DNA from: Acidobacteriota bacterium
GTDB taxonomy: Bacteria; Acidobacteriota; Vicinamibacteria; Vicinamibacterales; JAKQTR01
Assembly (NCBI GenBank): GCA_026393755.1
Contig: JAPKZO010000018.1
Location: 35,418-99,417 of the forward strand
DNA: 64,000 nucleotides
Direction of reading: 5' to 3'
Below are positions 1-64,000 of the stretch, one piece after another. The notes under the pieces were generated by a model, which worked only from the letters and a program-made list of their open reading frames with translations, had not been told where the DNA came from and ran no database searches. The translations under genes were made by a program, and so were the position numbers. The stretch's first letter is position 1. Each line of letters opens with the position of its first letter.

Positions 1-711
1 CTGGCGGGCGGCCTGTTCGTCATCGTCAGCCACATCTCGCAACTGCCCGGCGTCCTGATCCTCGTGTTCCAGGATGCGTTCTCGTTCCGGGCGGCGGCTG
101 GCAGCAGCGTCGGCCTTGGCATCATGGTGGCCATGCGGTACGGACTCGCGCGCGGCATCTACGCCAACGAGGCCGGCTATGGCACGGCGGCTGTGGCGTA
201 CGGCACCGCCCGCAGCAAGACGCCGACGCAGCAGGGACTGAATGCCGTCATCGAAGTCTTCGTCGTGTCGTTCGTCACCTCGTCTATCAGCGCCTTGACG
301 ATTCTCGTGAGCGGCGTGGCGCAGCAGTCGATTGCCGCCTTCAAACAGGGGGGTAGAGGATTGGAGAGCACGGCGCTGGTGGCGGCGGCGTTCAACACGA
401 CGCTCCCCGTCGCCGGCGGATGGATTGTGGCGTTCTGCGCGTTCCTGTTTGGCTACACAACACTGATTGGATGGGCCTACTACGGAGAGCAGTTCTTCGA
501 GTACCTGTTTGGCAAGCGCATCGCCACCCCGTATCGCTGGGCGTACTGTCTCCTGATTCCGCTCGGAGCGACGTTGAGCGTGGAAACGGTGTGGGCGTGG
601 GGCGATCTGATGAATGGCCTGCAGGTGTTTCCCAACCTGATCGGGCTGGTGGGACTGAGCGCCGTGGTCGCTGCGGCGGCTCGCGCGAGACTCGGCGACG
701 CAGGCAAGTAG
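1..711 (+). CDS. Sodium:alanine symporter (AGCS family), C-terminal part
   Basis: The reading frame is open from the first base of the window, so only the C-terminal 236 residues are present and the start lies upstream. It encodes a polytopic inner-membrane sodium-coupled alanine/glycine symporter. The visible stretch GLARGIYANEAGYGTA matches the conserved AGCS signature (RG.. .NEAG.G.A). Several hydrophobic helices follow, then a YYGEQ segment near the usual YYGE position of the family. The protein ends normally at a TAG with an Ala-rich tail. No neighbour on this side shares its pathway. Family assignment is from recognisable motifs; substrate specificity is inferred. Confidence 0.85.
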   Translation: MAGGLFVIVSHISQLPGVLILVFQDAFSFRAAAGSSVGLGIMVAMRYGLARGIYANEAGYGTAAVAYGTARSKTPTQQGLNAVIEVFVVSFVTSSISALTILVSGVAQQSIAAFKQGGRGLESTALVAAAFNTTLPVAGGWIVAFCAFLFGYTTLIGWAYYGEQFFEYLFGKRIATPYRWAYCLLIPLGATLSVETVWAWGDLMNGLQVFPNLIGLVGLSAVVAAAARARLGDAGK

Positions 712-740
712 CCGTCCGCCGGATCGGGAAGTCTTGGCCG

Positions 741-932
741 CTACGAGCTGGCTGGCGCGGAGGCGGTGTCCTGCAACACCGTCTGCCGACCCTCGGCGTG
801 CTCGCCGTCTCGACAGGCTTCTCCGCGGGCATCGACAATCGAGACGACGCGACCGTCGTACGTTTCGTAGATGCCGAGCAGGCACCCGCATGGGAGACGA
901 CGACTGTTCAATCCTCGCAGAATCCTGGTCAC
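741..932 (-). CDS. Small Cys-containing hypothetical protein
   Basis: A 63-residue frame starting at GTG. A GGGGAG ribosome-binding site sits about six bases upstream of the GTG. The protein carries a Pro-Cys-Gly-Cys pair near residue 16, followed by LGIYETYDGRVVSIVDARG and then a further Cys and a His (around residues 42-47). This Cys-X-Cys...Cys...His arrangement could bind a metal such as zinc. Codon third positions are GC-rich and the frame fills most of an otherwise empty 404-base gap (712-1115) between the symporter and thrC. I see nothing else in that gap. I do not recognise a characterised family. It could be a chance frame, but the RBS and conserved-looking core argue for a real gene. 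Confidence 0.42.
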   Translation of the reverse strand: MTRILRGLNSRRLPCGCLLGIYETYDGRVVSIVDARGEACRDGEHAEGRQTVLQDTASAPASS

Positions 933-1115
933 CTGTTGCTCCCCGCTCGTTCGTGTCTGATGCCTCGGGTCGATTACTGAGTCCTGAGTGCGTTAGACCG
1001 GCGGGTTGGGCGGGAGGTTACTAAGACCTTCGATCCATGAATTCGGCAGCGAATCTGTTCACTCAGGACTTAGTGCTGAGCGAGCGCGTTTCACCGGACT
1101 GCCTCGCACGAATGT

Positions 1116-2435
1116 TCAACCGTCGTTGCGAGTCGAAGCACCAAGCCATCGACGGAACGTGTCGAACCGGGTGTCGGCGAGATCCGTCGCCAGGAGCGGC
1201 AGGGAGAGCCAATCCCGTTCCTGTTCAGGGAGTTGCGGCTCAAACCCCAGTTCGGCGCGAATCGCGCCGCCGAACTTGGCCGGGTGGGCCGTCAGCAGCG
1301 CGATGACCGGGTGGTGTTCGTCCGTCGAGGCGAGGTACGTCCTGGCGGCGGCATAGGCGACCGCGCCGTGCGGGTCGAGCACCACGCCGGACCGAGCGTA
1401 CGCCCGTCGAATCGCGTCCCGGGTCTCGGGTTCGGTGACGCGCTCGCCGCGCACGAACTGCCGCATCGTGTCGACTGAGCCATCACTCAAGTGGAGCAGA
1501 CGCGCAAAATTGCTGGGATCGCCGACATCCATCGCATTCGATATCGTGACGATAGATGGTCGTGCACGATAGACGCTGGTCGCGAGGAACTCGGGCAGCA
1601 CGTCATTGACGTTGGTGGCAGCGATGAAGCGTGCGATCGGCACACCCATCCTGGCTGCAAGCACTCCGGCCGTCAGGTTTCCCAGGTTGCCTGACGGCAC
1701 CGAGAACACCACCGGCTGGCCCGATGCGCCGGCGACCGCCAGATAGCCTGCCACGTAGTAGAAGCTCTGGGGCAGCAGGCGTCCGATGTTGATGGAGTTG
1801 GCCGACGACAGGTGGAGCGCCGAAAGTGCCGGATCGCGAAAGGCCGCCTTCACCAGGCGCTGACAGTCGTCGAACGTGCCGGGCACCCGCAGCGCGTCCA
1901 CATTGCCGCCGATCGTCGCCATCTGCGCTTCCTGGAAGGGCGACACCTTGCCGGCCGGATAGAGGACCACCACCCGCACCCCCGACACGCCCGCGAATCC
2001 ACGGGCGACCGCGCTTCCCGTGTCGCCTGAAGTCGCGACCAGGATTGTCGCGTGCCCGCCGCGCTCGGCCAGCGCGTGTCCGAACAGCCTGGCCATGAAT
2101 CTCGCGCCGAAGTCCTTGAAGGCGAGCGTCGGGCCGTGGAACAGCTCGAGCGCGAACAGCCGTTCTTCCAACTGGACGACGGGAACGGGGAAGTCGAGCG
2201 CATCGGCCACCAGGCGCTCAATCACGCGCGGCGCGAATTCCCCATCCAGCAGTCGCTGCGCGAGCACGACCGCGAGACCGCCGAACGGCAACTCCCGCCA
2301 CGACTGAAGCTGGTCGACACCGAAGTGCGGCAACTCGGTTGGAAGGTACAGCCCGCCATCGGGCGCGAGGCCTTCGAGGAGTCCTTCGACAAAGCTGACG
2401 TGCGGCGCGCGGCCGCTCGTGCTCGCCAGCCGCAT
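1116..2435 (-). CDS. thrC: Threonine synthase
   Basis: Converts O-phospho-L-homoserine and water to L-threonine and phosphate, the last step of threonine biosynthesis; cytoplasmic, PLP-dependent. The 439-residue protein has the family start (PDGGLYLP near residue 25) and the PLP-lysine motif GPTLAFKDFG with Lys about 107. VATSGDTGSA and VPSGNLGNLTAG are the expected substrate/phosphate loops. It lies directly downstream of thrB: the thrB TGA ends one base before this ATG. A TTG three codons upstream (first base 2444) would overlap the thrB stop and is an alternative start. The close spacing implies translational coupling in a thrBC operon. Confidence 0.93.
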   Translation of the reverse strand: MRLASTSGRAPHVSFVEGLLEGLAPDGGLYLPTELPHFGVDQLQSWRELPFGGLAVVLAQRLLDGEFAPRVIERLVADALDFPVPVVQLEERLFALELFHGPTLAFKDFGARFMARLFGHALAERGGHATILVATSGDTGSAVARGFAGVSGVRVVVLYPAGKVSPFQEAQMATIGGNVDALRVPGTFDDCQRLVKAAFRDPALSALHLSSANSINIGRLLPQSFYYVAGYLAVAGASGQPVVFSVPSGNLGNLTAGVLAARMGVPIARFIAATNVNDVLPEFLATSVYRARPSIVTISNAMDVGDPSNFARLLHLSDGSVDTMRQFVRGERVTEPETRDAIRRAYARSGVVLDPHGAVAYAAARTYLASTDEHHPVIALLTAHPAKFGGAIRAELGFEPQLPEQERDWLSLPLLATDLADTRFDTFRRWLGASTRNDG

Positions 2436-2436
2436 G

Positions 2437-3381
2437 TCAGTCAATCACCCTGGCGCCCTCGGCGCTGATCGGGCCGGTCCATGCGTCGCTGCCGAGCCCC
2501 GCCGCGTCGCCGAAGGCCGATCGCATGGCCTGCGCCACCCGGGCCGCCACGTCGGCTTCTCCCGCAAACGCAAAGACGGATGGACCCGAGCCCGAGATCG
2601 AACACCCGAGCGCCCCGTGATCGCGCGCGGCACGCCGCACGGCGTCAAAGCCGGGAATCAGCTCGGCGCGCACCGGTTCGACCAGCCGGTCCACAATCGA
2701 TCGCCCCAGCAACGCCAGGTCCTGTTGATACAGCGCCGCCACGAGGGCGGCGAGGTTGCCCGCGTTCGCGACGATGTCGGGGAGCAGGAACCGCTGTTCC
2801 TGAAGCAGAGCACGGGCGCGCGCCGTGGAGACTTCGCAGTGCGGATGCACCACCGCCACGAACAGCCCATCGGGCACCGGCAGCGAGACGATGTCGAGCG
2901 GATCGCAGCTCCGGATGAGGACGAACCCACCCAGCACCGACGGGGCGACGTTGTCGGGATGTGCGGACCCGGACGCCGCGCGCTCGCCCTCCATTGCGCA
3001 GGCCACGATCTCGAGAGGTGAGAGCGGCCGGCCGAGGATGATATTGGCGGCAACAGCGGCCGCCGCGGCCGACGCTCCCGAGCTGCCCAGTCCGCTGGCA
3101 AGCGGAAGGCCTTTCTGCAGCCACAGCCGGATGCCGGGCACTTGCCGGCGGACCGCGACCCGCGCCAGCACGGCCGCCGCCGCCACGCCAGCGCTGTTTG
3201 CTGCCGCGTCCGTGGGCAGCTTTCCGTTGTCGCCGGTGACCTCGACCAGTTCGACACCGGGCTCTTCGCGCAGCTCCAAACGGACCGTATCGCCAGGCCG
3301 GTGCATCGCAAAGCCCAGCACGTCGAAACCGGGACCGACGTTCGACACGGTCGCCGGGGCAAACACTCGGATGTGTGACAT
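2437..3381 (-). CDS. thrB: Homoserine kinase (GHMP kinase)
   Basis: Phosphorylates L-homoserine to O-phosphohomoserine, feeding threonine synthase encoded next door. The product is 314 residues, normal for bacterial ThrB. The N-terminal VFAPATVSNVGPGFDVLG and the glycine/serine-rich ATP loop LPLASGLGSSGASAAAA (about residues 92-107) are typical GHMP-kinase motifs; the C-terminal LGCSISGSGPSVFAF matches GHMP motif 3. The frame stays open far upstream (to about 4020), but residues before MSHIRVF are out of family and run through an intergenic palindromic repeat, so the ATG at 3381 was chosen. Confidence 0.93.
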   Translation of the reverse strand: MSHIRVFAPATVSNVGPGFDVLGFAMHRPGDTVRLELREEPGVELVEVTGDNGKLPTDAAANSAGVAAAAVLARVAVRRQVPGIRLWLQKGLPLASGLGSSGASAAAAAVAANIILGRPLSPLEIVACAMEGERAASGSAHPDNVAPSVLGGFVLIRSCDPLDIVSLPVPDGLFVAVVHPHCEVSTARARALLQEQRFLLPDIVANAGNLAALVAALYQQDLALLGRSIVDRLVEPVRAELIPGFDAVRRAARDHGALGCSISGSGPSVFAFAGEADVAARVAQAMRSAFGDAAGLGSDAWTGPISAEGARVID

Positions 3382-3468
3382 CGGGTACCCGACAGATCTT
3401 AGCTCGACTTGCGATCCGTCTCGCCGACATTCCGTGCATCGCTCGGCGTCCGGGGGAGCTCCTTGGTC

Positions 3469-3536
3469 CGTCACTCCGGCGAACGCCGGAATCCAGCAGT
3501 GTACCTCTCTGGACCCCGGCTTTCGCCGTGGTGACG
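3469..3536. repeat. REP-like imperfect palindromic repeat
   Basis: Two inverted 27-base arms (beginning cgtcactccggcgaacgccg and ending ggctttcgccgtggtgacg) flank a 14-base centre; about 80 percent of arm positions pair. When translated it gives the PAFAGVT / PGFRRGDD strings seen in many bacterial genomes, the hallmark of a widespread extragenic palindromic repeat. It sits upstream of thrB and the TerC gene in a divergent intergenic region. Confidence 0.75.
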
Positions 3537-3666
3537 ATTCTGCGTGGTTCGGTGGGATGAGGTTGACAATCGATGTTGAGTGTCGAGCGGGGGCGGGTGG
3601 CGAGGCTCCGGTATCATACGGGTGGAGGCGCGGCGGGCCATCTGGATGTGGCGCGCGCGGAGTGTG

Positions 3667-4437
3667 ATGATGCTTCTCGAATGGCTGGCGACCCCTCAAA
3701 CCTGGATCGCCCTGGCGACGCTGACCGCGCTCGAGATCGTGCTCGGCGTCGACAACGTGATCTTTATCTCGATTCTTGCCAGCAAGCTCCGCCAGGCTCA
3801 GCGCTCGCGTGCCCGGCGCCTCGGACTGTTTCTGGCCATGTTCATGCGCATCGGCCTCTTGTTCTCGCTGGTCTGGATGATCCGCCTCACCCACCCGCTC
3901 TTCACGCTGCTCGGCCGGGATTTCGCGGGGCGCGATCTGATCCTGATCGGCGGCGGGCTCTTCCTGCTCGCCAAGTCGACGTCCGAAATCCACGACAAGC
4001 TCGAAGGGGAGGAAGGGCACAGTTCGGCGCGAGTCGCCCCGTCATTCGCCGGCGTCATCGTCCAGGTGATGCTCCTCGACATCGTGTTCTCGCTCGATTC
4101 GGTGATTACCGCCGTCGGCATGGCCAACGACCTGGGCGTGATGGTCGCCGCCGTCGTGCTGGCGGTCGGCGTGATGATGTGGTCGGCGGATGCGATCAGC
4201 GGTTTCGTCGATCGCCACCCGACGGTGAAGATCCTCGCCTTGAGCTTCCTGCTGCTGATCGGCGTGTCGCTCGTGGCGGACGGATTCCAGCAGCACATCC
4301 CGAAGGGATACATCTACTTCGCGATGGCGTTCTCGGTCTTCGTCGAGATGATCAATCTGCGGCTGCACGCCCGGACACGTCCGGTCGAGCTCAGACACTC
4401 GTACGCCGGAGAGAAGAGCGGCGGCAAGCCGGCGTAG
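3667..4437 (+). CDS. TerC/YjbE-family integral membrane protein
   Basis: A 256-residue polytopic membrane protein of the TerC superfamily, often linked to metal-ion export or tolerance. The family hallmarks are both present: TALEIVLGVDNVIFISI in the first helix (acidic Glu and Asp in the membrane) and LLDIVFSLDSVITAVGM in a later helix, forming the symmetric pair of Asp-containing segments. Seven or so hydrophobic segments are visible. Two adjacent ATGs at 3667 and 3670 precede LLEWL; the frame is open upstream to 3580, but that extension is Arg/Gly-rich and unlike the family. No yybP-ykoY manganese riboswitch, common before this family, was recognised upstream. Substrate unknown. Confidence 0.85.
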   Translation: MMLLEWLATPQTWIALATLTALEIVLGVDNVIFISILASKLRQAQRSRARRLGLFLAMFMRIGLLFSLVWMIRLTHPLFTLLGRDFAGRDLILIGGGLFLLAKSTSEIHDKLEGEEGHSSARVAPSFAGVIVQVMLLDIVFSLDSVITAVGMANDLGVMVAAVVLAVGVMMWSADAISGFVDRHPTVKILALSFLLLIGVSLVADGFQQHIPKGYIYFAMAFSVFVEMINLRLHARTRPVELRHSYAGEKSGGKPA

Positions 4438-4590
4438 CTGTCGAGGACTTCGCCCTCCGCGTCACGACCATGCCGTTGTCGCTGGTCGGCGCGCTTCGGT
4501 TCTCCGTATTCGTCGCCGTTCTCGTCGGGCGTGCAGGTTCCAGACCGCCCGGCTTCAGCGGCGCCGCGAAGCGCCGTCGGCTGCATGCCG

Positions 4591-4926
4591 TCAGGCCTTG
4601 AGTATTGATACCAGCTGGTGCCGCAATTCGGGGACGCGCGTCTGAACGACATCCCACACCAATTCGAAGTCGACACCGAAGTAGTCGTGAATCAGGCGGT
4701 CCCGCATCCCGGCCATGGCGCGCCACTCAACCGTTGGATGGGTCGCCAGAAAGTCGTCAGGCACCCTCTTCGCGGCCTCGCCAATGATCTCAAGACTCCG
4801 AACGAATGCCCGACGCACGGTCTCGTCGGCCATGAAGGCCTCGAATGACAAGCTCGCGCTCCGGTCGATGAGGTATTCGGCTTCTACGAGAATGTGGCGG
4901 AGGTAGTCACGCGGCTCGAAGGACAT
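4591..4926 (-). CDS. hepT: HepT-like HEPN-domain toxin (DUF86)
   Basis: Predicted HEPN ribonuclease toxin of a MntA-HepT type TA system. The 111-residue all-helical protein carries the HEPN motif RX4HXY as R75-DRLI-H80-D-Y82 within GMRDRLIHDYFG, characteristic of HepT/DUF86 proteins. Its start overlaps the end of the upstream nucleotidyltransferase gene by 20 bases, so the two are translated from one message. In characterised pairs the MNT partner AMPylates the HepT tyrosine, and Tyr82 is the equivalent here by family knowledge. Intact and of normal length. Confidence 0.88.
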   Translation of the reverse strand: MSFEPRDYLRHILVEAEYLIDRSASLSFEAFMADETVRRAFVRSLEIIGEAAKRVPDDFLATHPTVEWRAMAGMRDRLIHDYFGVDFELVWDVVQTRVPELRHQLVSILKA

Positions 4927-5224
4927 CTTGCGCTTCCGACAAGATTCGAGGACCGAGGAACGGGGATAGGGCCTCGGTGGTCACAAGCTCGACGCGCCGC
5001 CCGAGATGCGCTTCAAGAAGTTCGGAAAGAGCGAGAAACCGAGTGTATGATTTCGCCCCCGGTGCGAACTGGACCAGGAGATCCACATCGCTGTGAGCTT
5101 GCGCCTGGCCCAGCAGGACCGAGCCAAACAGGGCGAGTCGAGCCACGCCCAAGGCCCGAATCTCCCGCTCGCATGCCGCTAGCCGTTCAACGGCCTGCTC
5201 ACGGTTGAGAACCGGCGATTGCAT
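4907..5224 (-). CDS. mntA: MntA-like minimal nucleotidyltransferase antitoxin
   Basis: A 105-residue minimal nucleotidyltransferase expected to neutralise HepT by adenylylation. The signature GSX10DXD is exact: Gly34-Ser35, then ten residues, Asp46-Val-Asp48 (within FGSVLLGQAQAHSDVDLLVQF). The C-terminal part contains LGRRVELVTTEAL, a common third-strand segment. The gene precedes and overlaps hepT. Upstream, a weak promoter (TTGGAT, 18 bases, TAGGCT) would put the transcription start at or very near the ATG, and a 20-bp perfect palindrome lies 45-64 bases upstream. Confidence 0.88.
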   Translation of the reverse strand: MQSPVLNREQAVERLAACEREIRALGVARLALFGSVLLGQAQAHSDVDLLVQFAPGAKSYTRFLALSELLEAHLGRRVELVTTEALSPFLGPRILSEAQDVLRAA

Positions 5225-5268
5225 GCCTACAGCCTATCTGCAGAGGGCCCTTGGATCCAAATTACCGA

Positions 5269-5288
5269 GAGGCCTGACGTCAGGCCTC
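5269..5288. promoter_or_regulatory. 20-bp perfect palindrome upstream of mntA-hepT
   Basis: GAGGCCTGAC followed immediately by its exact reverse complement GTCAGGCCTC. It lies 45-64 bases upstream of the mntA start and about 90 bases past the end of the DUF2207 gene, which is on the same strand. It could be an operator for the TA pair or a terminator hairpin for the gene before it; no T-run follows on either strand, which weakens the terminator reading. Confidence 0.5.
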
Positions 5289-5376
5289 ACCCGCCGGCCC
5301 CCATCACCGCCCCCGGGCCGGTGCAGGCCGTGATGACGGCGCGTTCACGACTCCCAAACCAGTATCCGTCGAGCTA

Positions 5377-7086
5377 TCAGCCCGCACCGCTGGAGCCACC
5401 GCCAGCAGCCCCCGCGGCGGCCGCACCACCGGCCCCGGCGGCCACGTGGGCGCCCGCCGTGCTGGCGAGCGACAGCATCTCCACGAGCGCCGCCGTGTTC
5501 GGACGTCCATCTTCCCGCGCCAGCGCCTGGAACCAGGCGGGCACGCCGAGCGCTCCCTGCTTGTCGAGGCGTTTCGCCCAAGCCAGCGCGACACCGAACG
5601 CCGCCGCCATCGGCAGCAGCGATTCAAGCTGTCCGGTGGGCACATCCGTGCTCTGTCCCTTGGAGACCGCCTTGAGATGCCGGCTGTACGCTTTCCACAG
5701 CCGTGCGCGCTGCAGCCCCTTGTCCGAAAGCGGCGTCAGCGCGCTTCCGACGATGAGGCCCGTCAGGCCGGCCACTGCCAACGCCCCGGGAATCGTGAGC
5801 ACGAACCCGCCGATCCGATTGACAAAGATCACCCCCACGCCAAACCCGACGACCGCCGCGATGAGGAGGGCCAGACCCACACGCATCGCTCCCGTCTTCG
5901 TGTGCTCGCGTTCTGCGTCGAGCAGGCCTTCCTGGCGAAGCTCCGCGGTCACGGCCCGCGTGAATCGTTTCCAGCCGCCTGACGCGAACGATCGCGAAAG
6001 TTGCGAGAATCGCACCGTGTCGCGCGGACCCTTCCGGGTCGTAAACAGGATGTCGAGCAGTGTGCGTTCGTGTTCGCGCAGACCGCGCGGCCGGTCCTGC
6101 AGCACAATCGCGCAGTCGCGCCGGTTGAGCCACGTGGCGTCGTCGGGCACCTTGATCTGCAGCACGCCCCGGCGCGCCAGGTCGAACAGTGTGCCGATCG
6201 CGTTTGCCCACGAGATACCATCACGGGTGCCGACCAGCGTCCCGGCCAGCGCCACCGGGAGTCTGTCGGGTGGCACCGTCTGGCGTGCCTGTCTGTCGGC
6301 AGGTGTGGCGACGCGATGGTTCAGTGCGAACATGATGAACCCGAACAGACCGCCGAAGAGCACGAGCCCTGCGATGCCGAGGAACAACGGCGCCGTCTTC
6401 CACGTCTGCATGCTGTTCCGCTGCCAGCCCGGCGTGTCGGTCGCGATGCTGCGCGGAGCAAACCGCAGCGTGATCATCCAGTCGTCGTCTTTGCCGAACC
6501 CGCATCGACGAGCCCGGAGCGGACGGGCGTCCACCGTCAACTCCGCCGCCGCCGGGTTGAACTCGGCCAGCCCGATCAATCCCGCCGACTCCGGGTACTC
6601 CACCTCGAGTTCGGCGCAGGTGATCGGGTACTCATGCTTATCTGGCAGGACGATCCAGCGCAGCACGTCAGACTGACTCTGCTGCTCGACCACACCATCG
6701 ACACGGTAGACCAGCGTGAATTCATGGCTCGAACCGGTGACCGGGGCGAAGTGCCATGTAATGCGCCGGCGTCCGCCATCCTGCCTCCTGACCTCGTACT
6801 GACCGGCCTGCTTCCCGGGCGTGAGCGCGACAGCGTCCATGTCGACCGACAGCACCGTGAGCCGATCGATCTTCCGTGTGGGCAATTCCCGGAACACATA
6901 CGTGAACCGATCGGGTCCGAACGCGAAGCGAACCGTCTCTGTCACGACCATCGAACCGCCCGATTCGACCGAAAGCCTGACGGAGAAGCGCTCCGCGGAA
7001 TAGGGCTTGGCCGCCTCAGCAGACCCTCGTGGGATGAGAACGGCGAGGACGAGCGCGACGGAACCGACAAGACGGCGGGATGTCAT
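5377..7086 (-). CDS. DUF2207 family membrane protein with signal peptide
   Basis: A 569-residue predicted exported/membrane protein. Order: signal peptide (about 1-26, ending around GSAEAA), an extracytoplasmic beta-rich domain typical of DUF2207 (ERFSVRLSVESGGSMVVTE, then FTYVFRELPTRKIDRL), a transmembrane helix near residues 230-250 (FLGIAGLVLFGGLFGFIMF), a cytoplasmic winged-helix-like region (RRGVLQIKVPDD), two more helices (GLALLIAAVVGFGVGVIFV; GGFVLTIPGALAVAGLTGL) and a Gly/Ala-rich tail. The ATG at 7086 was preferred over 7098 because GGAG lies six bases before it. Function unknown for the family. Confidence 0.8.
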   Translation of the reverse strand: MTSRRLVGSVALVLAVLIPRGSAEAAKPYSAERFSVRLSVESGGSMVVTETVRFAFGPDRFTYVFRELPTRKIDRLTVLSVDMDAVALTPGKQAGQYEVRRQDGGRRRITWHFAPVTGSSHEFTLVYRVDGVVEQQSQSDVLRWIVLPDKHEYPITCAELEVEYPESAGLIGLAEFNPAAAELTVDARPLRARRCGFGKDDDWMITLRFAPRSIATDTPGWQRNSMQTWKTAPLFLGIAGLVLFGGLFGFIMFALNHRVATPADRQARQTVPPDRLPVALAGTLVGTRDGISWANAIGTLFDLARRGVLQIKVPDDATWLNRRDCAIVLQDRPRGLREHERTLLDILFTTRKGPRDTVRFSQLSRSFASGGWKRFTRAVTAELRQEGLLDAEREHTKTGAMRVGLALLIAAVVGFGVGVIFVNRIGGFVLTIPGALAVAGLTGLIVGSALTPLSDKGLQRARLWKAYSRHLKAVSKGQSTDVPTGQLESLLPMAAAFGVALAWAKRLDKQGALGVPAWFQALAREDGRPNTAALVEMLSLASTAGAHVAAGAGGAAAAGAAGGGSSGAG

Positions 7087-7109
7087 GACATGCTCCATAT
7101 GCTTTCAAT

Positions 7110-7138
7110 ATGATATCACTTCGAAATCTCCTCGTAAA
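7110..7138 (-). promoter_or_regulatory. Probable sigma70-type promoter of the DUF2207 gene
   Basis: On the minus strand TTTACG (7138-7133), a 17-base spacer, then TATCAT (7115-7110), five of six matches to the -10 consensus. Predicted start about 7103, leaving a 17-base leader that contains the GGAG before the ATG at 7086. The match is by eye. Confidence 0.5.
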
Positions 7139-7182
7139 GTGTCCGGCGACCCCTGTCGGTATACAATCGCCGGAAGCGTTCC

Positions 7183-8412
7183 ATGGCAACCAACACACCA
7201 TCACTCAATGATCTGCGCATCGATGATCGCTCGCGTGACGGCGGTCACGGCCGGATCGCGGTCTGGATTCTGCTGCTCGTCGTCATCGGCGCTGCCGGCG
7301 CGGCGGCGTGGTACTACTTCCTCAAGGCGCCGCGTCCGGTTCCCGTGCGCGTGGCGGCGGCGGTCGAGGCCGCCGGGTCGGCGGCCGGGGGCAATCCCTC
7401 GGTGCTCAACGCTTCGGGTTACGTGACGGCGCGGCGGCGCGCGACAGTGTCGTCGAAAGTGACCGGCAAGGTCGTCGAGGTGCACGTCGAGGAGGGCATG
7501 GCTGTCAAGCAGGGCCAGGTGCTCGCGCGGCTCGACGATGCCACGTATCGGCGGTATCTGGAGTTGGCCGAAGCCGAACTGGGAGTGGCCCGCCGCAACG
7601 CCGCGGAATCCGAAGTCCGCCTCAAACAGGCCGAGGTGACGCTGGGCCGCACCCGCGCGCTCCTCAAGGATGGCATCGTCGGCCAGGCCGATCTGGATCG
7701 GGACGAATCCGAAGTCAATGCGATCAAGGCCCGTCTTGATCTGTACCGCGAGCAGGTGATCGTCTCGGAGCGGCAGGTGGCGGTGCGGCGCAACGATCTC
7801 GATGACACCGTGATTCGGGCGCCGTTTTCCGGCGTCGCCATCTCGAAGGACGCGCAGCCCGGCGAGATGGTGTCGCCCGTGTCCGCGGGCGGGGGATTCA
7901 CGCGTACCGGCATTTCGACCATCGTCGACATGGCCTCGCTGGAGATCGAAGTCGATGTCAACGAAAGCTACATCAACCGCGTCACGCCGGGGCAGCGTGT
8001 CGAGGCTACCATCGACGCGTATCCGGACTGGAAGATCCCGGCGCACGTGATCACGATGGTGCCCACCGCTGATCGCCAGAAAGCCACCGTACTCGTGCGC
8101 ATCGGGTTCGAGACGATCGACCCGCGCATCCTGCCCGACATGGGCGTCAAGGTCGCGTTTCTGGGCGCGCCGCAGCCGGTCGATGCCCGCAGCACGCCGC
8201 GCGTGACGATTCCCAAGATTGCCATCCGGAGCGACCAGGGGCAGGACATTGTGTTCGTGGTCGTCGGCGATCACGTTGAGCGCCGGGCGATTCGCCAGAG
8301 CCCGTCCCAGGGCGATACGGCATCGGTGGTCGCCGGTCTGACAGCCGGCGATCGGGTGGTCATCGAAGGCCCGCCCGATCTGCTGGACGGCCGGAAGGTC
8401 GAGATTCGGTAG
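7183..8412 (+). CDS. Periplasmic adaptor (HlyD/MacA-type) of an ABC efflux system
   Basis: A 409-residue membrane-fusion protein that would link the inner-membrane ABC complex encoded downstream to an outer-membrane partner. An N-terminal transmembrane anchor (IAVWILLLVVIGAAGAAAWYY, about 26-46) is followed by a biotinyl-lipoyl-like half (ATVSSKVTGKVVEVHVEEG), an alpha-helical hairpin (LELAEAELGVARRNAAESE... to VNAIKARLDLYREQV), the second lipoyl half (DDTVIRAPFSGVAISKDAQPGEMV), a beta-barrel and a membrane-proximal domain. It is the first gene of a four-gene operon; 25 bases separate it from the ATPase gene. Confidence 0.9.
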   Translation: MATNTPSLNDLRIDDRSRDGGHGRIAVWILLLVVIGAAGAAAWYYFLKAPRPVPVRVAAAVEAAGSAAGGNPSVLNASGYVTARRRATVSSKVTGKVVEVHVEEGMAVKQGQVLARLDDATYRRYLELAEAELGVARRNAAESEVRLKQAEVTLGRTRALLKDGIVGQADLDRDESEVNAIKARLDLYREQVIVSERQVAVRRNDLDDTVIRAPFSGVAISKDAQPGEMVSPVSAGGGFTRTGISTIVDMASLEIEVDVNESYINRVTPGQRVEATIDAYPDWKIPAHVITMVPTADRQKATVLVRIGFETIDPRILPDMGVKVAFLGAPQPVDARSTPRVTIPKIAIRSDQGQDIVFVVVGDHVERRAIRQSPSQGDTASVVAGLTAGDRVVIEGPPDLLDGRKVEIR

Positions 8413-8437
8413 GATTCGATAAGAACGGGGAATCGTC

Positions 8438-9145
8438 ATGGATGCATCGACGCCGACCGATGGCGCGCTGGTCACAGTCCGGGATGTCCACAAGGTCTTC
8501 TTCCGCGGCAGCGAGCGGATCGACGTGCTGCAAGGGCTGAACCTCGACATCCCGAGGGGTGATTTCCTCGCGCTGATGGGGCCATCTGGATCCGGCAAGT
8601 CGACGCTGCTGAATCTGCTCGGCGGCCTGGATACGCCCACCCAGGGCGCGATCGAAATCGGCGGACAGCACATCGAAAAGATGTCCGGCGGGCGACTGTC
8701 GGCGTGGCGGGCGCGCAACGTCGGCTTTATCTTCCAGCTCTACAACCTGATTCCGGTGCTCACCGCGGAGCGCAACGTCGAATTGCCGTTGTTGCTGACG
8801 GGCCTGTCTCGGGCGCAGCGGCGCACGCACGTGACGACGGCCCTCGGCGTGGTGGGGTTGGCGGACCGGGCGCGGCACTTTCCCCGGCAGCTCTCGGGCG
8901 GCCAGGAACAGCGCGTCGGCATCGCGCGGGCGATCGTTACCGACCCGATGCTCCTGCTGTGCGACGAGCCCACGGGCGATCTCGATCGCCGGTCGGGAGA
9001 TGAAATCCTCGATCTGCTGCAGGCGCTCAACCGCGAGCACGACAAGACCATCATCATGGTGACGCACGACCCGCACGCCGCGGCGCGCGCGAAACGCGTG
9101 CTGTACCTCGACAAGGGCGTCCTCGTGAAGGAGCCGGTGGCATGA
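8438..9145 (+). CDS. ABC transporter ATP-binding protein (MacB/LolD type)
   Basis: The 235-residue nucleotide-binding subunit. Walker A is GPSGSGKST (about residues 48-56), the signature is LSGGQEQR, Walker B is LLLCDEPTGDLD and the H-loop is in IIMVTHDP. The DEPTGDLD form and small size are typical of the MacB/LolD/FtsE group that energises mechanotransmission rather than transport through the membrane. It overlaps the next gene by four bases (ATGA), implying coupled translation with the permease. Confidence 0.93.
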   Translation: MDASTPTDGALVTVRDVHKVFFRGSERIDVLQGLNLDIPRGDFLALMGPSGSGKSTLLNLLGGLDTPTQGAIEIGGQHIEKMSGGRLSAWRARNVGFIFQLYNLIPVLTAERNVELPLLLTGLSRAQRRTHVTTALGVVGLADRARHFPRQLSGGQEQRVGIARAIVTDPMLLLCDEPTGDLDRRSGDEILDLLQALNREHDKTIIMVTHDPHAAARAKRVLYLDKGVLVKEPVA

Positions 9146-10296
9146 GATACCTGCCGCTGGTCTGGCGGAATCTCCTGCGACGGAAGACGCGGACGATCTT
9201 CACGGTGCTGTCGATCGTGATGGCCTTCTTGCTGTTCGGCATCCTGTCGGCCCTCAACATGGCATTTGTCGGCAATGTGGAACTGGCCGGCAACGACCGG
9301 TTGATCGTCCAGCACAAGGTCTCGATCATCCAACTGCTGCCGGAGAGTTACCGGGTGCGGCTCGAGAAGATCCCCGGCGTGGTCGACGTGCTCCACCAGA
9401 CATTTTTTGGCGGCATCTACCAGAAGCCGAGCAACTTCTTCATGCAGGTCCCGGTCATCCCGGATCGGCTGCTCAAGTTGTACCCGGAGTACATTCTGCC
9501 GGAGGACCAGAAGAAGGCGTGGCTCTCGGATCGGACCTGCGCGATTGTAGGGCGGCAGACGGCCACGCGGTTCGGCTGGAAGGTCGGCGATCGGGTGCCC
9601 ATCCAGGCGACGATCTGGCGCAAGAAGGACAATTCCACTGCGTGGGAATTCAATATCTGCGGGATCTTCGACGGCAACCGCCAGGGCGTCGACACGACGC
9701 CGTTCTTCTTCAACTACGACTACTTCGACGAGGCGCGGCTGTTTGGCCAGGGCAGCGTCGGCTGGTACGTGATTCGGATCAACGACCCGGCCAAGGCGCC
9801 CGAGATTGCGAGACGGATTGACGAGGAGTTCGCGAACTCGCCGGCCGAAACCAAGACGACCACCGAGAAGGCGTTTCTGACGGCCTTCGCCAAGCAGATT
9901 GGCGATATCGGGGCCATCATCCGCGCCATTGTGACGGCGGTGTTCTTTACGATCCTGCTCGTGGCCGCCAACACGATGGCCCAATCCGTCAGGGAGCGCA
10001 CAAGCGAACTGGCGGTGTTGAAGACGCTGGGGTTCTCCGACGGGCTCATCCTGCTGCTTGTCCTGGTTGAGTCGTCTGCGGTGGCGTTGACCGGAGGCGG
10101 CATCGGTCTTGGCCTGGCGTGGCTCTTCGCGCAGGGCGGCGACCCCACCAACGGGATGTTGCCGTCGTTCTACCTGCCCAACGCCGACCTGGTGAGCGGC
10201 GTGCTGTACGCGCTGCTGCTCGGCCTGATTGCGGGCATCCTGCCGGCCGTGCAGGCGATGCGCCTGCGCATCGTCGATGCGTTGAGGAGGACCTGA
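9142..10296 (+). CDS. ABC transporter permease (FtsX/MacB core fold), subunit 1
   Basis: A 384-residue membrane protein with the MacB-like layout: one N-terminal helix (TIFTVLSIVMAFLLFGIL, about 16-33), a large periplasmic domain, then three C-terminal helices (IIRAIVTAVFFTILLVAAN; SDGLILLLVLVESSAVALTGG; VSGVLYALLLGLIAGILPAVQ). The sequence SVRERTSELAVLKTLGFS between helices is the conserved FtsX coupling segment. The start overlaps the ATPase stop. Together with the following gene it makes a heterodimeric permease. Confidence 0.9.
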   Translation: MRYLPLVWRNLLRRKTRTIFTVLSIVMAFLLFGILSALNMAFVGNVELAGNDRLIVQHKVSIIQLLPESYRVRLEKIPGVVDVLHQTFFGGIYQKPSNFFMQVPVIPDRLLKLYPEYILPEDQKKAWLSDRTCAIVGRQTATRFGWKVGDRVPIQATIWRKKDNSTAWEFNICGIFDGNRQGVDTTPFFFNYDYFDEARLFGQGSVGWYVIRINDPAKAPEIARRIDEEFANSPAETKTTTEKAFLTAFAKQIGDIGAIIRAIVTAVFFTILLVAANTMAQSVRERTSELAVLKTLGFSDGLILLLVLVESSAVALTGGGIGLGLAWLFAQGGDPTNGMLPSFYLPNADLVSGVLYALLLGLIAGILPAVQAMRLRIVDALRRT

Positions 10297-10298
10297 CC

Positions 10299-11498
10299 AT
10301 GACGCGACTCCTCAACTGGCTCGCGCAGATGATCGCGGTCACAGAGTTGAACCTCCGGACGCTCAGGCAACGGTTCGTCTCCTCGATGGTTGCCGTCGTC
10401 GGCATCGCGGGAGTCGTGGCCGTCGTGGTCGCGGTGCTCTCGATGGCGGAGGGGTTCCGAAAGACCATGGCCACGACTGGATCGCCCGACACCGCGATTG
10501 TCATGCGGACGGGCGCCGACACCGAGATGATGAGCATCCTGATGCGAGAGGACGTGCGAGTCGTGGCCGATGCACCTGGCGTGCGGCGCGGACCGAACGG
10601 ACCGATGGCATCCGGCGAGATGTTCGTCATCGTGGACCTGCCGAAGCGGAGCAGCAACACGACCGCAAACGTGCCGCTGCGCGGCGTTGGGCCCAACGCG
10701 TTCGGCGTGCGCGAGCGGCTGAAGATCGTGGCTGGCCGCATGTTCGAACCCGGACGCAACGAGCTGGTCGCCGGACGCGGCGCGTCCAGCCAGTTCACAG
10801 GTGTCGATCTCGGCCGCACGCTGACCTGGAACAACACGACGTGGACCGTGGTGGGAATTTTCGACGCGGGCGGCACGTTTTCGGATTCCGAGTTGTGGTG
10901 CGATGTTGAAATCCTCGCGCCGCTCTACCGACGCGGCAGCAGCCGTCAAACCGTGTATGTGAAACTCGATGCGCCCGGGTCGTTCACGCGGTTCAGGGAC
11001 GCGCTCACGACCGATCCGCGCCTGAATCTGAAGGTGGTGCGCGAGTCCGACTACTACGCTGAGCAGTCGCAGATGATCGTCACGCTGATTACGACCTTGG
11101 GGACGCTCATCGCGGTCGTCATGGGCATCGGCGCGGTGTTCGGCGCCGTGCTCAGCATGTATTCGGCCGTGGCGGCGCGCACGCGCGAGATCGCCACGCT
11201 GCGGGCGCTCGGCTTCGGCGGCGGCCCGGTTGTCGTCTCGGTGTTGGCGGAATCGCTGGCGCTCTCGCTGGTAGGTGGCGTGATCGGCGGCGCACTGGCG
11301 TACGTGGCCTTCAACGGTTTCGAGACGTCCACGATCAACTGGCAGACGTTCAGCCAGGTCGCGTTCGCGTTTGCCGTGACGCCGCGCCTGGTCGTCATGG
11401 GCGTGGTGTACGCGCTCGTAATGGGATTGCTCGGCGGCCTGCTGCCCGCTATCAAGGCCGCGCGGATGCCAGTCGTTTCCGCGCTGCGCGAGCTGTAG
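10299..11498 (+). CDS. ABC transporter permease (FtsX/MacB core fold), subunit 2
   Basis: A 399-residue paralogue of the preceding permease with the same topology: N-terminal helix (VSSMVAVVGIAGVVAVVVAVLS region), periplasmic domain, and three C-terminal helices with the coupling segment AARTREIATLRALGFGGG. The ATG at 10299 is two bases after the previous stop and has GAGGAGG eight bases upstream; the frame opens earlier but inside the previous gene. The two-permease, one-ATPase arrangement plus adaptor suggests an export or envelope-remodelling complex; the substrate cannot be read from sequence. Confidence 0.9.
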   Translation: MTRLLNWLAQMIAVTELNLRTLRQRFVSSMVAVVGIAGVVAVVVAVLSMAEGFRKTMATTGSPDTAIVMRTGADTEMMSILMREDVRVVADAPGVRRGPNGPMASGEMFVIVDLPKRSSNTTANVPLRGVGPNAFGVRERLKIVAGRMFEPGRNELVAGRGASSQFTGVDLGRTLTWNNTTWTVVGIFDAGGTFSDSELWCDVEILAPLYRRGSSRQTVYVKLDAPGSFTRFRDALTTDPRLNLKVVRESDYYAEQSQMIVTLITTLGTLIAVVMGIGAVFGAVLSMYSAVAARTREIATLRALGFGGGPVVVSVLAESLALSLVGGVIGGALAYVAFNGFETSTINWQTFSQVAFAFAVTPRLVVMGVVYALVMGLLGGLLPAIKAARMPVVSALREL

Positions 11499-11519
11499 CA
11501 CCCGCCAGAGGGGTGTGGT

Positions 11520-12341
11520 TCATCGCGCCCGACGCCTGCCATCTGGTGATGGCACGTGGCGCGAGCCGCCGAACACGATTGGTTCCAGCGCGGACGGAGG
11601 CGGATCTCCGCGATAGAACACGCGCTCGAGGAACAGGCCCGATGGCGGCGCGGTAAGCGCCGCAGGTACGTCCGACTGTTCCTCGAGCAGGCGCGCGACG
11701 TCCTCGACGCGCATCGCCCGCCGGCCGACCGCGACCAGCACACCCACCACCCGTCGCACCATTCGCCAGAGAAAGTGCGACCCGGCCATGCGCACCAGCA
11801 CGAGGGGATCGTGCTCGACGATCTCGACCGCGTCTACCTGGACCGTCGTTGAACGGTCCTCGCTGTCAGCGACGGCAAACGACCGGAAGTCCTTCATCCC
11901 GACAAACAGCGCCGCCGCCCGTCGCATCGCTTCTACGTCGAGCGGATCGCGGATCCACCAGACGAACGGCTTGGCGAACGCCGTCCGCCGCCGCGAGATC
12001 TGGTACACGTAGCTGCGTGCCACCGCGTCGTGGCGTGCGTGGAATCGCTGGGGCGCCCGCGTCAGGCCGACGATGTTGATGTCGGCCGGGAGTTCGTCAT
12101 TGATCATCCCCAGCAGTGTCGCTTCGTCAATCCGCGTGTCGAGTTGCAGGTGCGCCACCTGGGCCACGGCATGCACGCCCGCATCGGTCCGCCCGGCCCC
12201 GTAGAGTTCGAACGTCTTCGCGCCGGTCGAGGCATGGACGGCGCGCTCGATCTCGCCTGCCACAGTCCTGGCGTTCTTCTGAATTTGCCACCCGCTGTAG
12301 CGAGTGCCGGCGTATTCGATCTCGAGTGTGAACCTGGGCAT
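11520..12341 (-). CDS. truA: tRNA pseudouridine(38-40) synthase
   Basis: Isomerises uridines 38-40 in the anticodon arm of tRNAs. The 273-residue protein has the catalytic aspartate in YGAGRTDAGVHA (Asp53), the FHARHDAVARSYVYQI segment and the C-terminal LWRMVRRVVGVLV motif of TruA. Family start MPRFTLEIEYAGTRYSGWQ fixes the ATG at 12341. The ATG overlaps the first unit of a tandem palindrome array, whose GGGAG lies five bases upstream and serves as the Shine-Dalgarno. The frame continues upstream through a second repeat (adding MIMPGIITPGVI), which is repeat-encoded and unlikely to be translated. It converges on the ABC permease gene with a 21-base gap. Confidence 0.93.
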   Translation of the reverse strand: MPRFTLEIEYAGTRYSGWQIQKNARTVAGEIERAVHASTGAKTFELYGAGRTDAGVHAVAQVAHLQLDTRIDEATLLGMINDELPADINIVGLTRAPQRFHARHDAVARSYVYQISRRRTAFAKPFVWWIRDPLDVEAMRRAAALFVGMKDFRSFAVADSEDRSTTVQVDAVEIVEHDPLVLVRMAGSHFLWRMVRRVVGVLVAVGRRAMRVEDVARLLEEQSDVPAALTAPPSGLFLERVFYRGDPPPSALEPIVFGGSRHVPSPDGRRRAR

Positions 12342-12467
12342 AATCACTCCCGGAGTAATTATCCCCGGCATAATCACTCCCGGAGTAATTGTTTCTGGCT
12401 AATCACTCCGGGAGTAGTTGTCTCTGGCCTAATTACTCCGGGAGTGATTGGCACGCGGGAGTGATCA
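12341..12467. repeat. Tandem array of AT-flanked ACTCC-S-GGAGT palindromes (4 copies plus half-site)
   Basis: Four 21-bp imperfect palindromes begin at 12341, 12371, 12400 and 12430 (period 30, 29, 30). Each reads TAAT-Y-ACTCC-S-GGAGT-R-(A/G)TT-R, that is two 10-base arms round one C or G. A half-site GGAGTGATCA follows at 12458-12467, out of phase. Linkers are short and related (ccccggca / ttctggc / ctctggcc). The array lies between the divergent truA and symporter genes and its first copy overlaps the truA ATG. A second array with the same consensus is at 39741-39790. It may be a multi-site operator or a dispersed repeat family; I know no named family with this consensus. Confidence 0.85.
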
Positions 12468-12512
12468 GCGGCGCCGCGGCCCGCGGCAGGGCAGTCGAGA
12501 CCGTTTCCGGGT

Positions 12513-13763
12513 ATGATGCGCCCCGTGCCATTCACCTTGCAGGTCCTGCTCGGTCTTGTCCTCGGCCTGGCCGGCGGCATCGCGATGGCGACGTCAGATG
12601 TTGCGTGGGTGCGGGCGATCCCGGGGATGGTCGAGCCGGTCGGGACGCTGTTCATCAACGCGATCCGGATGACCGTCATCCCGCTGGTCGTCGCCAGCCT
12701 GATGCTCGGTGTCGGGTCGACGCGCAAAGCCGGTGCCATCGGGCGCATCGGCGTCCGGGCGTTCGCTCTGTTCGTGGCGGTACTGACGGCGTCGGCCCTG
12801 TTCTCCCTCGCGCTGGGCTACCCGCTGTTCGGTTGGTTGAACGTCGATCCTCAGGTTGCCGAGCGGATGCGATCGAGCGTCTCCTCCGCCTCGGTGGCGG
12901 CGGCGACCGGCGGCGTGCCCTCCCTGACGGAGTGGGTGCTGTCGCTGGTGCCCGTCAATCCGTTCAAAGCGGCTGCCGATGGCGCGATGCTGCCGCTGAT
13001 AGTGTTTTCGGTCGCCTTTGGCCTTGCGCTCGGCCGGGTGAAGAGCGCCGCGAGGGCGGCGATGCTGAGCGTGTTCGAGGCCATCGCAGACGCCTGTCTC
13101 GTGCTGGTCGGGTGGGTGTTGCGCCTCGCGCCGGTTGGCGTGTTCGCCCTCGCCATGCCGCTCGGCACGCGCATGGGGGCCGACGCGGCTGGAGCGCTCG
13201 CCTACTACGTGGTCGTGATGTCCGGGATCAGCGCCGCGTTCGCCGTCTTCGTGCTGGGGCCCGTCGCCGTGCTGCTGGGCGGACAGCGGCCGGGCGCGTT
13301 CGCGCGGGCGATTGCGCCGGCTGTCGCGGTGGCGTTCACGTCCCGCTCGTCGCTGGCGGCCCTGCCTGCCAGCTACGACGCCGTTCGGACCGGGTTGAAG
13401 CTGCCGGAGGAAATCGCGACCGTCTATCTGCCGCTCTCGGCTGCGGTCTTCCGGGCTGGCGGCACTATTGCCCAGGTGCTCGGGGTCTTGTTTGTGGCGA
13501 AACTGTACGGCATCCCGCTCGGGGCGGCACAACTCGGGACCGTGGTCGTGGCAGCGGTCGCCACCACGTTTACGATTCCGGGTATTCCCGCCGGCGCGAT
13601 CGTCGTGATGGCGCCCGTGCTGGCCTCCGTTGGCGTGCCTGTCGAGGGGATCGCCCTGCTGATTGGCGTCGATACGATCCCGGACATGTTCCGCACGAGC
13701 GCCAACGTTGTCGGATGGCTGGCTGGCGCCTGTGTCCTCGGCGCGAAGAAGCCGGTCGCCTGA
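12513..13763 (+). CDS. Dicarboxylate/amino acid:cation symporter (DAACS family)
   Basis: A 416-residue inner-membrane symporter of the GltP/DctA family. The sequence shows about eight hydrophobic helices and the reentrant serine-rich loop TSRSSLAALPASYD (normally SSS.ATLP), then PLSAAVFRAGGTIAQV (the usual N..G motif region is altered to FRAGG) and the C-terminal SVGVPVEGIALLIGVDTIPDMFRTSANVVG, where D.. .R/N residues bind substrate and cation. MMRPVPFTLQVLLGL is the natural start. The loss of the usual Asn in the NMDG-like motif makes the substrate uncertain. It is transcribed divergently from truA across the palindrome array. Confidence 0.88.
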   Translation: MMRPVPFTLQVLLGLVLGLAGGIAMATSDVAWVRAIPGMVEPVGTLFINAIRMTVIPLVVASLMLGVGSTRKAGAIGRIGVRAFALFVAVLTASALFSLALGYPLFGWLNVDPQVAERMRSSVSSASVAAATGGVPSLTEWVLSLVPVNPFKAAADGAMLPLIVFSVAFGLALGRVKSAARAAMLSVFEAIADACLVLVGWVLRLAPVGVFALAMPLGTRMGADAAGALAYYVVVMSGISAAFAVFVLGPVAVLLGGQRPGAFARAIAPAVAVAFTSRSSLAALPASYDAVRTGLKLPEEIATVYLPLSAAVFRAGGTIAQVLGVLFVAKLYGIPLGAAQLGTVVVAAVATTFTIPGIPAGAIVVMAPVLASVGVPVEGIALLIGVDTIPDMFRTSANVVGWLAGACVLGAKKPVA

Positions 13764-13886
13764 TACCGGGTGCTTCGGGTCGGCCACGCAACGGAGGCCG
13801 AGAGAAACAGGTCGGCCACGCTCGTCGTATGTCAGAGTCTGGAACACTATCAAACGTCACGCTGTGTTCGGGAGGGATGCTTCACG

Positions 13887-16800
13887 ATGATCAGATCACT
13901 CCGCTTTACGATTCTGCTTGGGCTTGTCGCCCCTCTGGCGGTCGTCTCGCTGGCCGCTCTTCAGGCGCAGACTCCACAGGCCAGACCGGCGGCCGCCCCG
14001 CAAGCGACGGTGGCACAGGCAGTCGTGCCGCCTGCGCAGCCGGCGGCTGCAGCGCCGCCGCCGCCGATCAACCAGTCTGACGATCCGCTGCTCAAGACGT
14101 TTAGATGGCGCAACATCGGCCCGGCCAGCATGGGCGGCCGCATCGACGACTTCGCGGTGGTCGAGAGCAATCCGTCGATCTACTACGTCGGATTCGCGAC
14201 GGGCGGCATCTTCAAGACGATCAACAATGGCACGACCTTCACGCCGATCTTCGACACGTATCCGGTCAGTTCGATTGGTGACATTGCCGTGGCGCCCTCG
14301 GATCCGAACATCCTCTATGTCGGCACCGGCGAAGCGAACAACCGGCAGAGCTCGTCGTTTGGAGCCGGCATCTACAAGTCAACCGACGCCGGGAAGACAT
14401 TCACTTACGTGGGTCTCAAGGAGACGCAGTCGATCGCCCGGATCGTCGTTCATCCGGCCAATCCCAACATCGTCTACGTCGCCGTCATCGGGCATCTGTT
14501 TGGACCGAACAAGGAACGCGGTCTGTACAAGACCATCGACGGCGGGAAGACCTGGAACAACACTCAGTTCATCGATGAGGACACAGGTTTCACCGATGTC
14601 GTGATGGACCCGAAGAACCCGGAACTGTTGTTTGCGGCGTCTTATCAGCGCCGCCGGACGCCCCATGGATTCAACGGGGGCGGTCCCGGAAGCGGATTGT
14701 GGAAGACCACCAACGGCGGCAAGACGTGGACGAAACTGTCGGGCAACGGGCTACCTGAGGGAATCATCGGCCGCATCGGCCTCGACATCTGCAGGACCAA
14801 GCCGAACGTCATCGTCGCCCAGTTCGAAGTGGGGGCGAGCGGAGGCACGGGCGCGGGTGTGACGGCCGACGGCAAGCAGCAGGTGCCGGGACAGGGCCGG
14901 GGCGGCGGCGCACCGGGCGGCGAAGGCGCGGCGGCGGTCGCAGCCGGCGGCGAGGCGGCCGCTGGCGGACGAGCGGGGGCAGCCGCGGCTGGCGGGCGCG
15001 GGACAGGCGGCGGCCGGCAGGCTGGCGCGGCGGGTACCCCGCCGGCTCCGCTCGACTCCAAGCGGACGGGCGTGTGGCGGAGCGAAGATGGCGGCAAGAC
15101 GTGGAAGGTCGTCAGCAACACGACCGACCGCCCGATGTACTACAGCCAGGTGCGCATTGATCCCAACAACGATCAGGTGATCTTCATGGGCGGCGCCCCG
15201 GCGTTCAAGTCGATTGACGGCGGCAAGACGTTCAGGCAGATCCAGAATCTCGCGCACAGCGACCATCACGCCATCTGGGTCGATCCGAAGAACTCCAGTC
15301 ACGTGATGTACGGCAACGACGGCGGCCTCGACGTGAGCTACGACGGTGGCGACACGTGGGATTTCATCGCCACGATGGCGGTGGGGCAGTTCTACGCGGT
15401 CAGCGCCGACATGCGGAAGCCGTACGTCGTGTGTGGCGGATTGCAGGACAACGGTTCGTGGTGCGGCCCGAGCGCCAAGCGCGCCAACGTCGGCATTCTC
15501 AACTCCGACTGGTTCCGCGTGGGCGGCGGCGACGGTTTCTACACTCAACAGGATCCAACAGACTGGGCCACTGTGTACTCCGAATCGCAGGATGGCAACG
15601 TGAACCGGCTCGATCTGCGCGCGGGACGGAGCATCAGCATCCGGCCGAGGCCCGCGGGTGGCGGCGGGCGGGGCGGCGCGAGCGCCGAAGCGAGCGCCGA
15701 AGCGAGCGCGTCGAATGTTGTGCCGGCGCCGCCGGCCGGCGACGCGTTCCGGTTCTTCTGGAACACGCCGACCGCGCTCTCTCCGCACAATCCCTTTACC
15801 GTGTGGCTGGGCGGCAATCGGTTGTTCAAGTCCCTCAACCGGGGCGAATCCTACACGATGACCGAGGATCTGACGCGCAAGCTCAGCCGGTTCGACCGGG
15901 CGATCATGGGCGTCAAGGGCGATGCCCCGATGGCCTCGAAGCATGACGGGGTGGCCACGACGAGCGTCATCACCACCGTCGCCGAGTCGCCGGCGATGCC
16001 CGGCGTCGTCTGGGTGGGCACCAACGACGGCAATCTGCAGGTGAGCCGCGACGGAGGCCTCAGCTGGAAGAACGTCGTCGCCAACGTGAAGGGCGCACCC
16101 GACGAGACGCACATTGCGAGAGTCGAACCGTCGCACTTCGACGCCGGCACCTGCTATGTCGTCCTCGACGCGCACCGCACCGACGATCACACGCCGTACG
16201 TTTACGTCACGAAGGACTACGGCCAGACGTTCACGTCGGTCGCCGCCAGCCTGCCTGCGGGCAACGCAAACGTGATCCGCGAAGATCCGAAGAACAGAAA
16301 TCTCCTCTACCTCGGCACCGAGTACGCCTTGTACGTCTCGGTGAACGGCGGCAAGGAGTGGAAGCGGTTCATGACCGGGCTGCCCACCGTGAGGATCGAC
16401 GACCTGCTGGTCCACCCGCGCGACAATGATCTGATTGTCGGCACCCACGGGCGCAGCATCTGGATCGTCGATGACATCTCGCCGCTGCAGCAGTTGACCG
16501 AGGCGGTACTGGGCGCCGACGCGTTCCTGTTCCCGCCGCGGCCAGGCGTGCTGTGGCGCACCGACACGCAGGAGAGCATCAACGCCGGCGGCAACAAGTT
16601 CTTCCGCGGCGAGAACCCGCAACCGGGCACGGCCATCAGCTACTACCTGAAGACGGCGGCCACCGGCGATGTGAAGATCACCATCAGCGACTACGCGGGC
16701 AAGGTCGTTCGCGAGATCGCCGGGACGAAGGACGCGGGTCTGAATCGGGTCCAGTGGAACCTGCGCGGCAACCCGCCGGCCGCCGGGGCTGGCGGCGGCG

Positions 16801-16940
16801 GCCGTGGTGGGGGCGGCGGCGGGCGGGGAGGATTCGGCGGTGGCGGCGCTGCCATCGAGCCGGGAGCCTACCTCGTCAAGTTGACCGTTGGGGGTAAAGA
16901 CTATTCCGCCAAGGTGGTGATCGAGGCGGACGAACAGTAA
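13887..16940 (+). CDS. Secreted BNR/VPS10-like beta-propeller protein
   Basis: A 1017-residue exported protein of the sortilin/BNR-repeat type common in acidobacteria. A signal peptide (about 1-28, ending near AALQAQ) precedes repeated Asp-box blades such as GIYKSTDAGKTF, GLYKTIDGGKTW, GLWKTTNGGKTW, GVWRSEDGGKTW and AFKSIDGGKTF. Two low-complexity Gly/Ala-rich stretches interrupt it: about 330-390 (roughly 14860-15050) and near the C-terminus (about 970-990). The last 80 residues form a separate beta domain (DVKITISDYAGKVVREI). ATG 13887 is preceded by GGAGGG. Propellers of this kind are annotated as glycosyl-hydrolase-like, but no catalytic residues were recognised; binding or peptidase-associated roles are equally possible. 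Confidence 0.85.
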   Translation: MIRSLRFTILLGLVAPLAVVSLAALQAQTPQARPAAAPQATVAQAVVPPAQPAAAAPPPPINQSDDPLLKTFRWRNIGPASMGGRIDDFAVVESNPSIYYVGFATGGIFKTINNGTTFTPIFDTYPVSSIGDIAVAPSDPNILYVGTGEANNRQSSSFGAGIYKSTDAGKTFTYVGLKETQSIARIVVHPANPNIVYVAVIGHLFGPNKERGLYKTIDGGKTWNNTQFIDEDTGFTDVVMDPKNPELLFAASYQRRRTPHGFNGGGPGSGLWKTTNGGKTWTKLSGNGLPEGIIGRIGLDICRTKPNVIVAQFEVGASGGTGAGVTADGKQQVPGQGRGGGAPGGEGAAAVAAGGEAAAGGRAGAAAAGGRGTGGGRQAGAAGTPPAPLDSKRTGVWRSEDGGKTWKVVSNTTDRPMYYSQVRIDPNNDQVIFMGGAPAFKSIDGGKTFRQIQNLAHSDHHAIWVDPKNSSHVMYGNDGGLDVSYDGGDTWDFIATMAVGQFYAVSADMRKPYVVCGGLQDNGSWCGPSAKRANVGILNSDWFRVGGGDGFYTQQDPTDWATVYSESQDGNVNRLDLRAGRSISIRPRPAGGGGRGGASAEASAEASASNVVPAPPAGDAFRFFWNTPTALSPHNPFTVWLGGNRLFKSLNRGESYTMTEDLTRKLSRFDRAIMGVKGDAPMASKHDGVATTSVITTVAESPAMPGVVWVGTNDGNLQVSRDGGLSWKNVVANVKGAPDETHIARVEPSHFDAGTCYVVLDAHRTDDHTPYVYVTKDYGQTFTSVAASLPAGNANVIREDPKNRNLLYLGTEYALYVSVNGGKEWKRFMTGLPTVRIDDLLVHPRDNDLIVGTHGRSIWIVDDISPLQQLTEAVLGADAFLFPPRPGVLWRTDTQESINAGGNKFFRGENPQPGTAISYYLKTAATGDVKITISDYAGKVVREIAGTKDAGLNRVQWNLRGNPPAAGAGGGGRGGGGGGRGGFGGGGAAIEPGAYLVKLTVGGKDYSAKVVIEADEQ

Positions 16941-17162
16941 CGCCTGACAGCGGCGTCACCTCCTTCGCGCGGCGGCTCGAACTGAGCGCACGAGCGGGTG
17001 GCGAACCCGAGTGTCGCCTCGCGTCGCGTGAGATTCTTGCGGGCGCTGCACCATCGCGGTGTGGCGCCCGCGTCGTTTTGGAGGCACAGCAAGGTAGCGA
17101 CCAACGCGCGTTCGGTGCTATCCTTTCCGACTGGACCCGACGGGGTCAGGTGGCCAGCAAGC

Positions 17163-18233
17163 ATGTCCAGGGAACCGTTGGAACTGTCGCTCGAACTTCA
17201 CCCGCGCTCGCGTTTCGACGCGATCGACATGCGTGCCCGTGTGACCGCCCTCCACGGCGATATCCTGAAATATTTCGACCGCAGCCTGTACTGCTCCTTT
17301 CACACCACGGCGGGTTACCTCGAACAGGGTCTCGTTTCCCGTCTGTCCAGGCGACGCCAGGATGTCAGCGGCTACCTGGATCCGTTCCTTGCCGTGTTCC
17401 CCGAAGGCGCCGGCTATCGTCACGACGATCTCGACGAGCGCAAAGATCTGTCCGAGGATCAGCGGCAGGTCGAACCCCGCAATGCGGATTCGCACCTTGC
17501 GTTCATGGCGGCAGGCCTTCGGCCGTGCGTGACGTATCTCAACAGCCGTCAGACCCCGGTGCCGTTTGTCGATCTGGATGGCGTGAATGGCGACCGGCCG
17601 CGCCTGCGCAAGACCAGCGTGGTCGCCTATGACTCGGAAGTCGAGGTCTGGCGGACGCGCATCGGCGTCCCGGTGTCCGCGCATTCGGTCGATTCCGTCA
17701 ACCTCAGGGATCCTGCTCTCGGTCTCTACGACACGGCGATTGCCGCGATCAGGCACGCCGGCGTCGCGAAGGGGCGCGTCCGGATTGAGCTGGCTCCGGG
17801 CGAACGCCAGGCCGGTCTCACGGTCAACGAGTACGAGACCCTGCTGATGCGTCACGATCTGCGGGAGGTGCTGAGCGACCCGCTGCGCTTCATGGCCGAG
17901 AAGGGGAAGCACGCGCTCAAGCACCCTCGCGCGATTCCGCAGAAAACGCGCGACTATGCCGCCTACGACGCGGTCGTCGCGCTCAACAAGCTCGTCGAAG
18001 CGCTGGGGTTGAGCGAGTCGTGGATCGAACGCCTGGTGGCGCGCCTGCTCGCGCTGCCGGCGGAGAACTTCTTCCGCATGAAGCGATCGGTCAGCCTGCT
18101 CGTGTCGGATCGCGACACGCCAGGGTGTCCGACCGTCGTGGAAGGCACGTACCAGAGTCCGATTCTCGTCCAGTGGCACCGGTCGCCGAGCAAGATCCGC
18201 CACCTCGATCTGTCGTTGACCAGGTTCGTCTGA
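17163..18233 (+). CDS. YjbQ/UPF0047-like protein with long C-terminal extension
   Basis: A 356-residue cytoplasmic protein with no signal peptide. The N-terminal half resembles UPF0047 (YjbQ): LYCSFHTTAGYLEQ corresponds to the family HTTA..(I/N)E segment, and YRHDDLDERKDL...NADSHLAFMAAGL matches the H..N...AH region, including the His and Asp/Glu residues thought to form the active site. The family is normally about 130-150 residues; here a further 190 residues (from about RIELAPGERQAGLT) continue with no domain I recognise and a conserved-looking end (GTYQSPILVQWH). The ATG at 17163 begins the family-like part; the frame is open to 16998 but that stretch looks non-coding. Confidence 0.62.
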   Translation: MSREPLELSLELHPRSRFDAIDMRARVTALHGDILKYFDRSLYCSFHTTAGYLEQGLVSRLSRRRQDVSGYLDPFLAVFPEGAGYRHDDLDERKDLSEDQRQVEPRNADSHLAFMAAGLRPCVTYLNSRQTPVPFVDLDGVNGDRPRLRKTSVVAYDSEVEVWRTRIGVPVSAHSVDSVNLRDPALGLYDTAIAAIRHAGVAKGRVRIELAPGERQAGLTVNEYETLLMRHDLREVLSDPLRFMAEKGKHALKHPRAIPQKTRDYAAYDAVVALNKLVEALGLSESWIERLVARLLALPAENFFRMKRSVSLLVSDRDTPGCPTVVEGTYQSPILVQWHRSPSKIRHLDLSLTRFV

Positions 18234-18243
18234 TTCTCGATCC

Positions 18244-18263
18244 GGGCGCGATGAATCGCGCCC
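18244..18263. terminator. Hairpin between convergent genes
   Basis: GGGCGCGAT and its exact complement ATCGCGCCC around a GA centre, between the stops of the YjbQ-like gene (18233) and the C40 peptidase gene (18280). The position between convergent genes suits a bidirectional terminator, though no T-run follows. The GGGCGCGAT..ATCGCGCCCCT form also occurs as an extragenic repeat in unrelated genomes. Confidence 0.5.
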
Positions 18264-18279
18264 CTGCTACTTCGCAACC

Positions 18280-19437
18280 CTACTTCAAAACCCTTCGCGC
18301 ACGCAGCAGCCGGTTGCGAAGGCTCTCGCTGTAGATCGCCGAAGCCGGCAGCAGGCTGTTTCGCCGTACCAGCCCGGAAGCGTGGAGGAACTCTCCGTTG
18401 CCCACATAGATCCCTACATGCGAGATGCGCTCCGATCGCCCGGCCGCGGCCCGCGTCCCGAAGAACAGCAGGTCGCCGCTCCGCAACTGGTCGACTCCCG
18501 CGTCAATCGGCACGGCGGTGCCCTGTTCGGCCTGCTGGTCTGTATCACGCGGCATCTCGATGCCGTTGAGGTGCAGCACGGTCTTGACGTAACCCGAGCA
18601 GTCGAACCCCTTGCTTGACGTTCCGCCCCACAGGTAAGGCGTGCCCATGAACTGCAGTGCCGTCTTTTCGATGTTGCTGGCCACCGGGCGCGTCGCTGCC
18701 ATCCAGGCCTCAAGGGTCTTCGTGTCCTCGCCCCTGATGTAGCCTTGCCGCCCGTCTGGCAGGCCGACCTTGACCCACGCGCCTTCGACCCCTTCGGACC
18801 TCAGCAGTCCCCCAATCACGACGTCAGTCACCGGCGCGGCACCGGCATCTGCGCGCTCGCGGACCACGCTGACCGGCGCCGTGACGATCACGCGCGGGTT
18901 CGCGGTCCACGCCTTCAGGCGTTCGTCGCTGACGAGCGTGAGCTGGAGTTCTTCGATCCAGCCGAGGTAGCCGTCCGGATCCGTGTGGACGAGGTACCAG
19001 CCGGATTGCTTCTTCAGCACGCGCACACTCCACCCGAGCACGGTCTGCGTGGCCATCTCGGCGGGATGCGAGGGCTTGCTGCGTACGTTGGCGACGCTCA
19101 CGCGGACCACGCCGCGGCGATCCGCGCCCAGCGCCGGATCCGGCAGCACAACGATGCGGTCGGCGGCGGTGTCGTATCCCGCCGCGCGAACGGCTCGCAT
19201 CACGGCGTCTTTGGCCTCGGCCTGCTCGACCTCTCCGCCGACAATGACGCCCTGAGGCGATGTCGTGATGCTGATGTCGAAGACGGCGAGCCGGCGATCG
19301 GGGGCAAAGCGCTCCCTGAGAGGCTTCAGGATGTCCTCCGCTCCAGGCAGGTTCGCGGGCGCCTGCGCAGTCGTCACCGCGCCGGCAGCGACCACCATGC
19401 AGAGGGTCAGGATCAGGGAACGACGTCGTATGCGCAT
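18280..19437 (-). CDS. SH3-domain C40 peptidase (NlpC/P60)
   Basis: A 385-residue secreted cell-wall peptidase. Order: signal peptide (about 1-26, ending TTAQA), an N-terminal region with BON-like repeats (VFDISITTSPQGVIVGGEVEQ...AVRAAGYDT), two bacterial SH3 domains (VSVANVRSKPSHPAEMATQ; VSVVRERADAG), and the NlpC/P60 catalytic domain. The catalytic triad is visible as Cys in GFDCSGYV, His in ISHVGIYVGNG and His in FLHASG. Predicted to cleave the gamma-D-Glu-meso-Dpm bond of peptidoglycan stems. It converges with the preceding gene and diverges from the PFK gene. Confidence 0.92.
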   Translation of the reverse strand: MRIRRRSLILTLCMVVAAGAVTTAQAPANLPGAEDILKPLRERFAPDRRLAVFDISITTSPQGVIVGGEVEQAEAKDAVMRAVRAAGYDTAADRIVVLPDPALGADRRGVVRVSVANVRSKPSHPAEMATQTVLGWSVRVLKKQSGWYLVHTDPDGYLGWIEELQLTLVSDERLKAWTANPRVIVTAPVSVVRERADAGAAPVTDVVIGGLLRSEGVEGAWVKVGLPDGRQGYIRGEDTKTLEAWMAATRPVASNIEKTALQFMGTPYLWGGTSSKGFDCSGYVKTVLHLNGIEMPRDTDQQAEQGTAVPIDAGVDQLRSGDLLFFGTRAAAGRSERISHVGIYVGNGEFLHASGLVRRNSLLPASAIYSESLRNRLLRARRVLK

Positions 19438-19600
19438 AAACGGGCACCTCGCAACCGAAGGTCAGTCGGGCCCCGAGCGTTGCGGGCATGCAGGGATTGC
19501 GCGCCATGGACGCTCGAGTCGGGACCGGCACGAGCAGACAACCGGGTCCCGCCCCGGCTATGATAAACCATTGTGACTCTTGATACGCGGAGGGCGTGAC

Positions 19601-20935
19601 GTGCATCATCCTGAAAAACTGGCGATCCTCGTCGGCGGCGGGCCGGCACCCGGCATCAACAGCGTCCTCAGCGCGGCAACCATCCGCGCCGCCCTCGAGG
19701 GCGTGGAAGTGGTCGGCGTGCTCGACGGCTTCGAATGGCTCATGCGCGCCGACATCGATCATGTGAAGGAACTGACCATCGAGGAGGTGAGCCGCATTCA
19801 CTTCCTGGGCGGGTCCCACATTGGCATTGCCCGCGCGAACCCGACGAAGACCCCGGCCCACCTCGAGAATACGATTCTCTCGCTGCTGCGCCTCAACGTG
19901 TCGATGCTCATCACGATTGGCGGCGACGACACGGCGTTCTCCGCGATGAAACTCGAAGAGAAAAGCGGCGGCCGGCTGCGCGTGGTCCACGTGCCCAAGA
20001 CGATCGACAACGACCTGGACCTCCCTGCGCACATCGATACGTTCGGCTTCCAGACCGCGCGCCACTACGGCGTCGAGATCGTCAGGAACCTGATGGTGGA
20101 TGCGCGAACGACGTCTCGCTGGTACTTCGTCATCGCCATGGGCCGGAAAGCCGGCCACCTGGCGCTCGGCATCGGCAAGGCGGTCGGGGCCACCCTGACG
20201 CTCATCCCCGAGGAGTTCGGCGGCGCGCCGATTCGGCTGAACACGGTCGTGGACACGCTCGCCGGCGCGATCATCAAACGGCAGAGCTACGGCCACCGGG
20301 ACGGCGTGGCCGTGATCGCCGAGGGCCTCGTCCTCGATCTCGACCCGGCCGATCTGTCCGCCCTCGCAGAGGTCGAACGCGACGCGCACGGCAACGTGCG
20401 GATTGCGGAGATCAACATCGGCGAGATCCTCAAACAGCAGGTGCACAAGCGGCTGCAGGAGTTCGGCCTCCGGGCGACCATCGTCGAGAAGAACATCGGC
20501 TATGAACTTCGGTGCGCCGGCCCGATTCCCTTCGATATCGAGTACACCAGGGATCTGGGGTACTCGGCCGCCAAGTACATCCTGTCCGGGGGCAACGCGG
20601 CGATGGTGTCGATCCAGAATGGCCAGTTCGTGCCGATCCCGTTCGCGGAACTGCTCGACCCGAAGACGGGGAAGGCGAGAATCCGGCTGGCTGACATTCA
20701 CTCGCAGAAGTACGCCATTGCCCGGAGCTACATGCTGCGCCTCAAGCGGGAGGATTTCGCCGACGCCCACGAGACCGCGAAGCTCGCGGCCACGTGCGGC
20801 GTCTCGCTCGAGAGATTCAAAGACGAGTTCGGGTACCTGATCGATGCAGAGCCGCCCCGATTGAAGGTGGATGCGGCGAAGCGCGGCTTTATCGAGGACC
20901 ACACCGCGCTCGACTCGTCGATCTTCCTCGACTGA
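19601..20935 (+). CDS. 6-phosphofructokinase, PPi-type signature
   Basis: A 444-residue phosphofructokinase. The two residues that distinguish donors are the pyrophosphate type: GGDDTA (about 107-112, Asp where ATP enzymes have Gly) and VPKTIDNDLD (about 131-140, Lys where ATP enzymes have Gly). It therefore probably uses PPi reversibly in glycolysis and gluconeogenesis. The substrate segment MGRKAGHLALG is present. GTG at 19601 was chosen because GGAGG lies seven bases upstream and the protein begins MHHPEKLAILVGGG; a TTG at 19580 lacks such a site. It converges on the ftcD gene with a three-base gap. Confidence 0.9.
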   Translation: MHHPEKLAILVGGGPAPGINSVLSAATIRAALEGVEVVGVLDGFEWLMRADIDHVKELTIEEVSRIHFLGGSHIGIARANPTKTPAHLENTILSLLRLNVSMLITIGGDDTAFSAMKLEEKSGGRLRVVHVPKTIDNDLDLPAHIDTFGFQTARHYGVEIVRNLMVDARTTSRWYFVIAMGRKAGHLALGIGKAVGATLTLIPEEFGGAPIRLNTVVDTLAGAIIKRQSYGHRDGVAVIAEGLVLDLDPADLSALAEVERDAHGNVRIAEINIGEILKQQVHKRLQEFGLRATIVEKNIGYELRCAGPIPFDIEYTRDLGYSAAKYILSGGNAAMVSIQNGQFVPIPFAELLDPKTGKARIRLADIHSQKYAIARSYMLRLKREDFADAHETAKLAATCGVSLERFKDEFGYLIDAEPPRLKVDAAKRGFIEDHTALDSSIFLD

Positions 20936-20938
20936 GTG

Positions 20939-22624
20939 CTACATCGCGGCCTTGACCGCAAACGTCGACGTGACGCGCGCCAGGATGGCGTCCCGGATGC
21001 GCCGCCCGTCGGCAACCAGCCGTTCGACCTCGGCCGAGCACGCGCTCTTGAAGACCGTGTCCGCGATCGATCCCAGGTTGATCAGCACGTTGAGCGCCGC
21101 ACCCTCCAGACCAGCCTGCGCCGCCAGCCCGGCGACGCCGGCGTCTGAGGCCGAGTTCGTGTTGCCGGTAAGCGCCGCCTGTTCGGCCAGGCGGAGGGCT
21201 TCCAGGCACATCCCCGCCGTCCGCAGCGGCACCTCCGCCGCGTGCTTGTTCGCCGACTCAAGCGCCGTCGCCCGTCGGTCGTTCTGGTCGGCCGTTCCCT
21301 TCGGCAGACGCATCGCGTCCATCACACGATTGAAGGCGTTGGTGTCCTCATCGACCGCGCGCGCCAACGCGTCCTTGACGCGCTGGCCCTCTTCTGCCAA
21401 CGCCGCAAGCGTCTCCCAGACGGGCTCGTAGCCCTTTCTGCCCACCGTCAGGTTCGCTACCATCGTCGCCAGCGCAGCCCCCAGGCTGCCCATCAGCGCG
21501 GTCACCGATCCGCCGCCCGGGGCCGGCGATTCGGTGGAGACTTCGTCGACAAACCGTGAGGCCGTCATGGCCATCAGCGGGGCGGGCGGCGTGAAGTGAT
21601 ACTCGACGATCTTCCTGGATGGGTCGAACGGGGCGACCTGGTCGAGTCCGAGCGATCTGATGGCCATCTCCACCAGTTCACGTTCGGGCATACCGGCCGA
21701 CTTGCCCTGCTTGCGGAGGAAGTAGCGGCCGGCCTCGAGCATCGGCTCGAGCGGTGTCAGTCCGACCAGTTCGGACCCGGTCACGACGAGGCCGAGCCTC
21801 TCAGCCTCTTCGCGCGCGGTTTCGAACACGACGTGAAGGGGGGTCGTCTTGTAGTCGAGCAGGTTGATCGACACCTGTGCCTGGCGGTACTGCTCGATGT
21901 ACCAACCGATGGCGCGGACGGCCTTGAGGCGTCCTGGCACTTTGACCGACTCGCCGTTGGCGTCGCGGACGATCGCGCCACGGGGATCCCGTTTGGCGCG
22001 GCCTCCCTCACGGATATTGAGCGCAATCTCGTTGGCCAACCGGCGATCGAGCGTGTTGAGATTCACGTTGTACGCGAGCAGAAACTCGCGGGCGCCCACC
22101 ACCGTCGCGCCCGAACGGGCGTTGAACACACACGGGCCCGCGTCGGGCGCCCAGTTCGCATCCTCGAGCTTGCGCGCAAGCCCTTCGTACTCGCCGCCGC
22201 GGATGTCGGCCAGGCTGCGTCGCTCCTCCCGGCTCGCGGCGTGCTCGTAGAAATAGACTGGAATGCCGAGTTCGGTGCCGATGCGCCGGCCCAGCGTCCT
22301 CGCCAGTTCCGCGCACTCCTCCATCGTGATCCCGGCCACCGGCACGAACGGGCAGACGTCCAGCGCGCCCATTCGCGGATGCGCCCCGCGGTGCGACGTC
22401 ATGTCGATCAGTTCCGTGGCTCTTCTCGCGGCGCGGAAGGCCGCTTCGGCGACCAGGTCCGGCGGACCGACGCAGGTATAGACCGTGCGATTCGTGTCCG
22501 CGCCCGGATCGACATCGAGCAGCTTCACGCCGCTGACGCCGGAGAGGGCCTGCGCGATCGCGTCGATAACGGCGCGATCGCGGCCTTCAGAGAAGTTGGG
22601 CACACATTCAACGAGTCGAGACAT
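20939..22624 (-). CDS. ftcD: Glutamate formimidoyltransferase / formimidoyltetrahydrofolate cyclodeaminase fusion
   Basis: A 561-residue bifunctional enzyme of histidine degradation. The N-terminal formiminotransferase domains (about 1-180 and 180-300) start with VECVPNFSEGRD and contain RGAHPRMGALDVCPFVP; they transfer the formimino group from formiminoglutamate to tetrahydrofolate. The C-terminal cyclodeaminase (about 350-560) contains STESPAPGGGSVTALMGSLGAALATMVANL and DEDTNAFNRVMDAMRLPK, releasing ammonia to give methenyl-THF. The fused order is that of animal FTCD; many bacteria keep the parts separate. The ATG at 22624 has GAGGTG six bases upstream. No other hut genes are in the window. 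Confidence 0.93.
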   Translation of the reverse strand: MSRLVECVPNFSEGRDRAVIDAIAQALSGVSGVKLLDVDPGADTNRTVYTCVGPPDLVAEAAFRAARRATELIDMTSHRGAHPRMGALDVCPFVPVAGITMEECAELARTLGRRIGTELGIPVYFYEHAASREERRSLADIRGGEYEGLARKLEDANWAPDAGPCVFNARSGATVVGAREFLLAYNVNLNTLDRRLANEIALNIREGGRAKRDPRGAIVRDANGESVKVPGRLKAVRAIGWYIEQYRQAQVSINLLDYKTTPLHVVFETAREEAERLGLVVTGSELVGLTPLEPMLEAGRYFLRKQGKSAGMPERELVEMAIRSLGLDQVAPFDPSRKIVEYHFTPPAPLMAMTASRFVDEVSTESPAPGGGSVTALMGSLGAALATMVANLTVGRKGYEPVWETLAALAEEGQRVKDALARAVDEDTNAFNRVMDAMRLPKGTADQNDRRATALESANKHAAEVPLRTAGMCLEALRLAEQAALTGNTNSASDAGVAGLAAQAGLEGAALNVLINLGSIADTVFKSACSAEVERLVADGRRIRDAILARVTSTFAVKAAM

Positions 22625-22712
22625 CAGATCCACCTCGTGAGGCTGCCGGGTCAGCCGTTCAGCGTACGCCTGTCCGGGCCAGGCCGGCAAGGGCCCGGGC
22701 AGCCACACATCA

Positions 22713-24143
22713 CTACAGCAGTTTCGCCGCCAGTTCTGCAATGCGCGAGCGCACAACGTCCTTCATCGTGAGATGGGCGAAGCACGATTCGCCCTTGAAG
22801 CGCTCGACCACCTGCACCAGCCCGTTCGACAACGAATCCACCTCGGCGCGGTCGATCTGATCGGGGTCTCCCGTCAGAATGACGCGCGCGCCCTCGCCGG
22901 CCCGCGTCAGCACCAGCTTCATGTCTTCCTGCGTCAGGTTCTGCCCATCGTCCACGATGATCACCGCGTCATGGATGGAGCGGCCGCGCAGGTAGTTGAT
23001 GGGCGAGATCTCGAGCGTGTGGTTCGAGATCAACTCGTCCACGGTCGGACCGACGGGGACGGGCGCGTGGGCCTTGTCGGCCTGCTGCTCCGCGAGCTGG
23101 TTGGTCCAGCGCGCGCCGCCGTTCAGGCGCCGCATGATGAAATCGAAGTTGTCGATGATGGGCTTGGCCCACGGTGCCATCTTGTCGCCCAGATCGCCTG
23201 GCAGAAAGCCCAGCTGACGGCCGGCCTCCGCGTTGACGCGGTACACCTCGATCTTCGAGATCTTGCTGGCGCGGTAGAGCTCGTACGCGCAGAGCAGCGC
23301 GATCAGCGTCTTGCCCGTGCCGGCGATGCCCACCAGCGACACGATCAGGGACTGGTCGTCGAGGATCAGGTCGCGGGCGCACGCCTGCTCGGGATTGCAC
23401 GGGCCGAAGCGTTCGCCGACCTTGGTGTTGACGCGCCGCAGGTATCCCGTGCCGTCGTGCTGCTTGTAGATGCCCCACGCGCTCTTGCCGTTGCCGCGCA
23501 CGTGCAGCTCGCAGCACTGATTGGGGAACATCTGTGAGACGTCGGTGAACCCGGCCACCGCATCCATCGGCAGGCGGTGTTCGTGATGGAGCGTCGACAG
23601 CAGGCCGGCTTGTTCGGCCGGGATCTCGATGCGCGCCCGCCCCGAGTAGAACTTGTCGGGCGAGGTGACGGGGCGATCGCTGTAGTAGTCCTCGGCGCTG
23701 ATGCCGCGCGCCCGCGCCTTGCAGCGCATCGCGGCATCCCGGGTGACAAGTACGACCGGTTCGTTGTGATGCGCCTCCTGGTAGCTGCCGGCCAGCAGGA
23801 TGATCGCATCATCGGCATAGGTCGAGTTGAAGCCGGGCCACGCGCGCGTCATGTCGAGCTCGCCGCGGTGGAAGCGCAGCGTGCCGCCGTTGAGCGGAAT
23901 GCCGTGCTGGAGCTCGTCGAGCGACGCCTGCATCTGCAACTGATCGAGAAAACGAATGGTCTGGCGCGCGGTGTACCCGACGCCATTGGCGCTGGTCCGG
24001 CGCCGATCCAACTCCTGCAAGACCGGGAAGGGCAGCACAACGGTATTGCCGTCCGTCAGGTTCTGGAGCGCTTCGGGTGCCGACACCAGGACGCTCGTGT
24101 CGACGATGTAGACCTTGTGCCGATCCTGCGTTGCAGGGGTCAT
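22713..24143 (-). CDS. PIN-PhoH (PhoH2-type) ATPase/ribonuclease
   Basis: A 476-residue protein with an N-terminal PIN nuclease domain (VYIVDTSVLVSAPEAL, catalytic Asp about 15; VLPFPVLQELDRR; VVLVTRDAAMRCKA) and a C-terminal PhoH ATPase (Walker A GIAGTGKT about residue 265; Walker B DAVIIVDDGQNL; arginine-rich LTGDPDQID). Proteins of this architecture (PhoH2) unwind and cleave RNA. It is the last gene of a three-gene operon: its ATG overlaps by four bases the stop of a separate PIN toxin gene, itself overlapping a Phd antitoxin gene. GGAGG lies seven bases before the ATG. This context suggests control by the same antitoxin promoter. Confidence 0.9.
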   Translation of the reverse strand: MTPATQDRHKVYIVDTSVLVSAPEALQNLTDGNTVVLPFPVLQELDRRRTSANGVGYTARQTIRFLDQLQMQASLDELQHGIPLNGGTLRFHRGELDMTRAWPGFNSTYADDAIILLAGSYQEAHHNEPVVLVTRDAAMRCKARARGISAEDYYSDRPVTSPDKFYSGRARIEIPAEQAGLLSTLHHEHRLPMDAVAGFTDVSQMFPNQCCELHVRGNGKSAWGIYKQHDGTGYLRRVNTKVGERFGPCNPEQACARDLILDDQSLIVSLVGIAGTGKTLIALLCAYELYRASKISKIEVYRVNAEAGRQLGFLPGDLGDKMAPWAKPIIDNFDFIMRRLNGGARWTNQLAEQQADKAHAPVPVGPTVDELISNHTLEISPINYLRGRSIHDAVIIVDDGQNLTQEDMKLVLTRAGEGARVILTGDPDQIDRAEVDSLSNGLVQVVERFKGESCFAHLTMKDVVRSRIAELAAKLL

Positions 24144-24649
24144 ACCGTGCCTCCTCCGCCGGATATCGGCCGCGCGGGCTGGCGGACGCCGGGCGCAGCC
24201 TTTTCACTGGACGTCGACGGTGTGGTCGCCGGAACCACGCGGAAGCCCAGCAAGTGGGCATTGCGCCGGACATCTTCGTCCAGCGCGAGCACCGCGAGGC
24301 CCGGGATGGCCGAGCGCGCCACGAGCGCACTCGCCAGATGGAGCGCCGAGATCGTTTCGAGCGGTTCGCTGGGAAAGCCGCGACGGGCCCGCTCGACGCC
24401 CGTGGGATGCAGACGCAGGACGTGCCAGGCCGCCGCCGCTTCGTTCAGGTGGGCGCGCCGGTCGGCCGCGTCGGCCTCGGACAACTGTGTGGCGCGCTGC
24501 GCACGGTGCAGGGCGCGATCGCATTCGACCAGCGTCAGGTCCGACGTGATGACCAGCTCCGCCTGCTGAAGAAGGGCGCGGATCGGGTCCGCGGCCGCAT
24601 CGCCGAGAAGCCACGCCAGTATGGCGCTCGACTCCGCGTAGAGCCTCAT
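24140..24649 (-). CDS. PIN-domain toxin (VapC-like)
   Basis: A 169-residue PIN-domain RNase toxin candidate. Motifs: YAESSAILAWLLGD at the N-terminus (acidic residue Glu5 in place of the usual Asp), LVECDRAL, SALHLASALVA, and LDEDVRRNAHLLGFRV with the last acidic positions. The extra C-terminal 30 residues are Pro/Ser-rich. Start and stop each overlap neighbours by four bases (Phd antitoxin upstream, PIN-PhoH downstream), so all three are translationally coupled. Confidence 0.85.
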   Translation of the reverse strand: MRLYAESSAILAWLLGDAAADPIRALLQQAELVITSDLTLVECDRALHRAQRATQLSEADAADRRAHLNEAAAAWHVLRLHPTGVERARRGFPSEPLETISALHLASALVARSAIPGLAVLALDEDVRRNAHLLGFRVVPATTPSTSSEKAAPGVRQPARPISGGGGTV

Positions 24650-24936
24650 CGGGCGCCTCGGCCGGCGTTCAGGATCTGTCGCGTGGAGAGGCCCGCAGCC
24701 ACGCGCCGCAGCTTTGGGTAGGAAGGAGGGCTGTCGATCGAGGCGAGCGTGACCTGTCCGTCCCTGGCGAGGGCAGCCAGGCCCGACGGCACACCGTCGT
24801 GTTCATCCGCGCCCGCCTCACGCAACTCCGCGACAATCGTTCCCCGGTCGCTGACGAGCACCCGTTCGCCAAGCCGGACCTCGCGGACGTATTCGCTGAG
24901 GCGGTTCTTGAGCTCCCGGATGCCCACAGTCTTCAC
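24646..24936 (-). CDS. Phd/YefM-family antitoxin, apparent leaderless GTG start
   Basis: A 96-residue Phd-type antitoxin: VKTVGIRELKNRLSEYVREV then GERVLVSDRGTIVAEL is the classic N-terminal DNA-binding domain; the C-terminal tail would wrap the PIN toxin. The longest frame starts at TTG 24945, but that codon lies inside the -10 element and operator, so the GTG at 24936 is preferred. The predicted transcription start falls on this GTG and there is no Shine-Dalgarno, so the mRNA looks leaderless. First gene of the Phd / PIN / PIN-PhoH operon. Confidence 0.85.
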   Translation of the reverse strand: MKTVGIRELKNRLSEYVREVRLGERVLVSDRGTIVAELREAGADEHDGVPSGLAALARDGQVTLASIDSPPSYPKLRRVAAGLSTRQILNAGRGAR

Positions 24937-24942
24937 GCCGGG

Positions 24943-24972
24943 CAATGTAGCTACATGTAGCTACATTGTCAA
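24943..24972 (-). promoter_or_regulatory. Promoter plus operator of the Phd-PIN-PhoH operon
   Basis: Minus strand: TTGACA (24972-24967, perfect -35), exactly 17 bases, TACATT (24949-24944, -10). The spacer and -10 are covered by a perfect 26-bp palindrome (24943-24968) made of two abutting TGTAGCTACA units, a form typical of VapB/Phd operators. Binding by the antitoxin would block the polymerase. The predicted transcription start is the GTG of the antitoxin gene. Confidence 0.8.
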
Positions 24973-25049
24973 GCGGGAACATTCGGGGGCCGCTCCCTCG
25001 TTGCAGCCCGTCCCCCGAACGGGTAGCATCCTCAACACGGAGGACGCGC

Positions 25050-26555
25050 GTGCAACAGATACTCATTGGCAAAGCCGAGCAGCCGGTCCATTTGCTTGCG
25101 AAGTACGGCAACCGCCACGGCATGGTGGCCGGCGCTACAGGGACGGGAAAGACCATCTCGCTGCTGGTCCTCGCGGAGGGCTTCTCGCGCATGGGTGTGC
25201 CGTCGTTCATCGCGGACGTGAAGGGTGATGTGGCCGGGCTGGCGATGGCTGGGGTCGCGAGCGAGCAACTCCAGGAGCGCGTCAAACGAATTGGCGTCGA
25301 GGGCTACGCCTGCGAGGGAAGCCCGGTCGTGTTCTGGGATCTGTACGGCAAGGCGGGCCATCCGGTGCGTACGACGGTCAGCGAGATTGGACCGACACTG
25401 CTCGCCCGGATGCTCGAGATCAACGACACGCAGGAGGGCATGCTGGAGATCGTCTTCAAGCTGGCCGACGATCAGGGCCTGCTGCTGCTCGACCTCGACG
25501 ATCTGCACGCGCTGCTCGGGTTCATCGCCGACAACCACAAGGAAGTGTCGGCGCAGGTGGGTCTGGTCAGCACCCAGTCGGTGGCGGCCATCCAGCGCGC
25601 GATGTTGTCGCTCGAGCGCGAGGGCGGCAAGGCGTTCTTCGGCGAGCCGGCGTTGGAGCTGGTCGACCTGATGCGTACGGACTTGACCGGCCGCGGCATC
25701 ATCAACATCCTGGCCGCCGACCAGCTCATCCTGAAACCGCGGCTGTACTCGAGCTTCCTGCTGTGGCTGCTGTCTGAATTGTTCGAGAAGCTGCCCGAAG
25801 TGGGTGATCTCGAGCAGCCGAAGCTGGCCGTGTTCTTTGACGAAGCCCACCTGTTGTTTGACGACGCCCCGGCGTCGCTGCTTCAGCGGGTGGAGCAAGT
25901 GGTGCGGCTGATTCGTTCGAAGGGCGTCGGCGTGTATTTCTGCTCGCAGTTGCCGGATGATGTGCCGAACGAGATTCTGGGCCAGCTGGGCAACCGCGTC
26001 CAGCACGCGCTGCGTGCGTACACGCCGCGCGACCAAAAGGCCGTGCGGACGGCTGCGGAAACGTTCGTGGCCAATCCCGCGCTCGACGTCACGACGGTCA
26101 TCTCGCAGCTCGCCGTCGGCGAGGCGCTGGTGTCCACACTGCAGGAGAACGGCGTGCCGATGCCGGTGGCGCGCACGCTAATGTCGCCGCCGCGCTGCCG
26201 GATGGGCGCGATCACCGTGGAGGAACGCGCCGCCGTGCGGGCGCGCAGTCCGATTGGCGCCAAGTACGACTCCGCGATCAACCGCGAGTCCGCGTACGAG
26301 ATCCTGAACCGGCGGGCCGCGGCCGCCATCGCGCCAACCGCGCAGCCGGCTCCCACGCAGGCCGGGTCCGCCCAATCAGGGCAGCAACCCAAAGCCGGCG
26401 GCGGAATGCTGGGCGGTTTGCTGTGGGGCACCACCCGCCGGCAGGGGATGGTGGAGACCATGGCCAAACAGGCGGCCCGAACCGTCGGCAGCCAGGTCGG
26501 CCGGCAGATCCTCCGCGGCGTGCTGGGCGGCATCTTCGGCGGTTCGCGGCGCTAG
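25050..26555 (+). CDS. HerA-like ATPase, DUF853 family
   Basis: A 501-residue HerA/FtsK-type ATPase. Walker A is GATGTGKT (about residues 28-35); Walker B is LAVFFDEAHLLFDD (about 257-270); the arginine/glutamine-rich VRLIRSKGVGVYFCSQLPDDVPNEILGQLGNR is typical of DUF853, formerly annotated as a bipolar helicase. The C-terminal region (from about 415) is Ala/Gln/Gly-rich and low in structure. GTG 25050 is preceded five bases upstream by GGAGGA. It diverges from the Phd operon; the 77-base gap carries that operon's promoter. Its biological role is not established. Confidence 0.88.
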   Translation: MQQILIGKAEQPVHLLAKYGNRHGMVAGATGTGKTISLLVLAEGFSRMGVPSFIADVKGDVAGLAMAGVASEQLQERVKRIGVEGYACEGSPVVFWDLYGKAGHPVRTTVSEIGPTLLARMLEINDTQEGMLEIVFKLADDQGLLLLDLDDLHALLGFIADNHKEVSAQVGLVSTQSVAAIQRAMLSLEREGGKAFFGEPALELVDLMRTDLTGRGIINILAADQLILKPRLYSSFLLWLLSELFEKLPEVGDLEQPKLAVFFDEAHLLFDDAPASLLQRVEQVVRLIRSKGVGVYFCSQLPDDVPNEILGQLGNRVQHALRAYTPRDQKAVRTAAETFVANPALDVTTVISQLAVGEALVSTLQENGVPMPVARTLMSPPRCRMGAITVEERAAVRARSPIGAKYDSAINRESAYEILNRRAAAAIAPTAQPAPTQAGSAQSGQQPKAGGGMLGGLLWGTTRRQGMVETMAKQAARTVGSQVGRQILRGVLGGIFGGSRR

Positions 26556-26631
26556 CAGGATTGGCGGCGCACCCGCGAAGCTCGCTCGATCACGCAGGCG
26601 CGTCCACGACCGTGAGTGACACGTTCAACGC

Positions 26632-27936
26632 ATGAACAACCCCAACTCGGATGTTGAGAAACCGGCGGGACCGAAACCGCGCTCGCTGGAGAGAGTCCGA
26701 CGGTTCTTCGCCGATCTGGGCCCCGGTTTGATCACCGGCGCTGCCGATGACGACCCGTCAGGCATCTCAACCTATTCAGTGACCGGCGCGTTGTACGGCT
26801 ACATGCCGCTGTGGACGGCGCTGTTCTCGTTTCCGCTGATGGCTGCCGTGCAGCTGATGTGTGCGCGTCTCGGTCTGGTCACGGGGCGCGGGCTGGCTGG
26901 CGTCGTGCGGCGCCATTATCCCCGCGCTGTGCTGTGGGGCGCCTGCGCGCTCCTGATTGTCGCGAATGTATTCAACATCGGCGCCGACCTGGGAGGCATG
27001 GCAGAGGCGACCGAAATGATGACCGGCATCAAGTCTCACTTCTGGACGCCGGTGTACGCCGCACTGATTGTCTCCCTGCTCTTCTTCTCCTCATACCGTC
27101 GCATCGCGCGCGTGTTTAAGTGGCTGACCCTCATCCTCTTCGCGTACATTGCGGCCGCCTTCCTCGCCCGCCCGGACTGGAGCGCCGTCTTCAGCGCGAC
27201 CCTTGTCCCGCGGGTGGAATGGTCGAGCGCGTTTCTGGCAACGCTGGTCGGCATACTCGGCACGACGATCTCACCCTACCTGTTCTTCTGGCAGGCATCA
27301 CAGGAGGTCGAAGACGAGCGTGCGCAGGGGAGAGTGACGGTCAAACAGCGCAGCGGTGCGACCAATCAGGAGTTGCGTGTCGCTCGAACGGACGTCCTGA
27401 CCGGGATGTTTTTCTCGAACCTCGTGATGTACTTCATCATCCTGACGACCGCTGCCACACTGCACGCGCACGGACAAACACACATCGAAACGGCGCGGGA
27501 AGCGGCTGAAGCACTGCGGCCCCTGGCCGGAAGGGGAGCCTATCTGCTCTTCACACTCGGTCTCATCGGGACAGGCATGCTGGCTGTTCCCGTGCTCGCC
27601 GGCTCAGCCGCGTACGCGGTGGCCGAAGCCAGAATGTGGCGGGGGACATTGGAAGACCGCCCGAGCGTGTCGCGCAAGTTCTACGCGGTCGTCGCCGTGT
27701 CGATGATGCTCGGCCTGGTCCTGGATTTTATCGGCTTCAACGCCGTAAAGATGCTCTTCTATTCGGCTGTGCTCAACGGGGTGTTGGCGCCTCCGCTCAT
27801 TGTCCTGGTCGTGCTGCTGACGAGCAACCCTGACGTCATGGGCACGCGAGTGAGTTCACGCCCGTTGCGTTATCTGGGATGGGCAACCGCCGCGATCATG
27901 ACTGCCGCCGCCGTCGGGATGTTTCTGACGATGTAG
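26632..27936 (+). CDS. Nramp-family divalent metal transporter, atypical motif
   Basis: A 434-residue polytopic transporter with the LeuT-like Nramp fold (about 11 helices). Helix 1 reads GAADDDPSGISTYS where manganese/iron Nramps have DPGN; helix 6 reads TISPYLFFWQ where they have MPH. Thus the metal-coordinating Asn and Met are replaced by Gly and Ser, while the helix-1 Asp is kept. Such variants occur among Nramp-related proteins not shown to carry manganese (some are Mg2+ transporters), so the substrate is uncertain. A second Asp pair precedes the motif. It stands alone, downstream of the HerA-like gene. Confidence 0.85.
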   Translation: MNNPNSDVEKPAGPKPRSLERVRRFFADLGPGLITGAADDDPSGISTYSVTGALYGYMPLWTALFSFPLMAAVQLMCARLGLVTGRGLAGVVRRHYPRAVLWGACALLIVANVFNIGADLGGMAEATEMMTGIKSHFWTPVYAALIVSLLFFSSYRRIARVFKWLTLILFAYIAAAFLARPDWSAVFSATLVPRVEWSSAFLATLVGILGTTISPYLFFWQASQEVEDERAQGRVTVKQRSGATNQELRVARTDVLTGMFFSNLVMYFIILTTAATLHAHGQTHIETAREAAEALRPLAGRGAYLLFTLGLIGTGMLAVPVLAGSAAYAVAEARMWRGTLEDRPSVSRKFYAVVAVSMMLGLVLDFIGFNAVKMLFYSAVLNGVLAPPLIVLVVLLTSNPDVMGTRVSSRPLRYLGWATAAIMTAAAVGMFLTM

Positions 27937-28230
27937 GAGAGGCGAGCATCGGAGTCTTCTCATTATCGAGGCTTTCCGGAGGCACCTACCGGGTCGCAAC
28001 GCGACAGCGGAAGTCTCCCCCGGCGCAGACATGTGATACAGTTCCGCCTGCGGCCGGTCAGCTCGTCCGGCGAGTCAAGAAGTGTCTGCTCGTTCAGTTC
28101 CCCCACAAACGGCGACCATGCCTTCGGGCCGCTTGCAGCGGTCGGCTGGCCGCGTCCGGTTGGCGTTCCCTCTCGACGCCGCAGCGCGCCAGGTTTCAGA
28201 CAAGTCTCGCTACCAACGGAGACCGCTTTC

Positions 28231-30270
28231 ATGACAAGCAACGATGCCCGACCCAGCCGCCCCGCCGAACATTGCGGCGGGACCGAACCGGTCATCCAGA
28301 CGAACGCCGATGCGTCTCCGGCGAACACGGAGTCCCAGCCTCCCGCGGAAACACATCCGCGGGTCGCGGAGTCGTCTCTTCAGGACGTGGAACGGTTCCG
28401 CGCGTTGTGTGACTTCGTGCCAATCGGCATTGGCGTCGTCGACCCGGCGGGCCGCTTCGTGGCGTACAACGAGGCCTTCATGGAACCCGGGGGGTACAGC
28501 CGCGAGGACATCAAGAAACTGGACACGGTCGCCGACCTCTACTACGACCCGCGGCAGAGGGATGAGGTTCAGGCGCTTTTCCGTCAAGAGGGCATTCTCA
28601 AGAACCATCCGGTGCAGTTCCGTCGGAAGGACGGCTCGCCCTACGACGCACTGCTCACACTCAAGCAGACGCAGCTCGGTGGGCAAGCATGTGTCCAGGC
28701 GCTGGTCGAGGACGTCACCGAGCGCCGGCGCGCCGAGAAGGCCGTGGAAGAGGACAGAAGGCTGCTCGGAGAAGCACAGCGGATAGGGAACGTCGGTGGC
28801 TGGGAATTTGATATTGATACGAAGCAACTCAAATGGACGAGCGAGTTCTACCGCAACCAACAGATGAAGGTTGATTCCGGGCGGCCGGCGATCGGGCGAG
28901 TTGCTTTCTATGCGCCCGCGTACCGACCCGCCGTTGAACAGGCCGTGCTGCGCGCCATCGAGCTTGAGCAGCCGCTTGACATGGAATTGGAAGTCACCAC
29001 CGCGAGCGGCAAATCCCGGTGGGTGCGCGTCATTGGAGAAATGGATAGAGAGCGCCGCAGGGTCATCGGTTTCTTCCAGGACACGACCAGGCACAAGAGG
29101 GCTGAGGAGGAGCAGGCCGCCCTCGAAGCCAGGCTCCAGCAGGCGCAGAGGATGGGACTCGTGGGCAGTCTGGCTGGCGGTGTGGCCCACGAGTTCAACA
29201 ACATGCTGACCGTGATCCTCGGCCACACCGAGATCGCTCTCGATGGAGTGGACCAGACGGATCCACTCCACGCTGACCTCGTGGCCATCCGCACGGCGGC
29301 CACTCGCTCCGCCGACCTGACACGGCAACTGCTGGCCTTTGCGCGAAAACAAACCGTCGCACCAAGAGTTCTGGACCTGAACGCGGTTGTGGCAAGCACG
29401 CTCAAGATGCTGGAGCGGCTGATCGGCGAAAACATCCGGCTCCAGTGGCAGCCGGGGACGGGATTGTGGCGGGTGAAGGTGGCCCCGTCCCAGATCGACG
29501 AAGTGCTGACCACCCTTTGCGTGAACGCACGGGACGCCATCAACGGCGTCGGCACGATCACGGTTGCCACGGGCAACACCGTTCTCGATACGGCCGGCGC
29601 GAATGCCGCGGGCGTGACTCCCGGGGAGTATGTCCGATTGTGCGTCGGCGACGACGGCTGCGGCATGGACCACGAAACGCTGGCACACATATTCGAGCCG
29701 TTCTTCACGACCAAAGCCGTCGGCATGGGAGTCGGGTTGGGACTGCCCAGTGCGTACGGGGCAATCAAGCAGAACGGCGGCTTCATTCAGGCGCGCAGTG
29801 AGCCGGGCGTGGGCACCACGCTCGAGGTCTATCTGCCCCGACATGTCGCCACGGCCATTGCGACGCGAACCGAAGGCGTGGCGGAATCGCCCCAGCGCGG
29901 CCGAGAGACCATCCTGCTGGTCGAAGACGACCCGAGCGTTTTGAAGTTGACGGCGCTGATCCTCCGACGGCTGGGCTACGCGGTGATCGAGGCCGGTACC
30001 CCGGGCGACGCCGTCCGCCGGGCCATGGAACACGGCGACCACATCGATCTACTGATGACGGACGTCGTGATGCCCGAGATGAGCGGCCAGACGCTTGCCA
30101 AGGAACTGCTGTCCTTCTGTCCGCACCTCAAGCATCTGTTCATGTCGGGATATGCGTCCGACGTGATCGCGCACGGCGGTCGTGTGGAGGATGGGACACG
30201 ATTCCTCCCCAAGCCGTTCTCCATCGATGAGCTGGCCGCCGCCGTTCGAGAGATCCTGAGTCGCGACTAG
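28231..30270 (+). CDS. PAS-PAS hybrid histidine kinase with C-terminal receiver
   Basis: A 679-residue soluble sensor kinase (no transmembrane helices seen). Order: two PAS domains (about 55-175 FRALCDFVPIGIGVVDPAG; 185-300 AQRIGNVGGWEFDIDTKQL), HisKA with the phosphoacceptor His320 in GGVAHEFNNMLTVILGH, HATPase_c with N box, CVGDDGCGM (G1) and GMGVGLGL (G2), and a receiver domain (ETILLVEDDPSVLK to KPFSIDEL) with phosphoacceptor Asp611 in LLMTDVVMP. PAS domains suggest cytoplasmic redox, light or ligand sensing. No cognate output regulator is adjacent. The ATG at 28231 is preceded by GGAGA; the frame is open to 28033 but the extra residues are non-homologous. Confidence 0.9.
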   Translation: MTSNDARPSRPAEHCGGTEPVIQTNADASPANTESQPPAETHPRVAESSLQDVERFRALCDFVPIGIGVVDPAGRFVAYNEAFMEPGGYSREDIKKLDTVADLYYDPRQRDEVQALFRQEGILKNHPVQFRRKDGSPYDALLTLKQTQLGGQACVQALVEDVTERRRAEKAVEEDRRLLGEAQRIGNVGGWEFDIDTKQLKWTSEFYRNQQMKVDSGRPAIGRVAFYAPAYRPAVEQAVLRAIELEQPLDMELEVTTASGKSRWVRVIGEMDRERRRVIGFFQDTTRHKRAEEEQAALEARLQQAQRMGLVGSLAGGVAHEFNNMLTVILGHTEIALDGVDQTDPLHADLVAIRTAATRSADLTRQLLAFARKQTVAPRVLDLNAVVASTLKMLERLIGENIRLQWQPGTGLWRVKVAPSQIDEVLTTLCVNARDAINGVGTITVATGNTVLDTAGANAAGVTPGEYVRLCVGDDGCGMDHETLAHIFEPFFTTKAVGMGVGLGLPSAYGAIKQNGGFIQARSEPGVGTTLEVYLPRHVATAIATRTEGVAESPQRGRETILLVEDDPSVLKLTALILRRLGYAVIEAGTPGDAVRRAMEHGDHIDLLMTDVVMPEMSGQTLAKELLSFCPHLKHLFMSGYASDVIAHGGRVEDGTRFLPKPFSIDELAAAVREILSRD

Positions 30271-30369
30271 AGAAGTGGGGGGCGATCGGCGGCATCATCA
30301 TCGCCGCCCGTGCTGGACGATGAATCTGGGGGCATTCGCCCGGGTTGTCGATGGCGTCGCCCCCCTGTC

Positions 30370-30951
30370 TCAGAACTGCAGCACCAGACCAACTGATCCA
30401 CGCGTAAAGTTGAACTTCTGGTTCGCGACATCCAGGAACGAGTTGCCCGTCCCGAAGTTGCGGAAGTACCTCACGTCGCCATTGATGCCGACATGCCTGG
30501 AGAATAGGATGTTCACCCCGCCGCCGATGTCGCAGGCGAACTGTGTATCGGTAAAGCTGACCGCGCTCTCGATAGAACTGAAATCGATGTTCCGTCGGAT
30601 GATGCCGACGCCTCCGGTCGCGTACGGACGCACGGGCCCAGCCGGGATGCCGACCACCAGGTTGCCCATGACCGTGAGCACATTGGACGAATTGAAGATG
30701 CTCCCCATGCCATAGAAGTTGCGCGTGTATCCGATGTCGGCTTCGGCGCCGAAGATACCGTGAGCCATGGCGCCAAGCCGGACGCCAAACGCGAGTCTCG
30801 AGGTGTCGTTGATGCTCTGGTCGAGCGTTGTCCCCGTATCGCCACCGAAGTTCCCGCCGACAAACGGCGTGAGATACCCTTGCGCCGAGGCTGCAGATGG
30901 CGCAAGCAGCAGAGCCAGAATCCCGATCGCCGCCACTGTTGTTCGTCGCAC
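30370..30951 (-). CDS. Outer-membrane beta-barrel protein
   Basis: A 193-residue small barrel of the OmpA-like/OmpW-like beta type. A signal peptide (about 1-23, VRRTTVAAIGILALLLAPS then AASAQ) is followed by alternating amphipathic strands (YLTPFVGGNFGGD; LAFGVRLGAMAHGIFGAEADIGY; VRPYATGGVGIIRR) and ends in aromatic Phe (GLVLQF), the usual outer-membrane insertion signal. GTG 30951 was chosen because AGGAGG lies seven bases before it. The frame remains open for hundreds of bases upstream, which is chance. Ligand unknown. Confidence 0.85.
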   Translation of the reverse strand: MRRTTVAAIGILALLLAPSAASAQGYLTPFVGGNFGGDTGTTLDQSINDTSRLAFGVRLGAMAHGIFGAEADIGYTRNFYGMGSIFNSSNVLTVMGNLVVGIPAGPVRPYATGGVGIIRRNIDFSSIESAVSFTDTQFACDIGGGVNILFSRHVGINGDVRYFRNFGTGNSFLDVANQKFNFTRGSVGLVLQF

Positions 30952-31179
30952 GACCGTCCTCCTTGAATCGGGGCGGTCAATACCCGCGTCCGGGTTGGAC
31001 CGCCCGCCGACCCTCCATAGAGTTATCGATCTGACGTTTGCCTGTCTGGTGATGTCCCGTACCTCAGCGTATGCCGCCAGCGCCAGAATGTCACGCCCCC
31101 GCAGAGACACACGACGGCATTCCGGCAGGACCGCAGTGGGTTCATGATATTTGTTTAATAACGGACTAATATAGGTACA

Positions 31180-31222
31180 TTGACATAGATAATTACATTG
31201 AATAGACTTAAGTAGGTCTATT
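31180..31222 (+). promoter_or_regulatory. hipBA promoter and HipB-type operator
   Basis: TTGACA (31180-31185), 17 bases, TAGACT (31203-31208). Overlapping the -10 is an inverted repeat AATAGAC-N8-GTCTATT (31201-31222). Its inner arms TAGAC-N8-GTCTA have exactly the spacing of the E. coli HipB operator TATCC-N8-GGATA, with different arms. It ends two bases before the ATG. The surrounding 90 bases are unusually AT-rich for this genome. Confidence 0.72.
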
Positions 31223-31224
31223 GA

Positions 31225-31521
31225 ATGGCTACACAAACACTTGACCAAATGGCAGTATTGCTGGGGCAGCGGCTGCGGGCGCTTCGGCTCCGCCAGAACG
31301 TTGACCAGCAGCGCCTTGCCGCGCGTGCGGGCGTGGCCCTCAACGCTTTGAAGAACCTCGAATCCGGAAAGGGCGGCACGACGCGATCTCTCCTGAAGGT
31401 GCTGCGGGCTCTCGGCCGCGAAGACTGGCTCGACGCCCTCTGTCCGCAAGTCTCCATCAGCCCGCTCCTGGCCCTCACGCGTAAGCCAACGCGCCAACGC
31501 GCCTCCAGGAAGCGAACGTAG
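31225..31521 (+). CDS. hipB: HipB-like XRE-family antitoxin
   Basis: A 98-residue helix-turn-helix protein: LGQRLRALRLRQNVDQQRLAARAGVALNALKNLESGKGGTTRSL is a complete XRE HTH (about residues 10-55). It precedes a hipA gene by nine bases, so it is the expected transcriptional repressor and kinase-binding antitoxin. The C-terminal tail is basic (RKPTRQRASRKRT). Autoregulation through the TAGAC-N8-GTCTA operator just upstream is likely. Confidence 0.88.
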   Translation: MATQTLDQMAVLLGQRLRALRLRQNVDQQRLAARAGVALNALKNLESGKGGTTRSLLKVLRALGREDWLDALCPQVSISPLLALTRKPTRQRASRKRT

Positions 31522-31530
31522 GGGGTACCC

Positions 31531-32814
31531 GTGTACCAGCCGGTCGACGCGATCGAGGTTCGCATCTGGGGGCAGCGGGCTGGTGCCGTCGCGCTTGATC
31601 CGAATCTGGGGTGCTACGCCTTCGAGTACGCGCCGGCGTTCGTTCGGTCCGGTATTGAACTCGCGCCGCTGACGATGCCGCTCGGGGCCGCGCGGGAGCC
31701 GTTCGTGTTCCCGGCTCTTCCGGAATCCACCTATCTGGGGTTGCCCGGCCTGGTGGCAGACGCGCTTCCCGACTCGTTCGGCAACAATCTGATCGACGCC
31801 TGGATGGCGGTGCACGGCGTGGAGAAGTCGGACATCACGTCGCTCGACCGGCTTGCGTACATGGGCAAGCGCAGTATGGGCGCCCTGGAGTTCAAGCCCG
31901 TCCGCGGGCCGTCGAAGGCGACAACGACGGCACTCGAGATGTCAGCGCTGGTGGAAAGCGCCAGGCGCGCCGTGCGGGGCGACCTGGGCAGCGATGCGCT
32001 CGCTGAAGCCGCCCTCGCTCAGATCATTCATGTCGGCACCTCAGCCGGCGGGGCTCGCGCGAAGGCGGCCATCGCCTGGAATCCGACGACTCAAGAGATT
32101 CGCGCAGGTCAGTTTGAGGTGGCCCCAGGGTTCGAGCACTGGCTGCTCAAGTTCGACGGGCTGGGCGCCGACATCGAACTTGGGGTCAGCCGGGATTACG
32201 GCCGCATTGAGTACGCCTATTACCTGATGGCACGCTCAGCCGGCATCGCGATGTCGCCGAGCCGACTGCTCGAGGAGAATGGCCGCGCCCACTTCATGAC
32301 CAGGCGCTTCGATCGCGATGGAAACACCAGGCATCACGTCCAGACGCTGTGCGCGATGGCGCACCTGGACTATCGTCAAAAGGCGACTCACGACGTCAGC
32401 CAGTTGTTCCTGACGATTGACCGCCTGCAAATAGGTTATCTCGCAAAGGAGGAGGCCTTTCGCCGCGTCGCGTTCAACATCATGGCCGCCAACTGCGACG
32501 ACCATACCAAGAACGTCTCGTTTCTCCTGCGCGAGGGGAGTGTCTGGGAATTGGCGCCGGCCTACGATGTGATCTACGCGCACAACCCGCGAGGGGAGTG
32601 GACCTGCCAGCACCTCATGTCCGTAAACGGGAAATTCGTTGACATCGTCCGCGACGACCTGCTGGCCGTCGCGGATCGCTTCGGGATCGGAACCGCTCCG
32701 CGGGTTCTCAAGGACGTCAACCGGGCGGTGAAGTCGTGGCCCTCGCGGGCGAAGCAGGCCAGGATCAGCGCGCGCGAGACGAAACGGATTCAGGCGCAGC
32801 ATCGCCTGCTGTAG
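31531..32814 (+). CDS. hipA: HipA-family serine/threonine kinase toxin
   Basis: A 427-residue HipA-type kinase. Visible landmarks: N-terminal HipA_N (PLTMPLGAAREPFVFPALPESTYLGLPGLVADALPDSFGN), ATP-loop region HVGTSAGGARAKA, MTRRFDRDG, the catalytic loop NCDDHTKNVSFL (Asp323/Asp324) and LAPAYDV (metal-binding Asp). These match E. coli HipA in order. Known HipA kinases phosphorylate glutamyl-tRNA synthetase; the target here is not readable. GTG start with GGGGG upstream, nine bases after hipB. All key residues are intact, so the kinase should be active. Confidence 0.9.
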   Translation: MYQPVDAIEVRIWGQRAGAVALDPNLGCYAFEYAPAFVRSGIELAPLTMPLGAAREPFVFPALPESTYLGLPGLVADALPDSFGNNLIDAWMAVHGVEKSDITSLDRLAYMGKRSMGALEFKPVRGPSKATTTALEMSALVESARRAVRGDLGSDALAEAALAQIIHVGTSAGGARAKAAIAWNPTTQEIRAGQFEVAPGFEHWLLKFDGLGADIELGVSRDYGRIEYAYYLMARSAGIAMSPSRLLEENGRAHFMTRRFDRDGNTRHHVQTLCAMAHLDYRQKATHDVSQLFLTIDRLQIGYLAKEEAFRRVAFNIMAANCDDHTKNVSFLLREGSVWELAPAYDVIYAHNPRGEWTCQHLMSVNGKFVDIVRDDLLAVADRFGIGTAPRVLKDVNRAVKSWPSRAKQARISARETKRIQAQHRLL

Positions 32815-32917
32815 AACCTCTAGATCGTGGTCGGGGCGACCCTTGCGAGTGCCCTCGGAATTCTCGACCAAGCCGGTTGAAAGCTGGACGCAGGCATGAA
32901 ACGGACGGTGATCGCCA

Positions 32918-33361
32918 ATGGGTAGACTGATCATTGTTGACTGCGAAGCGCCCTTCGGGGTTGGAGCGCCCTCCGTCGGTGACATGACGGAGTTCGGCGC
33001 AGTCGATGTCAACGCGCTTCGGGAAGGGCGTGTGGAGACATTTCATGGTGTCGACTGCTCTGAGGACACCTTTCGTCAGTTCCGGGAATGGCTGGCTCCC
33101 CGAAGCCCTGTTGTGTTCGTTTCAGACAACCCGGCATACGACTTTCAGTGGATCAACTTCTATTTCTGGCGCTACTTCGGCGAGAACCCGTTCGGGCATT
33201 CCGGGCGGCGCATCGCGGACTTCTACGCGGGGCTGGTGGGTGATTTTCGAAGCACTCAGAAGTGGAAGCGGTTGCGCCGGACGAAACACGATCACCATCC
33301 AGTACACGACGCGCTCGGAAACGCCGAGGCGCTTATTCGACTCTTCGACGGTGAACGGTGA
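32918..33361 (+). CDS. DEDDh-type 3'-5' exonuclease (RNase T-like)
   Basis: A 147-residue stand-alone exonuclease domain. The DEDDh residues can be followed: Asp-X-Glu in IIVDCEAPFG, Asp in SDNPAYDFQWINF, and His/Asp in HPVHDALGNAEALIRLF. This is the fold of RNase T and epsilon-type proofreading exonucleases, acting on RNA or single-stranded DNA ends. The protein is shorter than oligoribonuclease and lacks other domains. It lies about 100 bases after hipA; whether it belongs to that TA locus is open. Confidence 0.78.
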   Translation: MGRLIIVDCEAPFGVGAPSVGDMTEFGAVDVNALREGRVETFHGVDCSEDTFRQFREWLAPRSPVVFVSDNPAYDFQWINFYFWRYFGENPFGHSGRRIADFYAGLVGDFRSTQKWKRLRRTKHDHHPVHDALGNAEALIRLFDGER

Positions 33362-33582
33362 CGTTCGACACTGGCCGATGGCTCCGAGTGTATGCGTAAC
33401 CACTGAGCGCCGGCTGCCACAGCGGACCGGAACCGAGACGCTGTTCACGATCCAGTGGTCGGTGGTGTGACGCCCGACCAGGCTGTATACAGCCGCCAAT
33501 AATGGTTTCACATTGACGGCCGCTATCGTTGCAATCAGCCGACCAGGTACCAACCTGGCACGGCGATGCCGTCCGCGTGCCG

Positions 33583-33611
33583 TTGCTCTCCCGACGTGAC
33601 TGTTGTATGGT
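33583..33611 (+). promoter_or_regulatory. Promoter of the RHH-PIN locus
   Basis: TTGCTC (33583-33588), 17 bases, TATGGT (33606-33611). The expected transcription start, about 33618, is the A of the antitoxin ATG. No Shine-Dalgarno lies upstream of that ATG. The -35 matches three and the -10 four of six consensus bases, so the call rests on spacing as much as sequence. Confidence 0.45.
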
Positions 33612-33617
33612 GAATGT

Positions 33618-33891
33618 ATGGCACGGTTGATTTCGACGACGATTCGTCTTGGCGAGGAGGATGTACGCGCCTTGAAGCGTGCGCGGGCCGCAGGGCTCTC
33701 TGCATCTGAGCTCGTCCGGAAGGGCCTCCGCGTGGTGGCTGCGCGCTACTACCCAGGCCGGCGTCCTCCGTCGACGCGTGGTGGCTGCGCGCTACTACCC
33801 AGGCCGGCGTCCTCCGTCGACGCGTCTGTTTGAATGCACGGACACGAAGCTGGGGGATGAGTCCGAGTTGTTCCGGGGCCTGGAAGATTGA
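33618..33891 (+). pseudogene. RHH-type antitoxin, frameshifted by a 46-bp tandem duplication
   Basis: A small ribbon-helix-helix antitoxin (MARLISTTIRLGEED then ALKRARAAGLSASELVRKGL). After residue about 54 a 46-bp segment is repeated in tandem (33732-33777 and 33778-33823). Because 46 is not a multiple of three, the current frame ends at 33833 with 17 unrelated residues. Removing one copy restores a 75-residue protein ending LFECTDTKLGDESELFRGL and a TGA at 33889-33891, which overlaps the TTG start of the downstream PIN gene. The DNA-binding part survives; the tail that would bind the toxin is lost. Could also be an assembly error. Confidence 0.8.
33732..33823. repeat. 46-bp perfect tandem duplication
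   Basis: Two identical 46-base units beginning gtggtggctgcgcgctacta, start points 33732 and 33778. The pentamer CGCGT marks each junction (33729, 33775, 33821), consistent with slippage or recombination at microhomology. It lies inside the RHH antitoxin gene and shifts its frame. Confidence 0.95.
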
Positions 33892-34319
33892 CGGCGCCCA
33901 TCATCGCTGACACCGGTGGGCTGCTTCGGGCGCTGGCCCGCGACAGCAAGGGCGGTCCGAGCTTCCCAGACTACGAAGCCGTGTTGACCTCCGCCCGCCT
34001 CGTCATCGTCCCGGGGCTCGTCCTGGCGGAGGTGGATTACTTTCTGCGAGAGGACCGGGCGGCCATGAGGAAGCTGGTCGCGGAGATATTCGACGGGCGG
34101 ACGCGTTACGAGTACGAACTCCCGCTGGCGTCCGACATCGTTCGAGCGCTCGAGTTCGACGCGAAGTTCACGGACCTCCGCATGGGGCTGGTTGACGGGT
34201 CCGTGGCGGCTGTTGCCGAGCGGCGGGAGGTCTATCGGGTGTTGACAACTGATCGGCGCGATTTCGGCGCGATCCGAATCGGCCCTCGGTTCACTCGGGC
34301 TCTGGAACTGCTGCCATGA
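33888..34319 (+). CDS. PIN-domain toxin
   Basis: A 143-residue PIN RNase candidate with all acidic positions present: IIADTGGLLRAL (Asp), LVLAEVDYFL (Glu), LRMGLVDGSVAAVAERR (Asp) and VLTTDRRDFGAI (Asp). The start is TTG 33888, overlapping by two bases the TGA of the unduplicated antitoxin frame, a typical coupling. With the antitoxin now frameshifted, translation stops 55 bases earlier, so coupling may be lost. If expressed this toxin would lack its normal partner tail. Confidence 0.82.
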   Translation: MTAPIIADTGGLLRALARDSKGGPSFPDYEAVLTSARLVIVPGLVLAEVDYFLREDRAAMRKLVAEIFDGRTRYEYELPLASDIVRALEFDAKFTDLRMGLVDGSVAAVAERREVYRVLTTDRRDFGAIRIGPRFTRALELLP

Positions 34320-34342
34320 ACCTCCATCGCCCCGCTGAAATA

Positions 34343-34419
34343 TGGTCGGGGCGACTGGATTCGAACCAGCGACCCCCTGCGCCCAAGGCAGGTGCGCTAC
34401 CAGGCTGCGCTACGCCCCG
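34343..34419 (-). tRNA. tRNA-Pro (anticodon TGG)
   Basis: A 77-nt cloverleaf on the minus strand: acceptor stem CGGGGCG/CGCCCCG, D-arm GCGCAGCCTGGTAGCGC, anticodon stem CCTGC/GCAGG with loop CTTGGGC (anticodon TGG), T-arm with GGTTCGAATCC, discriminator A and an encoded CCA. Complete and canonical. Confidence 0.96.
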
Positions 34420-34588
34420 ACAACCCCCTCATCGTACCGGGGTTGCACGTCCGGCGCAACCACGGTTCTGAAGCGGGCCCGATCTGGCGGGCGAACCAGT
34501 TCCCCATCGCCTGCGTCTAAACCTTTCGATTCATGAATTCGGCGGCGAGTCGATACACTTGTAGCTTCGCCGTCGCCGTGGGGGTTTC

Positions 34589-36892
34589 ATGCCGCATCGT
34601 GCCGTCGTTGTCGCCATCCTGCTGATCCTGTCTCCGTTCCTGCTCACCCGCGCGTCGGCGCAACAGACGGTGCCGCAACCGGCCGCGCAGGCGCCAGCCG
34701 CGCCGCAACCGGCCGCCCGGGCGGTGCCGCCGATCGCGACGTTCGCCATCACCCGCGCCACCTCCGAAATCAAAGTGGACGGCGTGCTCGACGAAGACGC
34801 GTGGGCCAAGGCGGCGGTGATTCCACTGCCGTACGAGTGGGCTCCAGGCGACGGCATCGCGCCGCCGGTCAAGACGGAGTGCCTGGTGACCTTCGACGGC
34901 ACGAGCCTCTACATCGCGTTCCGCTCGTTCGATCCGGAACCGGGTAAGATCCGCGCGCACCTCATGGACCGCGACGACACCGACACGCTCATCCTCGACG
35001 ACCACATCGGCGTCATGATCGACACCTTCAACGACGAACGTCGCGCGTTCCAGTTCCGCGTCAACCCGCTCGGCGTGCAGGCCGACGCGGTCTTCAGCGA
35101 ACAGGACGGCATCGAGGATTTTTCGTGGGACATGATGTGGGCCGCGGTGGGCAAGATTACGCCGGATGGCTACATCATCGAAATGGCGCTCCCGCTCAAA
35201 CAGCTCCGGTTTCAGCCCGGCGCGGGTGTGCAGACGTGGGGCTTCGAGGCATTTCGATCCTGGCCCCGCAACGTCCGGCACCGGATGACTTCGGCCTTTC
35301 GCGATCGCAACAAGAGCTGCCTGCTGTGCCAGGAGAACAAGATCTCCGGGCTGGCAGGCCTCGCGCAGGGCCGCAACCTGGAGTTCGATCCCACCGCGAC
35401 CTTCGGCCGCACCGATGCCATCGCGGACTCGTCGTCTACTTCACTCGCATCCGGTGACGTGAAGGCCAAGGCAGGCGTGACGGCCAGGTGGAGCGTGACG
35501 CCGAACATGACCTTCAACGGGACGATCAGCCCGGACTTCTCGCAGGTGGAAGCCGATGTCGCGCAGCTGGACGTCAACAATCGGTTTCAGCTGTTCTATC
35601 CGGAAAAGCGCCCGTTCTTTCTCGAGGGACTCGACTTCTTTACGACGCCCATTCAATCGGTCTTCACGCGCACGGTGAGTGATCCCTACTTTGGCGCCAA
35701 GCTGACAGGCAAACAGGGTTCAAACGCGGTGGGTCTCTTCGTCACCCATGATCGCCTCAACAACCTCGTCCTGCCGTCAAACCAAGGCTCCGACTTCGAC
35801 TCCATCGATGAGGCGGTCACCACGGTGGTCGGCAGGTATCGGCGGGACGTGGGGCCGGGGTCGACCATCGGCGCCTTGTACGCGGGACGTGAGGGCAAGG
35901 ACTACCACAACCGCCAGGTCGGTCTGGACGGCTACTGGCGCATCAGCCAGGCAGACGCGGTTCGCGCGCAGTACCTCAGAAGCGACACGGCGTACCCAGG
36001 GGACATCGTGACCCGGGATCGCCAGCCCGCCGGGAGCATCGGCGGCAACGCGGTGTGGGTGGACTACCAGCACATGAGCCGGACCTGGGCGGCGTTCGGG
36101 GATTACGAATCGTACAGCCCCGGGTTCCGCAGCGACACGGGGTACGTGCCGCGCGTCGATTTCCGCAACGTGTTCGGCCAGGCCCAGCGCAGGTTCCAGC
36201 GCGGGGTGGGCTCGTGGTTCAACACGATCGACATCGGGGCGCGCGGGTGGCAGTCGATGGACTCAGGCTGGACACTCACCGACCAGACGCTGGCGGCGTT
36301 CGTCAATTACACGGGACCGTATCAGACCTCCCTCCAGTTCAACATGCCACGCGACATCGTCGTCTTTCAGGGCGTTCGCTACGTGTACCCCCGCCCCAAC
36401 TTCTACGCCGGCGTGAAGCCGTCCAGCGGACTGAACATCCAGTTGACCGGCCGCTGGGGCGGTGGAGTCGATTTCTCGAATGGCAGGAAGGCGACGCAGG
36501 CGCTGCAGTTCGGTCCTCAGATCGACTACAACCCTGTCGCGCGGGTCAGCCTTCGCCTCAGCTACAACCTCGACCAGTTGTCGGTGGAGCAGGGGAGGCT
36601 CTATCGCGCCAACCTCACCCAATTGCGGATGCTGTATCACCTGAACGTGCGCACCTTCGTCCGCGCGATTCTCCAGTACACGGACATCACGCGCGACCCG
36701 TCGCTGTACGCAACGGCCGTCGATGGACACAGCCGCAGGTTGTTCTCCCAGTATCTGTTCTCGTACAAGCTCAATCCTCAAACGGTGCTCTTCGCCGGCT
36801 ACTCCGACAACGCGTCGGCGAGCCAGTCGGCGGATCTGCTCAGACAGGATCGGACGTTCTTCGTCAAGCTGGGATACGCGTGGGTGATGTGA
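34589..36892 (+). CDS. CBM9-like/DUF5916 outer-membrane protein
   Basis: A 767-residue exported protein. A signal peptide (about 1-24, ending RASAQ) and a Pro/Ala linker lead to a carbohydrate-binding family-9-like beta-sandwich (EIKVDGVLDEDAWAKA, CLVTFDGTSLYIAF, DDHIGVMIDTFNDERRAFQF, IEMALPLKQLRF; about 55-235), then a DUF5916 C-terminal barrel of many amphipathic strands ending in VKLGYAWVM. A FYPEKRPFFLEGLDFF segment near residue 340 is the DUF5916 hallmark. Abundant in Bacteroidota and Acidobacteriota; the ligand is not known. It converges with the UPF0182 gene (four-base gap). Confidence 0.87.
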   Translation: MPHRAVVVAILLILSPFLLTRASAQQTVPQPAAQAPAAPQPAARAVPPIATFAITRATSEIKVDGVLDEDAWAKAAVIPLPYEWAPGDGIAPPVKTECLVTFDGTSLYIAFRSFDPEPGKIRAHLMDRDDTDTLILDDHIGVMIDTFNDERRAFQFRVNPLGVQADAVFSEQDGIEDFSWDMMWAAVGKITPDGYIIEMALPLKQLRFQPGAGVQTWGFEAFRSWPRNVRHRMTSAFRDRNKSCLLCQENKISGLAGLAQGRNLEFDPTATFGRTDAIADSSSTSLASGDVKAKAGVTARWSVTPNMTFNGTISPDFSQVEADVAQLDVNNRFQLFYPEKRPFFLEGLDFFTTPIQSVFTRTVSDPYFGAKLTGKQGSNAVGLFVTHDRLNNLVLPSNQGSDFDSIDEAVTTVVGRYRRDVGPGSTIGALYAGREGKDYHNRQVGLDGYWRISQADAVRAQYLRSDTAYPGDIVTRDRQPAGSIGGNAVWVDYQHMSRTWAAFGDYESYSPGFRSDTGYVPRVDFRNVFGQAQRRFQRGVGSWFNTIDIGARGWQSMDSGWTLTDQTLAAFVNYTGPYQTSLQFNMPRDIVVFQGVRYVYPRPNFYAGVKPSSGLNIQLTGRWGGGVDFSNGRKATQALQFGPQIDYNPVARVSLRLSYNLDQLSVEQGRLYRANLTQLRMLYHLNVRTFVRAILQYTDITRDPSLYATAVDGHSRRLFSQYLFSYKLNPQTVLFAGYSDNASASQSADLLRQDRTFFVKLGYAWVM

Positions 36893-36896
36893 TTGA

Positions 36897-39659
36897 CTAC
36901 CGCTTCGGTGCTTTCACGGGCGGTGGCGTCGCGGCGGTTGGCCCCTGCTTCTTCGCCATCTGCTCCAGCAGCGTCCCCACCTGCTTGATCTCGTCGCCGT
37001 AGAGCGCCCAGTTGCCCTCGCGCTGGGCCTGCAGCGCGCGCTCGTAGTGCTGCTGCGCCAGGCCGGCCAGCCCGTCGATCGGCGTCTCGGCCGTGGCGTC
37101 GGGCACGGCCGTCGCTGCGGCCTCCGGTTCGGCGTCCGGCAACTTGATGACCACTCCGCGCCGGAAGATCTTGTCGAGCGCCAGCTCGAGCGTCTCCTCC
37201 ATGGCGATCTGATTCTGGTACGCGACGATCACCCGTTTGAGCTCTGGGATCTTGCCGCCGGCCGATCGGAGATATAACGGCCGGATGTACATCAGCGCGT
37301 CCTCGATCGGGATCACCAGCAGCGTGCCCTGGATCACTTCCGATCCTTGCTGGTTCCATAACGTGATCTGCGGCGAGATGGTCTGGTCCTGATTGATGCG
37401 CGCCGCGATGGTCCGCGGCCCGTACACGAGCTTCTGCTTCGGAAACTGGAACACGAACAGCTTGCCGTAATGCTCGCCGTCACTGCGTGCGACCATCCAG
37501 GCCGCCAGATTGTCCTTCCGGCGCGGCGTGAAGGCGAGCATCTGGATAAACTCTTCGTCCCGTTCGCCCGGCAGCCGCATGATCGTGTAGTACGGCTCCA
37601 TGGGCGCGGTCGCCGTGCCGGTCGACTCGATGGCCGGGACCTCCCACTGATCTTCCTTGTTGTAGAAGACCGCCGGGTGCGTCATGTGGTACGTCGCGAA
37701 CATCGCGCTTTGAATCGCGAAGATGCCCTCCGGGTAGCGGACGTGCCGCCGCAGCTCCGCCGGCATCTCGTGGAAGGGACGCAACAGACCGGGAAAGATC
37801 CGGCTGATGGTCATGATCACCGGATCGTTCGGCTCGGCCAGATAGAAAGTGGTCGTGCCGTTGTACGCATCAATCACCACCTTGACCGAGTTGCGGATGT
37901 AGTTGATGCCGGATTCCGTGCGCGCCGCATACGGATAGTGATCGGTGGTCGTATAGCCGTCGAGTATCCAGAAGAGGCGGCCATCCGCAATGACGAGGTA
38001 GGGGTCGCGGTCGAACGACAGGAACGGGGCAATCGTCGTCGCCCGCTCCATGATGTTGCGATGGAACAGGATGCGGCTCTCGGACGTGAGATCCTCGCTC
38101 AGCAGGATCTTGAACGATTTGAACCGGCTGGCGAAGAACATCTTCCGGGCCAGCGATCCGACCGACACGCCGCCGCGCCCGTCGTAGCTCTTGTAGAACG
38201 GTTCGTCGCCGCGCGGATAGTGGAATTCGCGCGCGTGCGTGCCGACAAACACGTAGTCGTTCGAGAACTCGCCGAAGTAGATCGACGGTTCGTTGACGTT
38301 GAAGTTGATGGACGATTCCGGCGGGATGTTCTTGATGAACAGGACCGGGAGGCCTTCCTGCGTCACCTCATTGACCGGGCCCAGCGTCAGTCCGTAGCCG
38401 TGCGTGAAGGTGAGGTGTTCGGCAATCCACGAGCGCGACGGGAGATTCTCGACGTTCAGCTCCCTCGCCGACAGCATCACCTGCCGGTATTGCCCGTTGA
38501 CGATGTAGCGATCGATGTCAATCGAGCCGAAGTCGTAGTACGTGCGGATCTCCTGAATCTGCCCGAACGTGTCGAGCAGCGGCTGCCGATCCCAGAGGCG
38601 CACGTTGCCGATGGTCGCCTGATTGGCGGCGATGTCCTTCTTGGTCAGCAGCGCGTCGCCAGACACCTGCCGCTCTTCGACCGAGTCGAGCGCAAACGCC
38701 TTCCGCGTCGCGGCGATGTTGTACGCCAGGTAGGGCGTCTCCTTGACCTGTTCGTTGGGCGTGACGACGAGGCGCTGGACGCCGGTCGCAAATACGGCGC
38801 CCCCGATCCACGTGAGGGCGTAGAGGCCAAAGCCGGCCGGCAGCAGCCACGACTGGCGGGCGAACGCGTGCGCCGCCACCATCACCGCCCCGACTATCGA
38901 CACGACACCCAGGATGCGCAGCGCGGGCAGGCGGGCAGTCACATCGGCGTAGTTGGCGCCGACAATGATGTCGTGACGGGAGAGCACCAAACCGAACGCG
39001 TCGAGGTAGGCGCCCGCGCCGAGCAGCAGCAACACCGCCGCCGCCAGCAGCGACAGGTGCCGGCGTGCGACGCGCAGCGGCGCCATCGGTCCGTTGCCGC
39101 CGGCCACACGTCCGGGGAGCAGCGCGATCAGCACCGAACCGGCCAGCGCCGCCACCATCACCACGAGCAGCACGCCGCGGACAAACTCGAGCCAGGGCAA
39201 CTGGAACACGTAGAACCCGGTGTCCTGACCGAAAATCGGATCCCGATCACCAAACCAGGTCGCATGCCGGTAGTTCAGCCACGTCATCCACTGGGCGGAT
39301 CCGACCATGCCGGCGCCGACGGCGCCAAGCACTGAAACGCCGCCAATCAGCCGCGCAACGCCGCGTCGTTGAAGCACGACGGGTGTGCCATCGGCGGGTG
39401 AGACCCCCAGCACCAGATAGGGCTGATCGAAATACCGCAGCGCGAGGCGGAAGCTGCCAAACAGCAGCACGAACGTGACAGCACCAACCACCGCGCCGAG
39501 GCCCAGGCGCGTGACGATGCTCGTGGCGAAGACCTGCTGGTATCCGGTTTCGCCAAACCACAGCCAGTCGGTGTAGTAGTCCGCCAGCGACGGCCAGACA
39601 ACCGCCACCAGCAGGACCACAAACAGGATTGTCAGTTGAATGCGGCTCTCGCGTTTCAC
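36897..39659 (-). CDS. UPF0182 family integral membrane protein
   Basis: A 920-residue protein with about seven N-terminal transmembrane helices ([25 protein letters not shown] is the family start) followed by a large extracytoplasmic region (from about residue 300) containing [38 protein letters not shown] and PLYLRS. The C-terminal 60 residues are charged/Ala-rich. GTG 39659 has GGGAGG nine bases upstream; an ATG at 39701 would add 14 residues unlike the family. No function is established. Its upstream region carries the second palindrome array, 80 bases before the start. Confidence 0.88.
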
Positions 39660-39740
39660 GCCGGACGTCCTCCCGGAACGGTCACCATGGTAGGGTAACA
39701 CGCCGTCGCCCGGCCGCCGCGCCCCACTCCGCGCGGAGCA

Positions 39741-39790
39741 TAATTACTCCCGGAGTGATTGATCGCCCATAATCACTCCGGGAGTGCTTC
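39741..39790. repeat. Second tandem ACTCC-S-GGAGT palindrome array (2 copies)
   Basis: Two 21-bp palindromes start at 39741 and 39770 (period 29) with the same consensus as the array at 12341-12467. A degenerate related palindrome ACTCC-GCGC-GGAG precedes them (39726-39738). The array sits between divergent UPF0182 and RDD genes and ends five bases before the RDD ATG, so the last GGGAG is the only Shine-Dalgarno-like sequence before that gene. Confidence 0.82.
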
Positions 39791-39795
39791 TTCTC

Positions 39796-40335
39796 ATGAC
39801 TGAGACGTTCCGACGCGTGGGTTTCTGGCCGCGATTTGCGGCGACGGCCATCGACTACGGCATCATCGCCGGGCTCTGCGCAATCCTGGGCGCCAGCGTC
39901 GGCGGGCTGCTCAACGCACCGGCCGGAGACGACGCGGGCTGGGCGAGTGCTCTGGCCGGCGACCCGTTTGTGGGGGCTCTGGCCGGCATCATCGTCGGCT
40001 TTGCCTTGGTCGGCGCCCTCTACATGTCGCTCGAAGCGTGGACAGCTGCGACGCTCGGCAAGGTCGTGCTGGGCCTGGTCGTGGTCGGCGACGACGGGCG
40101 GCCGGCCCCGGCCGGCGTGCGGGCGGGGCGCTACGTGGTGAAGAACTGCCACCTGCTGCTGGGGGCTGCGGCCGGCCTGTCGGGCGTGTGGTTTGTCGGT
40201 GCGCTGGTGCCGCTGGCGACACTGGTGGTCGTGGCCGGCAGCACGGTGATCTTCACCGATGAGCACCGCGCGCTGCACGACGTCGTCGCGCGGACGGCGG
40301 TCGTTCGCCGGCCGGCTCGCGCACTCAATCTTTGA
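39796..40335 (+). CDS. RDD-family membrane protein
   Basis: A 179-residue protein with three or four hydrophobic segments. The RDD motif region starts VGFWPRFAATAIDYGII (Arg ... Asp), and TAATLGKVVLGLVVVGDDGRPAPAGVRAGRYVVKN corresponds to the second conserved block (usually T.GK...G..VV...G). Function of the family is unclear, with suggested roles in ion transport. The ATG at 39796 lies five bases after the palindrome array. Its 3' end overlaps the convergent PLP-enzyme gene by 11 bases. Confidence 0.82.
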   Translation: MTETFRRVGFWPRFAATAIDYGIIAGLCAILGASVGGLLNAPAGDDAGWASALAGDPFVGALAGIIVGFALVGALYMSLEAWTAATLGKVVLGLVVVGDDGRPAPAGVRAGRYVVKNCHLLLGAAAGLSGVWFVGALVPLATLVVVAGSTVIFTDEHRALHDVVARTAVVRRPARALNL

Positions 40336-41521
40336 TCTGGTCCAGCGCCTGCGCCAGATCTGCAATCAGATCGTCGGCGTCCTCGATGCCGACCGAATAG
40401 CGAATCAGCCCATCAGTCAGTCCCGCTTCCAGCCGATGCTCGCGCGGCACGCTCGCGTGGGTCATCAACGCGGGGTGTTCGATCAGCGTCTCGACGCCAC
40501 CGAGCGAGACGGCCAGCGTCGCCAGTTTCACGGCGTCCATCACCGTGCGGCCGCCTTCGAGCCCGCCTCTGACTTCGAAGCTGATCATCGCGCCGAAGCC
40601 CTTCATCTGGCGCGCCGCCAGCTCGTGCTGCGGGTGCGACGGCAGACCGACGTACCGGACCCACTCCACCTTCGGATGCGACTCGAGCCAGCGCGCGATC
40701 TTCATCGCATTGGCCTGCGCGCGCTCCACTCGGACGCCCAGCGTCTTGATGCCCCGGATCACCAGGTACGCCTGGTGCGGATCCATATTGCAGCCGAGGA
40801 TGATCATCATCGACCGAATCTGGCGGTGCAGCGCTTCGGTCGCCGAGACGATGACGCCGCCGACCACGTCGGCGTGACCGTTGAGAAACTTCGTCACCGA
40901 GTGCAGGACCACGTCGGCGCCAAACTCGATCGGATTCTGCAGGTAAGGGCTGGCGAACGTGTTGTCGACGACGAGCACCGCGCCGCCCTCGTGCGCGATG
41001 GCCGCGGCGCCGGCCAGATCGGTGACACCCATGCCCGGATTCGACGGACTCTCGACATAGACGATCTTCGTGTTGAGCCGCATGGCGAGGCGGACGTTGT
41101 CGAGGTTGGTCGAATCCACCCACGTCGATTCGACGCCAAACCGCGAGAGGTGCTGTTCCGCGAGCATTCTCGACGGGCCGTAGACCCCGGCCGTGCCCAC
41201 CATGTGCGCACCCTTGTCGAGCAGCGCCATGTACACCGACGACACCGCGCCCATGCCAGAACTTGTGGCGACCGCTCCGAATCCGCCTTCCAACTCGGCC
41301 ACCTGCCGCTCCAGCGCCGCGATCGTCGGATTGCCGAGACGCGTGTAGATGAAGCCTTCGGCCTGGCCCGCGAACCGATCCGCGCCGTTCTGCGCGTTGT
41401 CGAACGAGAAGGTGGACGTCTGGTAGATCGGAACCGTGGCGCTGCCAAACGCGTCGTGATGGGCGCCTGCGTGAATCAGCTTGCTGTCGGTCTTGAGATG
41501 CTTCGAATCGGAATGAGCCAT
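40325..41521 (-). CDS. Methionine gamma-lyase-like Cys/Met PLP enzyme
   Basis: A 398-residue enzyme of the trans-sulfuration PLP family (cystathionine gamma-synthase/lyase, methionine gamma-lyase). The PLP lysine lies in HSVTKFLNGHADV; VYVESPSNPGMGVTDL and DNTFASPYLQNPIEFGAD are standard. The segment VYGPSRMLAEQHLSRFGVEST resembles methionine gamma-lyase more than MetB, but the diagnostic Cys is replaced by Ser/Arg context, so substrate is uncertain. ATG at 41521 has AAGGA seven bases upstream. Confidence 0.8.
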   Translation of the reverse strand: MAHSDSKHLKTDSKLIHAGAHHDAFGSATVPIYQTSTFSFDNAQNGADRFAGQAEGFIYTRLGNPTIAALERQVAELEGGFGAVATSSGMGAVSSVYMALLDKGAHMVGTAGVYGPSRMLAEQHLSRFGVESTWVDSTNLDNVRLAMRLNTKIVYVESPSNPGMGVTDLAGAAAIAHEGGAVLVVDNTFASPYLQNPIEFGADVVLHSVTKFLNGHADVVGGVIVSATEALHRQIRSMMIILGCNMDPHQAYLVIRGIKTLGVRVERAQANAMKIARWLESHPKVEWVRYVGLPSHPQHELAARQMKGFGAMISFEVRGGLEGGRTVMDAVKLATLAVSLGGVETLIEHPALMTHASVPREHRLEAGLTDGLIRYSVGIEDADDLIADLAQALDQIKD

Positions 41522-41622
41522 ATGGATCCTTGACGGGTGGCTCCTTAGCATACCCTCGACGTCCACGATGGGGGAAGCACGCTGTTGTCAGGCGCCCGGG
41601 GCGGAGTAGGATCAGGCACACG

Positions 41623-43149
41623 ATGCGAATCGGTTGGTTGTTGCTGGCCGGGCTTCCGTTGATGGCGTGCGCGACCGCCGTTGGCCCATCCGTGTCGCCG
41701 ATTTCGCCGTCGACCGTCGCGGGGGCGTTCTATCCAGCCGACCCCGCCAGACTTCGAGCGGCGATCGATGGCTATCTGGGAGACGCCGTCGCGTCGCGTT
41801 CCAGCGATCCTGTCGCCATCGTTGTGCCGCATGCCGGTTTCGTCTTCTCAGGCCCGATTGCCGCAGATGGCTATCGTCAACTCGCGGGCCGGACCTTCGA
41901 CACGGTCGTCATACTGGGCGCCAATCACACCGGCAGAGGTGACCAGCGCATGGCGGTGTACGACGGACCGGATCTGCTGACTCCGCTGGGGAGCGCCGTC
42001 GTCGATCGCGCGCTGGCGGCGGCCATCGTGAACGAGGGCATCGACGCGGTCTTCGATTCGTCGGCTCACGAAGGCGAGCATTCGATCGCGGTCCAGATTC
42101 CGTTTGTGCAGACGGTGCTGCCGCACGCGAAGATCGTGCCGATCGTGGTCGGGCCGTCCGACGCCGCAACGTGCGCGCGGTTTGGCCGCGCTCTCGCGAA
42201 GACGCTGGAGGGCCGGCGCACGGTGCTCGTCGCCAGTTCGGATCTCTCCCACTATCCGGCTCAGCCAGATGCCGTTGTGGTTGACGCACATACCCTCGAG
42301 GCGGTGGCGAGCCTCGACCCGAACCGGCTCGGACGGGCGTTCGCCCGCACCGATGACGTGCGCGCGGGGAATCTGGCAACGCGGGCATGCGGCGAAGGAG
42401 CCATCCGCGTCGTGATGGAAGCCGCGCGATCGCTCGGCGCCACCCGCGGGACGGTGGTGAGTTATGCCAACTCAGGCGACACGGTGTTGGGAGAGCCTGG
42501 CCGCGTCGTCGGCTACGGCGCCGTCGTGTTCAGCCGGGGGGAAGAACGCGGCAGCGACGTTGAGGCGCTCGCGCGCGCTGTCCCCGATGCCACGCGCGCG
42601 CTGGACGCGGCCGACAGGCGTCTGCTGCTTCGGCTGGCGCGAGAGACCATCAGCCGGTATCTCGCCAGCGACACCGTGCCGCTCCCGCGCGGCGGGTCAT
42701 CGAGACTGCTGCGCGAATCCGGCGTGTTCGTCACGCTCAAGAAACACGGGGAATTGCGCGGGTGTATCGGGCGCCTGCAGGCACAGGGGACGCTGGTTCG
42801 CCTGGTCTCGGCGATGGCCTTCGAATCCGCCTTCAGGGATCCGCGGTTCGAGCCCGTTCGCGCGGGCGAACTCGGCGAGATCGACATCGAAGTGTCGGTG
42901 CTGACGCCGCCTCGCCAGGTCGCCGGTCCGGGCGCCATCGCTGTGGGGCGCGATGGTGTCATCCTGCGCCTCGGCGATCGCTCAGCCGTGTTTCTTCCCC
43001 AGGTGGCAACAGAGCAGAAGTGGAACCGGGAGCAACTGCTGGACAATCTCGCCCTGAAGGCGGGACTCCCCACCGACGCGTGGCGCGGCAAGACGGCGCA
43101 GTTGCTGACGTTCCAGGCGGACGTCTTCTCAGAGGCCACGCTGCGTTGA
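41623..43149 (+). CDS. Memo-AMMECR1 fusion lipoprotein (AmmeMemoRadiSam A+B)
   Basis: A 508-residue fusion. The N-terminus MRIGWLLLAGLPLMAC has a lipobox-like LMAC (Cys16), so it may be a lipoprotein. Residues about 30-310 are a Memo domain; the metal-site residues of human MEMO1 have counterparts: His70 (VVPHAGFVFSG), His102 (GANHTG), His210 (SSDLSHY) and Cys256 (RACGEGAI). Residues about 350-505 are an AMMECR1 domain (GVFVTLKKHGELRGCIG). In many prokaryotes Memo, AMMECR1 and a radical SAM protein are separate neighbouring genes; no third partner is adjacent here. Confidence 0.85.
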   Translation: MRIGWLLLAGLPLMACATAVGPSVSPISPSTVAGAFYPADPARLRAAIDGYLGDAVASRSSDPVAIVVPHAGFVFSGPIAADGYRQLAGRTFDTVVILGANHTGRGDQRMAVYDGPDLLTPLGSAVVDRALAAAIVNEGIDAVFDSSAHEGEHSIAVQIPFVQTVLPHAKIVPIVVGPSDAATCARFGRALAKTLEGRRTVLVASSDLSHYPAQPDAVVVDAHTLEAVASLDPNRLGRAFARTDDVRAGNLATRACGEGAIRVVMEAARSLGATRGTVVSYANSGDTVLGEPGRVVGYGAVVFSRGEERGSDVEALARAVPDATRALDAADRRLLLRLARETISRYLASDTVPLPRGGSSRLLRESGVFVTLKKHGELRGCIGRLQAQGTLVRLVSAMAFESAFRDPRFEPVRAGELGEIDIEVSVLTPPRQVAGPGAIAVGRDGVILRLGDRSAVFLPQVATEQKWNREQLLDNLALKAGLPTDAWRGKTAQLLTFQADVFSEATLR

Positions 43150-43162
43150 GCGTTCTCCGGCT

Positions 43163-44686
43163 TTACCGCCGCGAACCGATAATCACTCGCCGGCCGTCGT
43201 ATGCTGGTTCCACCGAGCCCTTCTTCTTCACGTACTCGGTCACGACATCGAGCCTGTTCCGGCCGGTGTTCTCCTGCGTGATCCCCTTCAGCGCGACGCC
43301 GGCGAAGTAGGAGTTGGTCGCGCCCGCATACGTCTTCTCGTCGTCGAGCGGCTGACCGTTGATCGTCACATCGGCGAGTTTGCCCGAGACCAGACGGTAT
43401 CGCAGGCCCGACACGTACGGCGTGTAGCGGCTGAGGATGTCGCGGATCTGGCGCCCGGTCGCCTTGAACGTGATCACGGTGTTGTCGAATGGATCCATCG
43501 TCACCAGATCGGCCCGCGTAATCGGTCCCGACACGAGCGGTGCGCGCACGCCCCCGACGTTCTCCAGTTCGAACTCCGCACCCACCATCTCGCGAACCGC
43601 GTCGGCCACCAGGTTGTAGGGGGCCTCGTCATCGCCGCGCGTGCTGAAGTCGGCCACCGCCTGTCCGACCACCTGGCCAAACCGCTGCGCAATGGGCTGC
43701 CAGAACTTGTCCACCACCGCTGCGACGGTCGGATCCGCGGCGATGGCCTCGGTGATTGGCAGCAGCCGTTCACGGTAGCGATCGACCGACCAGGATCCGT
43801 TCGCGCCCCGGCGGAAGAGCAGATCCAGGCGGCCCAGTTCGCCGCCCCACTGGAAGGCCTGAACGATGATCGTGCCGTTGACGTCATCAACCTTGAGATC
43901 GTCGGAGTGCCAGACGAATTCGCCGACGGGCAGGCGGGAATGCGAATGACCGCCGACGATCACATCGAGTCCGGGCACCTCAGCCGCGAGCCTGTTGTCC
44001 AGTTCCTCGCCGCAGTGCGAGATGAGGATGACGATATCGGCCTGGCTCCGGAGCGTCTTCACCACATCCTTCGCGGTGGCGATCTCGTCCAGGACGTCGA
44101 TGCCTTCTTTGCCGGCGGGATATGGCGCAGCCTCGCGCGTCACCATGCCGAACAACCCGACACGCACGGTGCCGATCTTCTCGATTCGCCACGGCTGACC
44201 GATGGGCTTGCGCGTGGCCCGGTCCACCGCATTGGCCATCAGAATCGGATATTTCGCCAGACCCACCAGCTTCCTGGTCTGGGCCATCGGGTTGTTGAAT
44301 TCGTGGTTGCCGATGGTCGCGAAGTTGTATCCAGCCGCGTTCATGGCAGCCACGTCCGCTTCACCGTGGTACTCGGTCGAGAACGGCGTGCCGTCCGAGA
44401 AATCGCCGGCGTCAATCAACCACACGGGAATCTTCTTCCTGGCCAGATCGGCGCGAATCGCTGCCGCCAGCGTCGCGCGCCTGGCGATGCCGCCGATGTT
44501 CCGCTTCTCCTTCAACCTGGCTTCCTCAGACCCCTGGGCGACGACGGTCGGGTAGCTGAAAGGCAGCAGATGACCGTGTGTGTCGTTGGTGTGAAGGATG
44601 GTGAGGCTCGCCGTGGTCTGGGCCATGGAGAGCGCAGGCACCGACAGCGCCAGGACGAGAGCAGCAACAAGCGAGCGTCTGGTCAC
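43163..44686 (-). CDS. Periplasmic 5'-nucleotidase / 2',3'-cyclic phosphodiesterase-like
   Basis: A 507-residue exported metallophosphatase. After a signal peptide (about 1-22, ending SMAQ) come ILHTNDTHGHLLPF (Asp/His metal ligands), LIDAGDFSDGTPFSTEYHGEADV, ATIGNHEFN (Asn-His), VILISHCGEELDN and VGGHSHSRLP. The C-terminal domain (about 330-500) with the FENVGG / LSRYTPYVSGLRYR region binds substrate. This is the UshA/CD73 family that hydrolyses nucleotides in the periplasm. GTG 44686 has GAGGTG five bases before it. It converges with the Memo gene (13-base gap). Confidence 0.88.
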   Translation of the reverse strand: MTRRSLVAALVLALSVPALSMAQTTASLTILHTNDTHGHLLPFSYPTVVAQGSEEARLKEKRNIGGIARRATLAAAIRADLARKKIPVWLIDAGDFSDGTPFSTEYHGEADVAAMNAAGYNFATIGNHEFNNPMAQTRKLVGLAKYPILMANAVDRATRKPIGQPWRIEKIGTVRVGLFGMVTREAAPYPAGKEGIDVLDEIATAKDVVKTLRSQADIVILISHCGEELDNRLAAEVPGLDVIVGGHSHSRLPVGEFVWHSDDLKVDDVNGTIIVQAFQWGGELGRLDLLFRRGANGSWSVDRYRERLLPITEAIAADPTVAAVVDKFWQPIAQRFGQVVGQAVADFSTRGDDEAPYNLVADAVREMVGAEFELENVGGVRAPLVSGPITRADLVTMDPFDNTVITFKATGRQIRDILSRYTPYVSGLRYRLVSGKLADVTINGQPLDDEKTYAGATNSYFAGVALKGITQENTGRNRLDVVTEYVKKKGSVEPAYDGRRVIIGSRR

Positions 44687-44792
44687 GGGTTCACCTCAAC
44701 ACAGAAACAGAGACTTCGGAGACACTGCTCGAAAACAACTAGCCCGGTTATTCTATCGAATTCCCGGCTGTGCTACCGTGGACGCCAATTCT

Positions 44793-45710
44793 ATGCAACT
44801 CCTGCTGACGATTCTCGCAGACGACATCCTGCCCATCTTTTTGATTGCCGGCGTCGGGTTCGTTCTCGCTAGACGATTCCGCATCGACGTGCGCGTCCTG
44901 TCCCGTGTGACGCTCAACGCGCTGGCGCCCTGCCTGGTGTTCAATCTGATCGTCACCAGCCATCTGAGCGCCGGCGAATTCGGGCGGATCGTCGCCTTTA
45001 CGCTGCTGCTGGTCGCGTCGCTCGGGGTGGTCGCCCGTGTGGCCGCCATCCCGTTCAGGCTTGATCGGCCGGGACTTGCCGCATTCCTCATCGTCGTGAT
45101 GTTCTCGAACGCCGGCAACTACGGACTGTCCGTCGTGCTGTTCGCGTTCGGCCGCGATGTCCTGGCCCGTGCGGTCGTGTACTTCGTGACGAGCGCGATG
45201 TTGATGTACTCGGTGGGCATCGTCGTCGCGTCGAGCGGCCGGAGCAGCATCGGACGCGCCGCGCAAGGCCTCTTGAAGGTGCCGGCCATGTGGGGTCTGG
45301 TGGCCGCGGTTCTGGTGGTGTGGACCGGGGTGCGCCTGCCAACCGGCGTGGAACGGCCGATCGAACTCCTGAGTGCCGCCGCCATCCCGACGATGCTGCT
45401 GGTGCTGGGGATGCAGCTCGAGCGAAGCGCCTGGCCCGCGCGTCCGGGACTGGTGGCCGCCGCCTCCGTGCTGACCCTGGCGGTGACTCCGGTGCTGGGG
45501 TTTGCGCTTGCGGCGCTGCTCGGTCTGACGGGCGGCGCCAGGCAGGCCGTCATCGTGGAGTCCGCGATGCCGAGCGCGGTGATTACCACCATCCTGGCGC
45601 TCGAGTTTGACGTGGCGCCGACGTTTGTAACGGCCGTCGTCGTGGTGACCACGGCGGTGAGTCCGTTGACCGTGGCCCTCGTGATTGCGCTGCTGCAGTC
45701 CGGCTACTAG
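44793..45710 (+). CDS. AEC-family transporter (auxin-efflux-carrier-like)
   Basis: A 305-residue protein with about ten helices. Characteristic elements: LPIFLIAGVGFVLARRFRIDVRVLSRVTLNALAPCLVF (first repeat), MFSNAGNYGLSVVLFAFG (the NAGN/G motif) and ESAMPSAVITTILALEFD near the end. Bacterial members move malate or other carboxylates. ATG 44793 begins the family-like stretch; a GTG five codons upstream (44778) is an alternative. It diverges from the 5'-nucleotidase gene. Confidence 0.87.
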   Translation: MQLLLTILADDILPIFLIAGVGFVLARRFRIDVRVLSRVTLNALAPCLVFNLIVTSHLSAGEFGRIVAFTLLLVASLGVVARVAAIPFRLDRPGLAAFLIVVMFSNAGNYGLSVVLFAFGRDVLARAVVYFVTSAMLMYSVGIVVASSGRSSIGRAAQGLLKVPAMWGLVAAVLVVWTGVRLPTGVERPIELLSAAAIPTMLLVLGMQLERSAWPARPGLVAAASVLTLAVTPVLGFALAALLGLTGGARQAVIVESAMPSAVITTILALEFDVAPTFVTAVVVVTTAVSPLTVALVIALLQSGY

Positions 45711-45756
45711 CGACGAATTCTGCAGGGTTGCCGAACGCTTGTTCGGGAATGTTTCG

Positions 45757-45785
45757 CTGACAATTTGCGCCGTCTTTTGTATAGT
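45757..45785 (+). promoter_or_regulatory. Sigma70-type promoter of the TonB-receptor gene
   Basis: CTGACA (45757-45762), 17 bases, TATAGT (45780-45785), each five of six consensus matches. Predicted start about 45792, leaving a leader of about 133 bases. A 7-bp hairpin CTGTCGC/GCGACAG (45796-45816) lies at the very 5' end of the leader. No cobalamin or other named riboswitch was recognised in it. Confidence 0.6.
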
Positions 45786-45924
45786 GGCACGGTTACTGTC
45801 GCGAGGCGTGCGACAGCTTCTGCCAACACTCTGGTTTATGGACCCGATCCTGCGACCCCAAGCGCGGGAAGGGTGGCGCCCCCGGGTGCCCGGAAGGATT
45901 GTCTTGTTTCAAGAGGAGGTCCGA

Positions 45925-48162
45925 ATGGCGTCCCGTGCACTCGCCGTCCTGCTGACAGTACTGACGGCGTCGGTCCCAGCGTTTGCCCAGAATTTGCCCT
46001 CGCCGGCACCGGTGGCGTCGGAGGCCTTGACGCAGGCCGCGCAACAGGCGCCGCCTCCGGTTGCCAAGCCCGGCATGACCGAAGCCGAGCAGCAGAAGGA
46101 GAAAGAGAAGAAGGACAAGGAAGCCCAGACGCCGAAGTTCGAGGAACAGATCGTCGTCACGGCTTCCAAGGTTGAACAGCAGCTGGTCAACGCGCCGGCG
46201 ACGGTCAGCGTCATCACCGCCCAGACGCTGGCGACCAAGTCGGCAGCCGATTACGCGGGGCTGTTTCGCGCGGTGGCCGGTGTCAACGTGTCCCAGACGT
46301 CGGCGCGCGATCTGAATATCACGAGCCGCGGCGCGACCAACACGCTGTCCACGGGGCAGTTGGCGTTGATTGACGGCCGAAGCGTGTATCTCGATTTCTT
46401 CGGGTTCGTCGGCTGGGACTTTCTGCCGTTGAACTTCAACGAAGTCAAGCAGATTGAAGTCGTGCGCGGGCCGGCATCGGCCGTCTGGGGCGCCAACGCG
46501 ATGAGCGGCGTGGTGAACGTCATCACGAAGTCGCCGCGCGAGATGAAGGGGACGACCGTCACGATGGGGTTCGGGACCTTCGATCGGACGACTCCCGGCC
46601 AGACATCCGATCCGGGCGCCGGGAGCTCGTTTTACACGAGCCTCAGCCATGGAGGCGTGATCAACCAGGAGTGGTCCTACAAGCTGTCGCTCGGGTACGT
46701 CGGGCAGGACGCGTTCGCGCGGCCAGTCGGCACCATCGACAACGCGTACAAGTCCGCGTACCCGTCGTACGTCAACACTGGCACGAGTCAGCCGAAGGTC
46801 GACGCGCGGGTGGACTACGACTTTCCTGATGGCCAGTCTCGCTTGACCTTCGGCGGTGGCTATGGCGGCACGAGCGGGATCGTCTACACGGGCATCGGGC
46901 CGTTCGACATCAAGAAGGGATCCGGCGTGGCCTATGGACGCGTGGACTATTCGCGCGGGGGACTCAGAGTGCAGGCGTTTACCAACATCCTGAACGGCGA
47001 TTCGCCGGCGATGCTCACCGTGGGCCTCGACGGTAAGCCCATCCAGTTCCTCTTCAAGACCTACACCTACGATCTGTCGGCCTCGAATATCTCGACGATC
47101 GGGACACACCACGTCATCAGCTACGGCGGAAACGTGCGGTACAGCACGTTTGACCTTTCGGTGGCGAAGGGCGGCTCGTCGCGCAACGAGCAGGGCGCGT
47201 ATCTGCAGGACGAGATTTTCCTGAGCCCCCATTTCCGCTGGCTGGTCGGGGCCAGGATCGATCGGTTCGACGTGCTGAAGAAGGCGGTCATCTCGCCGCG
47301 CACGACGTTCATGATCAAGCCGAGCGAGCAGCATACGTTCCGCCTGTCGTACAACCAGGCGTATCGGGCGCCGTCGCTGGTCAACAACTACCTCGACACG
47401 GCGATCTTGCAGCAGATCGACCTGGGGTTACTCAGTCCTACGTTGGCCGGCCGGGTGTTCACGTTCCCGATGCCGGCTCAGGGCAACACGGATCTGGTAC
47501 AGACCTCGCTCCAGGCGTATGAGATCGGGTACACGGGGACGTTCGCCCAACGCGTGCAGATCAGCTTCGCGTGGTACTACAACGACACGAAGGACGACAT
47601 GCTCTTCCAGGCGAATCAGGCCTACAGTTCGACGAACGTACCGCCCGGCTGGCCGCTACCCACGTCGTATCTGGACCTGATGGCCTCGCTCGGCAAACCG
47701 TTGCCGTCCCACTACACCTATCTCAACAAGGGGCGGCTCAAAGCCACCGGCGTGGAGATGGGCTTCGATGCGGTGCTGGCGAAGGGTGTGAGCGCGTATG
47801 CGAACTACTCGTATCAGCCGGATCCCAAGCCCTCCGGCGCCAACTACACCATCGCCGACGTCAACCTGCCACCCCGCAATCGGGCCAACGCGGGCCTCAA
47901 CTTCGTGCTCGACCGCTTCGTGGGCTCCGCGTCGGTGTCCTATCAGGACAAGGCGTACTGGAAGGACGTGCTGGCCCCGCTGTACATCGGCTGGACCAAG
48001 GCGTTCACGAGCGTCAATGGCAGCTTCGGCGTCAAGTGGGCGGGCGGCAAGTTGACCACCACGGTGAAGGCGAACAACATCTTCAACCAGAACATGCAGC
48101 AGCACGTATTCGGTGACATCATCAAACGGCAGATCGTTGGCGAGGCGCGGATCACCTTCTAG
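45925..48162 (+). CDS. TonB-dependent receptor
   Basis: A 745-residue outer-membrane receptor. Signal peptide about 1-23 (ending PAFAQ), a Lys/Glu-rich spacer, the plug domain (FEEQIVVTASKVEQQLVNAP; NTLSTGQLALIDGRSVYLDFFG; IEVVRGPASAVWGANAMSGVVNVIT) and a 22-strand barrel ending in the aromatic-terminated GEARITF. The ATG at 45925 has AGGAGG five bases upstream. Substrate not inferable; such receptors import siderophores, vitamin B12 or glycans. No TonB box was picked out with confidence. A short leader with a hairpin precedes it. Confidence 0.92.
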   Translation: MASRALAVLLTVLTASVPAFAQNLPSPAPVASEALTQAAQQAPPPVAKPGMTEAEQQKEKEKKDKEAQTPKFEEQIVVTASKVEQQLVNAPATVSVITAQTLATKSAADYAGLFRAVAGVNVSQTSARDLNITSRGATNTLSTGQLALIDGRSVYLDFFGFVGWDFLPLNFNEVKQIEVVRGPASAVWGANAMSGVVNVITKSPREMKGTTVTMGFGTFDRTTPGQTSDPGAGSSFYTSLSHGGVINQEWSYKLSLGYVGQDAFARPVGTIDNAYKSAYPSYVNTGTSQPKVDARVDYDFPDGQSRLTFGGGYGGTSGIVYTGIGPFDIKKGSGVAYGRVDYSRGGLRVQAFTNILNGDSPAMLTVGLDGKPIQFLFKTYTYDLSASNISTIGTHHVISYGGNVRYSTFDLSVAKGGSSRNEQGAYLQDEIFLSPHFRWLVGARIDRFDVLKKAVISPRTTFMIKPSEQHTFRLSYNQAYRAPSLVNNYLDTAILQQIDLGLLSPTLAGRVFTFPMPAQGNTDLVQTSLQAYEIGYTGTFAQRVQISFAWYYNDTKDDMLFQANQAYSSTNVPPGWPLPTSYLDLMASLGKPLPSHYTYLNKGRLKATGVEMGFDAVLAKGVSAYANYSYQPDPKPSGANYTIADVNLPPRNRANAGLNFVLDRFVGSASVSYQDKAYWKDVLAPLYIGWTKAFTSVNGSFGVKWAGGKLTTTVKANNIFNQNMQQHVFGDIIKRQIVGEARITF

Positions 48163-48182
48163 CCGTTGGTTCGAGCGGCTAG

Positions 48183-48209
48183 CCCGCCGAAGCCTTGGCG
48201 AAGGCGGGT
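48183..48209. repeat. REP-family imperfect hairpin (copy 1)
   Basis: CCCGCC-GAAGCC-TTGGCGAA-GGCGGG, downstream of the TonB-receptor stop. It shares the core GCC..AGCC...GGCGAAGGCGG with copies at 57034-57059 and 60356-60392. A direct repeat GGTTCGAGCGGCT flanks it (48168 and 48214). May act as a terminator. Confidence 0.55.
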
Positions 48210-48295
48210 ACCGGGTTCGAGCGGCTGACCAGGCCGAAGCGGTGATGCCGAAGGGGGCCGCGTAGGCGGGCAGCCAGTCTCTGTTGCATACTTCA

Positions 48296-48332
48296 CGGGC
48301 CGTGGGTGGGGAGACCCCTTGTCCACGGCCCG
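48296..48332 (+). promoter_or_regulatory. Strong leader hairpin before the APC permease
   Basis: CGGGCCGTGG (48296-48305) and its exact complement CCACGGCCCG (48323-48332), 17-base loop that itself contains a GGGG..CCCC nested stem. It is about 53 bases upstream of the GTG start. Followed by TTCGTTGTTT. It could be a terminator for transcripts from upstream, an attenuator, or an unrecognised riboregulator. Confidence 0.45.
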
Positions 48333-48384
48333 TTCGTTGTTTGCGGGGGCGGCGGGAGCCCCTCGCTGACAGGAGAAACCGACG

Positions 48385-49737
48385 GTGACACACCGAATCG
48401 AGACGACTGGCTCGGACGGCGCCCCGCGGGAGCTGCCGCGGGTGCTCGGTTTCGTGGACGTCATGGGGATCCTGATCGGCACGGTCATCGGATCGGGGAT
48501 CTTCATCGTCCCGGCGGCCATCGCCGGCTACGTCCAGTCGCCAGTGCTCGTGATGACCGTGTGGATCGTCGGCGGCGTCCTGACGTTCTTCGGCGCACTG
48601 GCCTTCTCGGAACTGGGCGCGGCGTTCCCGCAGGCGGGCGGGATGTACGTGTATCTGCGCGAGGCGTACGGCAAGCCGATCGCCTTCCTGTTCGGATGGA
48701 CGCTCTTCCTCGTCATTGATTCGGGCGCGATCGCGACGCTGTCGATGGCGTTCGCCGAGAAGTACCTGCCGCAGTTTACCGGCCCGCTCTCGACGTTCGG
48801 CACCAAGTCGGTGGCCATCGTGCTGATCGCCACGCTCGTGGCGATCAACTACGCCGGCACACGGTGGGGCGCCCGGGTGCAGAACTTCCTGATGTTCATC
48901 AAGTTCGCCGCGATTCTGGCGGTGTCGATTGGCATCCTGGCGCTCGCGCACGGGCTACCGGCTAGATTCGTCGAGCCGCCGTCGCCCCCGATGACCGCTG
49001 CCCTGATCGGCGGGTTCGGCCTCGCGCTGCAGCGGGCGCTGTGGGCGTACAAGGGCTGGGAGGCCGTCAGCTTCAGCGCGGGGGAAATCAAGAATCCCGA
49101 ACGCAACATGCCGCTCGGCCTCTTCGCCGGGACCCTCGTCATCATCGCGCTCTATCTGGCCGCCAATCTTGCGTACCTCTATGTGCTGCCGTTCGACCGG
49201 CTCGTCGGCGCCCAGCGGGTGGCGAGCGAAGCCATGTCGGCGGCCGGGTTCGAGCTTGGCGCCACCGTGCTCGGGCTGGTCATCCTGTGCTCGATTACGG
49301 GAGCGGCCAACGGAAACATCCTGACCGCGCCGCGCGTGTTCTATGCGATGGCCCGCGATGGAGTGTTCTTCAAGCGTTTCGGCGACATCCATCCGCGATA
49401 CCTCACGCCCCACATCTCGATTCTGGCGACCGGACTCTGGGCGATGGTGCTGAGCGTCAGCGGAACGTTTGGCACGCTGGCCGACTTCGTCGTCTTCGGC
49501 CAGTGGATCTTCTTCGGCCTGACAGTGGCAGCCGTCATCGTGCTGCGCCGCACACGTCCGGACCTGCCCAGGCCTTATCGGACGTGGGGATATCCGGTGA
49601 CGCCGATCCTGTTTGTCCTGGCGGCCCTCTTCATCTCTGCGAACGCGCTGATCAGCCAGTTTGCCAACGCGATGTACGGGCTGGGGATTATTCTGCTCGG
49701 TGTGCCCGCCTACCTGTTCTGGCGGAGTCGTGCATAG
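48385..49737 (+). CDS. APC-superfamily amino-acid permease
   Basis: A 450-residue 12-helix transporter. The helix-1 motif IGTVIGSGIFIVPAAIAGY has the GSGIF sequence that binds the substrate amino group, and helix 3 contains ALAFSELGAAFPQAGGMYVYLREAYG, the consensus amphipathic region. Similar to the LAT/basic branch of the APC family. GTG 48385 is preceded by AGGAG. It is followed by a different module (cytochrome/FeS/NrfD) and preceded by the hairpin leader above. Confidence 0.9.
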   Translation: MTHRIETTGSDGAPRELPRVLGFVDVMGILIGTVIGSGIFIVPAAIAGYVQSPVLVMTVWIVGGVLTFFGALAFSELGAAFPQAGGMYVYLREAYGKPIAFLFGWTLFLVIDSGAIATLSMAFAEKYLPQFTGPLSTFGTKSVAIVLIATLVAINYAGTRWGARVQNFLMFIKFAAILAVSIGILALAHGLPARFVEPPSPPMTAALIGGFGLALQRALWAYKGWEAVSFSAGEIKNPERNMPLGLFAGTLVIIALYLAANLAYLYVLPFDRLVGAQRVASEAMSAAGFELGATVLGLVILCSITGAANGNILTAPRVFYAMARDGVFFKRFGDIHPRYLTPHISILATGLWAMVLSVSGTFGTLADFVVFGQWIFFGLTVAAVIVLRRTRPDLPRPYRTWGYPVTPILFVLAALFISANALISQFANAMYGLGIILLGVPAYLFWRSRA

Positions 49738-49852
49738 ACGGGGTTCGGGATTGGGAGTTGCAAGATAGAATGCCTGTCTCGACCGGAATTGCCGATTTTC
49801 GTCATCGGAGCCTGTGGCCCCGGTCGGACGATTTGTACCTTCGGAGGTTGTG

Positions 49853-50323
49853 ATGGAGCCTCGCCCTAGCGACTATCGCCATCTGGTTCGAATGGCTGGT
49901 CTGTTCCTCGTCGGCATCATGATGTTTCTTCTGCTGCGGTCGATTTTCGTGCCGAAGAACTACGGCCTGCTGGGCCCCTATAATCCAGGGGCCCTTCAGC
50001 AGAACATGGATCGCCCGCTGAAGTTCGCCGGACAGGCAGCCTGCATGATGTGCCACACGGAACAGGCGGACATCCGCGCGAAAGGACGGCACGCCAAGGT
50101 GGCGTGCGAGTCGTGCCACGGGGCGCTCGCGTCACACGCGCAAGCCGACGATCCGGCGAAGTCGAAACCCCAGAGGCCGGATCCGCGCAAGACCTGCATC
50201 ATTTGCCACACCGCGAGCATCTCCAAACCCAAGACGTTCCCTCAGGTGGATCCGGCCGAACACGCACCCGAAGGCCCGTGCACGGCGTGCCACGTCCAGC
50301 CGCACAACCCGAAGATCTCCTGA
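49853..50323 (+). CDS. Membrane-anchored tetraheme c-type cytochrome
   Basis: A 156-residue protein with one N-terminal helix (MAGLFLVGIMMFLLLRSIFV, about 11-30) and four CXXCH heme sites: CMMCH, CESCH, CIICH and CTACH, spaced through the remaining 100 residues. Heme distal histidines may include HAK and HAQ positions. It is the first gene of an operon with an FeS protein (12-base gap) and an NrfD-like protein, so it likely passes electrons between the quinone pool and a periplasmic partner. ATG 49853 has GGAGG six bases upstream. Confidence 0.88.
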   Translation: MEPRPSDYRHLVRMAGLFLVGIMMFLLLRSIFVPKNYGLLGPYNPGALQQNMDRPLKFAGQAACMMCHTEQADIRAKGRHAKVACESCHGALASHAQADDPAKSKPQRPDPRKTCIICHTASISKPKTFPQVDPAEHAPEGPCTACHVQPHNPKIS

Positions 50324-50335
50324 CGAGGTACCGCG

Positions 50336-51100
50336 ATGAACCAGGACCGACGAACCTTTCTCGGACAGACCGGCAAGTGTCTCATCCTCACCGCCTCGGC
50401 CGCGCTGGCCTGGGAGCACGTGCTGGCTGGCACGCCGGAGAGCGCGCCGAATTACAACACCAACGACCATTGGTGGGGGATGGCGATCGACATCGAGAAG
50501 TGCATCGGCTGCGGGACGTGCGTGCGCGCCTGCAAGACGGAGAACGATGTGCTGCTCGAAGACGGCAATTTCCGGACGTGGGTGGAACGCTACGTCGTCG
50601 ACACGGCCGATCTCGATCACCCTCGCGTCGAATCGCCGAATGGCGGCTACGCCGGGTTCCACGAGCACGAGGTGACCGGCGCGAACCTCAAGATGTTCTT
50701 CGTGCCCAAGCTGTGCAACCACTGCGAGCATTCGCCGTGCGTGCAGGTCTGCCCGGTGGGCGCCACCTTCGAGAGTCCGGACGGCGTCGTGCTGGTCGAC
50801 AAGACCTACTGCCTCGGCTGCCGGTACTGCGTGCAGGCGTGTCCGTACGGCTGCCGCTTCATCGACCGGCGGACCGAGACGGTCGACAAGTGCTCGCTCT
50901 GCTATCACCGGATTACCAGGGGCCTGACCACCGCGTGTTGCGAGACGTGCCCGACCGGCGCCCGCACACTGGCGGATCTGAAGGACCCCAAGGATCCGAT
51001 CCACGCGTTTCTCCGCGACCACAAGGTGCAGGTGTTGAAGCCCCAGATGGCCACGGGTTCCAAGGTGTACTACAACGGCCTCGACGGCTCGGTCCGGTAG
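50336..51100 (+). CDS. Four-cluster [4Fe-4S] ferredoxin-like subunit (HybA/NrfC/DmsB type)
   Basis: A 254-residue periplasmic iron-sulfur protein. The N-terminus RRTFLGQTGKCLILTASAALA is a Tat signal with twin Arg. Four cluster-binding Cys groups are visible: CIGCGTCVRAC, CNHCEHSPCVQVCP, CLGCRYCVQACPYGC and CSLCYH...CCETCP. This is the electron-transfer subunit of CISM complexes; it sits between the cytochrome and the NrfD gene. A catalytic molybdopterin subunit is absent from the operon. Confidence 0.92.
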   Translation: MNQDRRTFLGQTGKCLILTASAALAWEHVLAGTPESAPNYNTNDHWWGMAIDIEKCIGCGTCVRACKTENDVLLEDGNFRTWVERYVVDTADLDHPRVESPNGGYAGFHEHEVTGANLKMFFVPKLCNHCEHSPCVQVCPVGATFESPDGVVLVDKTYCLGCRYCVQACPYGCRFIDRRTETVDKCSLCYHRITRGLTTACCETCPTGARTLADLKDPKDPIHAFLRDHKVQVLKPQMATGSKVYYNGLDGSVR

Positions 51101-51112
51101 GAGACAACGACC

Positions 51113-52288
51113 ATGAACGGTGTGGAAGGGTTCATCTATCCGAACGAGCTCGAGTTGCAGTGGAGCGTGCTGATCGTCCTCTACCCGTTCATCACAGGGT
51201 TGGTGGCCGGCGCGTTCATCCTCGCCTCGCTCGAGCGCGTCTTCAATGTGCAGGCGGTCAAGCCCACCTACCGCCTGGCGCTGCTGACGGCATTGGCGTT
51301 CCTGCTGGTGGCGCCGCTGCCGCTGCAGCTGCATCTGGGACATCCCGAGCGATCACTCGAGATGTACCTGACGCCGCACACGACGTCGGCAATGGCGATG
51401 TTTGGCTTCGTCTATCTCTGGTACCTCATGGCGGTGCTCGTGCTCGAGATCTGGCTCGATTACCGCAAGGACATCGTCCTGAAATGGCGGGCCAGCCAGG
51501 GATGGCTGCGACTGGTCTACGGGGCGATGGCGCTCTGGTCCGACAACATCAGCGAGTCGGCGCTCAAGCTCGACGACCGGATCGGCAAGACGCTCACGGT
51601 CATCGGGATTCCGTCGGCGTTTCTGCTGCACGGCTACGTGGGGTTCATCTTCGGATCGATCAAGGCGAACCCGTGGTGGTCCACGCCGCTGATGCCGATC
51701 GTGTTCCTGTTCTCCGCCATCACGTCCGGGATCGCGTGCATTCTCCTGATGTACTTCGCGACGTGCTGGTACCGGAAGGTGACCGTCGACATGAAGTGCG
51801 TGGACACGATTGCCACGTACCTGTTCTACGCTTTCGTCGTCGATTTCACGCTCGAGATGGTGGATCTGATCCAGCGCATCTACGAGTCGGACGAGTCGTT
51901 CCGGGCGCTCGACTTCATGGTGAAGACCAAGCTGTTCACGTCGCAGATCGTCGTGCAGATCCTCATCGGGACCGTGCTGCCGATTGTGATGCTCGGCATC
52001 ACGCAGTTGGTCAGACTGAAGGAGCCCGCACGGCGCGCCATCTACGTGTTTGCCGGCATCCTCACCATGATCGGGATCTTTGCGATGCGGTGGAACGTCG
52101 TGATTGGCGGGCAGCTGTTCTCCAAGAGCTTCCTCGGCTATACCAGCTACAAGATGGAGTTCGCGACGCGCGAAGGGCTGCTGCCGGCCATTCTGCTGAT
52201 GCTCCTGCCATTCGCGATTCTGTGGGTGCTGATTCGCCTGCTGCCACCGTGGGGACACGACGAACAGCCGCAGATCAAGCAGGTCTGA
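51113..52288 (+). CDS. NrfD/PsrC-family quinol-interacting membrane subunit
   Basis: A 391-residue protein with about nine hydrophobic helices (LIVLYPFITGLVAGAFILASLERVF; LTALAFLLVAPLPLQLHLGHPERSL etc.), typical of NrfD/PsrC membrane subunits that exchange electrons with menaquinol. HLGHPERSLEM is the conserved motif between helices. It completes a cytochrome / FeS / NrfD unit with 12-base gaps. The complex may accept or donate electrons to an external partner, whose catalytic subunit must be elsewhere. Confidence 0.9.
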   Translation: MNGVEGFIYPNELELQWSVLIVLYPFITGLVAGAFILASLERVFNVQAVKPTYRLALLTALAFLLVAPLPLQLHLGHPERSLEMYLTPHTTSAMAMFGFVYLWYLMAVLVLEIWLDYRKDIVLKWRASQGWLRLVYGAMALWSDNISESALKLDDRIGKTLTVIGIPSAFLLHGYVGFIFGSIKANPWWSTPLMPIVFLFSAITSGIACILLMYFATCWYRKVTVDMKCVDTIATYLFYAFVVDFTLEMVDLIQRIYESDESFRALDFMVKTKLFTSQIVVQILIGTVLPIVMLGITQLVRLKEPARRAIYVFAGILTMIGIFAMRWNVVIGGQLFSKSFLGYTSYKMEFATREGLLPAILLMLLPFAILWVLIRLLPPWGHDEQPQIKQV

Positions 52289-52356
52289 CGGGCGGTGCGA
52301 CATCCTCGTCCGAAGGCGGCTCGAGTTGATGGCACCCGTGCGGCTCTTCTTCCGGT

Positions 52357-52380
52357 AGGGGCACGGCATGCCGTGCCCCT
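52357..52380. repeat. 24-bp perfect palindrome (GGGGCACGGCATGCCGTGCCCC type)
   Basis: AGGGGCACGGCA followed by its exact complement TGCCGTGCCCCT, between the NrfD and DUF2339-like genes. Sequences of this form recur in many unrelated bacterial genomes as an extragenic palindromic repeat; here it may also terminate the cytochrome operon. Confidence 0.7.
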
Positions 52381-52440
52381 GCGACTTCGGATTGCCCGGC
52401 GAGAGCAGTGAGTTCCGGGCACAGCTCTCAGGGAGGAATC

Positions 52441-54189
52441 GTGGACGATCGGATCGTTCGTCTCGAGTCCACGGTCGACACACTCCGTGCAGAGATGCTG
52501 GCGCTTCAGCGACGCCTCGACGCGCTGGAGGCCGGGCGCCTCGCGGGTCAGACCGGCGAGTCTGACGCTCTTGCCGAAGAGTCTGCCCTTACCCAGGCGC
52601 AGGCGGCTCCGGCCGTTGCCGCTTCCCGCGGCTGGCGCGATCCGCTTCTCGTCGTGTCCCTCCTCGGCCGACTGTTTCTCGTTCTGGCCGGCGGATTCTT
52701 CCTGCGCGCGATGACCGACACAGGGGTGCTCGATCAACCGGTCGGCGTCGCACTGGGATTCGCGTACGGCTTGGTGTGGCTCGGACTGACCGACCGTGCG
52801 GGCGCGCGCCAGCACGTGCCGAGCGCTGTGTTTCACGCGATCGCGGCCGCGATGGTTGCGTTCCCGCTGCTGCTCGAAGCCACAACCAAGTTCAAAGTCC
52901 TGTCCGGCGCGGATGGCGCCCTGGTCATCGCCGTGTTGACAGCCGGCCTGCTTGCGGTCGCGTGGCGCCGGCGTCTGCACGCGGTCGCGTGGGTCACGGT
53001 CATGGTGGCGCTGCCGACCAGCATCTTCATGCTGGCCAAGACGGGCGTCGTCGTGCCGTTTGCCGGCTATCTCATCGCCTTCGGCGTGGCCACCTTGTGG
53101 ATGGGATACTCACTCGACTGGCGGGCGATCCGGTGGCCTGTGGCGCTGGCCGCCGACATGGTCGTCCTCGGAGTGACGATGCGCGCGCTGGCGCCTGAAC
53201 ATCTGGACGCACCACAGATCGCCATGGTCGTGCAGTTGTCCCTGCTGAGCGCGTACGTGGTCAGCATCGCGATCCGCACGCTCGTGCGCGGGCGCAACGT
53301 GATTCCTTTCGAGGTCGTCCAAACGACGCTCGCCCTGATTGTCGGCTTTGGCGGCGCCGTCTCGGTGACCAGAGCCACGGGCGCTCTTCCGACGATGCTG
53401 GGAGTCGCCAACCTGATCTTCGGGGCGGCGTGCTACGGCGTGGCCTTTGCGTTTATCGACCGGCGCGAAGACCGCGGCCGCAACGTGTACTTCTACACGA
53501 CGCTCGCGCTCGTGCTCGTGGTTGCCGGCCTCACGCTCCTGGTCGGCGAGCAGTGGCTCGGCGCAGTGTTCGCGGGGCTCGCGGTGGTGGCGGCCGGATT
53601 GTGGTCTCGGGTTGGACGCCTCTTTATGCTGCTCCACGGCGCAGCCTACATCGTTGCGGCCGGCATCGTGTCCGGCACGTTGAACTACTGCACCTGGGCA
53701 GTGGCCGGGGCCGCCGTCGGGCCGTGGGCAATGCCGGGTGCCGCCATCCTCGTGGTGCTCGCCGCCGGTGCGTTGTCGGCAGGGCTGGCCTCGGTGCAGC
53801 CGGAGTCGGACGGCAGTGCATTCGCGAGCGGGCCGAGGTTCGTCATCATCCTGATCTTTGTGTGGGCCGCCGGGGGCTGCGTCGTTGGCTACCTCGCCCC
53901 CGTGATGGGAGCGCTGACCGACCGCAGCGTGGACCCGGGTATCCTGGCCACGGTCCGCACCGGAGTGCTCGCACTGGCGACGCTCGTCGTGGCCTGGATC
54001 GGCCGCCACGACCGGTTCCGAGAGTGGGGATGGCTGGTCTATCCGCTCTTGATCGGGACGGGGCTGAAGATGGTGGCCCAGGACTTCACCACCTCACGTC
54101 CCGCGACCCTGTTTATCGCGATGGCTCTCTACGGCGCCGCGCTCATCGTCGCGCCGCGCCTGCGAAGAGGTCGCGTCCAGGGGACGTAG
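52441..54189 (+). CDS. Polytopic membrane protein with N-terminal coiled coil (DUF2339-like)
   Basis: A 582-residue protein: a short coiled coil (DDRIVRLESTVDTLRAEMLALQ, then RRLDALEAG; about 1-35), an acidic/Gln-rich linker, then about 15 hydrophobic helices filling the rest. The arrangement resembles DUF2339, whose function is unknown. GTG 52441 has GGGAGG four bases upstream. It follows the cytochrome operon by 150 bases including a palindrome and so probably has its own transcript. Confidence 0.65.
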   Translation: MDDRIVRLESTVDTLRAEMLALQRRLDALEAGRLAGQTGESDALAEESALTQAQAAPAVAASRGWRDPLLVVSLLGRLFLVLAGGFFLRAMTDTGVLDQPVGVALGFAYGLVWLGLTDRAGARQHVPSAVFHAIAAAMVAFPLLLEATTKFKVLSGADGALVIAVLTAGLLAVAWRRRLHAVAWVTVMVALPTSIFMLAKTGVVVPFAGYLIAFGVATLWMGYSLDWRAIRWPVALAADMVVLGVTMRALAPEHLDAPQIAMVVQLSLLSAYVVSIAIRTLVRGRNVIPFEVVQTTLALIVGFGGAVSVTRATGALPTMLGVANLIFGAACYGVAFAFIDRREDRGRNVYFYTTLALVLVVAGLTLLVGEQWLGAVFAGLAVVAAGLWSRVGRLFMLLHGAAYIVAAGIVSGTLNYCTWAVAGAAVGPWAMPGAAILVVLAAGALSAGLASVQPESDGSAFASGPRFVIILIFVWAAGGCVVGYLAPVMGALTDRSVDPGILATVRTGVLALATLVVAWIGRHDRFREWGWLVYPLLIGTGLKMVAQDFTTSRPATLFIAMALYGAALIVAPRLRRGRVQGT

Positions 54190-54332
54190 CCCCCGACCAG
54201 ACATCGCAGAAGCTGCAGCAGTTGGCGCCTGATGATCTGGCAGTTTCTGCTACGCCACTACCAGGAACGCACGGGAACTCGAGCATTTCCTCGACAATCC
54301 GCGGCGGCATCGGTCCTGCAAGACGACGATGT

Positions 54333-54911
54333 ATGATGCAGCCGATGCCGCGTGTGCCTCCGCTCGATCGTCCCGCCACGTATGACGACCTGATGAAGGT
54401 CCCCGACATCATGGTTGCGGAGATCGTGGATGGCGAGTTGCACGCCACGCCGAGACCGGCGACGAAGCACGCGCGGGCGTACTCGTCGCTCGGCATCCGG
54501 ATCGGCGGACCGTACGACCATGGAATCGGCGGACCAGGCGGGTGGTGGATCCTCGACGAGCCCGAACTCCATCTGGGGCGCGACGTGCTGGTGCCCGACC
54601 TCGCCGGGTGGCGGCGGGAGCGTATGCCCCAGTTGCCCGACGCGGCCCACTTCACCATGCCGCCCGACTGGATCTGCGAGATTCTGTCGCCCTCGACGGC
54701 CAAGCTCGATCGGACCAAGAAGTTGGCCGTCTACGCCCGCGAAGGCGTGCGCCACGCGTGGTTGCTCGATCCGCTGGATCGGACGCTCGAGGTGCTGCGG
54801 CTCGACAACGGCCGCTGGACGATCATGGCCACACACAGTGACGCCGAAGTCGTGCGCGTCGAGCCGTTCGCCGACATCGAACTGGAACTGAGCGCGCTCT
54901 GGGCGGACTGA
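54333..54911 (+). CDS. Uma2-family putative endonuclease (DUF820)
   Basis: A 192-residue protein of the Uma2/DUF820 PD-(D/E)XK superfamily. Landmarks: VAEIVDGELHATP, LDEPELHLGRDVLVPDLAGWR (catalytic Asp region), WICEILSPSTAKLDRTKKLAVYAREGVRHAWLLDP (Glu, Lys). These proteins are abundant in cyanobacteria and other environmental bacteria with unclear roles. The adjacent ATGs at 54333/54336 or the ATG at 54345 (MPRVPP) are possible starts. It lies just before a Phd-PIN locus. Confidence 0.85.
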   Translation: MMQPMPRVPPLDRPATYDDLMKVPDIMVAEIVDGELHATPRPATKHARAYSSLGIRIGGPYDHGIGGPGGWWILDEPELHLGRDVLVPDLAGWRRERMPQLPDAAHFTMPPDWICEILSPSTAKLDRTKKLAVYAREGVRHAWLLDPLDRTLEVLRLDNGRWTIMATHSDAEVVRVEPFADIELELSALWAD

Positions 54912-54958
54912 CGGCTTGAGCGGGCGGCGGCCCGGAACGACAGACCTCCCCGTGGCGG

Positions 54959-55007
54959 TTGCGGCATCGTTCAGAAAAGGCTATTCTAGCCATATGAAAA
55001 GGGCTAG
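54959..55007 (+). promoter_or_regulatory. Promoter and operator of a Phd-PIN locus
   Basis: TTGCGG (54959-54964), 17 bases, TATTCT (54982-54987); predicted start about 54994, the A of the antitoxin ATG. An inverted repeat CTAGCC-N10-GGCTAG (54986-55007) overlaps the -10 end and the start codon, a plausible operator for autoregulation. No Shine-Dalgarno is seen within 12 bases. Confidence 0.55.
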
Positions 55008-55293
55008 TATCACCGAAATGAAGAACGGCCTGAGCGCGCTCATCGATCGCGTCCGCCACGGCGACGCCATCGTCATCGAGGATCGGGGTGTGCCGGTCGC
55101 CAGGCTCGAGCCGGTCTCTGCCCCGGGCCGGAACAGTTCCGACGGCCGGATCGCGCGGCTGGTGCGCCAGGGTGTGGTCAGGTCCGCCGGCTCCGCGCCG
55201 CCCAAGCGGATCCTCGCCGCCGATCCGCCGTCTCCCAAGGGCGGGTTCAGCCTCAGCCACGCGATCATCGACGAGCGCCGGAACGGGCGATGA
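54994..55293 (+). CDS. Phd/YefM-family antitoxin
   Basis: A 99-residue antitoxin: MKRASITEMKNGLSALIDRV then GDAIVIEDRGVPVARLEPV is the Phd/YefM DNA-binding core; the tail (from about 55) is Pro/Ser/Arg-rich and would bind the toxin. The frame opens at 54916, but the ATG at 54994 begins the family sequence and matches the promoter position. It overlaps the PIN gene by four bases (ATGA). Confidence 0.87.
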   Translation: MKRASITEMKNGLSALIDRVRHGDAIVIEDRGVPVARLEPVSAPGRNSSDGRIARLVRQGVVRSAGSAPPKRILAADPPSPKGGFSLSHAIIDERRNGR

Positions 55294-55724
55294 GGTTCTG
55301 GGATAGCTCGGCGCTTGTGCCGTTGCTGGCGGCCGAACCGATGACCGGGCTCATTCACGAGCGTTACCTGCAGGATCCGGAGGTTGCCGTCTGGTGGGGC
55401 ACGCCGGTGGAATGCGCCTCGGCTATCGCCAGGCTCGAGCGCGAAGACGCGCTGTCGGCGAAAGATGCGGCCACCGCGTTCGCGCGGCTCGACGCGCTGG
55501 CAGCGGCCTGGGTGCAGGTGGAACCGCGAGACGAAATCCGGGAAACGGCGCGCCGGTTGCTGCGCGTTCATCCGCTGCGGGCGGCAGACGCTCTCCAACT
55601 TGCCGCAGCGTTCGCGTGCGCCGAGCGCCGGCCATCCACACTGACATTCGTCACACTCGACGACCGGTTGCGCACGGCGGCTGGCCGGGAAGGCTTCGAC
55701 CTTCTGGAACTGACCGCCGGTTGA
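55290..55724 (+). CDS. PIN-domain toxin (VapC-like)
   Basis: A 144-residue PIN RNase candidate. Acidic residues line up in MRFWDSSALVPLL (Asp5), TPVECASAIAR (Glu), RAADALQLAAAF (Asp) and FVTLDDRLRTAAGREGFDLL (Asp). Intact, of normal length and translationally coupled to the Phd antitoxin upstream. Family members cleave tRNA or rRNA; no specific target can be assigned. Confidence 0.88.
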   Translation: MRFWDSSALVPLLAAEPMTGLIHERYLQDPEVAVWWGTPVECASAIARLEREDALSAKDAATAFARLDALAAAWVQVEPRDEIRETARRLLRVHPLRAADALQLAAAFACAERRPSTLTFVTLDDRLRTAAGREGFDLLELTAG

Positions 55725-55768
55725 GTCCAGCCGGTCGGCCAATCGCCAAATCGGTCGGCCTCGCGAAT

Positions 55769-56767
55769 CTAATTCCCCAACGCGGCGATCGCTTTTGCTG
55801 CCCACTCCGGATCGTCGAGCATCGCGCGGCCGATACCAACGATGTCGGCGTCACCAGTCGTGACGATGCGGTCGGCGTGCGCGGGGTCGGCGATGCCGCC
55901 CGCCACCATCACCGGCACCGTGACGGTCTTCTTGATCGCGGCGGCGTAGGGCACGAAGTAACCCGGGCCCCGCCCGGGATCATCCGATCCGGCCAGGCCC
56001 CCGGACACGTCGATGAGTGCGGCTCCGGCGATGGCAAGTCGTTCCGCCATCCGGCACGCGGCATCGAGTTGGAAGCCCCCCGGGTATTCATCGTGAGCGC
56101 CCAGCCGGACAAACACCGGGAACGATGCGCCGACGCGTTGACCGACGGCCGCGAGCACGTCGAGAACGGCCCGCCCTCGTCGATCCTCATCGCCGCCGAA
56201 CTCGTCATTCCGGAGATTGGTCAACGGAGAGAGGAATTGGGACAGCAGGAAGCCATGAGCGGCATGCAGTTCCACCGCCTGGAATCCGGCGTTCTGCGCG
56301 CGCCCGGCCGCGTCGGCGAACGCGTTGGCGACGCCGGCCATCTGCTCGCGGGTGGCCGCCTCGGGAACCTCTCCGTGAGGCTCTCGGCGATGGCGAATGG
56401 CCGACGGCCCGAGCGGGATCAGACCGCCCGTCACCTTGGATGACGTGCGCGAGCCTGCGTGCGAAATCTGCAGACACGCGACAGCGCCTTCGGCCCGGAT
56501 CGCCGAGGCCAGCCTGGTGAGGCCGGCCTCGCAGGCATCGCTGAAGACACCGAGCTGCGTGCCGCTATGCCGCCCCCGCGGATGCACGAACGCATGCTCG
56601 ACGATGACGAGGCCGCAGCCGGCCGCCGCGCGGACGCGGTGGTACTCGACGATGGCGTCGGTGACCAGGCCTTCGGGGGTCGCTTTGCCGGACCACATCG
56701 GCGGCATCGCGATCCGGTTCCGAAGGGTCAGGCCCGAGAACGACAGCGGGCTCAGCAGCGCGCTCAT
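55769..56767 (-). CDS. Old-yellow-enzyme family NADH:flavin oxidoreductase
   Basis: A 332-residue FMN-dependent ene-reductase (TIM barrel). Elements: LTLRNRIAMPPMWS at the N-terminus, ELHAAHGFLLSQFLSPLTN with the substrate-binding His-X-X-His, YPGGF and VMVAGGI(AD) near the phosphate site, with GIGRAMLDDP near the end. The length fits the short YqjM-like class without an FeS domain. Its ATG overlaps by four bases the stop of a small membrane gene, so the two are coupled. Confidence 0.87.
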   Translation of the reverse strand: MSALLSPLSFSGLTLRNRIAMPPMWSGKATPEGLVTDAIVEYHRVRAAAGCGLVIVEHAFVHPRGRHSGTQLGVFSDACEAGLTRLASAIRAEGAVACLQISHAGSRTSSKVTGGLIPLGPSAIRHRREPHGEVPEAATREQMAGVANAFADAAGRAQNAGFQAVELHAAHGFLLSQFLSPLTNLRNDEFGGDEDRRGRAVLDVLAAVGQRVGASFPVFVRLGAHDEYPGGFQLDAACRMAERLAIAGAALIDVSGGLAGSDDPGRGPGYFVPYAAAIKKTVTVPVMVAGGIADPAHADRIVTTGDADIVGIGRAMLDDPEWAAKAIAALGN

Positions 56768-56940
56768 CGCTTCGTGTCGTCCATCAGGCGCAGAGCGATG
56801 GCGAACATCAGCATACCGATCGCGCCACGCCAGTAGCCCTGCGGCCCGAGCAAAAATCCAATTCTTGCGAAAGCCAGATACGTCCCGATGACGAATGCCA
56901 ACGCGGACAGCAGAATCAAGGTCCAGCAGATGTTCTTCAT
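56764..56940 (-). CDS. Small hydrophobic protein (58 aa) coupled to the OYE gene
   Basis: A 58-residue frame MKNICWTLILLSALAFVIGT.. with two hydrophobic helices (about 5-25 and 38-52) and a basic end. GGAG lies six bases before the ATG, and its TGA overlaps the ATG of the oxidoreductase gene (ATGA), suggesting translational coupling. I do not recognise a family. It may anchor or feed the enzyme. Real gene likely because of RBS and coupling. Confidence 0.62.
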   Translation of the reverse strand: MKNICWTLILLSALAFVIGTYLAFARIGFLLGPQGYWRGAIGMLMFAIALRLMDDTKR

Positions 56941-57033
56941 TGGTCACTCCCGGTGAACGCTAATAGTTAACCCCGACCCCAGACCCCCGCCTTCCCGCCA
57001 AAAGCGGACGCGGCCGTTCCCGTGCCCCTGGCA

Positions 57034-57059
57034 CGCCGTAGCCAACGGCGAAGGCGGCG
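57034..57059. repeat. REP-family imperfect hairpin (copy 2)
   Basis: CGCCGTAGCC-AACG-GCGAAGGCGGCG, in the 140-base gap between the small membrane gene and the radical-SAM activase. Shares the GCC.(A)GCC..GGCGAAGGCGG pattern with copies at 48183 and 60356. Confidence 0.55.
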
Positions 57060-57081
57060 GCGCCATGATACTCTGATTTCC

Positions 57082-57987
57082 GTGACCGGTAACGTCCTCA
57101 AGATCGAGCGCTTTGCGGTGCACGACGGCCCGGGGATTCGCACGACTGTGTTCCTCAAGGGCTGCCCGCTGCGGTGCACGTGGTGCCACAGCCCGGAGAG
57201 CCAGACGGCGGCGCCGGAGTTGATGTTCCGCCAGGATCGGTGCATCGGCTGCGGCGAGTGTGTGGACGACTGCCGATTGGGCGCGATTCGCCTGATGGAC
57301 GGCCAGCCGGTAATGGACGTGTCGGTCTGCCGGCGGTGCGGCGATTGCGCCGAGGGCTGTCCGACCGGTGCCCGGACGCGGGTCGGATCCGTGATGACCG
57401 AGTCGCAGGTGCTTCAGGAGATTGCGCAGGACACGATCTTTTTCGACCAGTCCGGCGGCGGCGTGACGTTTTCGGGGGGCGAACCGCTGATGCAGGCCGA
57501 GTTCCTGATGGCACTGCTCGACGGCTGCCGGGCGCGTCGCATCCACACGGCTGTTGACACGTGCGGAGCCGCCCCGAGCGAGGCGCTGGCCCGCGTCGCG
57601 GATCGCGCCGATCTACTCCTCTTCGACCTCAAGCACCTCGATGACGCGCGTCATCGCCAGTTGACCGGATCGTCCAACGTCCAGATTCTCGCCAACCTTG
57701 CGGCGCTCGCCGATCGCACGGCGAACGTCATTGTGCGGTTTCCGCTGGTGCCCGAGGTCAATGACGGTTCGGACCATATCGCACAACTGGGGCGCTTTGT
57801 CCGGTCGATTGGATTGTCACGCATCGACGTCCTGCCGTACCATCGAGCGGGATCTGGCAAGTACCCGGCGCTCGGTCGCGAATATGCGCTTTCCGGATCC
57901 GAACCTCCATCGGGCGACGACCGCGCCCGCGCCGTACGCATTTTGACCGACTGCGGCCTGCAGGCCGCAGCGGGAGGCAGACCATGA
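57082..57987 (+). CDS. Glycyl-radical enzyme activating protein (radical SAM)
   Basis: A 301-residue radical SAM activase. The SAM cluster motif CPLRCTWC (Cys-X3-Cys-X2-Cys, about residues 29-36) is followed by a ferredoxin-type insert with CIGCGECVDDC and CRRCGDCAEGCP (two extra [4Fe-4S] clusters), typical of activases for non-PFL glycyl-radical enzymes. Other elements: GVTFSGGEPLMQAEFL and VDTCG. GTG 57082 begins TGNVLKIERFAVHDGPGIRTT, the family start. It overlaps the radical-enzyme gene by four bases (ATGA), so the pair is coupled. Confidence 0.93.
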   Translation: MTGNVLKIERFAVHDGPGIRTTVFLKGCPLRCTWCHSPESQTAAPELMFRQDRCIGCGECVDDCRLGAIRLMDGQPVMDVSVCRRCGDCAEGCPTGARTRVGSVMTESQVLQEIAQDTIFFDQSGGGVTFSGGEPLMQAEFLMALLDGCRARRIHTAVDTCGAAPSEALARVADRADLLLFDLKHLDDARHRQLTGSSNVQILANLAALADRTANVIVRFPLVPEVNDGSDHIAQLGRFVRSIGLSRIDVLPYHRAGSGKYPALGREYALSGSEPPSGDDRARAVRILTDCGLQAAAGGRP

Positions 57988-60344
57988 CCGATCGCGTATC
58001 ACGGCTCAGAGACCAAAGCCTGAAGGCCGAGCCGTGGATCTCGAGCGAACGTGCGGAACTGATGACGCGGTTCTACCGTGACCATGCCGCGGGGCTATCG
58101 GTGCCGGTCGCCCGTGCGCGATCGCTGGCGTACGTCCTCGAGCACAAGACCATCTGCATCAATCCGGGCGAACTGATTGTCGGAGAACGCGGGCCGTCCC
58201 CGAAGGGCACGCCGACCTATCCCGAGTTGTGCTGTCACTCGCAGGGCGATCTCGACATCATCGACCGCCGCGAGAAGATCCGTTTCTCGGTCACCGATGA
58301 CGTCCGTGCGGTATACGCGAAGGACGTGATTCCATTCTGGCGCGGCCGATCGATTCGCGACATCATGTTCGGCCACATGACCGGCGAGTGGAAGTCGGCG
58401 TACGAGGCCGGCGTGTTCACCGAGTTCATGGAGCAGCGAGCCCCGGGCCACACGGTCGTCGACGGCAAGATTTACCGGCACGGCCTGCGCGATTTCATCA
58501 GCCGCATCGACAGCAAGCTGGCCGCAACGGATCTGTTGGCGGACCCGCGAGCCTTCGACAAGCGCGAGCAGCTGACGGCGATGCGCATCGCCGCCGAAGC
58601 CGTCATCCGCAGCGCCGAACGCCACGCCGAACTCGCCGAACAGATGGCGGTCGCCGAAACGGATGCCACGCGCCGTGCGGAACTGCAGCGCATCGCGTCG
58701 AACTGCCGCCGCGTACCCGCCCACGCGCCGCGCGATTTCTGGGAGGCGCTGCAGGCCTACTGGTTTATCCATCTGGGGGTCGTCACCGAGCTGAACACCT
58801 GGGATTCATTCTGCCCCGGCCGGCTCGATCAGCACCTCAACCCGTTCTACCAGGCGGGCCTCCAGTCGGGCGGGCTCACCGAGGATCAGGCCCGCGAGCT
58901 GCTGGCGTGCTTCTGGATCAAGTTCAACAACCAGCCCGCGCCGCCGAAGGTCGGCGTGACGGCGGCCGAGAGCGGCACGTACACGGACTTCTGCAACATC
59001 AACTCCGGCGGTCTGACCCCGGAAGGCGCTGACGGTGTCAACGACGTCACGTATCTCGTGCTCGACACGGTTGACGAAATGCGGATTCTGCAGCCTTCGT
59101 CGAACATCCAGCTGAGCTCGCGGAATCCCGATCGCTTTCTGAAGCGCGCGGCCGAGATCGTGCGAAAGGGCTGGGGACAGCCGTCGATCTTCAACGCAGA
59201 CGTCGTCGTGGAGGAACTGTTGCGCCAAGGCAAGTCGCTCGAGGACGCCCGGTGCGGCGGTACCAGCGGGTGCGTCGAAGTGGGCGCGTTCGGCAAGGAG
59301 GCCTACATCCTCACCGGGTACTTCAATCTGCCGAAGGTGCTGGAGATCACCCTGCACAACGGGCTCGATCCTCGCACCGGCGCGCAGGTTGGGATCGAGA
59401 CCGGCGACCCGATCGCCTGGCAGACATACGACGAGGCCTTCGCCGCGTTCAGCCGACAGCTGAGGCACTTTGTCGACGTGAAGGTGCGCGGCAATCAGGT
59501 GATCGAGCGGATCTACGCGACCGAGATGCCGGCGCCGTTCCTGTCGATCCTGATTGACGACTGCATCGATCGAGCGAAGGACTACAACGACGGCGGCGCC
59601 CGGTACAACACCACCTACATGATGCCGGTCGGGCCCGCCACGACCTCCGACAGCCTCGCGTCAATCAAGTCGCACGTCTTCGAGCGCCGCGACATCACGA
59701 TGGCGGCCTTGATCGACGCCCTGCGTACCAACTTCAAGGGCAGGGAAGCCCTGCGTCAAACGCTCTGGAACGCGACGCCGCGCTACGGCAACGACGATCC
59801 CTACGCCGATGCGATCCTGGTCGCTATTTGCGATCTGTTGCACGAGACGCTCGACGGCCGACCCAACACCAGGGGCGGGGAGTATCACGTCAATTACCTG
59901 TCGACGACGTGCCACGTGTATTTCGGGTCGGTGACGGGGGCGACGCCCGACGGCCGGAAGGCGTACGAACCGGTGTCGGACGGCATTTCGCCGGTGCAGG
60001 GCGCCGACCGCCGGGGCCCGACGGCGGTGCTGAAGTCGGCGAGCCGCTTCAATCACTCGCGAACCGGCGGCACGCTGCTGAATCAGAAGTTCACGCCGCA
60101 GGTCGTCGCGGGCGAAGACGGGCTCGAGAAGATCGCGCATCTGGTCCGCGCCTACTTCCGCATGGGCGGTCATCACATCCAGTTCAACGTCGTGACGGCC
60201 GAGACGTTGTGCGAGGCGCAGCGGCATCCCGAAAAGCACCGCGACCTGATCGTGCGCGTGGCGGGCTACAGCGATTACTTTTGCGACCTGACCAGGCCGC
60301 TGCAGGACGAGATCATCGCCAGGACCGAGCACCAGGGGTTCTAG
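57984..60344 (+). CDS. Glycyl-radical enzyme resembling trans-4-hydroxy-L-proline dehydratase
   Basis: A 786-residue glycyl-radical enzyme. The active-site Cys430 and Glu432 are in GGTSGCVEVGAFGKEAY; the radical Gly761 lies in VRVAGYSDYF, 26 residues from the end. The sequence closely follows what I recall of hydroxyproline dehydratase (HypD): ERGPSPKGTPTYPE, FTEFMEQRAPGHTV, PGRLDQHLNPFY and QPSSN.. are shared, and the Cys-to-Gly spacing is the same. This would convert trans-4-hydroxyproline to pyrroline-carboxylate under anaerobic conditions. No proC is beside it, so the substrate is provisional. Oxygen-sensitive enzyme. Confidence 0.83.
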   Translation: MTDRVSRLRDQSLKAEPWISSERAELMTRFYRDHAAGLSVPVARARSLAYVLEHKTICINPGELIVGERGPSPKGTPTYPELCCHSQGDLDIIDRREKIRFSVTDDVRAVYAKDVIPFWRGRSIRDIMFGHMTGEWKSAYEAGVFTEFMEQRAPGHTVVDGKIYRHGLRDFISRIDSKLAATDLLADPRAFDKREQLTAMRIAAEAVIRSAERHAELAEQMAVAETDATRRAELQRIASNCRRVPAHAPRDFWEALQAYWFIHLGVVTELNTWDSFCPGRLDQHLNPFYQAGLQSGGLTEDQARELLACFWIKFNNQPAPPKVGVTAAESGTYTDFCNINSGGLTPEGADGVNDVTYLVLDTVDEMRILQPSSNIQLSSRNPDRFLKRAAEIVRKGWGQPSIFNADVVVEELLRQGKSLEDARCGGTSGCVEVGAFGKEAYILTGYFNLPKVLEITLHNGLDPRTGAQVGIETGDPIAWQTYDEAFAAFSRQLRHFVDVKVRGNQVIERIYATEMPAPFLSILIDDCIDRAKDYNDGGARYNTTYMMPVGPATTSDSLASIKSHVFERRDITMAALIDALRTNFKGREALRQTLWNATPRYGNDDPYADAILVAICDLLHETLDGRPNTRGGEYHVNYLSTTCHVYFGSVTGATPDGRKAYEPVSDGISPVQGADRRGPTAVLKSASRFNHSRTGGTLLNQKFTPQVVAGEDGLEKIAHLVRAYFRMGGHHIQFNVVTAETLCEAQRHPEKHRDLIVRVAGYSDYFCDLTRPLQDEIIARTEHQGF

Positions 60345-60355
60345 CGGCCTTGGGC

Positions 60356-60392
60356 GCCGTAGCCCTTCGAGATGCTCAGGGCGAAGGCGGCT
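60356..60392. repeat. REP-family imperfect hairpin (copy 3), between convergent genes
   Basis: CGCCGTAGCCC...GGGCGAAGGCGGC with a 13-base loop, between the glycyl-radical gene (60344) and guaA, whose stop codon (60391-60393) it touches. Likely works as a bidirectional terminator. Confidence 0.55.
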
Positions 60393-62211
60393 ATTCCCAC
60401 TCAATCGTTCCCGGCGGCTTGGTGGTGATGTCGAGCGCCAGACCGCTCACGCCCGGAAGCCGCAGAACCTGATCCCGCAACTCGCTCAGCAGGGCAGCCG
60501 GCAGCTCGGCGGGCGTCGCCGTCATCGCGCGCTCGGAGTGGATCGGCCTCACGATCACGAATTCGCGGCCGCGTCCATCAATCTCCATCGGCACCATGAC
60601 CGTCGGGCACTGCCAGATCGCCTCGTGGATGCCGTGACGGCGGAGGCCGTCCATGACGAGGTGATCGGCGTCGCGCAACACGTCGAGCCGTGCCCGAGTG
60701 ACCGTTGCGGCCAGCGGTCGCACACGTGCCGGCGGAACCGCTCCGAGATTCCAGATGCACCGGTTGATGCCGGGGGCTTCACGAAACAGCGCCGCTGCCA
60801 GTTCGAGCAGCGTCTCCCACGGCGCCTGCCCGGTCACGAGCACGGGGTGCTCGTAAGACCGCAAGTCGGCTTTGACGCCGACCGACTTGATCGGCAGGGC
60901 GATGGCCGCCACTCCGAATCTGGCGGCCACAGCGGCGACGGCCGGCTCCGTCTGGTCGAATCCGTCCCGGCTTTCCACGCCGGTCGAACACAGGAGCCGC
61001 ACGCCGAGTCCGGGCCCAGGGAATGGATGACGCCACACCAGATCGTGGGCCAGTCCGAGCTTCTCACCCAGTTCGCGCACCTCGACTTTGTACAGATCGG
61101 CGAGGGGCTCTACCACGCGGCCCTGCTCAATCATCCGCTCGATGATCGGCACCCGGTTGTGGTGCGTCTTGATTGTGTCGGCCCGCTTGGTGCCGCCCGT
61201 CTCGATCGTATCGGGATAGATCGTGCCCTGCCCGAGCATGTGGCCCTCGATGCCCAGGCGCCTGGCCTCGTCCTCGAACACCTTGATGAACGTGTCGCCG
61301 ATGATGCGCCGCTTCTGCTCGGGCCCAACGACACCGTCGAGCGCGGTCAGAAACGCGTCAGTCGCATCGACGAAATGGAGATTCCGATCGAGACCGAACT
61401 GCCGAAACGTGTCGAGCACGGCCTGGCTTTCGTCCTTCCTCATCAATCCGTTGTCGACGTGCAGCAGATGGAGCCGCTCCGGCCCAATCGCCATGCCAAG
61501 CACTCGCGCCGCCACAGTCGAATCCACGCCTCCGGAGGCCAACAGGAACACGGACTGGTCTCCCACCTGCCGCCGAACCTGTTCCACCCGCTCCTCGACG
61601 TACCGCTCCATCGTCCACGAAGGGTGGCAGCCGCAGACGCCGAAGACGAAATTGGCGATCATCTCGGTGCCGTGCACGGTGTTGTCCACTTCGGGATGAA
61701 ACTGGACTCCATATCGGCGGAGGCTGTTTGAACTGATCGCCGCAAAACGGTGTGGTGTGCCTGACACGCCGAGCGTCGTGTAGCCGGCCTCCTCGAAGCC
61801 AGGGCCGACACTGGTCACCGAATCGAAGTGACTCATCCAGACTCGCTCAGTCGTGCCGAGCCCCTTGAAGATCGGGCAACTGCCCACCACCTGCAGGTCG
61901 GCCGGTCCCCATTCGCGCCCGCCATTGACGACCGTGCCGCCGTAGTGTTTGGCGATCTCCTGGTGGCCGAAGCAGAAGCCGACGATGGGCACATCGAGAT
62001 CGTAGATGGCCTTTGTGTACGCCGAGTCCTCGCCGAACGATGACAGGCTGGGGCTGCCCGAGAGAATGATCCCTTTGTAGCGGTGGAAGGCCTCGACCGC
62101 GTCTTCGGGCTGGCGGATCTCCGCCAGCACGTGAAGACGTCTGATCTTGGTCGCGATCAAGTGCGCGTACTGCCCGCCGAAGTCCACAACCGCAATCGCA
62201 TCATGCTGCAT
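60391..62211 (-). CDS. guaA: GMP synthetase (glutamine-hydrolysing), long C-terminal form
   Basis: A 606-residue enzyme converting XMP to GMP with glutamine. Glutaminase domain about 1-195: nucleophile Cys80 in VGFCFGHQEIAKHYGG, His172/Glu174 in VQFHPEV. ATP-pyrophosphatase domain: PP-loop LASGGVDST (about 224-232). The C-terminal dimerisation region is about 80 residues longer than E. coli GuaA and contains ALPIKSVGVKADLRSYEHPV and ITTKPPGTIEWE, the arrangement of the vertebrate-type enzyme. Divergence from the classic bacterial type is visible in CFGHQ versus CYGMQ. The start is ATG at 62211. Confidence 0.93.
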   Translation of the reverse strand: MQHDAIAVVDFGGQYAHLIATKIRRLHVLAEIRQPEDAVEAFHRYKGIILSGSPSLSSFGEDSAYTKAIYDLDVPIVGFCFGHQEIAKHYGGTVVNGGREWGPADLQVVGSCPIFKGLGTTERVWMSHFDSVTSVGPGFEEAGYTTLGVSGTPHRFAAISSNSLRRYGVQFHPEVDNTVHGTEMIANFVFGVCGCHPSWTMERYVEERVEQVRRQVGDQSVFLLASGGVDSTVAARVLGMAIGPERLHLLHVDNGLMRKDESQAVLDTFRQFGLDRNLHFVDATDAFLTALDGVVGPEQKRRIIGDTFIKVFEDEARRLGIEGHMLGQGTIYPDTIETGGTKRADTIKTHHNRVPIIERMIEQGRVVEPLADLYKVEVRELGEKLGLAHDLVWRHPFPGPGLGVRLLCSTGVESRDGFDQTEPAVAAVAARFGVAAIALPIKSVGVKADLRSYEHPVLVTGQAPWETLLELAAALFREAPGINRCIWNLGAVPPARVRPLAATVTRARLDVLRDADHLVMDGLRRHGIHEAIWQCPTVMVPMEIDGRGREFVIVRPIHSERAMTATPAELPAALLSELRDQVLRLPGVSGLALDITTKPPGTIEWE

Positions 62212-62221
62212 GAAGTCAGTC

Positions 62222-62270
62222 GATGGGGTCAGGCCCCATCACCTTTCGCTATATGGGGTCAGACCCCATT
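62222..62270. repeat. Pair of GGGGTCNGNCCCC palindromes, 30 bp apart
   Basis: GATGGGGTCAGGCCCCATC (62222-62240) and ATGGGGTCAGACCCCATT (62253-62270); the TGGGG starts are exactly 30 bases apart. The second overlaps the TAA of the downstream PLP-enzyme gene (minus strand, ends 62269). GGGGTC-based palindromes of this type are widespread extragenic repeats; the pair may terminate the convergent messages. Confidence 0.7.
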
Positions 62271-63447
62271 ACAATCCCTGCTCCAGGTCCGCCATCAGGT
62301 CTTCGACGTTCTCCAGCCCGACCGAGAGCCGCACCAGCCCGTCGGTCACGCCCTGCGCCAGCCGCGCCTCGCGCGAGACCACGCTGTGGGTGGTCGAGGC
62401 CGGATGGGTGATGAGGGTGCGCGCGTCGCCGAGGCTGACGGCGAGCGAGCACACGCGGACCGCGTTCATCAGCCGCGCCCCTGCCGCGACTCCGCCCTTG
62501 AGATCGAAGCACACCATTCCCCCGAAGCCGCCCGTCATTTGCCGTTTCGCAAGGGCGTGCTGCGGATGGGAGGGCAGCCCCGGATAGTTGACAAACGCCA
62601 CCGCGGGGTGCTGTTCGAGCCACTGCGCCAGCCGCAGGGCGTTGGCATTGTGGCGTTCGACGCGGAGGGGAAGCGTTTGCGTGCCGCGAATCATCAGGTA
62701 CGCGGTGAACGGGGCCATGATGCCGCCGTAGTACCGCAGCGGCTCCGTCAGGCACCGATCGATGAACGCCCGGGTCGAGATGACCAGCCCGCCGACGGCG
62801 TCGCCGTGGCCGCAGAAATACTTCGTCGCGCTGTGCACGACGACGTCGATGCCAAGGTCCAGCGGGCGCTGATTGATGGGGCTGGCAAACGTGTTGTCGC
62901 AGATGGACGTAATGCCGGCCGCGCGGGCCATCAGGCCAATCGCCTGGAGATCACACAATGACAGCAGGGGATTGCCGGGTGTTTCCAGGTAGATGAGCTT
63001 CGTCGCCGGCCGGATGGCGGCCTGCACGTTCGCGGGGTCGGTCGCATCCACAAACGTCGACTCGACGCCCAGCGATCCGAGCTGCTGCACCATCAGGTGA
63101 TATGTGCTCGGATAGATGGCCCGTGTGGCGACGATGTGATCGCCCGCCTTGACCACGGTGAGGAGGGCCGCCGAAATCGCGGCCATGCCGCTGGCCGTCG
63201 CAACAGCGGCCTCGCCGTGCTCCAGCACCGCGGCCTTCCGCTCAAATGTCGCCACCGTCGGGTTGGACCACCGGCTGTACACGAACGCGTCCTTCTCGCC
63301 GGCGAAGATGGCCGCGCCGTTCTCCGTCGTGCCGAGGTGATAGGTCGTCGCCAGATGAAGCGGCGGAACGAGGGCGCCCGTCGACGGGTCGGGAGCTTCT
63401 CCCGCGTGGATGGCGAGTGTGTTGATGCCGAGTGTGCGATCAGTCAT
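62269..63447 (-). CDS. Cystathionine/O-acetylhomoserine-type PLP enzyme
   Basis: A 392-residue trans-sulfuration enzyme, paralogous to the one at 40325-41521. PLP lysine in VVHSATKYFCGHGDAVGG; phosphate and aldimine motifs YSRWSNPTVATFERKAAVLE and TASGMAAISAALLTVV; LIYLETPGNPLLSLCDL. The ATIYPSTY-like segment TRAIYPSTYHLM suggests cystathionine gamma-synthase/lyase or O-acetylhomoserine sulfhydrylase; sequence alone does not settle which. Start MTDRTLGINTLAIHAG at 63447. Lies between guaA and a gamma-glutamyltransferase, a possible sulfur/glutathione setting. Confidence 0.82.
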   Translation of the reverse strand: MTDRTLGINTLAIHAGEAPDPSTGALVPPLHLATTYHLGTTENGAAIFAGEKDAFVYSRWSNPTVATFERKAAVLEHGEAAVATASGMAAISAALLTVVKAGDHIVATRAIYPSTYHLMVQQLGSLGVESTFVDATDPANVQAAIRPATKLIYLETPGNPLLSLCDLQAIGLMARAAGITSICDNTFASPINQRPLDLGIDVVVHSATKYFCGHGDAVGGLVISTRAFIDRCLTEPLRYYGGIMAPFTAYLMIRGTQTLPLRVERHNANALRLAQWLEQHPAVAFVNYPGLPSHPQHALAKRQMTGGFGGMVCFDLKGGVAAGARLMNAVRVCSLAVSLGDARTLITHPASTTHSVVSREARLAQGVTDGLVRLSVGLENVEDLMADLEQGL

Positions 63448-63463
63448 GGTGCCTTCGTGTCTT

Positions 63464-64000
63464 CTACCACGCGATGCCATAATCCTCGCCGTGGTTGCTC
63501 GAGCCGCCCCACATGGTCCCGTGTACCCGGTCGAAGAAGATTGCGTTGATGGGGCCGGAGGTCAGCCTTTGATAGTCGATCGTGTAGCCCATTCGCCCGA
63601 GGTCGGCCCTCACCCCCGGCGGCGTCAGTTCATTCAACGTCAGCTTGCCGGGCACGAACGGGTGCGCGCCAAACGTGCTGCGCATCTGGTAGCTGTTGAT
63701 ATTGGCCGCTTCGACGGCCTGCTGCACGTTCATGCCGAACTCGACGATGTTCAGGAAGCACTGGAGCAGGTTCTGATCCTGCGTGTCGCCACCCTGTACG
63801 GCAGAGGACAGGAAGGGCCGGCCGTCCTTGAGCGCAAGGCCTGGCGTCAGTGTTGATCGCGGCCGGCGTCCAGGCGCCACCACGTTGAACGGACACTCCG
63901 CCTCGTTCAACACGAACGCCTGCATTCGCTGGCTCATGCCGATGCCTGTCCTTCCGGCAATCACCGCGGGCACCCATCCGCCGCTTGGCGTGACAGACAC
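63464..64000 (-). CDS. Gamma-glutamyltransferase, C-terminal part
   Basis: The reading frame is open to the last base of the window; the start lies beyond it. The 178 visible residues match the small subunit of gamma-glutamyltranspeptidase: RSTLTPGLALKDGRPFLSSAVQGGDTQDQ and NLLQCFLNIVEFGMNVQQAVEA, then a C-terminal WGGSSNHGEDYG. In the whole enzyme the threonine nucleophile lies upstream of this part, so activity cannot be judged. The enzyme would cleave glutathione in the periplasm. 16 bases from the PLP-enzyme start, same strand: likely one operon. Confidence 0.85.
   Translation of the reverse strand: MSVTPSGGWVPAVIAGRTGIGMSQRMQAFVLNEAECPFNVVAPGRRPRSTLTPGLALKDGRPFLSSAVQGGDTQDQNLLQCFLNIVEFGMNVQQAVEAANINSYQMRSTFGAHPFVPGKLTLNELTPPGVRADLGRMGYTIDYQRLTSGPINAIFFDRVHGTMWGGSSNHGEDYGIAW

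Follow-up and report, generated by a model that had tools for sequence, protein, structure and literature searches.

A Phd-PIN toxin-antitoxin module of one soil-type bacterium (genome of 4.4 Mb; close relatives in the Vicinamibacterales, Acidobacteriota) stands directly upstream of a gene for a PhoH2-type PIN-ATPase, and this order was seen in this genome alone. We regard it as probable, if narrowly so, that the module inserted in front of phoH2, displaced the promoter of that gene and gave up its toxin activity, and that it survives as an autorepressor that would now control PhoH2. Three features of the locus go beyond a chance co-location, namely the extra tail of the PIN protein together with a missing −10 sequence, the residue losses in the PIN protein, and the changed tail of the antitoxin.

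All positions refer to the window, the whole stretch of 64,000 nucleotides that was analysed. Open reading frames, overlaps and promoter scan bore out the layout given in the preliminary description: three minus-strand genes, phd, the PIN gene and the PIN-PhoH gene, follow one another behind one operator-promoter and are joined by two 4-base ATGA overlaps, at 24646-24649 (phd/PIN) and 24140-24143 (PIN/phoH2). The features are as follows.

24944..24972, minus strand: operon promoter, TTGACA-17-TACATT (sigma-70-like scan; same architecture at related Phd-PIN pairs)
24946..24965, no strand: operator palindrome TGTAGCTACATGTAGCTACA, 20 bases, between the −35 and −10 sequences (related operators in relatives)
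24646..24936, minus strand: phd, Phd/YefM-type antitoxin, 96 aa, GTG start (TIGR01552; relatives' alignment)
24140..24649, minus strand: VapC-like PIN protein, 169 aa; core 1-141 with the PIN fold, predicted to be catalytically impaired or dead
24347..24349, minus strand: PIN codon 101, TCG (Ser), where a conserved catalytic Asp stands in 27 of 28 relatives
24143..24226, minus strand: PIN codons 142-169, extra tail, disordered in the model, composition non-coding-like
24144..24193, minus strand: probable PhoH2 5' leader remnant within the PIN tail (likeness to the leaders of the three closest PhoH2 relatives)
24157-24150, minus strand: Shine-Dalgarno sequence GGAGGAGG of phoH2, inside the leader remnant
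22713..24143, minus strand: phoH2, PIN_4 domain and PhoH ATPase, 476 aa, active-site motifs intact

Family models (Pfam/NCBIfam) agree with the names first given to the three products. The antitoxin matches the Phd family TIGR01552 (30.6 bits, cut-off 20.8), the 169-aa protein matches PIN PF01850 (34.2 bits, cut-off 23.6), and the 476-aa chain carries PIN_4 (PF13638) at its N-terminal and PhoH (PF02562) at its C-terminal end. Defence-system models run on the locus gave weak ATPase matches only. As in type II modules, the Phd-family antitoxin gene lies directly upstream of the toxin gene and overlaps it, and the promoter contains an operator palindrome. The PhoH2 protein is 73-79% identical over its whole length to ten relatives, the three closest being L065, L066 and L070 (78-79%); the acidic residues of its PIN domain are kept, and its Walker A (GIAGTGKT) and Walker B-like (VIIVDD) motifs are intact. 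It scored 231.2 bits against a cut-off of 680 for the NCBIfam PhoH2 equivalog NF053827, with which it shares the architecture while being of a different subfamily.

A gene for formiminotransferase-cyclodeaminase (FTCD) follows phoH2 on its strand after about 90 nt (22624-22713) and could be co-transcribed, and a HerA-like helicase gene (24966-26555, plus strand) diverges from the operon. A shared neighbourhood was sought to date the insertion: HerA was not found in seven relatives at an E-value of 1e-50, so this helicase may be accessory too, and FTCD lay in the relatives on other contigs than phoH2, so that no empty site emerged from this comparison.

Looking at the relatives, we rejected within the phylum the conserved Phd-PIN-PhoH order that the preliminary description had wanted sought in other genomes. 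Flanks of up to 2.5 kb on each side (some shorter upstream, the least 0.2 kb) were read with profiles for the window's PIN and Phd at 42 other PhoH2 loci, 14 from the same order, one from a further close relative (L039) and 27 from the same phylum (33-38% identity). None of the 42 had a PIN or Phd gene in the flanks read, and only the window's own pair was found. Conversely, the matching Phd gene adjoins the PIN gene at all 28 related PIN loci, and PhoH2 was in the flanks of none of these pairs. Nor was the order seen at six annotated plasmid PhoH2 loci of other phyla, whose neighbours differ, and the PIN protein had no plasmid relative at 1e-5. PhoH2 of this kind is patchy, being present in 15 of the 162 genomes of the order, and its neighbours vary among relatives. 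One genome (G003) carries both Phd-PIN and PhoH2, on different contigs, and a genome of the bacterium's own genus (G001) has neither PhoH2 nor the PIN protein. Since each occurs elsewhere without the other, two normally independent units meet at this locus. Two records outside the order by title, L038 (CALQBJ020000002.1, titled Bifidobacterium breve) and L039 (JAHFLL010000001.1, titled Candidatus Liptonbacteria), hold PhoH2 genes of the Vicinamibacterales type, and both titles are probably wrong.

The two overlaps, previously taken as a sign of a three-gene unit, have to be read apart: the second is indeed unusual, whereas the first is ordinary, the 4-base phd/PIN overlap being present in all 16 relatives measured. 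As this overlap and the operator are shared with relatives, both belong to the Phd-PIN module and not to a three-gene arrangement, and in anatomy the pair and its operator make up a complete module of the usual kind. Most Phd-PIN relatives have a promoter-operator like TTGACAATGTAGC-NN-CATG-NN-GCTACATT with the start codon close behind. In a scan for sigma-70-type sites, TTGACA-17-TACATT was the sole such site in 22500-25100 (0.3 expected by chance); the palindrome TGTAGCTACATGTAGCTACA has an expectation of 0 in the window, and a search of the genome for the full promoter-operator pattern returned the phd locus alone. The phd start codon follows the −10 hexamer by about 5-8 nt (window 24934-24949; L079-L092, L100-L113). 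Transcription is predicted to start about at the phd GTG, giving a leaderless message, and this closeness, found here and in many relatives, points to leaderless mRNA as probably the rule in the whole family. A second, ordinary Phd-PIN pair lies in the window (PIN 55290-55724, plus strand; antitoxin end 55293; ATGA overlap), its PIN having the catalytic Asp intact (ADALQLAAA), and a third PIN relative lies on contig C31.

We then examined the second overlap. The PIN protein has 169 residues in the window and 128-150 in all 28 relatives, and its last 28 codons (142-169) were found in no relative. The GC content at codon positions 1/2/3 is 0.64/0.79/0.71 in this tail, compared with 0.79/0.50/0.84 in the PIN core and 0.66/0.42/0.89 in phoH2; in the AlphaFold model the tail has a pLDDT of 55-63 (disordered) and the core one of about 97. 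Alignment of the final 50 nt ahead of phoH2, GGAGGAGG among them, with the leaders of L070, L065 and L066 gave scores that 0.4%, 0.8% and 2.4%, respectively, of 500 shuffles reach; ten leaders were compared, and the similarity is modest, much of it in the Shine-Dalgarno region. In these same three relatives TAGAAT or TACAAT stands some 75-80 nt ahead of the phoH2 start, where the window has PIN codons and no promoter-like site in the sigma-70-type scan; an obvious TAGAAT-type −10 is also absent in about half of the ten close PhoH2 relatives. Because the tail is unique, of non-coding-type composition and leader-like in its 3' part, we consider the second overlap secondary, and it seems to have arisen incidentally when a stop codon was lost. 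On the simplest history, the module would have taken over from the phoH2 promoter with most of the leader still in place, and the PIN frame, its stop codon gone, would afterwards have been extended through that leader.

The PIN protein itself looks disarmed. As a sequence search for solved PIN relatives gave no useful match, we used structure comparison, in which VapC and addiction-module structures aligned with Z scores of 13-15.5 and an rmsd of 2.0-2.6 over 121-124 residues, meaning that the fold is that of a PIN domain of the VapC type. Three of the acidic residues, E6, E42 and D124, are kept; the full conserved catalytic set is not, residue 101 being Ser (D101S). R98E replaces an Arg found in 28 of 28 relatives and R126D one found in 27 of 28, and all three changes lie close to the helix of the active site and the final acidic motif. 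S101 was equated with D98 of VapC from a motif that opens helix 99-114 and from the near-parallel structural numbering. In BoVapC1 (PMC8522696) and Rv2019 (PMC5175181), toxicity was abolished when the equivalent D98 was exchanged for alanine or lysine. The PIN may not be dead, since its core keeps 36 of 42 conserved columns and a coding-type base composition. A sequencing error behind D101S is unlikely because TCG has no base in common, position by position, with either Asp codon. Among the PIN relatives, L112 (G458) has Gly at the same catalytic Asp and is another possibly disarmed toxin; the loss of this residue is thus not unheard of. The earlier suggestion that the two nucleases act on one RNA substrate is disfavoured by these data, since the stand-alone PIN lacks a catalytic Asp on which the VapC toxins tested depend.

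The antitoxin is altered at its other end. In the Phd/YefM family the N-terminal half is the DNA-binding part, and here this half shows ordinary conservation (rank 4 of 17), while no other of the 17 sequences diverges as far in the C-terminal half or in the last 14 residues. In the toxin-binding C-terminal tail, LLDEERG of the relatives, whose Asp, Glu and Glu are present in 13-15 of 16, has become ILNAGRG. Loss of this tail together with loss of a catalytic residue in the toxin is the pattern that would be expected from relaxed selection on toxicity; continued repression, for its part, would require the operator and the DNA-binding half, both of which are retained.

These observations are consistent with the following course of events. 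A mobile-type Phd-PIN module with its own operator-promoter would have been placed directly upstream of a pre-existing phoH2 and would have taken the place of the phoH2 promoter, leaving the leader and ribosome-binding site, through which the PIN frame ran on to end in the ATGA overlap with phoH2. The PIN would then have lost its nuclease (toxin) function and the antitoxin its toxin-neutralising tail, with the DNA-binding half and the operator retained. Toxins are known to act as co-repressors in autoregulated type II modules, and Phd, probably with the dead PIN in that role, may repress the promoter at 24944-24972. With the promoter seen in its relatives gone, phoH2 would be expressed according to the level of Phd, and more strongly when Phd is degraded. 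The proposal that the antitoxin also controls PhoH2 is thus plausible for transcription, given the sole promoter-like site and the absence of the relatives' −10. A conserved three-gene system is contradicted by the 42 PhoH2 loci and the 28 Phd-PIN pairs, the unique order being one of the two findings that the preliminary description had named as together refuting its reading. More tentatively, and with clearly less confidence than in the history itself, the module may have been domesticated into a pure transcriptional switch in which a nuclease-dead PIN and a tail-less Phd form a protease-sensitive repressor pair controlling a PhoH2 whose own promoter was replaced. Mycobacterial PhoH2 proteins act as RNases with a sequence preference and as ATP-dependent helicases (PMC7390352) and a Synechococcus PIN-PhoH operon restrains a cyanophage (PMC5490813), so that control of PhoH2 in connection with stress would be reasonable.

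Since one genome alone shows the arrangement, no conservation supports a selected function. The module may simply have landed upstream of phoH2 by chance and be decaying there, with read-through into phoH2 of no regulatory importance. Such an account would fit the single occurrence, the alteration of both the toxin and the antitoxin tail, and the patchy presence of PhoH2 among varied neighbours (15 of 162 genomes in the order). We nevertheless find it unlikely: the frames are open and the PIN core has a coding-type composition, conservation is good in the operator and in the DNA-binding half of Phd, and phoH2 is intact even though its usual promoter is missing.

Somewhat less likely again is a pair that still works as toxin and antitoxin through an altered interface, in which the loss of the tail Asp/Glu residues and of two toxin Arg residues would be a matched change of specificity and the three remaining acidic residues would suffice for catalysis. 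The two partners have indeed both changed, and with opposite charge (R98E and R126D for the PIN, DEE to NAG for Phd), and E6, E42 and D124 are kept; against this, the lost Asp corresponds to the VapC D98 needed for toxicity in the tested cases, and a contact of R98 and R126 with the antitoxin tail is only presumed. A true three-component module, in which Phd would neutralise the PIN domain of PhoH2 or the PIN and PhoH2 would act together on RNA, seems very improbable to us. It could appeal to the shared operon and to the binding of PhoH2 by mycobacterial PhoAT (PMC7390352), but the order was found nowhere else, every Phd relative has a stand-alone PIN as its partner, PhoH2 relatives manage without this antitoxin, and the tail by which Phd would bind a PIN is the part that changed. 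If the favoured history, insertion followed by disarming and survival as a repressor, is true, the locus would be a readable snapshot of a selfish module turning into a host regulator, with the promoter replaced, the toxin disarmed, the tail lost and the repressor half kept. It also calls for caution, as a shared operon with overlaps need not mean a co-evolved three-part system; the overlap with phoH2 appears here to follow from a lost stop codon.

Like the mycobacterial PhoAT-PhoH2 pair, a type II antitoxin with a PIN-helicase toxin (PMC7390352), the locus has a PIN-PhoH fusion co-directional behind an antitoxin-type gene. The analogy drawn in the preliminary description is nonetheless weak, since there a single antitoxin-like gene directly precedes PhoH2, whereas in the window a PIN gene is immediately upstream of phoH2 and the antitoxin one gene further up; moreover, the window PhoH2 reaches 231 bits against the equivalog cut-off of 680. 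The Synechococcus SYNW1946-1947 operon (PMC5490813) likewise joins a PIN-PhoH gene to a putative DNA-binding antitoxin partner, but it consists of two genes, PIN-PhoH first and the partner second, and unlike the window has no stand-alone PIN. The PIN-PhoH genes of Vicinamibacterales without a toxin-antitoxin neighbour encode proteins 73-79% identical throughout to the window PhoH2; they have no Phd-PIN upstream and several, unlike the window, have a TAGAAT-type −10 near their start. With the Phd/YefM-PIN (VapBC-like) type II modules of Acidobacteriota the locus shares gene order, the 4-base overlap, the TTGACA-palindrome-TACATT arrangement, the PIN fold and the N-terminal half of Phd, and it differs from them in the 28-residue PIN tail, the loss of the Asp and two Arg residues, the loss of the antitoxin motif and the presence of phoH2 as a third gene.
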